Shown here in pieces: positions 1 through 64,000 of a stretch of 64,000 nucleotides of DNA; the first letter of the stretch is position 1; each line of letters opens with the position of its first letter. A program made the translations under genes and the position numbers. The notes under the pieces are model-generated. The model did not search any database. It was given only the letters and a program-made list of their open reading frames with translations, and was not told where the DNA came from. Origin of the DNA: Hysterangium stoloniferum (lineage: Eukaryota > Basidiomycota > Agaricomycetes > Hysterangiales > Hysterangiaceae); assembly GCA_015178975.1 (NCBI GenBank), contig WHVD01000006.1:1116001-1180000 (forward strand), written 5' to 3'.

Positions 1-367
1 GCTGCCTGGCACGCTTATTCACCACCGCTACGGAAGTCGGAGATTCTATACTATTTGCAGGATTCTTCCTTGCGCTTCTTCTCAACGTCGTTCTTGGAGC
101 CCAGATGTATGCGTTCTGGGGGAATGAAGAGGAAGAAAGGGTTCTCGGCAAGAGTCATATCAGAGAGAAGAGTTCCCTCGAGAATATTGTGGTCCCGCCA
201 CAATCTCCTTTACCCCAGAGACAGACCCAAACGCCGCCGCCTGGAGCGAAACGGTGGGCGAGAAAGCTTGATTAGATGTATATTTTTCCAGCTTCTATTG
301 TCATCCCGAATTACTTTATGTGGACACAGGTCATACCTACTGCAAGTATTATATTATGCGCCTCTAT
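1..367. other. no gene seen
   Basis: This is sequence downstream of the ADP/ATP carrier gene, which is on the minus strand. It probably contains that gene's 3' untranslated region. Reading frames that run through it are not supported by codon use or homology. Confidence 0.4.
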
Positions 368-2055
368 TTATCCTGAGCCTGCAGAGTAGGCATGTCCCCA
401 GGCAAGTTCTTGGAATCTTAGACGATGATGAGACATTTCTGCAAAAAAAATTCTGCTTGAAGAGGAATCACATACTTGTCATACAAGGCGAGTACACCCG
501 CCGCCGCTACGCCACTAGGTCATACCGTATGTTCAGTCTCTCAATGTCAGAAGCGAACATATGATGGCTTACCGGACGATATTTGCTCCTGCGCCAGCTT
601 CAAGAAGATTACTAATGCTGGACACTCGGACGTCTCGATAAATAAATGCAACGCACCAAAGAGAGATTTAATCCCTTCTTTCGCTACGATTTGCCTACCG
701 GCATCGATGAATGATTTATACTGAACCTGATGGAAGTATTGAAATTAAGGATGACTTGAGCCTTGCAGGGTTATGACTCACAGCCTCTCCGGAAGTCATC
801 ATCATCCTTCGTCGGACTGTGTCCATCGGGTAAGACACCAAAGCCGCTCCCTACCGTCATGTACGTTTGCATGGTACTGATTAGCTGAAATTATCATAAA
901 ACATACCGTGGTACAAGCGTATCCCACAGCGAACGAGGCAGCAAAATTATTTTTGAGACTACCCTGTAGGACAGTATCCCTAGCTGAAAGTCAGCAAGTC
1001 TCTTGGTATTGTTAGCTGTGAATCGTGCTTTATAGTATCATAGGATCCGAAGCTGTGCAAACGGGGTTGACTGCCGCGGGAACGGTATTATTGGAAGATC
1101 ACTCACTACAAGCCACGGTATACCATGATACCGAGTATGTTGGGGACGAAGCCGCGATAAAGTCCGGCAATGCCATCCGTTTTCAGCGTTTGCTTGTAGA
1201 CATCGATGAGTCCGCTGTACTGTCTTGCACCGCCTTTGCCAGCGGATCTACCATCAGCTGCCAGGCGCGTCCTGGCGCTGGAGGTCAATCAGAGCCGTTT
1301 TCACGGTACAAGCGGGGTGGAATGTCTTAACTAGTCGAGCGAATATACGAAGACGGAGGATGTGGCACCAGCGGCGGCTCCACTGGCGACATTGCCTGCA
1401 AGCAAGGGCGGGCGTGTGTCGGTCTTCTTCTGCACATGCATCCAACGCAGACCGTACGTACCAGCTACCCACATACCGAACCCCTCTGACTTTTTGAAAT
1501 TGAATATCCTTTTGTATTCGTCCTTTGCAGCAAAGTTTATGGCTTGCGTCGGAAAGTATCTGAGGACATTGGTTCCGTTGCCCCGCCAGACTGTAAAAAT
1601 AACAGCGTCGATGCGAGAAAAATTGGAGCCAACACAAAAAACGGAACCCGGTCGGCTTCCTCCTTGGGAGCTCCGGGAGACGCGACAGGGTTGCGAGGAT
1701 ATTACTCACAGCTTTTCAAGCCTTCGTTGCGATAAGTCCTCGCAAAGGCATCCGTTATACCAGAATATGGGTGCGAGAGACGGCCAGAGGCAATCATGGC
1801 ACCTTGGTTCTGCATAAGAAGTTTGACGCGTTCTATGGGTGCAGCCATTGTTTTCGATACGGCACTTTGACATGGGCGTGTCATATGGAGTAAATCTTCA
1901 ACGTGAACTTGGATTATGCCTACGCTGCTGTCCCGCCCATGAAGAAATCCGCTGTTTGTAATTTTAATGAGGTTAACATCAATTCACATATACATGAGCG
2001 TTGACATGCCGAGGAAGTTGGACTGATGGACCTCAGAGGATTTATTATTCGACAT
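368..2055 (-). CDS. AAC: mitochondrial ADP/ATP carrier (13 exons, 313 aa)
   Basis: Exchanges cytosolic ADP for matrix ATP across the mitochondrial inner membrane (mitochondrial carrier family, three repeats). Exons, hand-traced on the minus strand: 2055-2010, 1951-1924, 1864-1710, 1590-1462, 1395-1332, 1277-1107, 1052-1029, 979-907, 850-782, 726-657, 597-573, 514-476, 416-368. They total 942 nt in one frame, the usual family length. Visible landmarks are PIERVKLL (repeat 1), SLDYARTRLA (repeat 2), [12 protein letters not shown] (repeat 3, carrying the nucleotide-carrier signature RRRMMM) and a C-terminus ending AYSAGSG. Two introns seem to start with GC rather than GT: after exon 1, to give FLADFFMGG, and after exon 7, to give YDTIKDTVLQG. 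Without them the frame breaks. The start is the only ATG that gives a family-like N-terminus. It looks intact. A cDNA would settle the two GC donors. Confidence 0.9.
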
Positions 2056-3656
2056 GGATATTTCGCGCAAGTCGAGATAAAAGAAGTTGAGTGGGGGTTA
2101 AAGATATAAAAGATTGGAGTTTGGCATCGTTATCAGCGGCACCTCTCTTTTATATATACTGTGGTTTTTAATTAGTGTGAATTGATCTTGATGCTTGCTC
2201 GACATTCAGGCTGTACTTCGAGATTGCCAAAAGGACAATTAACGGCGAGCCTCGGAGTGGCTTTCCGAAGGAATCCGCCAGAGGCAACAACATTAATCGT
2301 ATAGTGATCATAATTCAGGGTGAGTTCATGGGTATCATCTTTCGCCGAAAGCCCCGGTGCTGTGCTAGCTCAGAGCGCCCGCTATTGTGAACCACGAGGG
2401 CATGCTTTCAAAGTTTGACATGATTGGCTTATCCACAAATAAAATCTACTGACTGCACATGTCCATAGTAAATGACAGAGATCATTCTCCTAAATCTATA
2501 TGTCAAAATGTCATGAAATGGGATCCCCCCCAACGTACCTAAGCTGCTCGTGCCGGATACAAAACGAGTTCACTAGCGCTAAATGAGTCAAACCTGAATC
2601 GTATCAACTCGGAGACCCTAAGGCTTTGCTCCCATCGACTCGCGGCGATACTCGTCGAGTTGCAGCGATGACTCCATGGCTATCATATCTTTTTTTTTTG
2701 AGTCACAATGACATCATGCTAGCACCGGTTTAAACAGCATACGTATTCATGTTCATTTGCGGTTTCGCGACTGTATAACAGCCGCGATTTTCAGAAACAT
2801 GCCTTGTATGCATCTTGTACTAGTAAAGGTATTTGGATTTACCACGGAAGGTAATAGTTCATTCTGACATGTGAGGGAAATAAAGCTATATCCCTCTGTC
2901 CACAAGCAAAAAGTTAGCATAGAGTACAATAATGTAGGTTGACAAAAAGAACTCCCCAATTGGGATTGGAATCCGGGTCTGTCTTCTGTGTAATTTCCAA
3001 CTGCCGGGAATCTAGATTCAGTGCAGTCATACAGTGATTTCACAGAACACAAATACTCATTAGCGCATGTATCCCCCATTTCGTATGGCATAAATCATTC
3101 TTAATTGAATATATACATATATGAAGCTGTCGCTATCGATGATAACTAAACAATATTGTACCTGGAGCCCTAACTGTGTCACGGATTGAACCATTTTTGA
3201 TCAAGTCTAGGAAGTCAACCCCAGGTATAAACGACGGGCTGCAGTCTCATCGTGGCCGAGTGACCTTCATTGTAAAATGAGGTATTGCTTGGGTATTGCG
3301 CCAGTTGTCATGTTACAAAGAGAAACAACCTGAAAGTTTAAAACCCTCGAATTCAGATGCTGCATATATCCAACCCTTAAGTCCTATAATCAAGCCCGCC
3401 TTCCACGATATCTGCATCAATTAATCCAAGTTGAGCTATGGCGGTGTATGGAATCCAGCATACGTTCAATGAGTTTCTGAACTAAAACTGCAATTACAAA
3501 CACTCGGGACCATTATTTACTAGGTATATGCATAGAACGTCATAGCATGTTCATAAATGGGTGATGATACACGTATATGAGCCTACAGCATATCAAATTG
3601 TATACATCTATGTACGCAAGCGCATAAGTGTCCATGATTAATTAGTAATAGTTGAT
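2056..3656. other. intergenic, no gene recognised
   Basis: Contains the upstream region of the ADP/ATP carrier, including TA-rich stretches near 2100-2160. Open frames here (for example 2753-3091 minus) show no recognisable domain and no splice-consistent extension, so I do not call a gene. Confidence 0.4.
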
Positions 3657-4388
3657 CTAAGCCCTGGCAGCTACAACTGTCGCATACGAACGAATCTTCG
3701 GAGCAGCCTTGCGCTGCTTGGGGCCAGATTCGACATGCTCCCAATCATCCAGATCGTACTTGTCAGAGTCAATCTCTGTAAAGTCGTCCAAAAGGAGAAC
3801 CTGGCGAGGACGGTCGACAACTTCGAACTGCCTCTCTATAATCTGGGTGAGAAGCTCGTCGATGTAGGATTGACAGTCTAGCGACATACCAGCGCCTTTC
3901 TTCTGCGGCTTCACAAGATCAAGGAGAGAAACGCTCCTCTCAGCCGGAACCGTCGTCAAAGGGTGGTCGGTAGGGTCGCATATCGAACAACCGCATTCGT
4001 CGTCCGACATGTCAGACCCGACAGCCTCCGCTTTGCCCTCGGCGCATGTGCCACGGACGGAACGCGTGGTGGCCTTGTTGACCTTTGAGTCCCAGCGTCG
4101 ACAACAGCTACATCCCGACCCAACACGTTTCGACTTGGATATATCGCCTGGTTTCTTCAGGCGTTGACGAGCGCGCTCGTGAGAGCGTTGGTCCTTCAAC
4201 ACCAACGGGTCAAGTTCAGGGGGTGTAAGCGTTGTGGGTGCATTAGATGGCTTGGTAGCCTCGATGGAAGGGCGGGTGGGCTGGGACCCGCCCAGGGTAT
4301 TATCGATAGTAGTGTGGTATACAGTGTCTGAGATACAGCCGACATCGTCGTTACCGACGACGGCTACCAGAGCTGGGGAGGCATTCAT
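3657..4388 (-). CDS. hypothetical acidic protein with Cys motif (about 243 aa)
   Basis: An intronless open frame. The frame extends upstream to 4439, but a TATA box at 4467-4476 would place transcription start at about 4440, so the ATG at 4388 (protein starts MNASPALVAVV) is the more likely start. The middle holds a basic, Cys-containing stretch (GSGCSCCRRW) and then a CGCSICDP segment, possibly metal-binding. The C-terminal part is acidic (LDDFTEIDSDKYDLDDWEHV) and ends in a short basic tail (SYATVVAARA). There is no signal peptide or membrane segment from the chosen start. I do not recognise the family. The balanced codon use, TATA placement and long frame support a real, probably lineage-restricted gene. 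Confidence 0.6.
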   Translation of the reverse strand: MNASPALVAVVGNDDVGCISDTVYHTTIDNTLGGSQPTRPSIEATKPSNAPTTLTPPELDPLVLKDQRSHERARQRLKKPGDISKSKRVGSGCSCCRRWDSKVNKATTRSVRGTCAEGKAEAVGSDMSDDECGCSICDPTDHPLTTVPAERSVSLLDLVKPQKKGAGMSLDCQSYIDELLTQIIERQFEVVDRPRQVLLLDDFTEIDSDKYDLDDWEHVESGPKQRKAAPKIRSYATVVAARA

Positions 4389-4466
4389 GATAGTTAAAGG
4401 TGAAGATACAATGATGACTGCCAGGAAGAACCTGCGCAATGGGAGTCATGTTGAGACAACGAGGGC

Positions 4467-4476
4467 TTTATATATA
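4467..4476 (-). promoter_or_regulatory. TATA box of the hypothetical gene
   Basis: The minus-strand sequence TATATATAAA lies about 80 bp upstream of the ATG at 4388, at a normal distance for a fungal TATA promoter. It argues against the more upstream ATG at 4439. Confidence 0.5.
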
Positions 4477-5332
4477 GGCGCGATAAGTCAACCAGAGACA
4501 CGTCATATTGTCATCCCTATAGGATAGGAGCAGCGGGCCCGGAGGCACAGCAGCCCACGGCCAAGCACGTGATTTGAACAATGTGTACGAAGCAATGCTA
4601 ACGGCTAATGAGATTGGACAGATATGGCAACGTTCGATGCAATAATTGTGACGATCGAAGCCCTTATCTATTACATTATGTTCTTATTACAAGAAGAAAC
4701 GGTGCTAGTAGGCGGTACATAACTTTATATCCGTCTGTCTTACCATTACTGATAAGAACTGTGAACCAGAAATGACACCTTTAGCTCGTCTTATGACAGT
4801 GAATTATAATACTTGAGTCAAAATTCTCTTGAGCTTTGTAGTCAGGGGCATCACTGTTGGCCACGGATTGTAGGGAGGACCAGAACAGCCCCCGACCCGC
4901 CGAGTCATCCAAGGGGCACAGAGACATCGCAAGTGTGTATTTCGATTGACGCCGCAGCAGCCTAACGCAAAGCGTGTGTAAATGACGCGGCTAAAGACAA
5001 GAAACCTACCCTGAGGGAGAATCATGCTGGTTGAAAGGTCTTGGCAAGAATATAAAGGGATAAAGGGAAGGGTATGAGTCTGCACAACCCACCCCATGTT
5101 ATCTATGTATTGACAACCCTGATTCGAAAATGCGGAACACAAAGAAGCCAGTGAAGCCTGGCAGCATCCGAGGGCGGAAGTTGGAGGTATTATCTAGATA
5201 TCTCTGGGCGTGAAAAAATTCCCGAAGCTCCCTAAAATCTGTATGTAAGAAATTTCGCAGTTATCCAAGGATGTAGTAAGAACCCAAGAAAACCCGTGCA
5301 GTGGAGATCAATTCCTACTCCCTCAACTCCCT
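4477..5332. other. intergenic, nothing firm
   Basis: A TATA-like element (plus strand, near 5050) and small frames (4804-5142 minus) are present, but no domain or consistent splicing could be seen. Confidence 0.35.
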
Positions 5333-5618
5333 CTAAAGGATTGCCTCATTGCCCAGCAGCATTGTCAAATTCAGGAAAATGTACTCCAATCCCTTCTGTC
5401 TAAAGACTTCTTCATTGAAGTATCCACGATACTTATCCGGGTCGTCGCTGTTAACACTCTGATATGGCGTTTTCTCATTCCCGTCCTGCATTCACCACAA
5501 TGTGCAAACCCCAAGATCCCATTCGGTATCGTCCAAGAAACGGCAGTCAAACTAATGGTAACAGTGTCTTGACTTGACCCATAAAAAAGCTTTCCGTAAT
5601 AACGTGATGTAGCCCAAG
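5333..5618 (-). pseudogene. possible host gene remnant, unidentified
   Basis: Two segments on the minus strand read like coding sequence. The terminal one (5485-5333) encodes 50 residues beginning DGNEKTPYQSV and ending NEAIL before TAG. The upstream one (about 5618-5509) gives YYGKLFYGSSQDTV and SLTAVSW. Joining them needs a 24-nt intron, which is too short for a normal fungal intron. Either the gene is broken or my junction is wrong. A further upstream segment near 5710-5760 (TWVAGHDNRNFKPEIW) could be another exon. No family was recognised. Confidence 0.25.
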
Positions 5619-5769
5619 CTAAAGCCTCGTGAAAGGTGGGGTTGGGCCGGCCTCCGCGTGTGATGAATTGAAAATACCTCGAAGGTATGAAAAGCCATAT
5701 CTCGGGCTTGAAATTCCTGTTGTCATGACCAGCTACCCATGTTACTGTGAGTATAATAATACTTTGTCA

Positions 5770-7062
5770 CGGGCCAAGAGTGGAAGATTATGTATGTACT
5801 TTGGATTAATTAAATCGCTACAACAACAACAACTTGAACATCAAAAGAGCTGCTCACGTTGGGTTTGTGCCAGGTCGGCTATTACGAAATTTGTGTGCTA
5901 AATGCTTGTTCAACTTCAGATAACGCATATAGATGTCTCATGATCAGCAGTCGCGTTCATCAGAATGTACGAAGCCTACTAAATAAAACTTTCCAGGTAG
6001 GATGCAAACTGCGATGATAAACGCCAGAGCTACGCGTCGTTGGGCAGATTCTTGTTTTTGATTATTTTAGCTGACAGTATTGATTCGGGACGAGGCACTT
6101 CAACAGTCATGGCAATCTCCGCATCTCCGTTCTACATAAGAGTAATGTGAGGGTAAAAATTAAATGTACTACCACTGACATCTAATGTCTTCCTCATCGG
6201 CACGCCGTACAAGAGTGAGGTCAGTCGATCAGAACATAAAAGCCTGAAGACTTGTATATTTTGTCCGTCCCAATGGTATAGAAATTGAGAATGGATCTTG
6301 TCCGTCGATGAATGGCGCATGTCATGTACATATTTGCGGTTTTCTTGTCTACTATAAGACGGAGTGACGTAGGTCCAGCTCGGATGTCAACGAAGGATAC
6401 CCTTGGCTGGTTGGGTCTCCTGAGCGTCCCATTATTCCAGTTTGGTGCTACATTGTTTGCACCTTGCCTGACTGATTTCTGGTGTGCGGCTTAACTGGAA
6501 GGCAGTCTCACCTGTTTTGCGGGAAAGCGCATATAGAACAAGGTAATCCTGGGATCCGATACTACTTACACTATATATTAGTTGGCTGCACATCCGTGAT
6601 CCAAGTCCTTATCCTTTAAGACACATGTCGCATGTAGTTACTGTTGGCACCAGTAATCAGCAGTTGAACATACCAGGCAAGCCCTGATGTCCAAAACTAC
6701 CATGATTAGTCGCAGTGATATTACTTTCCCTGCCGTTGAGGGTGACGGCGTGTTTGTGGGATTAGCAGTTGGCACATGAGTGTACTGACGTTCAACTGAG
6801 TGACATTCAGTCCAGTGGATCTACCAACCATGTGCTTTCTCAAGTCATTTTGATCCAAATTAGAAAATCAATTCAGATTTGGAAGTGCTTTACCATATGC
6901 AAGCAGTCATCAATTACGACTCAGAAACTATGACTTACACACTACATTTCAATCTTAATTTAGCAATGATATCATTTATATGCAGAATAATTCTCGTACA
7001 ACAGCTGCAACATCAAGCCACCTCAAAAAGCAATATGCATGTATCGCTACAAACCTAGCCCC
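5770..7062. other. intergenic, no gene seen
   Basis: AT-richer sequence with short unrelated frames only. Nothing can be supported here beyond the 3' flank of IST1. Confidence 0.4.
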
Positions 7063-8347
7063 CTACCGTTTCTTCAATGCCTCAAACCTCTTCATCAACG
7101 TTAAGAAATCATTCTCTGGCGGTCCAGTCTGTGTCTGCAACTGTGACGCCTGCTCCTCATCCGGAGGTGGCAGACTTGACTTCTTCAACGCTGACTTGAT
7201 GGGTTTTGATGTAGAAGGTTTATAGGGAGGAGGGTCACCTTCGGTAGGAGGTATACTGGGGAGTTTGGCAGCGGTAGCTTTTGCGTCGAGCATTTGGTTG
7301 ATCGCTTCGGTGCTTGCACTTGCACTTGCACTAACGCTTGGAGAATCCTTGGCGGTGGCATCTGGGTTAGCGGTCGTGTCAAGAGGTGTGGGTATGGCCT
7401 CCTGGAGATCGTAGAAATCAACGACATCAATGAATGAACATCGTTATGAGAATAGAATGGCAGGGAAATAAAATACCTTTAGAGCTTTCACCCCCTCATC
7501 GCCCCCTGAATCTGGTGCATTACCAGATGTAGGTGGTCGTGGCGTAGGCTCCCAGTCGATCCCATAACCTTTGGCGATGGTATCAAGGTATGCGTCTACC
7601 AATGTGGGTCCCGGAGTGACGATCGAAAGCTTTCGCATCACCTGGTAAAATCACACCAAAAGGTCTAGGGGGGTAAATGTGAATACAAATAAAGACGCAC
7701 GCGTTCATTTACACAACCGTCACGGTTCTCCATAACTGCGATGGAAAACTCTCGGCCGAACTTATGCATAAGTAGCTCTCGTAAGATATGTAGCTCTAAA
7801 GAGGGGGAGTGAAGGTGCGGTATTCAATACATATGTAGAGGTACATACCTTTGATTTCCGTTCGAGGTGCAGCATGGATAACACAGGTAACGCCTTCGTA
7901 GATACCAGGATCGGGCTCCCTTGCGCTTTTTGTCTTTGAGAATCACAAGTCAGTTATATACGCAGGAAATCGCACCTGATTTCTAAGAGCCCAAATCGGG
8001 CAATAAGGAGCTCGCAATATAACTCGATTAATTCCAGCAATTCGACGTAGATATCCTCATTAATGATATTCTCAACTTTGATACGGGCGGTCTCGAGCTT
8101 TCCGCGCTCAATTAAGGTTGCTATATCTCGCCTTGCGCTTTTGGCCTGCGCTGATTTCTTCTCCTGCAGCATCCGCAGACGCTGTACGGCCAACCTACAT
8201 ATGCACGTTGTAGGAAAACGGTAGCATGACGAATAGTTTCCAAGGCATACCGGAGTTGCACCTAGGAGAGGTCTCAGACATGGAGCTTCTACAAGAAATG
8301 GTGAGTGCGGATTCTACCTTTGTTCTTGCAGCATTCCAAAGAACCAT
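7063..8347 (-). CDS. IST1: IST1-like ESCRT-III regulator (7 exons, 311 aa)
   Basis: IST1 family proteins fold like ESCRT-III subunits and regulate Vps4 during multivesicular-body sorting and membrane scission. Exons on the minus strand: 8347-8318, 8261-8251, 8194-7976, 7925-7849, 7795-7701, 7641-7477, 7401-7063; 936 nt in frame. The N-terminal helical domain is obvious: WNAARTKVQLRLAVQRLRML, then ARIKVENIINEDIYVELLEL, then the AAPRTEIKELHIL segment and LMHKFGREFSIAVMENRDGC, and the end of the core, YLDTIAKGYGIDWEP. A proline-rich linker follows. The C-terminus LTLMKRFEALKKR matches a MIT-interacting (MIM1-type) helix. Exon 2 is only 11 nt. The start ATG sits in a strong GCCGCCACCATGG context. 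Apparently intact. Confidence 0.93.
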
Positions 8348-9655
8348 GGTGGCGGCCACAAATGAAAGTTTAGACTCCGCTGCTGGCGAGCAGACTGTTT
8401 ATAACCTGCTGCGACGTTGCTGCGGGTCATGCACAGACATGAGGGGGGACGAGAGCACGTGTATATTATGCAAGATTAATCTGCATTGCTGCTATGCTGT
8501 ATATAAATAGTCTCCGAGCCTGTTACATTGCATGCGGGTTCAGAGCAGATATGATGGGTCTGCATAACTTCAGTTTGGGAGGATTGTACCTCTTCAAGGG
8601 CGAAAATCTCTCGTGTACAATTCGACTGCACCACCGGCTAACATTGTTGGTTTGTCTTTGATGGTTGTGTTTCTCCAAACAAAATAATAGGCAGCACATG
8701 TTTCCGGGGTGCATCAATTGGGGGAAACAGTTCCTGGCAAATAATAGGGATGAGTACCTGTCAAGCCTCTAAATCCTATTGATACAATTACAATGACTTC
8801 CCAATGATGAATATAATTAGCAACATCGGACATTATTCGTAGAGTAACCAATAATCAATGGACGTATTAGTTATTTTTTCAAGTACTTTGTATATATCTT
8901 CCATACTCATTTATGAGACTGGTTAGTGATTGATTTTAACACCACGGGAAAATCTCTGGCTTCATTAAAAACGATACTTAGCGTGGGCGTGGTGAGGAAA
9001 AGTAAGCGCTCGTTAGCGTTGAATTCAGGGGCTCTAATAATGGGCGTACGCGGTTCCTGTATTTCAAACTCGGGAGTCGGAATCTGGAACTTTGGGCCAA
9101 GCACAACACTCCAATGTTCCTAGAATTACGTTTGATTTATATCAATTACTGTTAATGATATTGTGCATATGAATATGTGTGGACTCGGTGCGATGAGGGC
9201 TTCAAATGTCAATTTAAACTTGAATGCCAACTCAAATCAACGCAGCTCTTATACAGCATCTCAACTTCTTGCTTGGAATTAAATCTAACTAGATGGCTTT
9301 CTGTCCGAAAATTGAATTTGTAGCAAGCGTCCATTACGAGATTTTCGGGTGGGATGCCGACGGACTGCCGTAAACTGTGTGTTATGTGTGTAAGGAAATA
9401 TCGCGAGTCTTTGGGGGGAGTAGAGAAAAATTGTTTATCGTCCAAACAAGCGGAGCTACATTAATAAATATAAAGTTTTAAAGTCAATATTGATGGGAAA
9501 ATTTTCTTTAGTGAATAAATGCGGCGGTGTTCGAGGGTAAATTAATAGAACTGGGAATTTCAAACAATACTAACCTGCTTCCGCCTGCGCGCTAAATTTC
9601 AAACGTTGCTCTTCTCTTTCTTACAACCAACTCATTTTGAACACTCCTCCCAACC
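8348..9655. other. intergenic between IST1 and enolase
   Basis: Holds the divergent upstream regions of IST1 (minus) and enolase (plus). The last 60 bases before the enolase ATG are CT-rich (9605-9655), typical of highly expressed fungal genes. No further gene is supported. Small frames at 8523-8717 and 9209-9445 show no domain. Confidence 0.5.
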
Positions 9656-11433
<1,778 letters not shown>

Positions 11434-11756
11434 ATGGTTCAATTCTCATTCCTTTTCATATGACGCGGAAAAAGTCAAAAGTGTAAAACAGTTATGATTG
11501 TTACAATTATTAGATGGGAATAAAAATTTCAGTCTTTCTTCGAATGTTATGTGTTGGAAGTGAATCTCAATATTTGGGTGGTCGATAGTTTTTGTCTTGT
11601 CTATATGAAAGTTTACGTTGATGGAACATAGTGCTTGCTGTACGTGGTATCGTACAGAGTTGCGTGAAAGAAACCTAGCTGCTATTTAGATTCGTTTTCG
11701 TTATCGTGTATACTCGACATCCTAGGACAAGTTGTAAGCCACATTAGAGGGTATCA
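11434..11756. other. enolase 3' flank
   Basis: AT-rich 3' untranslated region and flank. A GAATAAAA signal lies near 11518-11525. Nothing else is seen. Confidence 0.4.
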
Positions 11757-12069
11757 CAAACGATCGTTTTCACGCCATTTTAACGCCATTTTTATTGCCG
11801 TTTTGGAATGGTTTTGGGTCTTCGGGACGTCCCAAAGCTGGTGTTATCCCCTTGTTCAACTCGATGTTTTCGCTAGCTATTTCTTGTGTAATAAATTACT
11901 AGTGCGGATATAGAATTAAATTCCCACGGTAAGTAGACTCCATACAAGTAATTAACAAAGGTTTAATGGAGCATGAAAACAGCTCCAGAGGCGTTTTTGT
12001 CGTTTTCATCCAAACACGGTCCCAAAACGAATTTTGGAAACGGCATCAAAACGGCGCGAAAACGGTCAC
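11757..12069. mobile_element. MITE-like element with about 20-30 bp TIRs
   Basis: The left end carries CGTTTTCACGCCATTTT and the right end its inverted counterpart (CGTTTTCGCGCCGTTTT read on the minus strand at about 12067-12051). Both are followed inward by further GCCGTTTT-type repeats. The five bases TATCA flank both sides (11752-11756, 12070-12074) as a possible target duplication. There is no coding capacity. The ends do not align exactly at the outermost 3-5 bases, so the boundaries are approximate. Confidence 0.45.
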
Positions 12070-12350
12070 TATCAGAGATAGAGGCGTTGCATGTAAGGGA
12101 ACCAGTACCACACGACGAGCAGTGTGGACGAATGCATCCAGTGGAGAAGACCCTGACAAGGACACACATTGATTGCAACCGTTGGAGCTCATAGACATGT
12201 AAGTTGTTGGATTTCGAGCATCATCCAAGCTTATGTTCCTTTGTTCCCTTCCCCTATTGTTCCATTATTCCCCCCTTTTTTCACATTCCCATTGTCTTCC
12301 TCATATAGAATTCTATTGTTCTTAGGATTTATATATGTGTTAAGGACCGT

Positions 12351-12558
12351 GTTGGGAACATATTCAGGAACTATTGGAAAGTCACCAGGAAATCAGGAAC
12401 TATTGGATAGGGTCAGGACATTGGCTTCAGCTTATGTGCTGCGCCTCTACACAGATGCTCAAAAGTCCTTAATTTCAAAGGTGAGATTTACAATGGAAGA
12501 TACAGATATTCAGAGTTCTGAAGAGTTCCAAATATCGAGCATACAGAAAGATGGAAGA
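12351..12558 (-). repeat. fragment of LTR-C family
   Basis: Begins TGTTGGGAACATATTCAGG and shares with the complete LTR-C at 60018-60853 the stretch TTGGCTTCAGCTTATGTGCT and a downstream AGAGTTCCAAA...CAGAAAGA block. It is interrupted at 12559 by LTR-B. Confidence 0.5.
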
Positions 12559-13172
12559 TGTAATGTATTAGCCTTATTTTAATACTATTTTCCGAAAAAG
12601 GAGTCCAATGCTCTATCAAGATGTGCAAATACTCAATTCACTGCAAGGTAAAATAATTTAAGTATTTGATATTAATCAGTGGCAGCCTAAATAGACTTAG
12701 AACCCCTGAAGTCAAGAGTTTACTTGAATATATGCACCCTACTTCACAAAGAGGGTTTTGAGAGCTGCTTGTGCAAGCTTGTTCTTTTTCTGTGACAACA
12801 ACTATTAAAATAAGAATAACAATTTACTGATTCTGAAGCTAGATTTAACTTCAATACTAGCTAGTTTATATATATTTTATACTATTAATCAAACAGTAAA
12901 AATATTTATAAACAGGTCAAAAGATTAGATATAGAATAAAACACTTATTTGGCTAATATATGCTTTATTTACACTAACCTACAGGGTCTACTGTGATATT
13001 AACTTAGCAGGATCTTAATGTAGTCTTAGGATCTTGCAAGGATATTCTCAGTATTTGTTTATGTGAATATGCTTTACTGATTCACAATGAATGAACAATA
13101 GAACAAGGGTTATTTGTAATGCAATAAACAGTCAAATTACTCAACTAGAGGTGACTGAAGTCTTAAACTACA
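12559..13172 (-). repeat. LTR-B fragment
   Basis: Starts TGTAATGTATTAGCC and is near-identical over about 600 bp to 56151-56755, the start of a complete LTR-B copy as written on the plus strand. It is cut off at 13172 by the 5' LTR of the chromovirus. The remaining LTR-B sequence is not found on the far side of that element. Confidence 0.7.
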
Positions 13173-13992
13173 TGTTACGACCGGACAATCCCGCCGGACT
13201 CCGGGCACTAACCCATACGCCCCCACGCGCTACAAGCACCAATCGTCTGTTTATAGGATTTCCTGCCCGGACTCCGTTATGTCAAGACTCGTTACGTTCG
13301 ACCTCATTACGACACATATCAGTCACCGGACTTCCCCCGGACTCCGTCTCTGTCTATGTCCATCTTCGTCCCACGCATCAGTCACTGGTCCCCGCTTAGA
13401 ATCCCGTCACCGCTCTAATCGAGCCCCGTTCCTGTTTTAGTCAAATGACCTGTCACGATTTAGGACTCCGCTCCCGCTCCATTTCCCGTTATGGGTTATA
13501 CTTTGTCACGATTCGGACTCCGCTCTGTTCCGTTCTGTTCCTAACACCAATTTGGTGTTTACTATTCCCGTTTCATGTTTTGTTAGTTTTCGTTTCGTTA
13601 TTACTGGATTTGGTATGTCATGCATTCCACGGTCTATATAAACTGGCAGATGTTGTACATACAATCCAGTCAGAAAATTAGCTTAGATTCCCCCCAGTAA
13701 TCTAATAATATTTTCCGCTCTAAAACCTTACTCGATTCACATCGCTTGCACTAGTCGGAGCCCATGGGCTCCAGCACATCTATCTCTCTCAACCAACTCG
13801 ACTCACGACCCACGACCCCCGACTTACGACTTACGACCCACGAACCCCACCCGGATTCCCCGGGATCCCCGTCCGTCCATTTGAAATTGGACAACACGAT
13901 CTAGTGAGGGCGCAGCCTATAAGCTGAAGCCAAGTCCTACCAGATATCCCGTGGGTTTCTCCGGAAACCCAGCCTGTGTGTGTGTCCTAACA
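13173..13992 (+). repeat. 5' LTR (LTR-A, 820 bp)
   Basis: Begins TGTTACGACCGGACAATCCC and ends TGTGTCCTAACA. The promoter region includes GGTCTATATAAACTGG near 13631. Homologous LTRs occur at 20450, 21873, 58913 and (inverted) 37187, 46499 and 62052. Confidence 0.9.
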
Positions 13993-14028
13993 GTATTTTC
14001 TGACTAATACTCGCAGATTGTTTTCATT

Positions 14029-15321
14029 ATGCCACCAAGAAGAAGTACACGCGCACAGTCATCAATACCTGGACCGTCGACTCTTCATTCCCCGTTAACT
14101 CTGTATACCAGGTAGACGCTTGCAAACCAGTCGGAACCCATGGAAGAAGCCCGCATCGAAGAAGTCCTGGAAAACCTGGACGAATCCGAGCGCGAGGACG
14201 ATTCCGTGGCCCCCGACAAGGGCAAAGGTGTCGAAATCCCTCCTGAAAATCCTCCGCCTGTTCAACGACCGCATTTGGGGGATCCTACTTCTGAATTTTT
14301 AGCAGGTACCATAGATAAATTCATGACGCACCTGCTCGAAGAATGAAAGAAAAAGGAACAAGAACCTCCACGGTCAAAAGTCAATGCTCCGGAACCCTTC
14401 ACGGGTTCCAACCCAAACAAACTCTCTACTTTCCTCATGCAATGTCGCTTCAACTTCCGTGATCGTGCCGCTGCATTCTCCACGGACTCCCGAAAAGTCA
14501 ACTACGCACTGTCATATTTGTCGGGATCCGCGTTGAAATGGTTTGAACTGGCTTTTAGCGGAATATCCGAGGAAGAGCCACTCTGGCTTGAAAATTGGGA
14601 GGCGTTTGTTGAGGAGCTTGAAACCAACTTCGGCCCGTATGACCCAACAGGAGAAGCCAAGAATAGTCTCACAAATCTTCGTATAAAGGATACGCAGTGC
14701 ATCACGGACTACATTGTCCAATTCAATAATCTTGCAGCTCGTTGTCAGTGGGGCGATCCCGCTCTTTGCCACCAATTCTACACCGGTCTGCCATCCCGCC
14801 TTAAAGACGAAGTCTCGAAAGGAGAAGATGGCAAGCCAAAAACCCTGTCCCGTATGCACCTCAAAGCTCAAATCGCGGACGCACATTATTGGGAACGTCG
14901 CGCAGAAGTTGCCCGCGAGACATCCGCGGACAAGGTAAACAAGTCCAAGGACAAAAACAATAACAACAATTCGTCAACCAGCAACCAGAACTCCACGCAA
15001 TCTGACAAGAAGAACGATAAAAAGTCTTCAAACAACAACAACAACAATAAGAACAATAAGGACAACAACAAGGGTCAACAGTTCGGCAAGCAAGCCGGAA
15101 AACCCGACCTCTTAGGCAAACTCGGACCCGATGGCAAATTGACTCCACAAGAAAGACAACGTTGTATGGACAACAACCTCTGTCTCTTGTGCGGGAAACC
15201 CGGTCATCGAGTCCCGGAATGTCTGCTGGCAAAAGCAAACTCTTCAAAGGGTCGAACAGCCAAGGCCTCCACGGAAACCCCGTCGAAGGACAAACCGGCT
15301 GCCGATTCGAAAAAAGAGTAA
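14029..15321 (+). pseudogene. chromovirus gag with two in-frame stops
   Basis: Structural protein of the retrotransposon particle. The frame starts at ATG 14029 (MPPRRSTRAQS) and carries TAG at 14113 and TGA at 14344. From ATG 14140 the protein reads MEEARIEEVLENLDE, and the long uninterrupted part begins at 14347. The capsid core contains ALSYLSGSALKWFE, WEAFVEELETNFGPYD and DYIVQFNNLAARCQW. An Asn/Lys/Ser-rich linker follows, then a zinc knuckle [14 protein letters not shown] (CX2CX4HX4C). It overlaps pol, which lies in the -1 frame. The stop at 14113 aligns with a TGA in the minus-strand chromovirus 2 (after LYT), so translation may normally begin downstream. The TGA at 14344 has no counterpart seen. 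Confidence 0.8.
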
Positions 15322-16430
15322 GCAACCCCGCAGACTCCACGCGGGTTAGGGGTTGCATTGCCTCTCCGCGCATTCCAGAGTTCACTCGCCTCAACGCATC
15401 CGCTCTTTCACATTCTGATTCATTTTTCGTTAAACTTATGTCTAATATGATTCCGAAATTCATTTTTTCAGCTCTCATAGATTCCGGCTTGACTCATTGT
15501 TTTTTAGATACAAAATTCATGCAAATAAATTCTTTGTCAACTTATTTGATAAATCCCGTCGCTCTCCGCCTCTTCGATGGCACAAGTAATTCGGTTGTTA
15601 CCCAAGCTTGTGATTTACCCATCAATTTCCCTTGTGGAACATCTCAATTGGTCACTTTCTATGTGACCCAGTTAGACTCAAGTTGCTCGGTAGTCCTAGG
15701 ACATAACTGGCTTACCCGCTACAATCCGTTGATTGACTGGATAGCTAACAGTATAACATTCCGGACTCCCGCGGTGACCAAGGAAACTGCGCCTGTCACG
15801 GCCTCCATGGCACCCATGGCCTTCCCTGCACTTGCAGTCTCGAGGACTCCTGTGATCCCTACGGCACCTATAGCTTCCCTGGAACCCACGGCACCTCCGT
15901 CCATTTCTCTAATTAATGCTGCAGCTTTTATTAGGGCTTCAAAAATGGATGGGTCCCAGGCGTTCACTATCAACTTAAAAATTGATGAAGCAACTGGATG
16001 TTTTTCAACCCCGGTATCTGAATCTGAGCAAGCCGCTGACCTAGAAGGCGTCCTGGAGAAATATCATGACTTCGCGGATGTTTTTAGCAAGCGAAAAGCT
16101 GACCAGCTTCCGCCTCATAGAGAATACGACTTAAAAATCGATCTTGAAGATGGCGCCCAGCCACCCCTAGGACATATTTACCCGCTTTCATCCACGGAAC
16201 TATCCGCAATCCGTGATTTCCTGGATGAACATTTGTCCATAGGTTTTATTCGACCCTCAAAGTCTCCTTTTGGAGCACCTGTTCTGTTTGTCAGAAAAAA
16301 GGATGGATCCCTTCGACTATGTGTTGATTTTAGAGGACTCAATGCTGTCACCAAAAAGGACAAATATCCACTCCCACTTATATCTGACCTGCTCGATGCT
16401 CCCAGAATGCCTGGATTTACACCAAAATAG
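15162..16430 (+). pseudogene. chromovirus pol, protease and start of RT
   Basis: Open in the -1 frame relative to gag and overlapping its last 160 bases. It contains the aspartic protease ([13 protein letters not shown], active D-S-G; then [17 protein letters not shown]) and the RT N-terminus ([34 protein letters not shown]). A run of six A's at 15310-15315 lies just before the gag stop, but it is not a textbook slippery heptamer. The frame ends early at 16430: comparison with the copy at 62 kb shows one missing base near 16403-16406 (RMPGFTPK instead of the conserved reading), which shifts the rest of RT to another frame. Confidence 0.85.
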
Positions 16431-19045
16431 ATCTCAAGCACACCTATCATTTGGTCCGGATTGCCGCGGGCGACAAATGGAAAACCACTTTTAGAACTTG
16501 CTATGGGGCCTTCGAGTGGTTGGTCATCCCTTTTGGACTCACTAATGCCCTGTCTGTTTTTCAGCGTTTTATCAACGACATTTTCTCTGACATGCTCGAT
16601 GTATGCGTCATTGTTTACTTGGACGACATTCTTATCTACTCCGAGAATCCCGCGGAACATGACAAACAAGTCCATGAAGTTCTCCGGAGGCTCAGGCAAC
16701 ATGGTTTATTCGCAAATGGTAAAAAATGTACTTTTGACATAGACTCCATGGAATACCTAGGTTTCATGATGGGACCCGATGGACTCCGCATGGACGAAAC
16801 TAAAGTGCAAGTCATCAAAGACTGGCCCGAACCCCGAAAAGTTAAAGATATACAATCCTTCCTCGGCTTTGCCAATTTTTACAGACATTTTATTCGTGGA
16901 TATTCCGACATCACGGTACCCCTTACCCGTCTTACGCATAAGGGTACTCTGTGGAACTTTAATGATAAGTGTCAAAAAGCTTTCAATCTTTTAAAAAATT
17001 CTTTTTCTACAGCTCCTATTCTGTCATATTGGAAACCGGATTTCCCGCTCATTGTTGAAACGGATGCCTCCGACTATGCACTTGGAGCCATTCTCTCTAT
17101 CCAGGACTCCGACGGAGAAGTTCACCCCGTGGCTTTTCTGTCCCGGACTTTTACCGGAGCAGAGCTCAACTACGATGTTCATGATAAAGAACTTCTGGCA
17201 ATCTTTTCAGCTTTCAAAGTGTGGCGACACTATTTGGAAGGTTCAGGAGCTCCTATTGACGTTGTAACAGATCACAAAAACCTGGAATACTTTTCTACCA
17301 CAAAACTCTTGACCCGCCGGCAGGCCCGCTGGTCTGAATATCTCTCCGCCTTCAACATGATTATCCGCTTTCGACCCGGCCGTCTTGGTGGCAAACCCGA
17401 TGCTTTAACTAGACGATGGGACGTCTATCCTAAAGAGGGGAGCAACGACTATGCAACGGTAAATCCGCACAACCTGAAATCTATTTTCACAAATCAACAA
17501 CTTACCGCATCAGTCCGCGCAACTTTCCTCGTCAATCCCATTGTCCATGGAATTATCATTATGAATATCGAGAAGTTACATCAAGATATTCTATCGGCAA
17601 TTCCGCTAGACCCAGTTACTAAAGCTCATCTGGACAATCCCGTGGACCCCGATCAACCTCGGTGGTCTCTTGATCAACATGGTTTCATTAGACTTGACGA
17701 TAGGATCTATGTACCGGACTCCGACGGACTCCGCCTCAGGATCCTTCAATACAAACATGATCATCCACTCTCAGGATATTTCGGGTACAACAAAACTCTA
17801 TCATTAATAAGAAGAGAATATACTTGGCCCGGACTCCGTGGATTTGTTAAGCACTATTGTAAATCTTGCACTACTTGTCCCCGCTCGAAATCTCAGCGAC
17901 ACAAGCCATACGGCCTTTTGAAACAACTCCCGGTACCGGAACACCCGTGGAATTCTATATCTATGGATTTCATTGAACACCTACCGGATTCCGAAGGCTT
18001 TTCTGCTATTCTAGTCGTTGTTGACAGATTCTCAAAACAAGGTATATTTATCCCTACTTATGATACAATTACGTCCATGCAGTTAGCAGAACTTTTCATT
18101 ATCCACATATTTTCCAAGCACGGAGTTCCATCCCACATGACTTCCGATAGAGGATCAGAGTTCGTGTCTCACTTCTTTAGATCCCTCGGAAAATCCTTGG
18201 ACATGACATTACATTTCACGTCCGGACATCACCCGGAAGGTGACGGACAAACCGAACGCGTCAACCAGACATTGGAACAATACCTCCGCGTATATTGCAA
18301 CTACCAACAGGACAATTGGAAAACCTTGTTACCACTTGCAGAGTTTGCTTACAACAATGCACCCTCGGCCACTACTGGCGTTTCCCCGTTCTTTGCAAAT
18401 AAAGGATATAATCCAAATATTACAGTACATCCAGAATGAAATCTCGCCTCTGTTCGTGCTCAAGAGTTCACCACGGACCTCCACGAGCTCCACGAGGAAC
18501 TCCGGACTGCAAAATTGTCCGCCCAAGAGCAATACCAACATTCAGCGGACAAACACCGGATCCCGCCACCCAACTTCAAGATTGGCGACCGTGTTTATGT
18601 CAAAGCTCAATTCTTCCAGACTACCCGTCCATCAAAGAAGTTTGCTGAAAAATATTTAGGTCCGTTTGAAATTATCGCACAAGTAGGTTCAGTTTCTTGG
18701 ACTCTACGGCTTCCGGATAGCATGCGTGCGGTACACCCAGTATTTCATGTTTCTATGCTTGAACCTTGTACTGCTAACACTATCCCGGATCACATGCAAT
18801 CTCCGCCTCCTCCTGTCATCATTGACGGAGAACCCGAGTTTGAAATCTCACAGATTTTAGATTCAAAAATAGACAAGCGTCGACGCACTTGTAAACTGCT
18901 TTACTTGGTCAAGTGGACGGGTTACGAGGGCACCGATGAAGAAACCTCATGGATTTTGGCCACGGAACTCGGTAATGCCATGGAAATCGTTACTGACTTT
19001 CATACAGCTTACCCGCTCAAACCTGGACCATTATCTTCTCTCTGA
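16406..19045 (+). pseudogene. chromovirus pol, RT-RNase H-integrase-chromodomain
   Basis: Continues pol after the 1-base deletion. RT shows YGAFEWLVIPFGLTNA and the catalytic VYLDDILIYS. RNase H follows ([26 protein letters not shown]). The integrase has the zinc-binding H-H-C-C region (HDHPLSGYFG ... CKSCTTC) and a DDE core (ISMDFIEHLPDSEG, TSDRGSEF, DGQTERVNQTLEQYL). A TGA at 18437 replaces a conserved Trp codon, and the same frame then continues to 19045. The last part holds GDRVYVKAQFFQ, the GPFEI module and a chromodomain (YLVKWTGYEGTDEETSWI), which in this branch steers integration to marked chromatin. Not functional as it stands. Confidence 0.9.
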
Positions 19046-19253
19046 CCGCACTCCACAGACCCGTGTTACGTTTGGACTCATTTTCATTATTCCCTGTTGC
19101 CCTATGTCTCTCTTTGCTTTTACAGGTTCTGACATGTCTTGTCAAGTCTTTAAGCGGACTCTCCGCGGACTTTGGCTTTGACTTTTATTTTTTATGTTTT
19201 CACGCTTTACTTTTATGTTCAGATTATTATCAAGTTCTATTATTTCTATTATT

Positions 19254-20239
19254 TTATTCATCTACTTCTATGGGGCTGTCCTTTTTCCCCGCCACCTCAG
19301 CTACTTCCTCAGGAAGCTCCGTGACCTCCGCGTCAACCCCGTCCTCATCTGATCCGGCATCCTCGGAACTCCCGACTTGCGGCTCCTCATAAACATAGCT
19401 GCCATACTCCGCCAGGAACTTCCAAAATTCCTCGTGGAGTCCGCACAGCTCCTTCGCCACCACTATGTGGACCTTGTTGCTCTTCCGGAGCAACTCATTT
19501 TGGGCCTCGATGCCCTCGGCGATCCGTCCAAGGACCTTGTCCAACCCGGACAACCCGTCCGTTCCACTTATGTCTCGCATCCCGGACCCCGTGGCCTGCT
19601 CGTGCACAAGCCAGCACCTCGCCTTGAGGTGCGCACATTGGTAACATCCCGGCCCCCGGCCGGCCTTTCGGTTGCATTCCGTGTTCCGGTCGTTGCAACC
19701 GGAACACCGCGGCTCGTTCCGCATCGGAAGACGGACTGGCACCGCCTTCCTTGCCTTCTGTTGATATGGTCAGTTTCTGCGGGTATTCCACGGACATGAG
19801 GCCTACCTTTTGGGGGCTCTCTGGCTCCCCCTCGGACTCGGACTCCACCTCTGTCGCTTTGCGCTGAAAATCACAAGTCAGTAAAGTTTGACAAGTGAAA
19901 TTTGGGACTTACTTTTCCCGCAACAATGGCGGCCCTCTCCACGGCCAACCGGGCTTTCTCTGCAGCCACCCGGGTGTTCTCCACGGCCACTCGCGCAGCC
20001 TCCTCCGCCTCACGTTCCCTCTCCTTTGCGGCCTCTTCCTCCACGGCCAACGCTTCCTGGTACTCTCTGTCCAGGGCCTCCTCAGCCTCCCTCGCCTCTC
20101 TCTCTGCTGCTTCACGAAGCTAGCACTGCTCTTCTCGCCGCGCCAACAATTGGGCCGCGCTCCAAGGCGCCCGATACGGAGTGCCCGTGGAGGGCCCTGC
20201 TATAGGCATTGGCTTGCGTGGTGTTGGTTTTGGTCCCAT
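19254..20239 (-). pseudogene. antisense spliced gene, coiled coil plus Zn2Cys6-like
   Basis: Lies between pol and the 3' LTR, antisense to the element. Exons on the minus strand: 20239-19913, 19863-19807 (57 nt), 19757-19254; both introns are GT-AG (49 nt each). The protein starts MGPKPTPRKPMPIAGPS, then has a long charged, probably coiled-coil region (EAEREAREAEEALDREY, VAVENTRVAAEKARLAVERA). Exon 3 holds six cysteines spaced CX2CX6CX9CX2CX6C (CSGCNDRNTEC ... CYQCAHLKARC), the spacing of fungal Zn(II)2Cys6 clusters. The tail is acidic (SSEDAGSDEDG) and ends KKDSPIEVDE. One TAG, in exon 1 after EEQC, breaks it. The second copy at 54520 keeps both introns and all six cysteines. Function unknown; DNA binding or regulation of the element is inference only. 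Confidence 0.75.
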
Positions 20240-20291
20240 AGTGACGAAGAAGGGGGTAATGAAGAAGAAGAAATTTCTATTTTTTCAAATT

Positions 20292-20299
20292 TTTATATA
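20292..20299 (-). promoter_or_regulatory. TATA box of the antisense gene
   Basis: TATATAAA on the minus strand, about 55 bp upstream of the antisense ATG at 20239 and about 150 bp inside the 3' LTR. The same box and context (GAGCCTATATAAAAATTTG) precede the second copy at 54458-54465. Confidence 0.65.
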
Positions 20300-20436
20300 G
20301 GCTCGTCGCGTTTGAACCTTACCTTCCAGATCACATGACTCTTTGACACATACATGTAACAGACATGACTTTTGACACATGCGCGTAGCCGACAAGAACC
20401 TTATTTAGGTCTAGAGCCTCTTTGGGACTTCAGCAT

Positions 20437-20449
20437 AAAGGGAGGATAC
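20437..20449 (+). promoter_or_regulatory. polypurine tract
   Basis: AAAGGGAGGATA-type purine run directly before the 3' LTR start at 20450; the expected primer site for plus-strand synthesis. Confidence 0.6.
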
Positions 20450-21313
20450 TGTTACGACCGGACAATCCCGCTGGACTCCGGGCACTAACCCGTATGCCCC
20501 CACGTGCTACAAGCACCAATCGTCTGTTTATAGGATTTCCCGCCCGGACTCCGTTATGTCAAGACTCATTATGTTCGACCTCATTACGACACATATCAGT
20601 CACTGGACTTCCCCCGGACTCCGTCTCTGTCTATGTCCATCTTTGTCCCACGCATTAGTCACCGGTCCCCGCTTAGAATCCCGTCACCGCTCTAATCGAG
20701 CCCCATTCCCATTTTAGTCAAATGACCTGTCACGATTTAGGACTCCGCTCCTGCTCCATTTCCCGTTATGGGTTATGCTTTGTCACGATTCAGACTCCGC
20801 TCTGTTCTGTTCTGTTCTGTTCTGTTCTGTTCTGTTCTGTTCTGTTCTGTTCTGTTCTGTTCTGTTTCCCATTTCATGTTTTGTTAGTTTCATTTTGCCA
20901 TTACTGGATTTGGTATATCATTCACTCCATGGTCTATATAAACTGGCAGATGTTGTACATACAATCCAGTCAGAAAATTAGCTTAGATTCCCCCCAGTAA
21001 TCTAATAACATTTTCCGCTCTAAAACCTTACTTGATTCACATCGCTCACACTAGTCGGAGCCCATGGGCTCTGGCGCATCTATCTCTCTCAACTATCTCG
21101 ACTTACAACCCACGACCTCCGACTTACGACCCACGACCCCCGACTTACGACCTACGACCTATGAACCCCACCCGGACTCCCCGGGATCCCCGTCCATCCG
21201 TTTGAAATTGGACAACATGATCTAGCGAGGGCGCAGCCTATAAGCTGAAGCCAAGTCCTACCAGATATCCCGCAGGTTTCTCCGGAAACCCGGCCTGTGT
21301 GTGTATCCTAACA
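20450..21313 (+). repeat. 3' LTR (LTR-A, 864 bp) with TCTGT microsatellite
   Basis: Matches the 5' LTR from TGTTACGACCGG to GTATCCTAACA. It differs by many CpG-to-TpG/CpA changes and by a TCTGT/CTGTT pentanucleotide expansion at about 20800-20866 that replaces the unique sequence around 13525-13560 of the 5' copy. Confidence 0.9.
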
Positions 21314-21867
21314 ATGGACAATATTGCAGCAAGCGCATAATCCGAGGCATCAGTTTCCACAATGAGTTGAACATTGGGCTTCCAGTGTGACAAAATAGGG
21401 GCAGATGTAAATGCACTTTTCAATTCTCAGAATGCCGTACAGCATTCTTTGGAGAAATTCCATGGGGCATCTTTATGAGTAAGATGAGTGAGCGGAATGG
21501 TAATTTTTGAGTAGTTGTGAATGAAACGACGATAAAAATTGGTGAAGCCTAAAAAGAACTGAATGTCCTTAACCTTTCGGGGTTCCAGCCAATCTTGAAT
21601 GACTTGAATTTTAGAGTCATCCATGCAGAGACTGTCGGGTCCCATCATGAAACCTAAATATTCAACTGTGTCGACATCAAACAAATATTTTTTACCATTT
21701 GCAAAAACACCATGTTTTCAGAGTCTTCAGAGAACTTCACGGACATGTTTGTCGTGAAGTGTAGGGTCTTTGGAAAATATGAGAATATTGTCTAAGTACA
21801 CAATGACATAGACATTGAGGAGGTCGGAAAAGACATCATTGATAAAACATTGAAAGACCAATGGAGT
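21314..21867 (-). pseudogene. pol fragment, RT end and RNase H start
   Basis: Minus-strand reading gives TVEYLGFMMGPDSLCMDD, VKDIQFFLGFTNFYRRFIHN and, after a stop, SAFTSAPILSHWKP and IVETDASDYALAAILS. Colinear with 16740-17100 of chromovirus 1. Broken by stops and by the element boundary at 21314. Confidence 0.8.
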
Positions 21868-21872
21868 GTTGG

Positions 21873-22686
21873 TGTTACGACCAGAAATCCCACTGGACTC
21901 CGGGCACTAACTTATACGCACCCGCACCCTATACACACCCATTATCAGTTCACCGGAATTCCCACCGGACTCTGTACATCAGCCTCATCTACATTCATCT
22001 TTATTATGTTGTGTTTCAGTCACCGGAATACTCACCGGACTCCATCTCTGTCTAATTCCGACCTCATCCCACGCCTCAGTCACTGGACCCCACTCAGAAT
22101 ACCCATCTTCCCTCTAACCAAGCCCCGTTCCCATTTTAGTCAAATGAACTGTCACAATTTGGACTCCGCTCCTGCTCTGTTTCCCGTTATGGTTTATGAT
22201 TTGTCACTATTCGGACTCTGCTCCGTTCCGTCCCGTTCCTAACACCAATTTGGTGTTTACTATTCCCATTTTATGTTTTGCTCGCTTCGTTTCATTATTA
22301 CTGGATTCAGTATGACATTTACTCCACGGTCTATTTAAACTGGCTGATGTTGTACATACAATCCAGTCAGAAAATCGGCTTAGATTCCCCCCAGTAATCT
22401 AATACATTTTCTGCTCTAAAACCCTACTTGATTCACACCGTTCGCACTAGTCGGAGCCCATGGGCTCCGGTGTATCTACCTCTCTCACCAGTCTCGACTC
22501 ACGACCTACAACCTCCGACTTACGACTTACGACCCATGACTCCCGCCCGGACTTCCTGGGTTTCCCGTCCGCCTGTTTGAAATTGGACAACACGATCTAG
22601 TGAGGGTGCAGCCTATAAGCTGAAGCCAAGTCTTACCGGATATTCTGTGGGTTTCTCTGGAGACCTGCCCTGTACGTATCCTAACA
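21873..22686 (+). repeat. solo LTR-A with TSD GTTGG
   Basis: 814-bp LTR (TGTTACGACCAG ... TATCCTAACA) flanked by the perfect 5-bp duplication GTTGG (21868-21872, 22687-22691). It sits inside the RT coding region of chromovirus 2, so it inserted later and lost its interior by LTR-LTR recombination. Confidence 0.92.
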
Positions 22687-22691
22687 GTTGG

Positions 22692-23944
22692 TGAGGCCGA
22701 AAGGCATCACTAACCATTCGAAGGAGCCATAGCAAGTGCAAAAAGCCATTTTCCACTTGTCGCCTTCGGCAATCTGAACCAAATGATAGACTTGTTTGAG
22801 ATCTATCTTTGTATAGATTTGGGCCTTCCGAGAGGCATTGAGTAATCAGAGATTAGTGGTAATAGGTACTTATCTTTCCAAGTGACCACATTTAGTCCTT
22901 GAAAGTCAATGCAAAGCCATAGGGAACTGTCTTTTTTCTGAACGAATAGGACAGGGGCTCCATAAAGACTTTGAGGGTCAGATAAATCCTATAGCCAAGT
23001 GTTTGTCCAGGAAATCTCGGATAGCCGATAATTCAGACTGTGAGAGAGGATAGACCAGGCCTAAGGACAGATGTGAACCTTCTTCAATATCAATTTTCAA
23101 ATTGTAGGGCCTGTGAGGGGCAAGTCAATCAGCTTTTTGTTTACTGAAGACATCTGCAAACTTGTGGTATTTTTTTGGAATACCTTCCAAATCTGCAACA
23201 GGTTCAGCCACCAGAGTTGCGAAATGACCGGTAGCTTTGTCAACTTTAAGATTGACTGTAAATGCTCAGGAGCTTTCCAATTTGATGGCTCTCATAAAAG
23301 CTGCGGCATTTATTAGAGAGATGGGAGACAGAGAGCTTGGATTTGCCATAGGGGCTGGAGGTGCCATAGAGGCCATATTTGCCGAAACAGGTGGAAACGG
23401 ATCAGTTGTATTGGGTGCCAACAGGGTTTGGAAATGGATACTGCCCAATACCCAATCAATCAACGGATTGTAGTGGGTGAGCCAGTTATGTCCTAGAACT
23501 ACGGAGCAGCTCGAGTCCAACTGTGTTACAAAAAATGTAACTGTCTGAAAGGTCCCACATGGGAACCGAAGTCGGAGTTTGCAGGCTTGCGAGATTACAG
23601 AGTTTGAGGTACCATCAAAGAGTCGGAGTGGAATTGGATCTATTGCAAGGTTTTTAACTGATGTTTTTGGGAAAAACTTATATCTATGAAACAATGGGTT
23701 GAACCTGAATCTATGAGAGCTTGAAAAGTAAGACTCCTGAAGGGTTCCGAAGTGAGATTTATAAACAATGAATTTGGATCATACAGAGCAGATGCGTTAA
23801 GATGACAATTTTCTGGTGTGTGGGGAGATTCAACACAACTCTCCAGCCACATGGAATCCAGAGAGTTGCTTAATCTTTTTTTGACTCAGTGGTTGTGAAG
23901 TCGTGGCTGTATTGGCCAATCGGGCTTTTGTGGGCTTTGGGCAT
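22692..23944 (-). pseudogene. pol fragment, protease and RT start
   Basis: Minus-strand reading gives the protease region ([38 protein letters not shown]) and decayed RT N-terminal sequence near 22700-23000. Several stops and frameshifts. Colinear with 15400-16560 of chromovirus 1. Confidence 0.8.
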
Positions 23945-24208
23945 TGTTATGTATTTTTAAAGGTTTTCTCTATTTTTCGCAATTTCCCCAAATGAGATTC
24001 TTAAAAAAGGCTCTAAAAATGTACTTATATCACTATGGTAAAATTGTACAGTATTCCTTTGATTTATCTCGAAATTATGCAAATTATTTTGTATTTTTAT
24101 CTAAACGTCTGAGTAGACTACGAAATTTCTACTTTTATTCTTTTTTAACTATATATCTTCAAACTGGTGCTTATTACACAATGCGCGGGAATATTCGTCA
24201 CAATGAGT

Positions 24209-24754
24209 GACCATGGTCACAATAAGTGACCATGGTCACAACAAGTGACCATGGTCACAACAAGTGACCGTTGTCACAACAAGTGACCGTTGTCACAACA
24301 AGTGACCGTTGTCACAACAAGTGACCGTTGTCACAACAAGTGACCGTTGTCACAACAAGTGACCGTTGTCACAACAAGTGACCGTTGTCACAACAAGTGA
24401 CCGTTGTCACAACAAGTGACCGTTGTCACAACAAGTGACCGTTGTCACAACAAGTGACCGTTGTCACAACAAGTGACCGTTGTCACAACAAGTGATCGTT
24501 GTCACAACAAGTGATCGTTGTCACAACAAGTGATCGTTGTCACAACAAGTGATCGTTGTCACAACAAGTGATCGTTGTCACAACAAGTGATCGTTGTCAC
24601 AACAAGTGATCGTTGTCACAACAAGTGATCGTTGTCACAACAAGTGATCGTTGTCACAACAAGTGATCGTTGTCACAACAAGTGATCGTTGTCACAACAA
24701 GTGATCGTTGTCACAACAAGTGATCGTTGTCACAACAAGTGACTGTTGTCACAA
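24209..24754. repeat. 19-bp tandem array, 28 units
   Basis: Unit GACCGTTGTCACAACAAGT. Spacing is exactly 19 bp from 24209 to 24741. There are three variant blocks: 3 units with GACCATGG, 12 with GACCGTT, 13 with GATCGTT, then a partial GACTGTT unit. The core GTTGTCACAAC is nearly palindromic. A looser GTGACAGTCGCAAGAGC-type array follows to about 24900. Confidence 0.95.
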
Positions 24755-25149
24755 GAGCGCGCGACAGTCGTCACAAGAGTCGCAAGAGTGCGTGACAGTC
24801 GCAAGAGCACGTGACAGTCGCAAGAGCGCGTGACAGTCACAAGAGCGTGCAACAGTCACAAAAGGTGCGCGACAGTCACAAGGCACGACAGGTGTCACAC
24901 GTGCACTAGCGCGTGAATATTATGTCATATATTATGTCATCATATATGCTACAATTGAGAATGGCAGAAATGTCTAAAACATTCCAAGTAAAATAGCTAA
25001 AATAGGATAGAAATAAAGTTCAATATGTCTCTAAATGTCTCAGATCTCAGTGTATATAAGGAGCTCTGCTCCAGCCATGAAATATAACTCATTTTATCAA
25101 CCCATTTACACCACATCTGTGTGTCACTGCAGCAAGCAGCCTACTCCAC

Positions 25150-25525
25150 CCCTATCTGGGCAGTTGGACATCTAATTCCACCTCTATCAGAGCTGTTGGA
25201 AACCCTCGCCACCTCTATCAGAGTTGTTGGCCCAATCAGATCCCTTGTCACCTCAATCTGAGCTGTTGACTGATCTGCTGTTCCCCTGTCACCTCAATCT
25301 GAGTTGTTGACTTTTGTCCCCCTTTTGCCACCTCTTAGTTGAGTAGCTGGCTATCTTTTATATATCTGTTGCCACCTCGGTTAGAGTTGTTGGCTATCAA
25401 CCTATAATATATAAACAATCTTATACTATAGTCAACCTCTTAATTGAGTACTGATTATTAGTTTTCCTTACATTGTTATTTGTAGTCAAGACTTCAGTCA
25501 CCTCTAGTTGAGTAATTTGACTGTT
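25150..25525 (+). repeat. repeated CACCTC...GAG..GTTGG motif in LTR-B
   Basis: About nine imperfect copies of CCACCTCTATCAGAGCTGTTGG at roughly 30-60-bp intervals downstream of the LTR-B TATA box. Each copy is partly self-complementary. Also present, inverted, at 56740-57010. Confidence 0.65.
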
Positions 25526-25888
25526 CATTACATTACAAATAATCCCTTTTCCATTGTTCATTCATTGTGAATCAGTAAAGCATATTCACATAAACAAATA
25601 CTGAGAATATCCTTGCAGAATCCTTAAGACTACATTAAGATCCTGATAAGTTAGTATCACAGTAGACCCTGTAGGTTAGTGTAAATAAAGCATATATTAA
25701 CCAAATAGTGTTTTATTCTATATCTAATCTAGCTAGCATTGAAGTTAAATCTAGCTTCGGAATCAGTAAATTGTTATTCTTATTTTAGTAGTTGTTATCA
25801 CAGAAAAAGAACAAGCTTGCACAAGCAGCTCTCAAAACCTTCTTTGCAAAGTAGGGTGCATATATTCAAGTAAACTCTTGACTTCAGG

Positions 25889-26673
25889 GGACAGGCAGCC
25901 AGAGTAAAACTGGTAATGGAGGACCGAATCACCCCAGTTGCAACGTGTGATGAGGTTGTTGAACTGGATGATGTAGTTGGTAATGCATTGGGTGTCTTTC
26001 ATTTTGAGATTAGAAAGCATGGTCTCGGCATCGCCAGTTTGGTCGTAGGGGCCGAAGTTTGTTTCGAGTTCCTCAACAAAAGCATCCCAATCATGAAGCC
26101 AATTGGGATCTTCAGTGAGGCTGGAAAATGCAGGTTCAAACCAGGCTACTGTGGAATCCTTGAGGTAAGAGAGCATGAAGTTTACCTTTCAGTCATCCAT
26201 TGCAAAAGCAGCTGGGCAGTCCCAAAAGTTGAATCAAGAAATGTTGGTAATTTCTTCGGGTTTGAGCCAGTGAATGGTTCGGATTTGTCCAGGTTCCTTT
26301 TCCTTGGTATTGTTCTTTAAAAAATCGTTAAGGAATCCTAAGGTACCTGAGAACAGTTCCCATGCTTTTTGGGAGAGAAATCTTGTTTTTGTTTCACAGA
26401 CTTCTTAGGACCACTGGCTTGAGGTATAGGTTCATCACTATCCTCGGGTTCGGGTCCTGGAGCTGACTGATTGTTAACCTCTCCAGGTGCTTTGGGTTCG
26501 GCGGCTTCAGGTGCTTCCTCAGTGTCACCAGTAATTTCCACAAAGTGGGATTCTTCAGAGGTTTCTGGTTGTGGGGTTTTTGGAGTAGCTCAGGCTGTAT
26601 ACAGGAATGGAGACTGGAGGGTGGAAGATTCTGCTTCACCACTTGGCTCAACATCTTTCTTTCTCAGAGGCAT
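25889..26673 (-). pseudogene. gag of chromovirus 2, truncated
   Basis: Starts MPLRKKDVEPSGEAES at 26673, with a TGA after LYTA. It continues with an acidic Pro/Glu-rich part (DTEEAPEAAEPKAPGEV) and the capsid core (LSYLKDSTVAWFEPAF, WDAFVEELETNFGPYD, NYIIQFNNLITRCNW). It ends at the LTR-B junction, losing the zinc knuckle. Confidence 0.8.
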
Positions 26674-26710
26674 GAGTGATGGAAAATGCGAGTGTGAAAT
26701 CAGAATATAC

Positions 26711-28268
26711 TGTTAAGAACAGAAAACTAACTGATGTTGGTAGGCTGACGGGGACTGAACAGAAGGACTTGGCTTCAGCTTACTGTATGTGCTTGTGAAG
26801 GATAGGTCACATAGGAGGCGTGACTAAAGGCTTTAAGCCTTAGACCTTAAGCCGCTTTATAATGCTATTATTTCCTTTTCCTTTTATATTTTATTTCTCT
26901 CTTTATCACTCATAAATACACTTTTATTAGTTCAAGACTCCATGTATGCTCATGGGCGCTCTCGCCCACAAGAAGTATGCGTATGTCACAGTAGTAGTCA
27001 CACGACAAAAACTCAGACACTTTTCAACCCCGACAACCATCACCTGCACATGCAAGTACTGGTCTGGGGTCTAGTCTGAAACTAGTCTTCGCCTTATCTC
27101 TCTTCCTAAATCTACAGTAACTACACTTCACACTGAAACAGTCGAAGTCAGTTACTACTACTCGACTTGACTTCTACCTCTTGGTTTGTGTGGTAAGAAT
27201 ATCCATCGTAGCTCATGTTCTTAGGATATTCTCTCTCTCTCACAATATATACTTTCTCTCCGCTACTTGGCCATTGGCCCAGCTAGCTACACAATCAGAT
27301 CGTACCGTAAGGTCAATCCACTCTTGTAATTATCTACTGATTGCACCTTAAGGGTCAATCGTAATCTATATTTGATCACTTCAAACTACTAGTCGGTTGT
27401 AATTTGTACTATCGTTAGTCGATAACGATCGCACATTGAGTAGTAAACTACCCGACCCTTTACAGTGCTGCACCCTTACAAGTTACTGTCAGGTGTCCTT
27501 AAATTTCAGGCAGGCAAAAAATAGTCCTAACGAATCCCTCACAGTGAGATACCAATTGGGAACTGAAGGGTAAGTCAAGTGTCAGGCTGAGGGGTTGGAA
27601 ACTGAGGGTGGGCAAGTGCACGCAAAGGTGGGGAGTGGGATACTTAGAGTAAGGCTTATGAGAGGAGTATGTGGGTGTTCTGAGTCGATATTCTGATTGC
27701 TTAGTAGCTACATGACAGCGGGTCTATATGCAAGTTATTGGCGTCTAGAAACTACTAACTAAGGGAAAAGCGGAAACACTATTTGACTAGAAACCGGAAG
27801 TTTACAATATGATCGGTGGCCGTGATTAACTGAGAGTGGATTACAAGAAAAGGAAATAGTCCACGGGCTACAAGTATATATAGGCATATATATGTGTTCA
27901 CCCTTTGTTTCTTGTTTCCTTTGTTCCACTCCTTTTGTTCTGGCATGTAACCACATCATACATGTATATAGCCTAGGTAGTTTTCTCTCTCTTTCCTTAT
28001 CATTGTTATGACCATGTCATAACCGTGTCGCAACCCAACGGTCCCCAAGGATGTTACCATCTATCGACGTGTCAAGTTAATGATCAAGTCATTGCTTCAG
28101 CAACCATCGGAACACCAATACTGATGTACACCTTCACGGCGATCAAACCCCATTTACGCCCCTGTCAAAATACTCGTACTGTCTGGTTATGCTTTGATAC
28201 ATCCCCTTTTTATTATGATGATCCATTTTACTCTATGTTTCATATAACAAGGAGTGAACACATAACAG
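26711..28268 (-). repeat. rearranged LTR-A-type LTR (5' LTR of chromovirus 2)
   Basis: The body (26711-27892) matches the minus-strand solo LTR at 37187-38086. It is split by an insert at about 26783-27467, possibly another solo LTR (TGTATGTGC ... TTTACA). The LTR head of about 240 bp is present but inverted at 28004-28242. The segment is flanked by inverted repeats TATGTGTTCACCCTTTGTT (about 27890-27910) and AACAAGGAGTGAACACATA (28246-28266). Confidence 0.6.
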
Positions 28269-29559
28269 GAACAATGAGTGAAAGTGTAAGACTGGGGTGC
28301 CAGGCTTACAACTCACTACGTTATTGAACACTATCAGCATGATTGGGCTGCAAAACAATATTAAAGGATTGAAAGAACAATCCATAATCTATCTATTGGT
28401 GCAACAAGGTAATTTACCTCAGGGTTTGAGTCTACATGTTGTCATGACTTGATCATATTAATTGCAGGTGTTCTCCGATTTGCGTCAGTACTAAATGGAC
28501 ATGACTTCAGTAGATGAAATTTTAATCTTGATTTTTAGCGTAATTTTCATATGGAATTTACAGATTTTAATTATGGATAAGGTTTGAGATTACTGCTCCT
28601 TTCCACCTTTTTCACTAAAATTATATTTCTCCCGGTCTTATGACAGAAACATACATCACACCAACACTGACTGCTCGCCTATTGTCTCCCCAATCATCCT
28701 CTTCTGGTGGCCACACCATCCCACTCACCTATTGTTGCTGGGGATTGTTCCCATTTTTTTCATCTCACTGCCCTGATCACAATTGTTAATTTCCTGTCTC
28801 CACAATCACTTCCCCCTCGAACAATATTTTCCTTGTGCCTTTGTGCCTTTGTTCTCCAATTGTTCCACCGGAAGAAGTCCTTTAAGAGAGAATCTTTTAG
28901 TAGCTACTCTCATAGAAAAGAACTCCCCTATCACTTACTGTATATTATTACGATTTGCAATCAGATAACATTGTCCTGTCTGTTGCTGAGTGAGGCTGAT
29001 ACCTACAGCCTTACACTCAGTGACGATATTTTATCCTCTGGGAATTTTATATCATGCACTCATCTCACATCCAATATAGCACATGTTTCAAGGCTTCAGA
29101 ACCAGCTTGGAGAGTTGGCAAGTATTTATTCCAAACATTTTGCCTAGCTTCTTAATGTCAACCGCAGCATATCCACCCTTCTCATTTGCCGCTTCTTTCT
29201 CGATCTGCGAGAATTACATTCCCAATGTAACACAACGAATATGATGACCAATTTCATGGACACTACCTTCTGAGTGGTGGTATGCAGTATTGGAGATTCT
29301 TTGATTGAAGACATCGGAGATGCAAATTATACAAGAGATTTTATTTCAGTGGCACATTGTGAAGGGGACCTCCCCATCCATTCCACTGAGGGGTGTGAGG
29401 AGACCTCTGGTGGGAGAGTTGAAGGCATTGGTGCACAGTAATGTAAGGGGGTTATCAAATACTATGAGTAACCACAAAAATTTATAACACTCCAAGAAAC
29501 AAGATAAAGGCCCCAAAATCAATAGGCACAGTTCATAATTATTTAATGTCTTCAGGATA
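28269..29559 (+). repeat. decayed LTR-like repeat (family F), no gene
   Basis: About 28310-29020 is homologous to 38180-38795, which precedes a gypsy gag: shared AAGGTAATTTACCTCAGGGTT, TTTCATATGGAATTTACAG and GTGAGGCTGATACC blocks. Frames in it (for example 28707-29147) have no known domain. From 29060 to 29559 nothing is recognised. Confidence 0.5.
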
Positions 29560-30126
29560 TTAACAGGCCCCCAAGAATACTTGTATGGATTTATTTATCA
29601 AACATCTGATCAAAAATAGTGTGAGTAAAATAATAAGTGAGGGGGGGAATCCGCCAACATCCCTGTTGTTAACCTGTTCTGACATGTTCTGTTCAGATAC
29701 TAAGCTGCTCGACCCAACCCCCCTTTCAGGTGGGTCCTGTCCCGTTTTTCTGCTCATACCCCTGTTGCCTGCTGTGGGCGTGACCACACTACGCAAAGCT
29801 CCTTCAGAAGGTACGGCCTCCAATGCCTCATCAGCGTCCACCTCTGACCTTCCCTCTGCTCTCAGCGAGGCCCGGACCTTGTTTCGGTCCCGTTTTTCAT
29901 CGTTCGCTCTGACGATAGCGTCCCGCATTGCATTGAATAGGCTTTCGACAGAGTTGAAATTCTCGGCAACTGGTGACTCCTCAACATTCGCAAGTCCAGT
30001 CCTTCCAGGCAGTGAAGGGGAACCTGCCCCTCCACTAGAGGTGTCGTCCACCCGAGGTATAGCTGGAGGTAAACCTTGCCCCCTTACAGAGGGAGGTCTT
30101 GAATTCTTTCCACGAGTCGAGGCCAT
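29560..30126 (-). CDS. unassigned ORF, possibly ORF1 of a DIRS-like element
   Basis: A 188-aa frame starting MASTRGKNSRPPSVRGQGLP. It is rich in Ser, Pro, Glu and Arg (SLFNAMRDAIVRANDEKRDR, EGRSEVDADEALEAV), with a hydrophobic C-terminal stretch (LIILLTLFLIRCL) that may be read-through into repeat sequence. It lies head-to-head with the RNase H/tyrosine-recombinase frames, across an inverted repeat (30195-30314). Composition and place fit the gag-like first ORF of a DIRS-type element, but I recognise no domain. Could also be an unrelated short frame. Confidence 0.35.
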   Translation of the reverse strand: MASTRGKNSRPPSVRGQGLPPAIPRVDDTSSGGAGSPSLPGRTGLANVEESPVAENFNSVESLFNAMRDAIVRANDEKRDRNKVRASLRAEGRSEVDADEALEAVPSEGALRSVVTPTAGNRGMSRKTGQDPPERGVGSSSLVSEQNMSEQVNNRDVGGFPPSLIILLTLFLIRCLINKSIQVFLGAC

Positions 30127-30194
30127 GTATATATGCCAAAAAACGAAGTATATGCAGTTCGAACACGAACTGCCGTCGATAGACCACTTTAAAA

Positions 30195-30314
30195 GATTCT
30201 ACTCGAGCAGACGAGTAGGTAGTATGTTGTCTGAAGTAGGCACCTTGTTTCCACCTTAGTCAGCACCTTCTGATCCCGAAGCTCTCCTTGTTCGCAGCGG
30301 GTTCAGTAAATATA
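30195..30314. repeat. inverted repeat, left arm (partner 32375-32495)
   Basis: About 120 bp, nearly identical in inverse orientation to 32375-32495 (shared TACTCGAGCAG, AGTATGTTGTCTGAAGTAGG, TCTGATCCCGAAGCTCTCC). The two arms bracket the RNase H and tyrosine recombinase frames, as expected for DIRS-type terminal repeats. Confidence 0.85.
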
Positions 30315-30321
30315 GTATATA

Positions 30322-30856
30322 GTGGCTGAGTTATCTCACCTGGACCATCTACTGTATTCTTCTGAGGTCTCATTCAGTACAGATCAATTTATTTGTTCCC
30401 TCTTACCTCGTGTGGTTCTGGACTTGCATATTTATGTCGATGCTTCCACTTCTTGGGGTGTTGGCCTCATTGTGGGCTCGAAATGGGCAGCCTGGCATTT
30501 GCAGGAGGGTTGGGCTTCACATGGGCGGGACATTGGGTGGGCAGAATGCATTGCGCTGGAACTCGCTCTCCACTGGCTGGATCACCTGTCTTATACTAAC
30601 ACTGAATTTATTATTCACTGGTGTTATCGGGGCTTTCTACCAGGGTCGTTCACACAATCTGCAATGCAACGATTCTGTCCGACGTATGGCAGCTTCTCTT
30701 GTCCCCGCGAATAACACTGTCTCCCCTCTCTATGTTCCCTCTACTGACAATTTGGCAGACCCGATTTCCCGCAGCGTTTTCGGTTCGCAAGTTGAGAGGT
30801 TGCATCCTCAGTTTCAGCTCCCACCAGAGCTAGCCCCTTACCTCCTTTATGTCTAG
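30322..30856 (+). pseudogene. RNase H domain of a DIRS-like element
   Basis: Reads in two frames. The first gives DLHIYVDASTSWGVGLIVGS and AECIALELALHWLDHL (catalytic D and E region). The frame then shifts near 30610, and GVIGAFYQGRSHNLQCNDSV and VPSTDNLADPISR follow. The conserved D-N segment before GVIGA is lost at the shift. No reverse transcriptase precedes it, so the element is truncated on its left. Confidence 0.75.
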
Positions 30857-32116
30857 TTCCATTGCTGGTGCACATGTGTGTGCACGTGCTGCAACATCTG
30901 AGACGGAGGGAGTTGGGGCCACTCCCTCCTTGCCGCACTCACTTGTTCGCTTTCGACAGCCCCGATATTCCACTGATCCCTTCTCAACAATCTCTCCTTC
31001 AATTCTTCGCCCACATGTCCTTGCCAAAGATCGTTTTCTGACATGGCTCACACCTTTCGCAATCACACATCACGCTCATCTCTCCACACATTTTTCTACA
31101 GCTTTGATTGCACAGTGGCGTTCAGTCATGTTGTCATCCTTAACAGATGATTCCCTCACTGGCTATGCAGTGGGTTTGCTTCGCTTCACAAATTTTTGCG
31201 ATAAAACTGGCATCTCCGAGACTGATCAAATGCCAGCTTCTGAGGATCTCCTTTCCCTTTTTGTTACATCCCGTGGGGCTGGCTTAGTTGGGGGTGGTAC
31301 GGTCAAAAAGTGGCTGCAAGGGATTCACTTTTGGCACATCCTCAATGGGGCCCTTTGGTTGGGTGGTGCTTTGTTAACCCGAACTATCAAAGGCATTACA
31401 CGTCTCACTCCAGATTCTGCCTTCTTACCCAAACGTGAAGCTCTGACCATCGCACATGTGCAGGCTCTGGCCCATCATTTAGATCTTTGTGATTCATTTG
31501 ATGTTGCCGTGTTTGCTGTAGCATGTGTTGCATTCTGGTCTTCCTGTCACCTTGGTGAACTCACGATTAAGGCCATGGGGAATTTTGACCCTATCTTTCA
31601 CGTCTCTCGCAGTGTTCCTTTTTCTATAGGGGTTACTTCCACGAACATTGCTTTTGCAAAATTTCATATTCCATGGTCCAAAACTCACCTTCGCCGTGGC
31701 GATGATATTAACATTACTGATACCGGTGATGATACTAGTCCCTACCGTGCTCTCCTTGCACATTTTCATGTCAATAATGACATTCCAACTGATGCCCCCC
31801 TTTTGCGTGGAAAACTCCCACTGGCTACACGCCCATGTGCAAATCGTGGTTTTTGGAACGTTGTTATGAAATCTGGACACTCGTTGGTTTGCCCCTATGC
31901 AAGGGTCATGCATTTCACATTGGGGGCACTACTCATCTCCTTCTGATGGGTGTTGACCCTTTTATTGTAATGTCAATAGGCTGATGGACTTCTTCCGCCT
32001 TTTTAGCTTATTGGCGGCATTGTGACGAGATTCTCGCTTCTGTCAGTGTTTCCTTGCAGGACCAACAGTCATTACGCTCTGCCATGGCTACTTTCCGTAC
32101 TGCAATGTTGCCGTGA
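30849..32116 (+). pseudogene. tyrosine recombinase of a DIRS-like element
   Basis: Family: tyrosine recombinases (DNA breaking-rejoining enzymes) that integrate DIRS-order retrotransposons through circular DNA. Follows RNase H directly. Visible: HVLAKDRFLTWLTPF, the box I region FWSSCHLGELT, and after a frameshift near 31900 GHAFHIGGTTHLLLMG, then a TGA inside the Gly-x-Trp-x-Ser box and FLAYWR, which holds the likely nucleophilic Tyr. In active relatives the first Arg lies in CRLGEL and the second in HSFRIGG. Both are His here, consistent with CGY to CAY transitions. With the frameshift and the stop it is inactive. Confidence 0.8.
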
Positions 32117-32183
32117 TGTAGTTTTTAAACTCTTTTTTTTCTTTTTTTAATCTCACTGCTTCTGCTTATACTATTACACCGTT

Positions 32184-32366
32184 ATGTTTATTAATTTTGG
32201 GGGAGTCGGCATGGAGGTAGGAACAAGCCGACTGTGTGTGGTAGGTGGGAAGTGGCATGTTCCTCCATCTCACACTCGGGCTGTTTGTCTGCTGGTGAGC
32301 GGACAGGCAATCCTCCTCCCCCCCCCCCGTCATACATTGCAAGCTATAGGTGATGGCACCAATTAG
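32184..32366 (+). repeat. direct repeat copy 1 (partner 32525-32660)
   Basis: About 135 bp (GTGGCATGTTCCTCCATCTC ... GGCACCAATTAGTCAGC) repeated at 32525-32660. The first copy is preceded by a GTCGGC/GCCGAC hairpin (32205-32232). The copies flank the right arm of the inverted repeat (32375-32495); probably split terminal repeats of the DIRS-like element. Confidence 0.75.
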
Positions 32367-32524
32367 TCAGCTATACTTACTGAACCTGCTGCGAACAAGG
32401 AGAGCTTCGGGATCAGAAGGTGCTGACTAAGGTGGAAACAAGGCGCCTACTTCAGACAACATACTACCTACTCATCTGCTCGAGTAGAATCTTTTCCCTC
32501 CCTCCCAACCCTTTTAGTGTCTTG

Positions 32525-32660
32525 ATGGGGGAAGTGGCATGTTCCTCCATCTCACACTCGGGCTGTTTGTCTGCTGGTGAGTGGACAGGCAATCCTCCTC
32601 CTCCCCCCCATCATACATTGCAAGCTATAGGTGATGGCACCAATTAGTCAGCCCCATGCT
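32525..32660 (+). repeat. direct repeat copy 2
   Basis: Second copy of the repeat at 32184-32366, differing by a few transitions and the length of a C-run. Confidence 0.75.
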
Positions 32661-35426
32661 ATATGTGCCACAGCATAAGCAGTATATATGTATGATAGTT
32701 GTATCAAACTGGCTGTTTGAGCACTTGGTTGAAAAGAAACTTCTACCTTGAAAGCTATTCACTGCACATGATATCTGTTCACTGAGAATGGTATATAACC
32801 AGACTCCTAGGTTAGACCTGGAGCGTCCGCATCTTGATAAATGTCGAACGATTCAAAGTGACTGTTTTGACTTTCTTGAGTGAGCTCTGCTGAGATGTTC
32901 CCGGAAAACCATCCATGGAATTAAATGGCAGAAGCGTTCACGATTTCAATAGGAATTCCTTAGTGAACAATGCCAATGGACTGATAACTTTAGTACTGTA
33001 GTAGTACTAGGCCAAACCTTTTAGCATTTCTCGTGATTTACTAATACATTTGCTTACCGACGTCACTACTACGAGTATTTTCCTGACTAGCTTTCTCTCC
33101 TTTGGACAATCGGCAATTGTTATAGTCGATTGGTTTGAAGCTGATTTTTTGTTCGATTTTAGAGAATCACACCTCAACAAGGACGATATGAGATGAATGT
33201 CAATCTGTGTTATCATTTGAAGAAAGGTGAAAGGCTATGAATCCGGGATCGACCGCCGCAGGGTACCCGTAACGCTGCATGGCTTAAAATAAACTCACAA
33301 CTACCGTTGAATCCCATATCCCAGGCATGGGGTCAGGTCCCCAAATACTTACGCGAGAAGCGAAATACCCCAGTAGACCAATGTCGGCCATTACTCCGAG
33401 TCCCACAGTACTCTGTGCGTCACTACTCTTTCGCATTGTTTCATCACCATGTCTTTCTTCTTCAGGCGTTGGCCGCTGTCCAGATGATCTCGTCATACTC
33501 CTGCAGCTCAGACTGGTTCACCAGGAACTAGTATATTTTCATCTCCGTCCATGCAGTCACTGCGTTTTAAGGTAGTAACACCTTTGTCAAAGCCGTAGAG
33601 CAGATTATGATTCAATACAATCCCCTTGTACCAAAAGTAAGGCTCGCCACGGCCGCGCCCCAGTCCAACGGCCTTTCGAGAGCATTTTCTTTAGCGGGTT
33701 TTCAGGGCCCGCGATTTGGTCATAAGGAGCCACGCAAAGGCGGAAAGAGCGTCCTGGCTATCAAGCTAGCTAAAAATGAACCTATCCCCCATCAGCAAAT
33801 CTTCACATCTTTGAGTTAATTAAGGCCGAGCTAATAACTAGACTCATATCCCAGTCAAATCGAGAGAGAAGTACTGATCCATTTGTACGTCTACCTCGTC
33901 TTGATCCATCTCGCACAATACCTAAGAAACTTGACGAGACACCTCAAGAGCAAGAATTAGGTGTTCCGCCTTGGATACCGAACCATCTTACTGCGCCAAT
34001 CATATCTATTCTGCACGAGGCACCTCCTCGGTCGACCCGATCCCCATTATGCCCGTCTCCCCAACAGATTCGGGTGACACCGCTGATCGGTTTCTACACC
34101 TTCCATCTCACTACGGGGTCCGACAATGTCTGATGAAAGTACAGAATGGTCTCGACCACTACTCCTCAAAAATACCCTGTTCGCTATGACCGCTTCCAAT
34201 TTACCTACGCCATATTGGAGTCGATCGCGCTACAGTTGATACACCAGTATGATCATCCGCAAACTTCCTTTTAATCACATCACGTCGTCAATTACTATCC
34301 CTTCCTTGTCATGCCACGGTCCTCCTTCAACCTTTCAACTGTAGTGAAAACGCAATCTCATAGAGCTGCAGAATCTTCCCGGCGAAGAGGTGTTCCCATC
34401 TATCGCTGGAATTCATGATTTAATCTCGTCCCACGTCAAAATATGTTGCTATAACGTACAGATTGATAATATCTGGTTCATTGTCTGGCGGATATTGCGC
34501 CTCCTCCTTTCGCCGGGGATGGTATCTTCTACCACTTTTCATCTTGACACCCCTTTACCCGGCATCTATCATTCTTATTTTCAAGTTCTCCGTTGATGTC
34601 TGCCCTTTTCGGGTCCAATCTTCTGTTAAAGACACTGTGGACACCGATGAAAAAGTTGTTGTACCGCCGATCGCTTCAGATAAATTAGCAAAGAAAGATA
34701 ATGAGGATTGCAAACCGCCGCATGTTGTAGGGGATTTTCCACGAAACACTTTTGCGCTTCTGATCACGTTGTGAAGAAGCCCGGTTAGCTAAGAGAAGTA
34801 AGTTCTATTCGTGTCCAACTCCTTCACAGGAAGTCTCCGATGTCGTTTGTGGGTGTGGTGACTGGATCCTCAACCGGGAATACAAGGTATGTCTACTTCA
34901 CATTGATAAGCGCAAAACGCGAGGTTTATCGGACGGGACATTGTTTCATATCACCCCTGATCTCATGCAATTGAGTCGAGCTGATTTGGCTGGACGTGTC
35001 AAATGGACCATGCGCAACCTTTCGAAAATTGAAAATTTGATTTCGAACACGTGAGACGTGTTGCGAGAGGTGTGCCGGAGATCAATGTGACTGATTGCTT
35101 GAGAAGTGAGGAGATTACAAGAGTGTCCAACAATGGTGGCGCGTTCGAAGTGTTAAGGACTTACTCGTCCCAGGTCCCTTAACGATTGCTGAGAGTATAG
35201 AAGAGGGTGGTGACGAGAACCAAAAATATGGAACAGAGATGGTTGGAAAGCCAGGTGCAACGTGTCCGCAGACTGCTTGTTCTAATGGCATGTATGTATG
35301 ACGAGCGTCTGAAGGTTCACTCCGTGGGGATGTATACCTGATGCAGAATGGTATACAAGTACATACTTAATACATGGGGCTCTACCACGGTTTCTCCACA
35401 AATATATGCAAAGTCGGTCCAGCAAA
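32661..35426. other. unassigned region, possible decayed host sequence
   Basis: Not obviously repetitive within the window. Some segments look like former coding sequence: 33360-33496 minus (a frame ending GVMADIGLLGYFASR directly before a GTAAGT donor) and about 33830-34130 plus (VRLPRLDPSRTIPKKLDETP, VPPWIPNHLTAPII). I could not join them into a gene or name a family. Confidence 0.3.
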
Positions 35427-35442
35427 AGCACGTGGCATCATC

Positions 35443-35943
35443 TTTTTTTTTTTTTTAATACATTTGTATACCGCATCGCATAACGTAGATATATAGCGGT
35501 TGGGAGCAGGTACCCTAATGGTAGGTGGATAGGTATGTAGGTACTAGGGCTAGAAGGTGTGGGTATGCGGGTCAATTGTAGAGTGGGGGAGAAAAAGAGA
35601 AAAGAAAAAGAGAAGAACCGAAGGGGGCTACGTCTTGCCAAAGGCATTTGAGGTGTCAATGAATTTTCCTAGAGCAGTGAGCCCTTTATGGGTTCTGAGG
35701 ATGGCAGAGGGGGACAGGTCCTGAGAGGCGTCGATTAGGAGGTGGCGGTGTTCCTCATATAGAGGGCACTCGGTCAAGATGTGGAGGCGGGACTGAATGA
35801 CCGCTGTGCCACAGGGGCAGGATGAGGGTAGGTCAGGGAGAAATCGGTGGTAGCACTCGCCAAAGAAACCATGGCATATTCCTTGTGGAACTTCGACAGT
35901 TGCAAGGCGGGGTTTGTGGAGGGCCATGGCGGCAAGGTTGGTG
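35443..35943 (-). mobile_element. 5'-truncated LINE fragment with target duplication
   Basis: The minus-strand 3' end carries a poly(A) tail (seen as a T-run at 35443-35457) preceded by GGTATACAAATGTATT. The flanks GCACGTGGCATCATC (35428-35442 and 35944-35958) form a roughly 15-bp target duplication. The frame 35628-35927 encodes the C-terminal zinc-ribbon-like end typical of non-LTR RT proteins. Confidence 0.8.
35628..35927 (-). pseudogene. C-terminal end of a LINE reverse transcriptase protein
   Basis: 99 aa, with FFGECYHRFLPDLPSSCPCG and SRLHILTECPLYEEHRHLL. The CPCG...H...C arrangement is the zinc-binding tail found after RT/RNase H in fungal LINE ORF2 proteins. The catalytic domains are absent because of 5' truncation. 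Confidence 0.75.
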
Positions 35944-35956
35944 CACGTGGCATCAT

Positions 35957-36008
35957 CTTTTTTATTTTTTTTATTTTTATTTTAATACATTTATATACCA
36001 CATCAAAT
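35957..36008 (-). repeat. tail of a second, older LINE insertion
   Basis: A T-rich run followed by TAATACATTTATATACCACATC repeats the 3' end of the LINE at 35443. The younger LINE seems to have inserted exactly at the tail of this one. Confidence 0.6.
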
Positions 36009-37186
36009 GATTGAGGCGCTTGATTACACTGATTTGATGGAAGACAGTAGACTGAAGATGGAAGATGGCAGCATACTATGTGACCACGATGTGATGGTAA
36101 TTCGCTGTACGAAGGAAATTTTTAGTACCCGGTCGAATCCTCACGTTTAATTAGGTTAGCTTGCTTGATCAGACTCTGGCTTTGCATCGAAGTGGCTTAA
36201 CTGACAGTTGCGAACCTAGCTTAGTTGCTTCTCACTACCCGCTTGCAATTATACTACTTATACTGTACAGAGAATGGTGTTAATTTAGCTTCCTGAGCTA
36301 CTAAGAGTGACCCTGCACTGTTACTTGCCAATATCTCGCATGGAATCTGTGGCAGATCCTCAAAGCGTGGTCATTCAAGAGGCAATTATGATGTAACTAC
36401 TTGGGCTGCTTATTGCACAGCCCACAGTAACATATTTCAGGCAACTTTCTCATTACACCGATTTGGGAAGACTTGGTATGTCTGCACACAATCGCAGGCG
36501 TTACCATATTTACGCGGGCATCTCAGTTTTGTTTAGTTACGATACAGTTTTGACTCTTCCATTGGAAATCCAGGTCGTGTGGAAGCGCAAGATCAAACCA
36601 GCATCTGTAGTGTAAATCATCACCCGATATTCATTCATAATGGAGGCTATATTTGCCGTGGTTTTTGAGTTGGTGAATGAAGTGTTAGAGGTGCGTGGTG
36701 GGACGGTCTGAAATTGCCCCAGGGCCGACTTACAAAAATTAATAGTGTGTGATACCGTTTGAACCCTCAGGATAGTTGTTTAGTGATTAGCCATAGGGCA
36801 TGTAATGCACTACTTCATACCTTCGATGTGCTGCAAATTGTCCGAGTACTTAGTGCACACGGTGATTAATTTATTTGGCATTTACTTTCTCAAATAACTC
36901 AACCAAGACGGATATCAGGGTTGTTACTGGCAAGGGTTTATGCTATAAATAAATATCAGAAATACCTTTTCATACTGATATCGATGATATATCTCAGAGA
37001 AATTTGCTGCCTTGTGGTGTGTGTACTTATTGGCAATGTGTCTGGATTGGTATATTCACACAAACATGGCAGCTTCTCATAGCCTATGAAGACTGTACTT
37101 CTGGGTTCAATTCCAACCTGTGTGTTTGACTTGTCTGGAACCACCTGATTATTAACAGCATTAAACAGAGGTACAAAAGTCATATG
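36009..37186. other. intergenic/decayed sequence, nothing recognised
   Basis: No domain, tandem repeat or clear LTR was seen. Small frames only. Confidence 0.35.
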
Positions 37187-38086
37187 TGTTAAGAGCAGAA
37201 ACTGACGGATGTCGGCAGACCGATGGGGACTGAACGGAAGGACTTGGCTTCAGCTTATGTGCTGCACCCTCACAAGTTACCATCGGGTGTCCTTAAATTT
37301 CAAGTGGGTGGAAACTAGTCCTGTCAAGTAAACCTCTCAGTAAACTACCGATTGGAAACTGAAGGATAAGTTGAGGGTTGGGCTGAGGGGTCAGAGACTG
37401 AGGGTCGGAGACTGAGGGTCGGAGACTGAGAGAGTCAGAGACTGAGTGTGTCGGAGACTAAGAGTGTCAGAGACTAAGAGTCAGAGATTAGAGGGTGAAG
37501 TTGTAAATGTAGGTTGAATTGTAAATTGGATGGAGTCGGAATGTGGTGGTCGTGAATAGATAATGGAGTCGGAAATTAGAGGGGTATCTAAGTTGATATA
37601 AGTTGATATAAGTTGATCTAAGTTGATATTCTGATTGATCTAATAACTACATTTACAGCGGGTTTATATACGAGTTGTCGGCGTCTAGAAACTACTAACT
37701 AAGGGAAGAGTGGAAACTCTATTTGACAAATAGACTTGACTAGAAACTGGAAGGTTACGATAAGATTGGAAGCCGAGATTTAGCTGAGAGTGGGATTACG
37801 AGAAAAGGGAATAGTCCATGGACTACAAGTATATATGGGCATATGTGAAACATAGAGTAAAATGGATCATCATAATAAAAAGGGATGTATCAAAGCATAA
37901 CCAGATGGTATGAGCATATTTTGACAGGGGCGTAAATGGGGTTTGATCGCCACGAAGGTATACATCAGTGTCGGTGTTCCAAAGGTTGCCAAAATGATCA
38001 CTTGATCAATAACTTTGAACATCGATAGACTGTAGTATTCTCGGAGACCATCGGGTTACGATATGGGTTATGACACGGTCGTAACA
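37187..38086 (-). repeat. solo LTR-A-type LTR with TSD ATATG
   Basis: 900 bp. On the minus strand it begins TGTTACGACCGTGTC and ends CTCTTAACA. Perfect ATATG duplication at 37182-37186 and 38087-38091. A GGAGACTGAG-type short tandem tract lies at about 37390-37480. Confidence 0.85.
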
Positions 38087-38091
38087 ATATG

Positions 38092-38808
38092 CCTCAAGAC
38101 CTCGAGTTGACATGATCATTATAGCCATAGCAGGTGGCGCTTTGACAATTACGTTTGATGGGCTCGTATTATTCACTACGTTATTCAATGCTATCGGCAC
38201 GATTAGGCTGCAAAAGGATATTAAAGGATTTCAGAAACAATCTATAACCTATCTACTTGTGTGACAAGGTAATTTACCTCAGGGTTTGAGTCTACATTGT
38301 CATAACTTGATCATATTAATTACAGGTGTCATCCGATTGCGTCAGTGCTAAATGGACGTGACTTCAGTTGACAAAATTTTAATCTGATTTTTAGTGTAAT
38401 TTTCATATGGAATTTACAGATTTTAATTACGGATAAGGTTTGAGTTTACCACTCCTTTTGTAATCCTGGCCACCTTACCACACATACAGAGCTGCAGCCT
38501 GACCCCTGATCACTGACTGCACTCCTATGGTTCCCCTTATCGAGCCCAACCTGAGATCAGACTCGATAAAAATCTGAACCCTTTTTCTTTCTCTTTCCTT
38601 TTTCTTCCCTACCACAATCTAGACTCTCGGTCCTGCTTGTCCAGATTTCCCCTTGTTGTGAATACTTGATGGTTCTCCATTCTATATATATTAGTTACAG
38701 GTCACATCTGTTTTGGAGTAGGGAAATTGCTCACAACACAACACTTTTGTCCTGTCTGTTACCAACCGAGTGAGGCTGATACCACAGCCTTACACTTTTT
38801 TTTAGACA
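38092..38808 (+). repeat. family F LTR or leader of the following gypsy element
   Basis: Homologous to 28310-29020. It directly precedes gag-like sequence and contains GTGAGGCTGATACCACAGCC near its end. The solo LTR at 37187 inserted into or beside it. Confidence 0.5.
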
Positions 38809-40507
38809 TTGACAAAGTTCTTGCCATCATACATACCTCGGTTACCATCGACACCAATGCCACTGCTCACACACTCTGAAATGAGACAGAGACACCAGCT
38901 TGGACTACCTCCCCTTCTCATAAACCCCTTCACAAACGATACACTCAGCTCATCTGCACCCCCGACACCTCTACCAACAGAGCCTGACCCTTCAGGAACT
39001 GACACAGACACAGACACTGAATATCCTGTAGGACAAATATACCTCCCACACTACAAGCCACTGCCAACACACCAAGGCAAGAAGTGAAAGATGCCACAAA
39101 CCGAAAGAACAGAGCCCATAGCAGAAGTAAAGGTCAGCAAGCTAAAAGAATGCCTGATGCTTACAGCCGGACGCTACACACCCCTTGTACACCAAACTGG
39201 TCAACCACTTGTTGCTGATACATGAAGTTCGGAGAAAGGAAACCCAAGGAGATCATTAGCTATGTAGCAGATGTGATGATGGAGCTGCAACTCATGGCCT
39301 GGTACCAGGGTGATCAAACATGAATTGATGCCCTCACCCTGGAGAAATACCTTGAAGAACTCACATCCATCACTCTCGAAAAAAACTGGGCACACCTTAT
39401 TCGGGAAAGGATCCTCACCACCCATCAAGGTGGACAAAAATTCATAGACTGGAAAATCGAGATGGAAAATCTCAATGCAATCCTCACCACTTCGGCCAAA
39501 TCTTTCACACTCTCAGTGGCTGCCCTGAAGATACAACTTGAGGCCAATTTAGACAAAGCACTGAAACATAACCTCCTTGTTGAGCCTATTTCCTTGACGG
39601 AACTTGCAGCATGGGCTAGCGAAGTAAAGGAGCATGACAAACATGTTCGTGAGCAACAGGAAATTGTCCAAGAACAGATCCTTGCCAACAATGCTGCCCA
39701 CGCTCTCCGTCGCAATGAAAGGAAAGACCTAGCCTCACAACTTTCAGACCCACCCTCTAGTTCTAATTCCACCAACAAGACCCCTAGTGTAAAACTCCCC
39801 AGGCTGACTGACAAAGAGAGGAAGCTTCTTCTAGACCACAAGGGATGCACATGGTGCCATGTCTTCTATGTGGGACATCGATCTGACACTTGTCCAATGA
39901 AAGCTAACAATTCATGGCCTGAGGTTACAACTTACAAAACACTTACAGTATCAATAGCCCAAGCTGCTGCACCCCACACTACTGCTGGCCTTGCCATAGC
40001 CAAGATTGAAGAATATCCTGATGAGGACACTGATACGTGTGTTGTTCCTACACCATATTCCCCCTTCACGGTCCCACATCTCTACACACCAGTGGAGCTT
40101 ACAGGGCCTCTCATTTCCAACTTTCCCCTCTCAATAAGAGCACTTCTTGACATAGGCTGCCCCTCTACAGTGATTAGTGAGGCCCTAGTGTTACAACTAG
40201 GACTGAAGAGGAAGATAATCTGTCGTCGCTGTCAGAAACACCATGTCTATCTGGATGATATCATTATATGGTCAAAGACCATAGAAGAACATGAGAAAAA
40301 TGTGGCCATGGTATTACAGGCACTCCGGATGGCCAAACTGTACTGCAATGCAGATAAATCCATCCTTTTTGCAATAGAAATATCCTTCCTCGGGCACCAA
40401 ATTTCAGGTGCAGGGATCTGCCCAGACGCATGAAAAACTGAGCACATTATCAATTGGCCTCAGCCCACAACTGCCACCAATGTTCGAGGATTTCTGGGAC
40501 TCACCAG
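38809..40507 (+). pseudogene. gypsy element F, gag-protease fused to RT by deletion
   Basis: Gag-like sequence (38809-39087, 39462 on: DGLVTTSAKSFTLSVAAL-like helical stretch starting MENLNAILTTSAKSFTLS). A CX2C-type knuckle region appears at about 39847-39900 (CTWCHVFYVGHRSDTCPMK, CX2CX6HX4C). Protease RALLDIGCPSTVISEAL lies near 40137. At about 40215 the frame jumps straight to the RT palm (HVYLDDIIIWSKTIEEHEKN) and LGHQISGAGI, so roughly half of protease-RT is deleted. Frames are also broken at 40433. The sequence continues to VRGFLGLT at 40507, where a CACTA transposon interrupts it, and resumes at 46447. Confidence 0.75.
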
Positions 40508-41915
40508 CACTGGAGGCACCCCAAGATTTTTGGAGTTGGAAAACCTTCAGAAAATCTTGTTATTTGGCCAAATTTTCTAAGTGTTTTGTGAATTGAAAAA
40601 CTCTTTGAAAATTCTGAGTTTTAGTAGGTTTTTCTGAGGCCAAAAATTGGATCTGAAAATTCTAAAAATTTGCATCAGGAAATTATGAGGAAATATTGTT
40701 GGAAATAGCCTATTCTTTATGGATTTTCTGAATAAGAAAACTTTTAGAAAACCCTGTATTTTGTTAGGATTTTTCCACCTAACAAAATCCTATGAAAACT
40801 GTAATAATGTGCCTAGAGAAATCAATTGAAAACCACATATTTCTACTTAATTTTGCCTCTGAGGGAATTCAGTGAAAACTATGGTTCTCTGCCTGAAAAA
40901 ATCTTGAGTCAAGACAAAGTTTTTTTAATGTTTTGTCAAGGGGAAAACCATGATGAAGTTTACAATTTAATTATACATAAAATCATTGAATAATTAGATA
41001 TTTCAACAAAATTTTCCTTGGTCATAAACACTATGGAAATTCAAAAAATCTGTTTGTGAAATCATGAAGAAATTGATGATTTTCCATGAGTTTCTTAGAG
41101 GTTTTTCAAGGTGAGAAACCCTGAACCGATGTTTTGCAATTCAGCACGATTTGCAAATATTCGAAAGGATACAGTGCGATTCAGTGCGATTCACAAATAT
41201 TTGAAAAGATACAGTGTGATTCATTACAATTCGCAAGTGTTCAGGAATATCCAATGCGATTTGCAAGTTTTCAGGAGGCTAGAGTGCGACTCTTTTAGAC
41301 TTTTTGCGACTATTCTAGACTCTTTGCGACTCTTTTGGACTCTTTGCGACTCTTTTGGACTCTTTGCGACTCTTTTGGACTCTTTGCGACTCTTTTGGAC
41401 TCTTTGCGACTCTTTTGGACTCTTTGCGACTCTTTTGGACTCTTTGCGACTCTTTTGGACTCTTTGCGACTCTTTTGGACTCTTTGCGACTCTTTTGGAC
41501 TCTTTGCGACTCTTTTGGACTCTTTGCGACTCTTTTGGACTCTTTGCGACTCTTTTGGACTCTTTGCGACTCTTTTGGACTCTTTGCGACTCTTTTGGAC
41601 TCTTTGCGACTCTTTTGGACTCTTTGCGACTCTTTTGGACTCTTTGCGACTCTTTTGGACTCTTTGCGACTCTTTTGGACTCTTTGCGACTCTTTTGGAC
41701 TCTTTGCGACTCTTTTGGACTCTTTGCGACTCTTTTGGACTCATTACGACTCTTATAGACTCTTTGCAACTGTTATAGACTCTTTGTGACTCATGTAGAC
41801 TCTTCACGACTTTTTGTGACTCTTCACGACTCTTTTAGACTCTTTGCAACTTTTTTAGACTCTTTGCGACTTTTTGTGTCTTTGAAAAGTTGCAAAGTCA
41901 CACAAAGTCACAAAG
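40508..41915 (+). repeat. left long TIR of the CACTA element
   Basis: Pairs with 45080-46443 over its length (for example GAAACCCTGAACCGATGTTT at 41116 and its inverse at about 45816). Contains the 20-bp tandem array. Confidence 0.9.
41318..41737 (+). repeat. 20-bp satellite, 21 perfect copies
   Basis: Unit GACTCTTTGCGACTCTTTTG, perfectly conserved over 21 units, then degenerate to about 41880. All reading frames stay open because the unit length and 420-bp span lack stops; the resulting ORFs are artefacts. Confidence 0.97.
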
Positions 41916-42689
41916 TGTCACACAAAGTCACAAAGTATCGCACAAAGTCACAAAGTATCGCACAAAGTCACAAAGTATCGTACAAAGTCACAAAGTATTG
42001 CACAAAGTCACAAAGTATCGCAAAAAGCCGTGCTGCAAAAAGTTGCAAAAATGTCACAAATCATAGCAGTGCCTTCACACAATAATAATCTATGTAAAAA
42101 GCCTCCAAAATTTCTATTATCCTCTTTTCTCTATGACCACAAACAATGATACACTATACACACAGCACATGGACAAAGGGAGGAAAAAAACACATCACTA
42201 TCAATTATATAGATAATGTATGTTAAGAAGAAGCCGCAGCAAACCTGATATACAGTAGGAGGTACACATCACATGTGAATTTGAAGCTGGGGGATGATGG
42301 CATGGAACAAGAAAATGGGGCTTGGGGCAGGCAGTATCCAAGATGGCGGCAGCGGCAGGGGGCAGGCTGGGGTGATGGTGGGAAGGTACAGGTAGTTGAG
42401 TATCGATACCAGTATCATCAGGCGCAGGATATAAACGAGACATTGGTTATATTAAGTAGAATATACTTTTTACTTGTATAAATCTTGAAAGCTGGCGCAG
42501 TGCCGGCCGGGGCGGGTGACAAGGCGGGGAGAGGTGGTGTGGGCGTGATGGTGTGATATAATATGCTGAGCAAGAAAAAGGGAATCCAACTCCAAGTCTA
42601 GCTGGAGAGGATAGCAATAGAAGTGGGGGGGGGGATAACCAAAGGGAGCCGGCCAGAGGAGACGATGGTGAAACACGATCACTCATCCA
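41916..42689. other. CACTA interior, non-coding
   Basis: A 20-bp CACAAAGTCACAAAGTATCG-type repeat continues to about 42025. Then comes AT-rich sequence, and from 42340 GC-rich sequence that may be the 3' flank of the captured gene fragment. Confidence 0.4.
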
Positions 42690-43009
42690 TCCTATTCATA
42701 TCTCCATTTTCATCGTCCGCATACTGCTCCACAGACTGCCATGCTGCACATTTGCGGGGGACAGCGCAAGCATGGTCCCCGGGCCCGACGGGTGCTGGTA
42801 CGACTGGCGCGTCGTCGACGTGTGCGGGTGATGCGAGCCAGTATACGACGTGTGGTGCGAGTCACACGCCTCCCCACGAGAAATGGTCCGGCCCCACCCG
42901 ATCCGCCCCCCGCTGCACCGCTTGAGCTGGTCGTGGTGGTGCTCAGCGAGCCCCCAGGGCCCTGCGGGAAAAACGGTGCCGTCAGCGTCCCAAGCCCCAG
43001 CGTGCCGCC
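42690..43009 (-). pseudogene. captured host gene fragment, 3' part
   Basis: GC-rich with protein-like minus-strand reading ending HGSLWSSMRTMKMEI before TGA at about 42694, preceded by SYTGSHHPHTSTTRQSYQ. With 44456-45079 it formed one stretch before a retroelement inserted at 43009/44456. Low-complexity His/Ser/Gly content resembles the C-terminal tail of a fungal transcription factor, but no domain is visible. Confidence 0.55.
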
Positions 43010-43130
43010 TGTTCGATGACAGTGTAAGGAAAATGGACAAGGTTTTATTTACGATGACTAAGCTACTGTAAAGTACGAAATAGCCGAGCGTAAAACGCAT
43101 CAAAGGCTTGCAATACAACATATTCTAACA
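43010..43130 (-). repeat. 3' LTR of the gag-only element
   Basis: 121 bp. Differs from its partner at three positions, all CpG transitions. Confidence 0.85.
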
Positions 43131-43479
43131 CACCCACTTTGCAAGTCATTGAAGTGTGCAGTAAGACCATACACACGAAAAACAAGAAATAAACCAATTT
43201 TAACACAAAAAATATTGCGCCCACTCGACGCAAAACCCATCCAAAAATTGACACGAAAATTGACATGAAAACCCACTGCGCCCACTAGACGCAGAATCCG
43301 CTCGAAATTTTTGAGAAACCCGCTGCGCCCACTAGACGCAATACCCGTCTGGTACATTTGGCATCGAACCGAACCTCAGAGCATCCTCACTCCTAGAACG
43401 CATTCCCCCAACCTCCCAGATTACAAACAAATGCCGGACCTTGGAGCTCTACCCGCAACTCCTAGTCCACGCGATAATT
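43131..43479. other. untranslated region of the gag-only element
   Basis: Holds three copies of TGCGCCCACTAGACGCA (about 43217, 43276, 43322), each with short TGCG/CGCA inverted ends. No coding potential. Confidence 0.5.
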
Positions 43480-44277
43480 TCAAGTGCGTAAAATATAAGC
43501 ACTCATCCCTGCACTATCAGTGGGGATCTCCTGGTTTTCGGTAGGTAATCCACTTGAAGACGAAACAACTGGCCTGGGCGCGGGACAAAAACGCGCAATG
43601 TGACCTTCGCCGTTGCATCTATAGCAATTCTTCGGCTGTCGCATATTTGGTGAGTCAACTTTCATTTTCATGGCAATTTGACTCTCATTTTCTTTCCGCC
43701 CTTTTAGATGGCTTTCTTCTTCTACCAGCGCCGCGGAAATTTCTTCGACTGTAAGTGATCCCACACGCTGCATAAGAGCAGTTGCTACCGCACCAAATTC
43801 TGGAGCCAAACAATAGATGAGGACATCCGGCACATCCTCATCACGTAACTCGACTCCAATCGCTCGAAGCTGCGAAGCCAGAGTCAAAATGCCATGGACA
43901 TATTCCATCACTGGATTTTTGACATCGTGCTGGTACATATAGAGCTGGCGTTTCAACGAAATCCGATTGGCCCGATTATTTGCCTGATAGATTTTTGCAA
44001 GCGCTTGCCATGCCTCTGGTCCAGTGGTGCAATCCTGAATATACGATTGTTGGCTTGACGCGATTGTCAATCCAATTGCCGTGTAACCATCCTCCGAATG
44101 CTTTGCCCAATCCAAATACTCCTTGCTATTCTCATCCTTAGGTGCCTTTGTTCCACCATTAACAACACTCCATGATCCAGCACGCCGCAAAACCATTGAC
44201 AGTGAAAACTTCCATTCATGGTAGTTATCACCTGAGAGTTTTGGGATACTCACAAGTAAGGCGTTGATATTAGACAT
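43480..44277 (-). CDS. copia-type gag protein (265 aa)
   Basis: The sole protein of the gag-only element. Starts MSNINALLVSIPKLSGDNYH, the usual beginning of Ty1/copia gag, followed by WKFSLSMVLRRAGSW, AWQALAKIYQANNRANRISL, KRQLYMYQHDVKNPVMEYV and ALVEEESHLKGR (the retrotransposon capsid fold). A zinc knuckle CYRCNGEGHIARFC (CX2CX4HX4C) lies near the C-terminus, which ends MSAYILRT. The frame is fully open, unlike most elements here. Capsid assembly and RNA packaging would be its role; reverse transcriptase and integrase would have to come from an autonomous copia element such as the one at 48065. Confidence 0.9.
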   Translation of the reverse strand: MSNINALLVSIPKLSGDNYHEWKFSLSMVLRRAGSWSVVNGGTKAPKDENSKEYLDWAKHSEDGYTAIGLTIASSQQSYIQDCTTGPEAWQALAKIYQANNRANRISLKRQLYMYQHDVKNPVMEYVHGILTLASQLRAIGVELRDEDVPDVLIYCLAPEFGAVATALMQRVGSLTVEEISAALVEEESHLKGRKENESQIAMKMKVDSPNMRQPKNCYRCNGEGHIARFCPAPRPVVSSSSGLPTENQEIPTDSAGMSAYILRT

Positions 44278-44334
44278 AAGATGATGAGATAGTATTAGTG
44301 TGACTTTTAAAGCAACAGGGTGAGGCCCATAACC

Positions 44335-44455
44335 TGTTCGATGACAGCGTAAGGAAAACGGACAAGGTTTTATTTACGATGACTAAGCTACTGTAAAGTA
44401 CGAAATAGCCGAGCGTAAAACGCATCAAAGGCTTGCAATACAACGTATTCTAACA
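44335..44455 (-). repeat. 5' LTR of the gag-only element
   Basis: 121 bp. Followed on the minus strand by GGTTATGGGCC, the probable half-tRNA primer site. Confidence 0.85.
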
Positions 44456-45079
44456 CTGCCCCCACCCCCTCCACCGCTGCCGCCCCTACTCCCGTTCCCC
44501 GCACCACTGCCACCGCTCCCGCCGAGGCTGCCGTATCTGCTCCCACCGTTCCCCGTGGCGCCACTACCAAGCCCAGGCGGGAAGCCCCCAAAGACTGCGC
44601 TCGAGCCGGTCTCGTCAGACCAGTTCTGCGCGTGGTACGGGGGTGCACGCCACCGTGCGCGATCGCGTGCAGCGTGTCGTAGGCCTGTTCCCGTGTCCAT
44701 GTCCATCACCGCCGCCGCCGTGCGGCCCATGCCCGTGCCCGTGCCCATGTCCCTGTCCATGGTCGTGCGGCCCATACCCGTGTCCTTGCGGCCCGTGGGG
44801 CCGGTGACCGCCGTGCGTGTGCCCCAGCTTGGGGAAGGCGGGGTGCCATGTCGCGGCGGGGGGGAAGTGGTCATCGGGGTCCGCGTGGACGGCGAGTCCG
44901 TTCAGCGCGGGCACGGCATCGGCGTAGTGGCTGCTGCTGGAGTAGTAGGCCGTGGCGAGCCCGTAGGGGAGGCGGTAGGGTGTGCCGTTGACGGGGGAGA
45001 CGCTGCCGAACTCATCGGCGGGGAAGTCGTGCGGTGAGATGGAGGTGTCGTAGGGCGAGGCATCGGTGCGGCGCTTCTT
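44456..45079 (-). pseudogene. captured host gene fragment, 5' part
   Basis: Strongly GC-rich. The minus-strand frame reads KKRRTDASPYDTSISPHDF, YRLPYGLATAYYSSSSHYAD, a His/Gly repeat (HGQGHGHGHGHGPHGG) and, in another frame, FGGFPPGLGSGATGNGGS and a glycine-serine tract up to the retroelement at 44456. It begins abruptly at the TIR border (about 45079). Looks like the 3' half of a host regulatory-protein gene picked up by the transposon; the gene is not identified. Confidence 0.55.
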
Positions 45080-46443
45080 GTGACACTTTGTGACTTTGTG
45101 CGACTTTGTGTGACTTTGCAACTTTTCAAAGACACAAAAAGTCGCAAAGAGTCTAAAAAAGTCGCAAAGAGTCTAAAAGAGTCGTGAAGAGTCACAAAAA
45201 GTCGCAAAGAGTCTACATGAGTCACAAAGAGTCTATAACAGTTGCAAAGAGTCTATAACAGTTGTAACGAGTCTATAAGAGTCACAAAGAGTCTAAAAGA
45301 GTTGCAAAGAGTCCAAAAGAGTTGCAAAGAGTCCAAAAGAGTCACAAAGAGTCCAAAAGAGTCACAAAGAGTCCAAAAGAGTCACAAAGAGTCCAAAAGA
45401 GTTGCAAAGAGTCCAAAAGAGTTGCAAAGAGTCCAAAAGAGTTGCAAAAAGTCCAAAAGAGTTGCAAACAGTCCAAAAGAATCGCAAACAGTCCAAAAGA
45501 GTCGCAAACAGTCTATCAGAGTTGCAAACAGTCTATCAGAGTTGCAAACAGTCTATCAGAGTTGCAAACAATCTATCAGAGTTGCAAACAGTCGCAAACA
45601 ATCACAAAGAGTCTAGAATAGTCGCAAAAAGTCTAGAATAGTTGCAAAAAGTCTAAAAGAGTCGCACTCTAGCCTCCTGAAAACTTGCAAATCGCATTGG
45701 ATATTCCTGAACACTTGCGAATTGTAATGAATCACACTGTATCTTTTCAAATATTTGTGAATCGCACTGAATCGCACTGTATCCTTTCGAATATTTGCAA
45801 ATCGTGCTGAATTGCAAAACATCGGTTCAGGGTTTCTCACCTTGAAAAACCTCTAAGAAACTCATGGAAAATCATCAATTTCTTCATGATTTCACAAACA
45901 GATTTTTTGAATTTCCATAGTGTTTATGACCAAGGAAAATTTTGTTGAAATATCTAATTATTCAATGATTTTATGTATAATTAAATTGTAAACTTCATCA
46001 TGGTTTTCCCCTTGACAAAACATTAAAAAAACTTTGTCTTGACTCAAGATTTTTTCAGGCAGAGAACCATAGTTTTCACTGAATTCCCTCAGAGGCAAAA
46101 TTAAGTAGAAATATGTGGTTTTCAATTGATTTCTCTAGGCACATTATTACAGTTTTCATAGGATTTTGTTAGGTGGAAAAATCCTAACAAAATACAGGGT
46201 TTTCTAAAAGTTTTCTTATTCAGAAAATCCATAAAGAATAGGCTATTTCCAACAATATTTCCTCATAATTTCCTGATGCAAATTTTTAGAATTTTCAGAT
46301 CCAATTTTTGGCCTCAGAAAAACCTACTAAAACTCAGAATTTTCAAAGAGTTTTTCAATTCACAAAACACTTAGAAAACGTGGCCAAATAACAAGATTTT
46401 CTGAAGGTTTTCCAACTCCAAAAATCTTGGGATGCCTCCAGTG
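45080..46443 (-). repeat. right long TIR of the CACTA element
   Basis: Inverse of 40508-41915. Its satellite portion (45280-45640) is degenerate: the CpG of each unit (GTCGCAAA) is mostly changed to GTTGC or GTCAC, while the left array is intact. Confidence 0.9.
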
Positions 46444-46446
46444 CAG

Positions 46447-46498
46447 ATACATTTCAGCATTCCTCCCTGCATTAGCAGAACATACCAGTGTGCTCACC
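46447..46498 (+). pseudogene. gypsy element F, pol continuation after the CACTA insertion
   Basis: Reads RYISAFLPALAEHTSVLT in frame with 40507, then is cut by an LTR at 46499. Confidence 0.75.
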
Positions 46499-47297
46499 TG
46501 TTAGGATATGTATGTACATGGTGGGTTTCTGGAGAAACCTGTGGGAAATCCAGTAGGACTTGGCTTCAGCTTATAGGCTGCATCCTTGCGAGATCATGTT
46601 GTCCAATTTCAAACAGGCAGACAGGAAACCTGGGGAGTCTGGGTGGAGTTTGTGGGTCGAGGAGTCAGGTTGGAGGTCGTGGGTCGAGAGGTCAGGGAGT
46701 CAAGATACAGTAAATAAGTCAGGGGTTGAGAGATAGATGTATCGGAGCCCATGGGCTCTGACTAGCAAGAGCAGTGTAATTCAAGGAGGAGTTTAGAGCA
46801 GAAAATGTACTAGATTACTGGGGAGAATCTAAGCTGATTTTCTGACTGGATTGTATGTACAACATCTGCCAGACTATATAGACTGTGGAATGAATAACAT
46901 ACCAAATCCAGTAATAATGAAACGAAACTAGCAAACATAAAATGAGAATAATAAACACCAAATTTGGTGTTAGGAATGGAATGGGACGGAGCAGAGTCCA
47001 AATCATGACAAATCATAAACCATAACGGGAAATGGAGCGGAGTGGAGTCCAAATCGTGACAGGTCATTGACTAAAACGGGAATGGGGCTCAGTTAGAGAG
47101 ATGATGGGTTTTCTGAGTGGGGTCTGGTGACTGACATGTGGGATGAGGTCAGACATAGACAGGGACGGAATCCGGTGGGTATTCTGGTGACTGATACACG
47201 ATGTAACAAAGTCGAGTGTGGACAAGTGTGATGTACAGAGTCTGGTGGGAATTCTGGTAAACTGACAATTGGTGTGTATAGGGTGCAGGTGCATATA
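46499..47297 (-). repeat. LTR-A copy, truncated by a Tc1 element
   Basis: Starts (plus strand) TGTTAGGATATGTATGT, contains GTAGGACTTGGCTTCAGC and the TATA region, and runs to a TA at 47296 where a Tc1 element is inserted. The remaining 40 or so bases (to TCGTAACA) are missing. Confidence 0.85.
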
Positions 47298-47647
47298 CAG
47301 TGAGGGACAAAACCCTTCCAATGATTTTTAGTTGTGCAAAGATTCTTGAATAACTCAAGAACCACTGTAGATACAGACCTGAAATTTGGTGATTAGTTAG
47401 GTCTACATGTTATCTATATGCCCTTAAAATATTATGACAGAAGTATTAGTATTTCCTGTGCTATAAATAAAATAATAATAAAATCACATTGGAAGGGTTT
47501 TGTCCCAGTCACATGATCAGCACAAAACATTATTGATTATATGCAAAGAAGTGCAAATAAAAATCATGTGACCTGTCAAAATTAGATATATATATAGCTG
47601 TTCACTTTCTAGTTCAACAACATTCCCACAACTCAACATTCTACACC

Positions 47648-48064
47648 ATGAAAGCTCTTATTCCTCCTCAGGTTAGCCACATTTTCATTTTGCTCAATAA
47701 GAGCAAGTCTGCTTCTCAGATCTCTGCAATCACTGGCAGAGGTCAATTTACTATATCCAGAATTCACTTTACCCATTGTCCATCACTTGCCAAAGCACCT
47801 GATGGCCATCCATGCAAGCTTTCTCCCTCAGATATTCATTATTCCCTCTAACAAATCACTTCTCAGAAGGCAGAACATGCCACTGAGGTCACCAAAATCC
47901 TTCAAAATATGACTGGAGAGTCCATTTCAGTGAAGACTTTTCATAGAGTACTCAAGAAAGCTGGAATGAGAGCTGTGGTGAAGAGAAAAAGGCCTTTACT
48001 CACTAAGAGGCATAGGAAGGCAAGGATGGGCTTTGCTCTGGGACAAAAGGACTGGACTGTGGAT
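47648..48064 (+). pseudogene. Tc1-type transposase, N-terminal part
   Basis: Starts MKALIPPQVSHIFILLNKSK with a helix-turn-helix DNA-binding region (SASQISAITGRGQFTISRI). In-frame TAA at 47849. The second helix-turn-helix and linker follow (VTKILQNMTGESISVKTFHR, VLKKAGMRAVVKRKRPLL, HRKARMGFAL). The reading frame reaches WTVD at 48064 and continues at 53237 once the copia element and one TGGAT are removed. Confidence 0.85.
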
Positions 48065-48330
48065 TGTTGGGATAACACCGTAAAACCTTATCGTCACATG
48101 TTAGGCACATACACGGTCATCATTCCCCGTGTGGTATTTAAACTGCGTAGTTACAACATTTACACCTCAGTCCGTTATACACTAATACGAGACTGAGGTG
48201 AGTGTTGCCCTGCGTAATATTTCTTTTACCCTTATATTAATTGTATGTATCAGATACATATAGGTATATACAATACAGTCTGTTATACACTAATACGAGA
48301 CTGAGATACATATAGAGTTACCTTTTAACA
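48065..48330 (+). repeat. copia 5' LTR (266 bp)
   Basis: TGTTGGGATAACACC ... CCTTTTAACA. Contains a direct repeat GTTATACACTAATACGAGAC (two copies, about 48172 and 48280). Confidence 0.95.
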
Positions 48331-48344
48331 GGTTATGGGCCCCG
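48331..48344 (+). promoter_or_regulatory. primer-binding site, probably initiator tRNA-Met half
   Basis: GGTTATGGGCCC directly after the LTR is complementary to an initiator tRNA-Met anticodon stem-loop (CAUAACC core), as known for copia-type half-tRNA priming. The same motif adjoins the LTR of the gag-only element at 44334. Confidence 0.6.
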
Positions 48345-48404
48345 ACTCCTCTATATAGACTACTTATACACTTGTGACGAGTTAGACTGTAACTCTTTTT
48401 TTAA

Positions 48405-51400
48405 ATGGCCACCCCTGCGACAGCCTCTGCGGATGAGCTTGCGCCCTCAATTACTGCACTTCACACCAATCTCACTTACTCTGGCCCTAAACTAGATAAA
48501 CTTCAATCTAACTATCAAGCATGGCTTCGTGCCGCCACTCTATTCTTAACCTTAACTGGTTTCTACGGCTATGCCAAGGGCACAATCACTCAACCTGGTC
48601 CTGAGCACCCCCGGGCCCGAGCCAACTGGGACAGCAATAACTCTCTCACAGCTGCTCTCATTGCCTCCACCATCGAATCGACTGAATGGGAATATATTGA
48701 CTTGGACCTTGGCGCAAAATCCTGCTGGGATACCCTTCTAACCCGCCACAAAAGCGAGGGACCCATTCGTCAGGTTCAACTGCTCCAAACGGCCCTTCTC
48801 AGCCAATTCTCCCATGGTACTCCATTGCCTACAACAGCCGAAGCAATCTGTGCCTCCGTTGACCGTGCGTACGACATGGGTGATATCTCACGGGACCTCT
48901 TCAAATGTATTGCCTTACTCAACGCCTTGGGCACCGATTTTCAACACCTGCGTTCTATCATTACCCGTGACATATCCCAGTCCACTACAACAAAACCCTT
49001 CACTTCCATACAACTCCGTTCCTACTTGGACAGTGAGCAGGCATTGATGACCTCTGATACCACTAAGCATTCCACCACTGCTAACTCAATCGCTTTGACC
49101 GCATCCAAGTCTGACAGTCCACCTGTCTGCTCTAATTGTAAGAGACGACGCCACACTGTCGACTATTGTGTGGCACCCGGTGGTGGAATGGCTGGCAAAG
49201 GCATTGAGGAAACCAAACTCGCCAGGCTCCATGATCGTGGGGTTGCACAGTTAAAACCTTCCCCCTCCACTCCTAACCCCGTCCCCGTCTCAAAAATTCC
49301 TGTCCATGTGAAGGGCGCTGATGGTCGCACATACATTGCACAAATGAATCCTTCCGACTTATCCATTTTGCATACTACTGCCCCGGATTTCGCTGGGATC
49401 GTTGCCCCTCCATCGCACACTATCCCCTCGCCCCCACTTACACTGGATACTGTTGAGTACGATGGCTGGATTGTCCTTGAGGAGGAGCTGCAAACTACCG
49501 TGGATTGGAACAAGCACAGTCAACCATCTCCCACCGTCCTGAGCGCCTCTACTGTCCAACCATTATCACAAACAAACCGAACTCCATTATCTACGGAGTC
49601 TCACCCCTTTTGGTTGGATAGCAGTGCAACTATACACATATCACCTGATCAAACTGACTTCATCACCTTAAGAGCCGTCACACCTCGTTCTGTAAGAGGT
49701 TTAGGAGGATCATCTATATGGGCCATTGGAATAGGCGATATCAAAATACGTCTAGGCCGAGGATCCCACATCCTTCTTTGGGACGTGCTATACATCCCTG
49801 AAGCAGTCGTATGCTTAATCTCGGTTCGATGCCTAACTCGCGACTCCAATGTTATTGCACATTTCGATCATGACTCTTGTTGGCTCAGCACCAAGTCATC
49901 TAACTCCATAATTGCCCGCGGCTCCTTACTCCCACACAAAAACCTTTACTCATTGATGCTACAATCTGCACAAGTGGAACATGCTCTCATCACGCAAAAT
50001 CTACCCACTCTCGAGACTTGGCACTGCCGCCTTGGGCATGCTAACTACAAATCCATCACTGACATGCTCAACAATGGCCTGATCAAAGGTGCGCGACCAA
50101 CCTCAACTACTGCCCCCCCCAAATGTGACTCATGTATCATTGGAAAGCAGACGAAGTCTCCTGTTCCAAAAATACGTGAGGAGGGGTTAGGGCATAGGGG
50201 GACCAGGAAGCTTGAAAAAGTCTGGATAGATCTGTCTGGACCACATGCTGTAACATCACGAACTGGAAATAATTATATTATGATGAATATAGTTGATGAT
50301 TTTACAAGCTATGTATGGACCATCCCTTTGAAACACAAAAGCGACGCCTTCCCTGACCTTCAAACATGGGAACGGGCTCGGGAAGTCGAGACAGGTCTCA
50401 AGGTTGGGATATACCGCACTGATAATGGAGAACTCAAGAGTCATGAAATGTCAAACTGGTTAGCATTAAGGGGAACAGAACAGCAGTTTACTGCACCCTA
50501 TACATCGGCGCACATCGGGCGTGTTGAGCGAATGTATCGGACACTTATGGGAAAAGCAAGATCAATGCGTATCTATGCTAGTCTACCTGCTTACTTATGG
50601 GATGAACTATACCTCACTGCAGCCCATCTTCATGTGAAAACTACCACTACTACCCTTCAAAACAAGACCCCATGGGAACTTTGGTACGGACGTCCCCCTG
50701 ACTACTCTTATATGAAAGAGATCAGATGTCGTGCTTTCGTCCTTATTCAAAACAAAACAAACCCAAAAATATTTGAATGCTCTATCGAATGCATACTAGT
50801 CGGGTATGATGCGAAATCAAAATCTTATCGATGCTATGATACAGTAACCCACCAAATCTATAGTTCTTATCACGTTCGTTTCCTAGAAAGTCATGATGGC
50901 CACCCTAAATCACCTTCATCTAGGACTGACGCTCCCCTTACCACATCTCCATTGCCACTATCTTCTGGGTCCACTGCCGTCAGCTCTTCCATTGACACCT
51001 ATGATGAACCCCCACCACTCCCTATCATTTCGGAAGTGCCAGATGCATTACCTCCCCCCAATGAGCAACCTCTTCGCCGCTCCACTTGTACAACGGCTGG
51101 TATTCCTCCAGGGTCCAATAGACTCCAGCAATCCATTCAGGCATCGAAGGATAGTGCTGAACGCCTGCACCTTGAAAAATTAGCGCGTTCACAAGCTATC
51201 ATTAACTTGCCCGAACTATCCTCATCTCCTGACCTGGAGCAAATACAAGATGCTCTTTTGTCCCTAAACTCAGGATACGACTCCCCTAGCTTCGATCTCG
51301 CTTTAGCAGCCATCTCCGATGGCATTGGGATCGATCCACTAACTTGCAATGATGAGCCTAAAACTTGGGAGGAGGCGGTATGCTCAGGGGATGCAGAGTG

Positions 51401-52928
51401 GTGGCGGGCTGGTTTCCAAGATGAACTTGATTCCCTCAAAGCGATGGGAGTCTATAAATTAGTCCCTAGGTCAGAAGTCCCTCAAGGGTGCAAAATCAGA
51501 AAGGGCCGCCCCATTTTCCACATAAAAAGGGATGAACATGGCAATGCTGTCCGCTGGAAAGTCAGGCTTGTCTTTAAGGGTTTTGAACAAATATATGGAA
51601 AGGATTATCATCAAACTACCTCACCTACTGCACGCATGGAGTCCTGGCGCATACTCCTCCACATCGCTGCCACTCTTGGATGGGATGCCCAACAAATTGA
51701 CATTAAGACTGCTTTCCTTTACAGTCTACTCCCAGATGACGAGATTCAGTTTATGGAACAACCCGAAGGTTTTGCTGCACCTGGGAAACATGATTATGTC
51801 TGGATGATCTTACGTGGTCTATATGGCATGAAGCAGAGTGGACATATCTGGAATCAAACTATGAATGAGCAAATGCTCACCTGGGGCTTTACTCGGCTTC
51901 CATGTGAACCTTGTCTCTATTATCGCCAAACGCCGACTGGCATTATTATTGTAGCCATCCATGTCGACGACTTCTTGTCCATTGCCAGCAACGCTGCTGA
52001 GAACGAATCTTTCAAGACTCAGATGCGTGCTGTTTGGACTATCTCCGAGTTGGGTTCTGTCCGTTTTGTCGTTGGTATAGCTGTTGAATTAGACCGACAC
52101 AACCATCTCACCCTTCTTTCCCAATCAGCTCTGATCGACAAAATCATCCGCCAATTTGGTCAGACCCATGCTTCAATCGTCTCCACCCCGATGGACCACA
52201 ACCTCAAGCTTCGTTGGACCGATCGCACATCTCTCTCCCAACCTAGCCTGGACGCCATCCTTAAACTACCCTACCGGTCCCTTGTTGGCTGCTTACTCTA
52301 CCTTGCCATTTCCACACGCCCCGACATTTCATATGCCGTTCAACAGCTGTCTCAATACCTTGACAGCTACTCGATTCCCCACTGGACTGCTGCCATTCGA
52401 GTTGTTCGATACTTAAAAGGCACTCGTGATCTCCGACTATGCCTCGGGGGGTCAAACACCCTTTCTTTGATTGGGTATACTGACTCTGATTGGGCCAATT
52501 GTTTGGATACCAATCGCAGCGTCAGTGGCTATGCCTTCACCCTTGGCTCTGGTATTATTTCTTGGACATCAAAAAAGCAAAAAACTGTTGCTGCGTCATC
52601 ATGTGAAGCTGAATATGTAGCTGCTTTTGAGTCTGTCAAGGAAGGCACCTGGCTCCGTAGCCTTTTCCACAGTATCTCCATGCTTCCCCCCTCCCAAACC
52701 ACCATATTCTGTGACAATAATGCTGCCACTGCCCTCTCCGAGGATCCCCTCCTTCACTCCTGGGTCAAACATATTGACATTAAGTTCCATTTCCTCTGGG
52801 AACGTGTCCAGGCTGGGGATTTTCGTCTTCGCTACATCCATATGAAGGAAAATTTAGCTGATATCTTCACGAAGGCCTTAGAACCGTCTCAGTTTATCAA
52901 ACTACGAGGTTTTTTGGGTCTCAAGTAG
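48405..52928 (+). CDS. copia gag-pol polyprotein (1507 aa)
   Basis: One open frame for all retrotransposon functions. Gag about residues 1-235, zinc knuckle CSNCKRRRHTVDYC near 242. Protease near 402 (FWLDSSATIHISPD, with DSS in place of the usual DSG). Pre-integrase zinc region (WHCRLGHANYKSITDM ... CDSCIIGKQT) about 540-590. Integrase core with D-D-E (VWIDLSGPH, YRTDNGE, GRVERMYRTLMGKARSM) about 605-720. Reverse transcriptase from about 988 (WKVRLVFKGFEQIYGKDY, IDIKTAFLYSLLPDDEIQ, catalytic HVDDFL near 1186). RNase H from about 1355 (GYTDSDWAN, SCEAEYVA, CDNNAA, KHIDIKFHF, LADIFTKAL). Ends GFLGLK. Apart from the altered protease triad all catalytic motifs look sound. It could also supply enzymes to the gag-only element. 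Confidence 0.97.
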   Translation: MATPATASADELAPSITALHTNLTYSGPKLDKLQSNYQAWLRAATLFLTLTGFYGYAKGTITQPGPEHPRARANWDSNNSLTAALIASTIESTEWEYIDLDLGAKSCWDTLLTRHKSEGPIRQVQLLQTALLSQFSHGTPLPTTAEAICASVDRAYDMGDISRDLFKCIALLNALGTDFQHLRSIITRDISQSTTTKPFTSIQLRSYLDSEQALMTSDTTKHSTTANSIALTASKSDSPPVCSNCKRRRHTVDYCVAPGGGMAGKGIEETKLARLHDRGVAQLKPSPSTPNPVPVSKIPVHVKGADGRTYIAQMNPSDLSILHTTAPDFAGIVAPPSHTIPSPPLTLDTVEYDGWIVLEEELQTTVDWNKHSQPSPTVLSASTVQPLSQTNRTPLSTESHPFWLDSSATIHISPDQTDFITLRAVTPRSVRGLGGSSIWAIGIGDIKIRLGRGSHILLWDVLYIPEAVVCLISVRCLTRDSNVIAHFDHDSCWLSTKSSNSIIARGSLLPHKNLYSLMLQSAQVEHALITQNLPTLETWHCRLGHANYKSITDMLNNGLIKGARPTSTTAPPKCDSCIIGKQTKSPVPKIREEGLGHRGTRKLEKVWIDLSGPHAVTSRTGNNYIMMNIVDDFTSYVWTIPLKHKSDAFPDLQTWERAREVETGLKVGIYRTDNGELKSHEMSNWLALRGTEQQFTAPYTSAHIGRVERMYRTLMGKARSMRIYASLPAYLWDELYLTAAHLHVKTTTTTLQNKTPWELWYGRPPDYSYMKEIRCRAFVLIQNKTNPKIFECSIECILVGYDAKSKSYRCYDTVTHQIYSSYHVRFLESHDGHPKSPSSRTDAPLTTSPLPLSSGSTAVSSSIDTYDEPPPLPIISEVPDALPPPNEQPLRRSTCTTAGIPPGSNRLQQSIQASKDSAERLHLEKLARSQAIINLPELSSSPDLEQIQDALLSLNSGYDSPSFDLALAAISDGIGIDPLTCNDEPKTWEEAVCSGDAEWWRAGFQDELDSLKAMGVYKLVPRSEVPQGCKIRKGRPIFHIKRDEHGNAVRWKVRLVFKGFEQIYGKDYHQTTSPTARMESWRILLHIAATLGWDAQQIDIKTAFLYSLLPDDEIQFMEQPEGFAAPGKHDYVWMILRGLYGMKQSGHIWNQTMNEQMLTWGFTRLPCEPCLYYRQTPTGIIIVAIHVDDFLSIASNAAENESFKTQMRAVWTISELGSVRFVVGIAVELDRHNHLTLLSQSALIDKIIRQFGQTHASIVSTPMDHNLKLRWTDRTSLSQPSLDAILKLPYRSLVGCLLYLAISTRPDISYAVQQLSQYLDSYSIPHWTAAIRVVRYLKGTRDLRLCLGGSNTLSLIGYTDSDWANCLDTNRSVSGYAFTLGSGIISWTSKKQKTVAASSCEAEYVAAFESVKEGTWLRSLFHSISMLPPSQTTIFCDNNAATALSEDPLLHSWVKHIDIKFHFLWERVQAGDFRLRYIHMKENLADIFTKALEPSQFIKLRGFLGLK

Positions 52929-52961
52929 TTGGACTTCCATGCAAGGAGGAGTTTTAACAGT

Positions 52962-52970
52962 GAGGAGGAG
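52962..52970 (+). promoter_or_regulatory. copia polypurine tract
   Basis: GAGGAGGAG immediately before the 3' LTR. Confidence 0.7.
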
Positions 52971-53236
52971 TGTTGGGATAACACCGTAAAACCTTATCGT
53001 CACATGTTAGGCACATACACGGTCATCATTCCCCATGTGGTATTTAAACTGCGTAGTTACAACATTTACACCTCAGTCCATTATACACTAATACGAGACT
53101 GAGGTGAGTGTTGCCCTGCGTAATATTTCTTTTACCCTTATATTAATTGTATGTATCAGATACATATAGGTATATACAATACAGTCCGTTATACACTAAT
53201 ACGAGACTGAGATACATATAGAGTTACCTTTTAACA
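52971..53236 (+). repeat. copia 3' LTR (266 bp)
   Basis: Same length as the 5' LTR, with three transitions. Confidence 0.95.
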
Positions 53237-53540
53237 TGGATGATTGGAAGAGGTTTGTTTGGTTAGATGAGACAAAAATCAATTGTTTGGGGTCAGATGG
53301 GAGGAAGTAGGTATGGAAAAGGGCAGGAGAGGGGCTCAGTGATAGGGTGGTTGAGGGTACAGTCAGGTTTGGAGGAGGAAATCTGATGTTATGAAGCTGT
53401 ATGTTGTGGGAAGGACCAGAATATTCCACCAAAATTGATAGAAGGATGGATGCTGACCTTTATGTTAGCATTCTGGAAGATGAACTTCAAGCAATCATGA
53501 AGTATTGTGGCAAGAACACAGAAGATGTGGTCTTTCAGCA
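53237..53540 (+). pseudogene. Tc1-type transposase, DDE part
   Basis: Continues the N-terminal part with DDWKRFVWLDETKINCLGSD, holding the first catalytic D region (WLDETK). A TAG follows at GRK. FGGGNLML and a later WEGPEYSTKIDRRMDADLYV are recognisable. The gene is cut at 53540 before the last catalytic acidic residue, where LTR-A sequence (GGGCACTAACCCGTAC) begins. Confidence 0.8.
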
Positions 53541-54389
53541 TCCGGGCACTAACCCGTACACCCCCACATGCTACAAGCACCAATCGTCTGTTTATAGGAT
53601 TTCCCGCCCGGACTCCGTTACGTCAAGACTAGTTACGTTCAACCTCAATATGACACATATCAGTCACTGGACTTCCCCCGGACTCCATCTCTGTCTATGT
53701 CCGTCTTCATCCCACGCACCAGTCACCGGACCCCGCTTAGAATCCCGTCACCGCTCTAATTGAGCCCTGTTCCCGTTTTAGTCAAATGACCTGTCACGAT
53801 TTAGGACTCTGCTCCCGCTCCGTTTCCCATTCTGGGTTATGCTTTGTCATGATTCGGACTCCGCTCCGTTCCGTTCCATCCCTAACACCAATTTGGTGTT
53901 TACTATTCCCGTTTCATGTTTTGTGAGTTTCATTTCGCCATTACTGGATTTGGTATGTCATTCACTCCATGGTCTATAAACTGGCAGATGTTGTACATAC
54001 AATCCAGTCAGAAAATTAGCTTAGATTCCCCCCAGTAATCTAATAATATTTTCCGCTCTAAAACCTTACTCGATTCACATCGCTCGCACTAGTCGGAGCC
54101 CACGGGCTCCAGCGCATCTATCTCTCTCAACCAACTCGATGTACGACCCACGACCTGTGACTTATGACCCACGACCTCCGACTTATGACCCACGACCTCC
54201 GACTTACGACCCACGACCTCCGACTTATGACCTATGACCCACGAACCCCGCCCAGACTCCCCGGGATCCCTGTCCGTCCGTTTGAAATTGGACAACACGA
54301 TCTAGCGAGGGCGCAGCCTATAAGCTGAAGCCAAGTCCTACCGGATATCCCACGGGTTCCTCCGGAAACCCGGCCTGTGTGTGTATCCT
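53541..54389 (+). repeat. LTR-A copy, truncated at both ends
   Basis: Lacks about the first 25 bases and the final TAACA. Joins the Tc1 transposase on the left and, at 54390, the interior of a minus-strand chromovirus on the right. Contains a short GACTTAYGACCCACGACCTCC tandem at about 54145-54245. Confidence 0.8.
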
Positions 54390-54457
54390 CATGTCAGTTA
54401 CATGTATGTGTCAAAGAGTCACGTGATCTGGAAGGTAAGGTTCAGACGTGACGAGCC

Positions 54458-54465
54458 TATATAAA
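54458..54465 (+). promoter_or_regulatory. TATA box of the second antisense gene
   Basis: TATATAAA 55-62 bp upstream of the ATG at 54520, in the same context as at 20292-20299. Confidence 0.6.
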
Positions 54466-54519
54466 AATTTGAAAAAATGAAATTTCTTCTTCTCTATTGC
54501 CCCCAATCTTTGACAAAAA

Positions 54520-55470
54520 TGGGTCCAAAGCCAACACCGTGAAGGCCAATGCCGACCGCCAGGCCCTCCATGGGCAACCAATACTGGGCACCTCTCACCA
54601 CTGCCCAAATTTTGGCACAGCGGGAGGAACAATGTCGACAGTGAGAGGAGGTGGAAAAAGAAGCCAGGGAGGTTGAGGAGGCATTGGATAGAGAATACAA
54701 GGTGGCATTAGCTGTGGAGAAAGCGGCTGAGGAGAAAAGGAAGAAGGATGAGGAGGAGGCTGCGCAGGTTGCCATGGAGAAAGCCCGGGTGGCTGTGGAA
54801 AGGGCCGCAGTTGCCGCGGGCAAAGTAAGTCCCATAGATACGACTTCTCATTTTAACTGATTTGGTATTTTCAGTGTAAGGTGACAGAGGTTGAATTGGA
54901 GTCCGAGGGGGAGCCGGAGAGCCCCCAAAAGGTAAGTCTCGGGTCCATGGGAAAATCTGTGGAACTAACCAAAATCAACAGAAGACAAGGAAGGTGGCAC
55001 CAGTCTGCCTACCAACATGGAATGACCTGTGGTGTTCCAGTTGTAATGACCGGAACACTGAATGCAATTGAAAGCCTGGGCAGGGACCGGGCTGCTACCA
55101 GTGCACGCATCTCAAAGTGAGGTGCTCACTCATTCATGAGCAGCCCACAGGGTCTGTGGTTGGGTCAGACGGGATCTCCAGTTTGGATGGGGTTTTAGGA
55201 CAGATCACTGAGGGCATAGAGGCCCAGAATGAGTTGCTCCAGAAGAGCAACAAGGTCCAAATTGTGGTGGTGAATGAACTCTGTGGGCTCCACTTGGAAT
55301 ACTTCAAATTCCTGGTGGAGTTCGGCAGCTATGTCTATGAGGAGCTGCAGATCGGGAGTTCCAAGGATGCTGGTTCAGATGAGGATGGGGTGCCCGTGGA
55401 GATAGTGGAGCTCCCTGAGGAGATGGCTGAGGTGGAGAAAAAGGATAGCCCCATAAATGTAGATGAATAG
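54520..55470 (+). pseudogene. second copy of the antisense Zn2Cys6-like gene
   Basis: Homologue of 20239-19254. Exons 54520-54824, 54875-54931 (57 nt, same length as in copy 1), 54982-55470; both GT-AG introns conserved in position. Starts MGPKPTP, with TGA codons after MGPKPTP, after EEQCRQ and in the zinc region (CN, then TGA). The coiled-coil part (KEAREVEEALDREYKVALAV, KARVAVERAAVAAGK), the six cysteines (CSSCNDRNTEC ... CYQCTHLKVRC) and the acidic tail (GSDEDGVPVEIVELPEE, DSPINVDE) are all preserved. Its stops differ from the one in copy 1, so each copy died independently. Confidence 0.75.
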
Positions 55471-55689
55471 AAATAAAACTTGATAATAATTTTTTTTTGA
55501 ACATAAAAGTAAAGTGTGAAAAACATAAAGAGCAAAGTCCGCGGATAATCCACTTAAGGACTTGATAGACTTGTCAGAACCTGTAAAAGCAAAGAGTGAC
55601 ATAGGGTGACAGGGAATAATGAGAATGAGTCCAAAGTAACATGGGGTCCATGGAGTGTGGTCAGAGAGACAATAATGGTCTGGGTTTGA

Positions 55690-56145
55690 GTGGGTAAGCT
55701 GTATGAAAGTCAGTAATGATTTCCATGGCATTACTGAGTTCTGTGGTCAAAATCCATGAAGTCTCTTCATCGGTGCCCTCATAACCCACCCACTTGACCA
55801 AGTAAAGCAGTTTACAAGTGCATCAATGCTTATCAATTTTTGAATCTAAAATTTGTGAGATTTCAAACTCGGGTTCTCCATCAATAATGACTGGAGGGGG
55901 TGGAGATTGCATGCGATCCGGGATAGTATTAGCAGTACAAGGTTCTAACATAGAAACATGAAATACCAGATGTACCACACGCATGCTATCCAGAAGCCGT
56001 AGGGTCCAAGAAACTGAACCTACTTGTGCGATTATTTCAAACAGACCTAAATATTTTTCAGCAAGCTTTTTCGATGGACAGGTAGGCTGAAAGAATTGAG
56101 CTTTGACAAAAACGTGATTGCCAATCTTGAAGTTGGGTGGTGGCG
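55690..56145 (-). pseudogene. pol C-terminal end with chromodomain
   Basis: Minus-strand reading: KIGNHVFVKAQFFQPTCPSK, EKYLGLFEIIAQVGSVSWTL, VFHVSMLEPC, then chromodomain YLVKWVGYEGTDEETSW and AMEIITDFHTAYPL. At least one in-frame stop just before TCKLLYLVKW. Continues into integrase at 58043 across LTR-B. Confidence 0.85.
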
Positions 56146-56150
56146 GGATC

Positions 56151-58037
56151 TGTGATGTATTAGCCTTATTTTAATACTATTTTCCGAAAAAGGAGTCCAA
56201 TGCTCTATCAAAATGTGCATACTCAATTCACTGCAAGGTAAAATAATTTAAGTATTTGATATTAATCAGTGGCAGCCTAAATAGACTTAGAACCCCTGAA
56301 GTCAAGAGTTTACTTGAATATATGCACCCTACTTCGCAAAGAAGGTTTTGAGAGCTGCTTGTGCAAGCTTGTTCTTTTTCTGTAAAAACACTACTAAAAT
56401 ATGAATAACAATTCACTGATTCAGAATCTAGATTCAACTTTGATTCTAGCTAGTTTATATATATATTATACTATTTATCAAACAGTAAAAATATTTATAA
56501 ACAGGTCAAAAGATTAGATATAGAATAAAACACTATTTGGCTAATATATGCTTTATTTACACTAACCTACAGGGTCTACTGTGATACTAACTTATCAGGA
56601 TCTTAATGTAGTCTTAAGGATTCTGCAAGGATATTCTCAGTATTTGTTTATGTGAATATGCTTTACTGATTCACAATAAATGAACAAAGGAACAGGATTA
56701 TTTGCAATGTAATAAACAGTCAAATTACTCAACTAGAGGTGACTGAAGTTTTAGACTACAAATAACAATGTAAAGAAAACTAATAATTGGTACTCAATTA
56801 AGAGATGACTATAGTATAAAGGATTAATACCAGAAGCTCAACAAGAGGTGGCAGGGAATCCTGATTGGTCAGAAGAGTGACCAGGGGGTAGGATTATTGT
56901 CAGAAGCTCAACAAGAGGTGACAAAGGGATCCTGAGATAACTTAGGTCAGCAGCTCAACTAGAGGTGACTAAGTATTTGTATTTATTTGTCCAACAGCCC
57001 AACAAGGGGTGGAATAAACTGCTTGCTGCAGTGGCACACTGATGTGGCTGATAAAATGTAGTAAAGATTGATTGATTTTGATTCAAGGCTGGAGCTGAGC
57101 TCCTTATATATATTTTGGTCTGAGACATTTAGAAGATTGAATGATGTCATTCTGGAAGGAATGATGTCATTTAGAATTTTCTAGAATTTTCTAGAGCATA
57201 GTGGAAAGTTCTAACTACTTCTAAGACACTATAGAATATTCTTGGCATAATAGAACTTACTGGAATCTTATAGAATATTCTACAATATTCTATCTATTAT
57301 TAGTATCTACTAACTACTATTACTTTGGCAGCCACTGGAATGTTCCAGAGATTTCCGGTTTTTTGCTGTAGTAGCATATATGATTATATAATGCTCTCGC
57401 ACCTGTGTGCACGCATGACATCCTTTGCATCTTGTGACTGTCACACGTTGTGACAGTCACGCGCCTGTGTGACCATCGTGCGCCTTTGTGACAGTCACAC
57501 ACCTCTGTGACCGTTGGGCGCCTCTGTGACCATCCCGCACCTTTGTGACAACTGTCACTTGTTATGATGGCTGTCACTCGTTGTGAGGAGTTTCCCACGC
57601 GCTGTATAATAAACACAGGTGGCCGTCTTTATATTATTATAATTATTATAATTATTTTTAGTTAGTTATAAATATAATATTTTATTATAATAATATAAAT
57701 ATATATATATATTACCTTGATTATGCGCGATTATTTTGCATCGCATTTTGTCGGCGTCGGAGTTTGAAATGTCATGTGAATATCACATGATTACTTGCGC
57801 ATTGTGAATAAGTGCTGAGTCGCCGACATATTAATCAAAAAAGAATAAAAAGTAGAAATTCAATAACCTGCTCAATTTATTAGACAAAAATACAAGATAA
57901 ATTGTATAAATTCAAGATAAATCAAAGGAATATTGTACAATTTAATCGTTGCAATATAATTACATTTGAATATTTGTTTTCGCAATTTGTTAGGGGAAAT
58001 TGTTTAAAAATCAGAAAAAACTTAGAAATACATAACA
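56151..58037 (-). repeat. complete solo LTR-B (1887 bp), TSD GGATC
   Basis: Plus strand TGTGATGTAT ... ATACATAACA, perfect GGATC duplication (56146-56150, 58038-58042). The TATA box AAATATATATAAGGAGCTC reads on the minus strand near 57105. Has the CACCTC/GAG/GTTGG repeats (56740-57010) and only a decayed GTGACAGTCAC region (57430-57590) where the copy at 24209 has a 28-unit array. A long AT-rich tract lies at 57620-57710. Confidence 0.92.
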
Positions 58038-58042
58038 GGATC

Positions 58043-58907
58043 CGGTGTTTGTCTGCTGAATGTTGATATTGCTCTTGGGTGGACTTTATTGCAGTCTGGA
58101 GTTCCTTGTGGAGCTTGTGGAGATCCTGGTGAACTCTTGAGCGTGGGCGGAGGCGAGATTTCATTCTGGATGTACTGTAATATTTGGATTATATCCTTTA
58201 TTTGCAAAGAACAGGGAAACACCAGTAGTGGCTGAGGGTGCATTGTTGTAAGCAAACTCTGCAAGTGGTAACAATTGTCCTGTTGATAATTGAAATATAT
58301 GCGGAGATATTGTTCTAATGTCTGATTGACGTGTTCAGTTTCTCCATTGCCTTCCAGGTGATGTCTGGACGTGAAATGTAGTTTCATGTCCAAGGATTTC
58401 CCGAGGGATCTAAAGAAGTGAGATATGAACTCTGATCCTTGGTCGGAAGTTATGTGGGATGGAACTCCGTGCTTGGAAAATATGTGGATAATAAAAAGTT
58501 CCACTAACTGCATGGATGTAATTGTATAATATGTAGGGATGAATATACCTTGTTTTGAGAATCTGTCAACAATGACTAGAATGGCAGAAAAGCCTTCAGA
58601 GTCCAGTAGGTGTTCAATGAAATCCATAGAGATAGAATTCCACAGGTGTTCTGGTACCGGGAGTTGTTTCAAAAGGCCGTATGGCTTGTGTCACTGAGAT
58701 TTCGAGTGGGGACAAGTAGTGCAAGATTTACAATAGTGCTTAATGAATCCACGGAGTCCAGGCTAAGTGTATTCTCTTCTTATTAATGATAGAGTTTTGT
58801 TGTACCCGAAATGTCTGGAGAGTGGGTGATCATGTTTGTACTGAAGGATCCTGAGGCAGAGGCCATCAAAGTCCAGTACATAGATGTGATTGTCAAGTCT
58901 AATGAAA
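58043..58907 (-). pseudogene. integrase fragment of chromovirus 3
   Basis: Minus-strand frame 58672 onward: QLPVPEHLWNSISMDFIEHL, VIVDRFSKQGIFIPTYYTIT, TSDQGSEFISHFFRSLGKSL, GNGETEHVNQTLEQYLRIYF. A deletion and frameshift at QQDNC then shift the frame. Colinear with 17780-18560. Confidence 0.85.
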
Positions 58908-58912
58908 CCATG

Positions 58913-59860
58913 TGTTATGACCAGAATTCCCAACAGACTCAGGCACTAACTTATACGCACCCACACCCTATACACACCAATTGTCAGTTCACTGGAATAC
59001 CCGCTGGACTCTGTACAGCAGACTTGTCCACGTTCGACTTTGTTACATCGTGTATTAGTCACCAGAATACCCGCCAGACTCTGTCCCTGTCTATGTCCAA
59101 CCTTGTCCCTGTCTATGTCCAACCTTGTCCCTGTCTATGTCCAACCTTGTCCCTGTCTATGTCCAACCTTGTCCCTGTCTATGTCCAACCTTGTCCCTGT
59201 CTATGTCCAACCTTGTCCCACGTGTCAGTCACTGGACTCCACTCAGAAAACCCATCATCTCTCTGAGCCCCATTCCCATTTTAGTCAAATGACCTGTCAC
59301 GATTTGGACTCTGCTCCCGCTCCATTTCCCGTTATGGTTTATGATTTGTCACTATTTGGACTCCACTCCATTCCATCCTGTTCCTAACACCAAATTTGGT
59401 GTTTACTATTCTCATTTTACGTTTTGCTAGTTTCATTTCATTATTACTGGATTTGGTATGTTATTCATTCCACGGTCTATATAGTCTGGCAGATGTTGTA
59501 CATACAATCCAGTCAGAAAATTGGCTTAGATTCTCCCCAGTAATCTAATACATTTTCCACTCTAAACTCCTCCTTGAATTACACCGCTCTCACTAGTTGG
59601 AGTCCATGGGCTCTGACACATCTATCTCTCTTATTTATCTCGACTCCCTGACCTCTTGACCCACGACCTCCAACCTACGACCCCTCGACCCATGAACTCT
59701 GCCTGGACTCCCCGAGTTTCCCAGGTTTCCCAGGTTTCCCGTCTCCCAGTTTGAAATTGGACAAGATGATCTTGTGAGGGCACAGCCTATAAGCTGAAGC
59801 CAAGTCCTACTAGATTTCCTGTGGGTTTCTCTGGAAACCCACCGTGTATGTACCCTAACA
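58913..59860 (+). repeat. solo LTR-A with TSD CCATG and 22-bp minisatellite
   Basis: 948 bp (TGTTATGACCAG ... TACCCTAACA); perfect CCATG duplication (58908-58912, 59861-59865). Longer than other copies because of about six tandem CCTTGTCCCTGTCTATGTCC-type 22-bp units at about 59087-59220. Confidence 0.92.
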
Positions 59861-59865
59861 CCATG

Positions 59866-60012
59866 CTGATCAAGAGACCACCAGGGTTGATCGGGGTCCA
59901 CGGGATTGTCAAAGTGTGCTTTAGTTATCAGGTCTAGTGGAATTGCTGATAGAATATCTTGATGTAACTTCTCAATATCCATAATGATAATTCCATGGAC
60001 AATGGGATGGAC
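59866..60012 (-). pseudogene. pol fragment between RNase H and integrase
   Basis: Reads IVHGIIIMDIEKLHQDILSA and AHFDNPVDPDQPWWSLDQHG; colinear with 17530-17680. Confidence 0.8.
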
Positions 60013-60017
60013 GAGGA

Positions 60018-60853
60018 TGTTAAGTTCTGGATCTTGGGGCAGAATTTCTGATGGATATTCCAGACACTTCCCAGAAATATGTCCTCGGAGTTTCAGAGAA
60101 TTAGTCCAGGAGTTTCCGGGGATTAGTAATGGGAGTATCAGAATATTACCAGAGTACAGATGGACTTGGCTTCAGCTTATGTGCTGCGCCCTCATGCACT
60201 CACTTGGGTGTCCATATTTCAGAGGATGAATATATATATGTCAGAATGTTTACGGATACTCGGAAGTTCTGGGAGTTCTGGATATCTGGAGTCCAGAGAG
60301 TTCCAAAGATTGAGTGTACAGAAAGACAGAAGAGATACAAACTAATTCGAGATTAAAACTAAAGAGTAAGTACATGGCTATGGAAGATTATATAAATGTT
60401 TCAGTAATTGTACTACAAATCTAGAAGTATAATAAGACAGATTAAGATGAAGATTCCAAAATGGGAATACAACAAGAACAATAAACAAGTGAATGAATAA
60501 CTGTTAACCTGTCAGTTACTAAATACAGAACAAGGATGAGGTTCGGAAATATGGAAACTATAAATGTTCCATAGTTGGAAGTCGGGTTGGATTTTGAGGT
60601 GGATGTCATATTGGATATTGAGGTGGATGTCAGAACGTCGGATCGGAGACTTGGGGTGGAAAGTCAGATCAGAGATGGGAGTCTGGCCGGGAGTCTGACT
60701 GGAAGTCTGACTGGGAGTCTGGAAGTCACCTTGAAGGGATGAGGATCAGGTTCCAGTGGATTCCGGATCTTGATACTGGTCTGGAAGATGGTTCGGACCC
60801 AGAGATAATATCCGGGAAATACTCCGAAGAGTTTCCAAGAATGGATCTTCATA
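60018..60853 (-). repeat. solo LTR-C with TSD GAGGA
   Basis: 836 bp starting (plus) TGTTAAGTTCTGG. The right end reads CTTCATA rather than CA, possibly a G-to-A change. GAGGA duplication (60013-60017, 60854-60858). Shares ACTTGGCTTCAGCTTATGTG with the other LTR families; tandem GGGAGTCTG-type units near 60675-60720. Confidence 0.8.
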
Positions 60854-60858
60854 GAGGA

Positions 60859-62046
60859 AAGTTGCACGGACTGATGTGGTAAGTTGCTGATTTGTGAAAA
60901 TGGGTTTCAGGTTGCAGGTTTACCCTGGCATAGTTGTTGCTCCCCTCTTTAGGATAGACATCCCATTGTCTAGTTAAAGCATTGGGCTTGCCACCAAGAT
61001 GGCCAGGTCGAAAGCAGATAGTCATATTGAAAGTGGATAGGTATTCAGACCAGCAGGCCTGCTGGCAGGTCAAAAGTTTTGTAGTAGAAAAGTATTCCAG
61101 GTTTTTGTGATCTGTTACAATGTCAATCGGAGTTCCTGAGCCTTCCAAATAGTGTCACCATGTTTTGAAAGCTGAAGAAATTGCCAGGAGTTCCTTATCA
61201 TGAATGTCATAATTGAGCTCTGCTCCGGTAAAAGTCCAGGACAGAAACGCCACAGGGTGGACTTTTCCATCAGAGTCCTGGATAGACAGAATGGCACCAA
61301 GTGCATAGTCTGAGGCATCCTTTTCGACAATGAGCGGGAAGTCCAGTTTCCAATGCAATAGAATAGGAGCTGATGAAAAAGAATTTTTTAAAAGATTGAA
61401 AGCTTTTTGACACTTATCATTAAAATTCCATGGAGTATCCTTACATGTAAGACAGGTAAGGGGAACTGTGATGTCAGAATATCCGCGGATAAACCATCTG
61501 TAAAGATTGGCAAAGCCGAGGAAGAATTGTATATCTTTAACTTTTCGGGGTTCTGGCCAATCTTTGATGACTTGTACTTTAGTTTCATCCATGCGGAGTC
61601 CATCGGGTCCCATTATGAAGCCCAGGTATTCCACGGAGTCCGTGTCAAAAGTACATTTTTTACCATTCGTGAATAAACTATGTTGTCTGAGTCTCTGGAG
61701 AACTTCACGGACTTGTTTGTCATGTTGCGCGGGTTTCTCAGAGTAGATAAGAATGTTGTCCAAGTAAACAATGATGCATACATCGAGCATGTCGGAGAAA
61801 ATGTTGTTGATAAAACATTGAAAAACAGATGGAGCATTGGTGAGTCCAAAGGGCATCACCAACCACTCAAAGGCCCCATAACGGGTTCTAAAAGTGGTTT
61901 TCCATTCATCGCCTGCAGAGATCTGGACCAAGTGATAGGCATGTTTGAGATCTATTTTGGTGTAAATCCGGGCATTCCATGGGGCATCGAGCAGATCAGA
62001 TATAAGTAGAAGTGGATACTTATCCTTTTTTGTGACAGCATTGAGT
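60859..62046 (-). pseudogene. RT and RNase H fragment of chromovirus 3
   Basis: Long minus-strand frame 61931-61155: [33 protein letters not shown] (catalytic D-D changed to D-N), EYLGFIMGPDGLRMDETKVQ, LIVEKDASDYALGAILSIQD (RNase H, T-to-K before the catalytic D) and ELNYDIHDKELLAI. After a stop near 61155 RNase H continues ([20 protein letters not shown]). Better preserved in sequence than in catalytic residues. Confidence 0.88.
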
Positions 62047-62051
62047 CCTCT

Positions 62052-62864
62052 TGTTAGGATATGTACAGGGCGGGTCTCCGGAGAAACCTGCGGGATATCC
62101 GGTAGGACTTGGCTTTAGTTTATAGGCTGCGCCCTTGCTAGATCATGTTGTCCAATTCCAGACGGATGGACGGGGATCCCGGGGAGTCCGGGTGGGGGCC
62201 GTGGGTCGAGGGGTCGTAGGTCAGAGGTCGTGGGTCGTGAGTCGAGATTGGTGAGAGAGATAGATGTGCTGGAGCCCATGGGCTCCGACTAGTGTGAGCA
62301 GGGTAGTTCAAGTAGGAGTTTAGAGCAGAAAATAATATTAGATTACTGAGGGGAATCTAAGCCGATTTTCTGGATTGTATGTACAACATCTGCCAGTTTA
62401 AATAGACCATGGAGTGAATGTCATACTGAATCCAGTAATAATGAAATGAAACGAGCAAAACATAAAACAGGAATAGTAAATACCAAATTGGTGTTAGGAA
62501 CGGGACGGAACAGAGTGGAGTCTGAATAGTGACAAATCATAAACCATAACGGGAAACAGAGTGGAAGTGGAGTCCGAATCGTGACAGGTCATTTGACTAA
62601 AATGGGAATGGGGCTCTGTTAGAGGGAAGACGGGTTTACTGAGCGGGGTCCAGTGACTGACGCGTGGGACAAGGTCGGACATAGACATAGACGGAGTCCA
62701 GTGGGTTTTCCAGTGACTGAAATACAACATAATGAAGATGAACGTAGACGAGTCTGATGTACGGAGTCCGGCGGGAATTCTGGTGAACTGATAAGGGGTG
62801 CGTATAGGGCGTGGGTGCGTATAAGTTAGTGCCTGGAGTCTGGGCAGGATTTCCGGTCGTAACA
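62052..62864 (-). repeat. solo LTR-A with TSD CCTCT
   Basis: 813 bp (plus strand TGTTAGGATATGTACAGG ... GGTCGTAACA), perfect CCTCT duplication (62047-62051, 62865-62869), inside RT. Confidence 0.92.
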
Positions 62865-62869
62865 CCTCT

Positions 62870-63465
62870 GAAATCAACACATAGTCTAAGGGATCCATCT
62901 TTTTTTCTGACAAACAGAACAGGTGCTCCAAAAGGAGATTTTGAGGGTCTGATAAAACCTATGGACAAATGTTCATCCAGGAAATCGCGGATTGCAGAAA
63001 GTTCCATGGATGAGAGCAGGTAAATATGTCCTAGGGGTGGCTGGGCACTATCTTCGAGGTCAATTTTTAAGTTGTACTCTCTGTGGGGCAGAAGCCAGCC
63101 AGCTTTTCACTTGCTAAAAACATCCGCAAAGTCATGATATTTCTCTGGGACACCTTCTAGGTCAATGGCTTGCTCAGATTCAGATACTGGGGTTGAAAAA
63201 CGACCAGTTGCTTCATCAATTTTTAAATTGATAGTGAACACCTGGGACCCATCCATTTTTGTAGCCCTAATAAAAGCTGCAGCATTAATCAGAGAAATAG
63301 ATGGAGGTGCCGTGGGTTCCAGGGAAGCCATGGATGCCGTAGGGATCCACAGGAGTTCTCGAGACTGCAGGTGCCAGGAAGGCCATGGGTGCCATGGAGG
63401 CTGTGTCGGGTACAGTTTCCTTGGCTGCTGTGGGAGTCTGGAATGTTATACTGTTAGCTATCCAC
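62870..63465 (-). pseudogene. RT start and protease-RT linker of chromovirus 3
   Basis: Minus-strand: [40 protein letters not shown], then the linker [20 protein letters not shown] and [20 protein letters not shown]. Colinear with 15760-16340, with stops near 63100 and a frame change near 63350. Confidence 0.85.
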
Positions 63466-64000
63466 TCAATCAACAGATTGTAGTGGGTAAGCAAGCCAGT
63501 TGTGTCCTAGGACCACCGAACAACTTGAGTCTAACTGGGTCACATAGAAAGTGACCAACTGAGATGTTCCACATGGGAAACAGATGGATAAATCACAAGC
63601 TTGGGTGACAACTGAATTACTTGTGCCATCGAAGAGGTGGAGGCTGATGGGATTTATCAGATAAGTTGACAACAGATTTTTTTGCATGAAGTTTGTATCT
63701 AAAAAACAATGAGTCGAGCCATAATCTATAAGAGCTGAAAAAACGAATTTCAGAATCATATTAGACATAAGTTTAATAAAAAATGAATCAGAATGTGACA
63801 GAGTGGATGTGTTGAGGTGGGTAAACTCTTGAATGCATGGAGAGGCAACGCAACCTGCCATGGATTTGTTCACTTTGTCTGCAGAGGTCTCGCAGGCAAC
63901 TTCCATGCGACGTTCCCAATAATGTGCATCCGCATTTTGAGCCTTAAGGTGCATACGGGGCAGGGCTTTTGGCTTGCCATCTTCTCCTTTTGAGACTTCA
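63466..64000 (-). pseudogene. gag end fused to protease, nucleocapsid deleted
   Basis: Minus-strand frame: MHLKAQNADAHYWERRMEVA, ETSADKVNKSMAGCVASP, then protease FSALIDYGSTHCFLDTNF (D-S-G altered to D-Y-G) and [10 protein letters not shown]. In chromovirus 1 about 410 bp (Asn-rich linker and zinc knuckle) lie between VNKS and GCIASP. Here they are missing and the two genes are joined in one frame. The element continues beyond the window. Confidence 0.85.

Follow-up and report, generated by a model that had tools for sequence, protein, structure and literature searches.

An antisense, intron-bearing gene with a zinc-cluster-like cysteine motif evolves under purifying selection in a chromovirus family of Hysterangium stoloniferum

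The window analyzed here is a stretch of 64,000 nucleotides from the genome of Hysterangium stoloniferum (contig WHVD01000006.1, positions 1,116,001 to 1,180,000), an ectomycorrhizal fungus of the Hysterangiales, Phallomycetidae (PMC7550596). It contains a long terminal repeat (LTR) retrotransposon on the plus strand. The 5' LTR (13173..13992) was delimited by its TG...CA ends and by alignment of the LTR pair, which also places the 3' LTR at 20450..21313. The two LTRs are 92.1% identical over 819 aligned bases, and 50 of their 65 differences are transitions. Between them, open reading frames (ORFs) spanning 14437..19045, broken into several pieces in this copy, encode gag, protease, RT-RNase H, integrase and a chromodomain. 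Pfam domains were found in the order Retrotrans_gag, RVP_2, RVT_1, RT_RNaseH, Integrase_H2C2, rve, SH3_Tf2-1 and Chromo, the last (PF00385) scoring 31.2 bits versus a cut-off of 25.1. With the gag-PR-RT-RH-INT order and a C-terminal chromodomain, the element is a chromovirus (Ty3/gypsy). No target-site duplication was seen at its flanks (CTACA at 13168-13172, ATGGA at 21314-21318). The right flank is RT sequence from a related minus-strand element, and no continuation of that related element was seen in the window on the left side of the 5' LTR. Elsewhere, the window holds a tandem array with a 19-nt unit (24102-24842) and two 1.3 kb arms (40486-41821 and 45130-46465), which are 93% complementary, are separated by 3.3 kb and consist in part of short tandem units.

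Past the pol/chromodomain ORF, which ends at 19045, and before the 3' LTR, the strand complementary to gag-pol carries a gene whose position and orientation, as given in the initial annotation, were confirmed by the ORFs, the Pfam domains and the LTR pair. More specifically, exon 1 (19913..20239, minus strand, 327 nt) starts with an ATG at 20239 and encodes an Ala/Glu/Arg-rich stretch. It is followed by intron 1 (19864..19912, 49 nt, GTAAGT...CTGAC...TTTTCAG), by exon 2 (19807..19863, 57 nt), which encodes 19 acidic residues ending in SPQK, and by intron 2 (19758..19806, 49 nt, GTAGGC...CTGAC...CAACAG). Exon 3 (19254..19757, 504 nt), which is open in the window copy, encodes a basic patch, a CX2CX6CX9CX2CX6C motif, a conserved segment and an acidic tail before the stop codon. 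A TATA-like box, TATATAAAA, is located at 20291..20299 on the same strand. The exons join over both introns with the frame unchanged. Thus the three minus-strand exons and two GT-AG introns described initially were confirmed, but the joined frame is interrupted in the window copy, where codon 40 is an in-frame TAG (20122-20120). This copy is old and dead, and a whole protein cannot be made from these coordinates. A second copy in the window (54519..55470, plus strand; exons of 306, 57 and 489 nt), identified by tblastn and alignment, retains both introns, the TATA and the six cysteines and has its own stops at codons 8, 42 and 151. Its carrier is an interrupted minus-strand relative of the element, with pol pieces on the minus strand.

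The 111 Mb genome (554 contigs) was searched with exon 3, resulting in 1260 candidates, of which the best 150 were scored. The set of 91 copies analyzed below consists of 70 of the best 71, 20 lower-ranked copies of the 150 and the second window copy; the window copy itself is included. Both introns are bounded by GT-AG in 90/91 copies, the remaining copy having GT-AG at intron 1 and GC-AG at intron 2. Intron 1 of 85/91 copies and intron 2 of all 91 contain a CTRAY branch-point motif, compared with an expectation of 0.09 from shuffled sequence. Based on these GT-AG and branch-point signals, both introns are classified as spliceosomal and are predicted to be spliced. Host gene models, compared by eye, give this weak backing: one (P0003) crosses both junctions and another (P0002) the first. 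The spliced frame is open in 56/91 copies, a share that is biased upward since most copies were selected by score. These open copies encode 286-309 residues and yield 44 distinct products, one of which is common to 13 copies. The exact six-cysteine spacing is found in 89/91 copies. The initial annotation had named the loss of frame and cysteines in other elements of the family as an outcome that would count against the gene; instead, both are retained. Among 70 long loci, which were chosen by gene score, the pol end was found beside the gene in all 70 and an LTR in 66. Four copies are identical across the antisense gene, which speaks for recent movement of the element.

Genome-wide pattern counts, allowing up to two mismatches and with a backwards-read control of 0 for each pattern, gave 473 matches for a 22-base exon 3 pattern and 467 for the junction of exon 2 with intron 2. 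At the same tolerance, a fused exon 2/exon 3 junction was matched nowhere in the genome. A pol-end pattern matched 628 times versus these 473 and 467, the counts not being paired place by place. It had been argued that introns survive retrotransposition only if they are antisense to the genomic RNA, and the 467 intron-bearing junctions against 0 fused ones bear this out: the introns persist because the genomic RNA represents the opposite strand. The count is a clean illustration that transposition does not use the antisense mRNA as its template. Copies with as little as 78% identity in exon 3 retain the cysteines and the introns. We also analyzed 20 older copies (L091-L110), found with the H. 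stoloniferum protein P0001. Intron 1 has GT/GC-AG borders in 16/20 of these, intron 2 in 17/20, and the exact six-cysteine spacing is present in 16/20. They carry many changes from Arg to Trp, Gln, Cys or His as well as TGA stops, as expected from C-to-T decay at CpG. The antisense, intron-bearing accessory gene is a solid feature of this element family.

Upstream of the gene, TATAWAW was found in 87/91 copies, in 84 of those at 55-58 bp from the ATG, and in 14 of the 19 older copies having upstream sequence. In the window copy the box noted initially is confirmed, its first base lying 60 bp before the ATG. The ATG context CACTATGG is shared by at least 59/91 copies. Conservation of the TATA as a sign of promoter selection was considered and ruled out: mean column identity is 0.894 in the TATA block versus 0.94-0.97 in its flanks. 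Since the block is less conserved than its surroundings, the TATA box is consistent with being the promoter of the gene, and no more.

The predicted product of about 294 residues consists of a charged stretch, a basic patch, the six-cysteine cluster, a conserved segment and an acidic tail. A coiled coil had been proposed for exon 1; the Ala/Glu/Arg-rich stretch is confirmed, and it is probably helical. In all 56 open copies SPQK is followed by KARK, RARK or KART, so that KKARK spans the exon 2/exon 3 junction. The cysteine motif and the acidic tail noted initially are both there, the motif within the open exon 3, and in one open copy 17 of 45 tail residues are acidic and 2 are basic. All six cysteines are found in 76 of 77 distinct projected products, and a cysteine at position 233 is Ser in 48 of the 77.

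Zn(II)2Cys6 proteins have a spacing range of CX2CX6CX5-12CX2CX6-8C, with the DNA-contact half first. The spacing here falls within that range and did not arise once when the exon 3 product was shuffled 200000 times. The Pfam profile Zn_clus gave a weak, sub-threshold match in 46/51 exon 3 products (best E 0.051); scores were 8.0-13.9 bits among the matches listed, below the curated cut-off of 21 bits. In one comparison, 1/10 members of the antisense gene set had no match to the profile at all. In the matches listed, the weak match aligns residues 14-31 of exon 3, the first half of the cluster, with profile positions 16-32, the second half, which departs from the canonical order. The second half of the cluster gave a weak result against the canonical first half in one hhalign comparison (probability 5%). 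Judging from these sequence comparisons, the motif looks like a zinc cluster by spacing; membership in PF00172 is supported neither by score nor by the order of its halves. A search of solved structures with the product returned nothing significant.

Relatives of the product were sought in three protein searches, and only H. stoloniferum proteins (P0001-P0003) were found. The search with the whole product scored the best 8000 candidates by shared words; later searches were performed on exon 3 because exon 1 is low in complexity. The best genome match of P0001 has 99% identity over residues 65-201. A single scan of viral contigs was also negative, and no unlinked host copy or host source gene was seen among the 70 long loci (best 150 of the 1260 candidates scored). 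The earlier proposal of a captured host zinc-cluster protein is not upheld by these results: the relatives found were all from H. stoloniferum, pol lies beside the gene in every long locus, and the scores stay below the Zn_clus cut-off. A diverged host source gene may still lie beyond the 150 candidates scored. The host genome does contain genes with several Zn_clus matches close together, grouped on contigs such as C56, C115 and C308 (one stretch, C56:38300-41300, was read). Such multi-copy tandem Zn_clus genes were considered as a source and set aside, as they are different proteins (one hhalign comparison, probability 5%).

Next, selection on the reading frame was estimated as pairwise dN/dS (Nei-Gojobori) among the 91 copies, skipping stop codons and gapped codons. 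In the gene frame, dN/dS was 0.22-0.30 in the divergence bins, which hold 3685 of the 4095 pairs; for the 410 pairs beyond the last bin, mean dS was 0.72 and mean dN 0.13. A value near 1 had been named in the initial annotation as evidence against the gene, and the observed ratios are well below it. All parts of the protein contribute: for the 2023 pairs with dS >0.2, dN/dS ranged from 0.14 to 0.27 by part, with 0.14 in exon 2, 0.15 in the cysteine core and 0.27 in exon 1. In codons lacking CpG in either copy, dN/dS was 0.26 in exon 1 and 0.11 in exon 3, and 0.04-0.18 by bin for the whole gene. A comparison with pol was made on 69 copies and at most 400 pairs per bin. In the same bins, the antisense gene had dN/dS of 0.22-0.29 and the pol C-terminus 0.15-0.23; the antisense gene is conserved about as well as other proteins of the element.

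The signal is specific to one frame. Using 600 sampled pairs, dN/dS in the gene frame was 0.27 for exon 1 and 0.20 for exon 3, versus 1.19-1.57 in the other two frames of the gene strand. On the opposite strand, the frame that shares wobble positions with the gene had dN/dS of 0.38 (exon 1) and 0.27 (exon 3), and the remaining frames had 1.24-1.72. Pairs of copies share history, and we therefore also chose 45 disjoint pairs (dS >=0.02), using 90/91 copies. These gave dN/dS of 0.35 (bootstrap 0.32-0.39) versus 1.10 and 0.91 for the two alternative frames of the gene strand.

Length changes and stop codons were counted in the same copies. Relative to the window copy, 19/26 length changes in exon 1 were multiples of three versus 7/49 in intron 1 (Fisher's exact test, p 6e-7, a value that is too small as the copies are related). 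None of the three length changes in exon 2 was a multiple of three, and those 3/91 copies were scored as broken. In exon 3, 5/34 length changes were multiples of three, and 24/34 were copies one base shorter that differ only at the stop codon; these 24 were not scored as frameshifts because all of them have an in-frame stop one codon earlier. Stop-free frames were counted with fixed codon boundaries, leaving out the last five codons of exon 3. For exon 3, the gene frame was stop-free in 71/91 copies and the wobble-sharing sense frame in 0/91; for exon 1, the corresponding counts were 74/91 and 78/91. One opposite frame is often open in exon 3 (55/91) and has dN/dS of 1.39. Taken together, frame-specific dN/dS, stop counts and length changes demonstrate purifying selection on a protein encoded by the antisense strand, in all its parts. 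It is the protein, not just the RNA, that selection keeps.

Candidate target sites of the product were found in the LTR. CGG triplets are common recognition sequences of Zn(II)2Cys6 proteins. GACTCCG occurs five times in the first part of the 3' LTR (20474, 20547, 20617, 20741 and 20793), compared with a shuffle mean of 0.11; in 4/300 shuffles, at least one 7-mer was present five times or more. Two of the five sites resemble a local duplication, and GACTCCG is absent from 2/7 LTR stretches counted in the window. The motif GGACTCCG/CGG-N3-CCG has four to five occurrences within the initial 350 bases of the LTR (window 20450-20800). Among 65 related LTRs, which represent one lineage and are not independent, CGG-N3-CCG occurs at least twice in the first 600 bases of 64 and at least three times in 62. 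As a lead only, the repeated LTR motif may be a target of the antisense product.

We propose, with a probability of roughly 0.6, that the element carries an antisense spliced accessory gene with its own promoter whose product acts in the nucleus, contacting DNA or a partner and adjusting the element's transcription. More specifically, the accessory gene, on the strand opposite gag-pol and between pol and the 3' LTR, would be driven by its own TATA-type promoter. Removal of two short spliceosomal introns from the transcript would then lead to a protein of about 294 residues. This protein would be nuclear, would bind zinc through its cysteines and would contact DNA or a partner protein. It may modulate how the element is transcribed, with the repeated CGGACTCCG at the start of the LTR as possible sites of action, in a manner reminiscent of HBZ in HTLV-1. 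We infer that the most likely job of the product is to regulate, in the nucleus, the expression of the element that encodes it. By analogy only, the basic run, the cysteine cluster, the acidic tail and the CGG-N3-CCG repeats of the LTR appear to fit a DNA-binding regulator better than they fit the rival roles. A fuller version can be formulated, in which the product would be a counterpart of HBZ: a self-encoded, antisense, spliced zinc-cluster regulator with a new type of cluster (two PxCX2CX6C-like halves), reading CGG-N3-CCG palindromes in its own LTR and providing copy-number feedback, while the introns keep its mRNA from being taken for the genome. We regard this complete scheme as unlikely.

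The strongest competing explanation is that the protein is selected for something other than transcription, for example nuclear import, integration or the countering of a host silencing factor, with the cysteine cluster serving as a protein- or RNA-binding zinc module. Selection on all parts of a protein whose scores stay below the Zn_clus cut-off would suit such a role, and import of the pre-integration complex into the nucleus has been proposed for genes of this kind (PMC7264820). The same combination of basic run, cysteine cluster, acidic tail and LTR CGG-N3-CCG that suggests, by analogy, a DNA-binding regulator weighs on the other side. We consider a non-transcriptional role a tentative possibility.

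Much less probable is that the antisense RNA matters rather than the protein, by overlapping the 3' end of the element transcript and feeding or blocking RNA silencing, as has been discussed for antisense transcription in other LTR elements (PMC7264820). An RNA role requires no frame, cysteines or introns, whereas the disjoint pairs separate the gene frame (0.35) from its two neighbors (1.10 and 0.91) and the length changes of exon 1 mostly keep the frame. The codon pattern largely refutes an RNA-only role. We give even less credence to a host gene trapped recently and carried as a passive passenger with no benefit to the element. Introns and an own promoter are what would be expected of a genomic gene caught in reverse; however, cysteines and introns persist even where exon 3 identity has dropped to 78%, and the pol end accompanies the gene in 70/70 long loci (chosen by gene score, best 150 of 1260 scored). 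Passive carriage is disfavored by dN/dS, which is far below 1. Least credible of all, an ORF on the sense strand sharing wobble positions could produce the frame signal, in line with its low ratios (0.38 and 0.27) and with an exon 1 slightly more often stop-free than in the gene frame, but its exon 3 is open in none of the copies, the opposite frame that is often open there has dN/dS of 1.39, dN/dS is lower in the antisense frame for both exons, and it is the minus strand that carries the conserved GT-AG and branch signals.

The reading that we favor, an antisense gene whose product may regulate its own element, can be compared with several known systems. The cysteine spacing, within the family range, and the weak sub-threshold match recall fungal Zn(II)2Cys6 factors (PF00172). 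Here, however, scores are below the cut-off, the order of the halves is mismatched and the cluster is in the middle of the protein. Zn(II)2Cys6 factors also have a lysine-rich stretch after the second cysteine, which is absent here. Among fungal elements, Zhao et al. are said to have described, in 2011, Boty-like chromoviruses of Botrytis cinerea with an antisense gene, brtn; that host is an ascomycete, whereas H. stoloniferum is a basidiomycete. The gag-pol product of a Boty-like element with brtn has a CHROMO domain (PMC4227169; see also PMC8365987). The likeness, compared by description, is that of a fungal chromodomain element with an antisense gene (PMC4227169).

In plants, maize Grande (gene23), rice RIRE2 and Silene Retand carry an antisense gene (aORF-3R) between pol and the 3' LTR in most copies, and gene23 of Grande is driven by a promoter of its own and its product is nuclear (PMC7264820). 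Retand carries TRP28, which is predicted to bind DNA (PMC11963269). The gene described here occupies the same position as in these plant elements; in contrast to it, introns or a zinc cluster are absent from the descriptions of the plant genes in these two sources (PMC7264820, PMC11963269), and the words 'intron' and 'zinc' do not occur in the main text of the latter. HTLV-1 provides a further analogy, with no homology claimed: HBZ is expressed from the provirus as an antisense mRNA, spliced in its main form (PMC6237760), and is a regulator that antagonizes Tax (PMC5797633). Like the present gene, for which splicing is predicted, HBZ is antisense, spliced and borne by a retroelement; unlike it, HBZ is a bZIP protein of an animal retrovirus, and its antisense promoter lies inside the 3' LTR (PMC7264820), whereas the TATA found here is outside the LTR.

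Antisense genes of LTR elements are thus known, and their function in LTR retrotransposons has been called unknown (PMC7264820). In our search of the open-access literature, no title pointed to a fungal LTR element with an antisense zinc-cluster gene that contains introns. Apparently new, within the literature searched, are the two conserved introns (467 to 0), the zinc-cluster spacing and frame-specific selection demonstrated across numerous copies in a fungal element. This family combines several hundred genomic matches, strong frame-specific selection in every exon, conserved introns, a candidate metal- or DNA-binding motif and candidate sites in the LTR, and makes the question of self-regulation directly testable.
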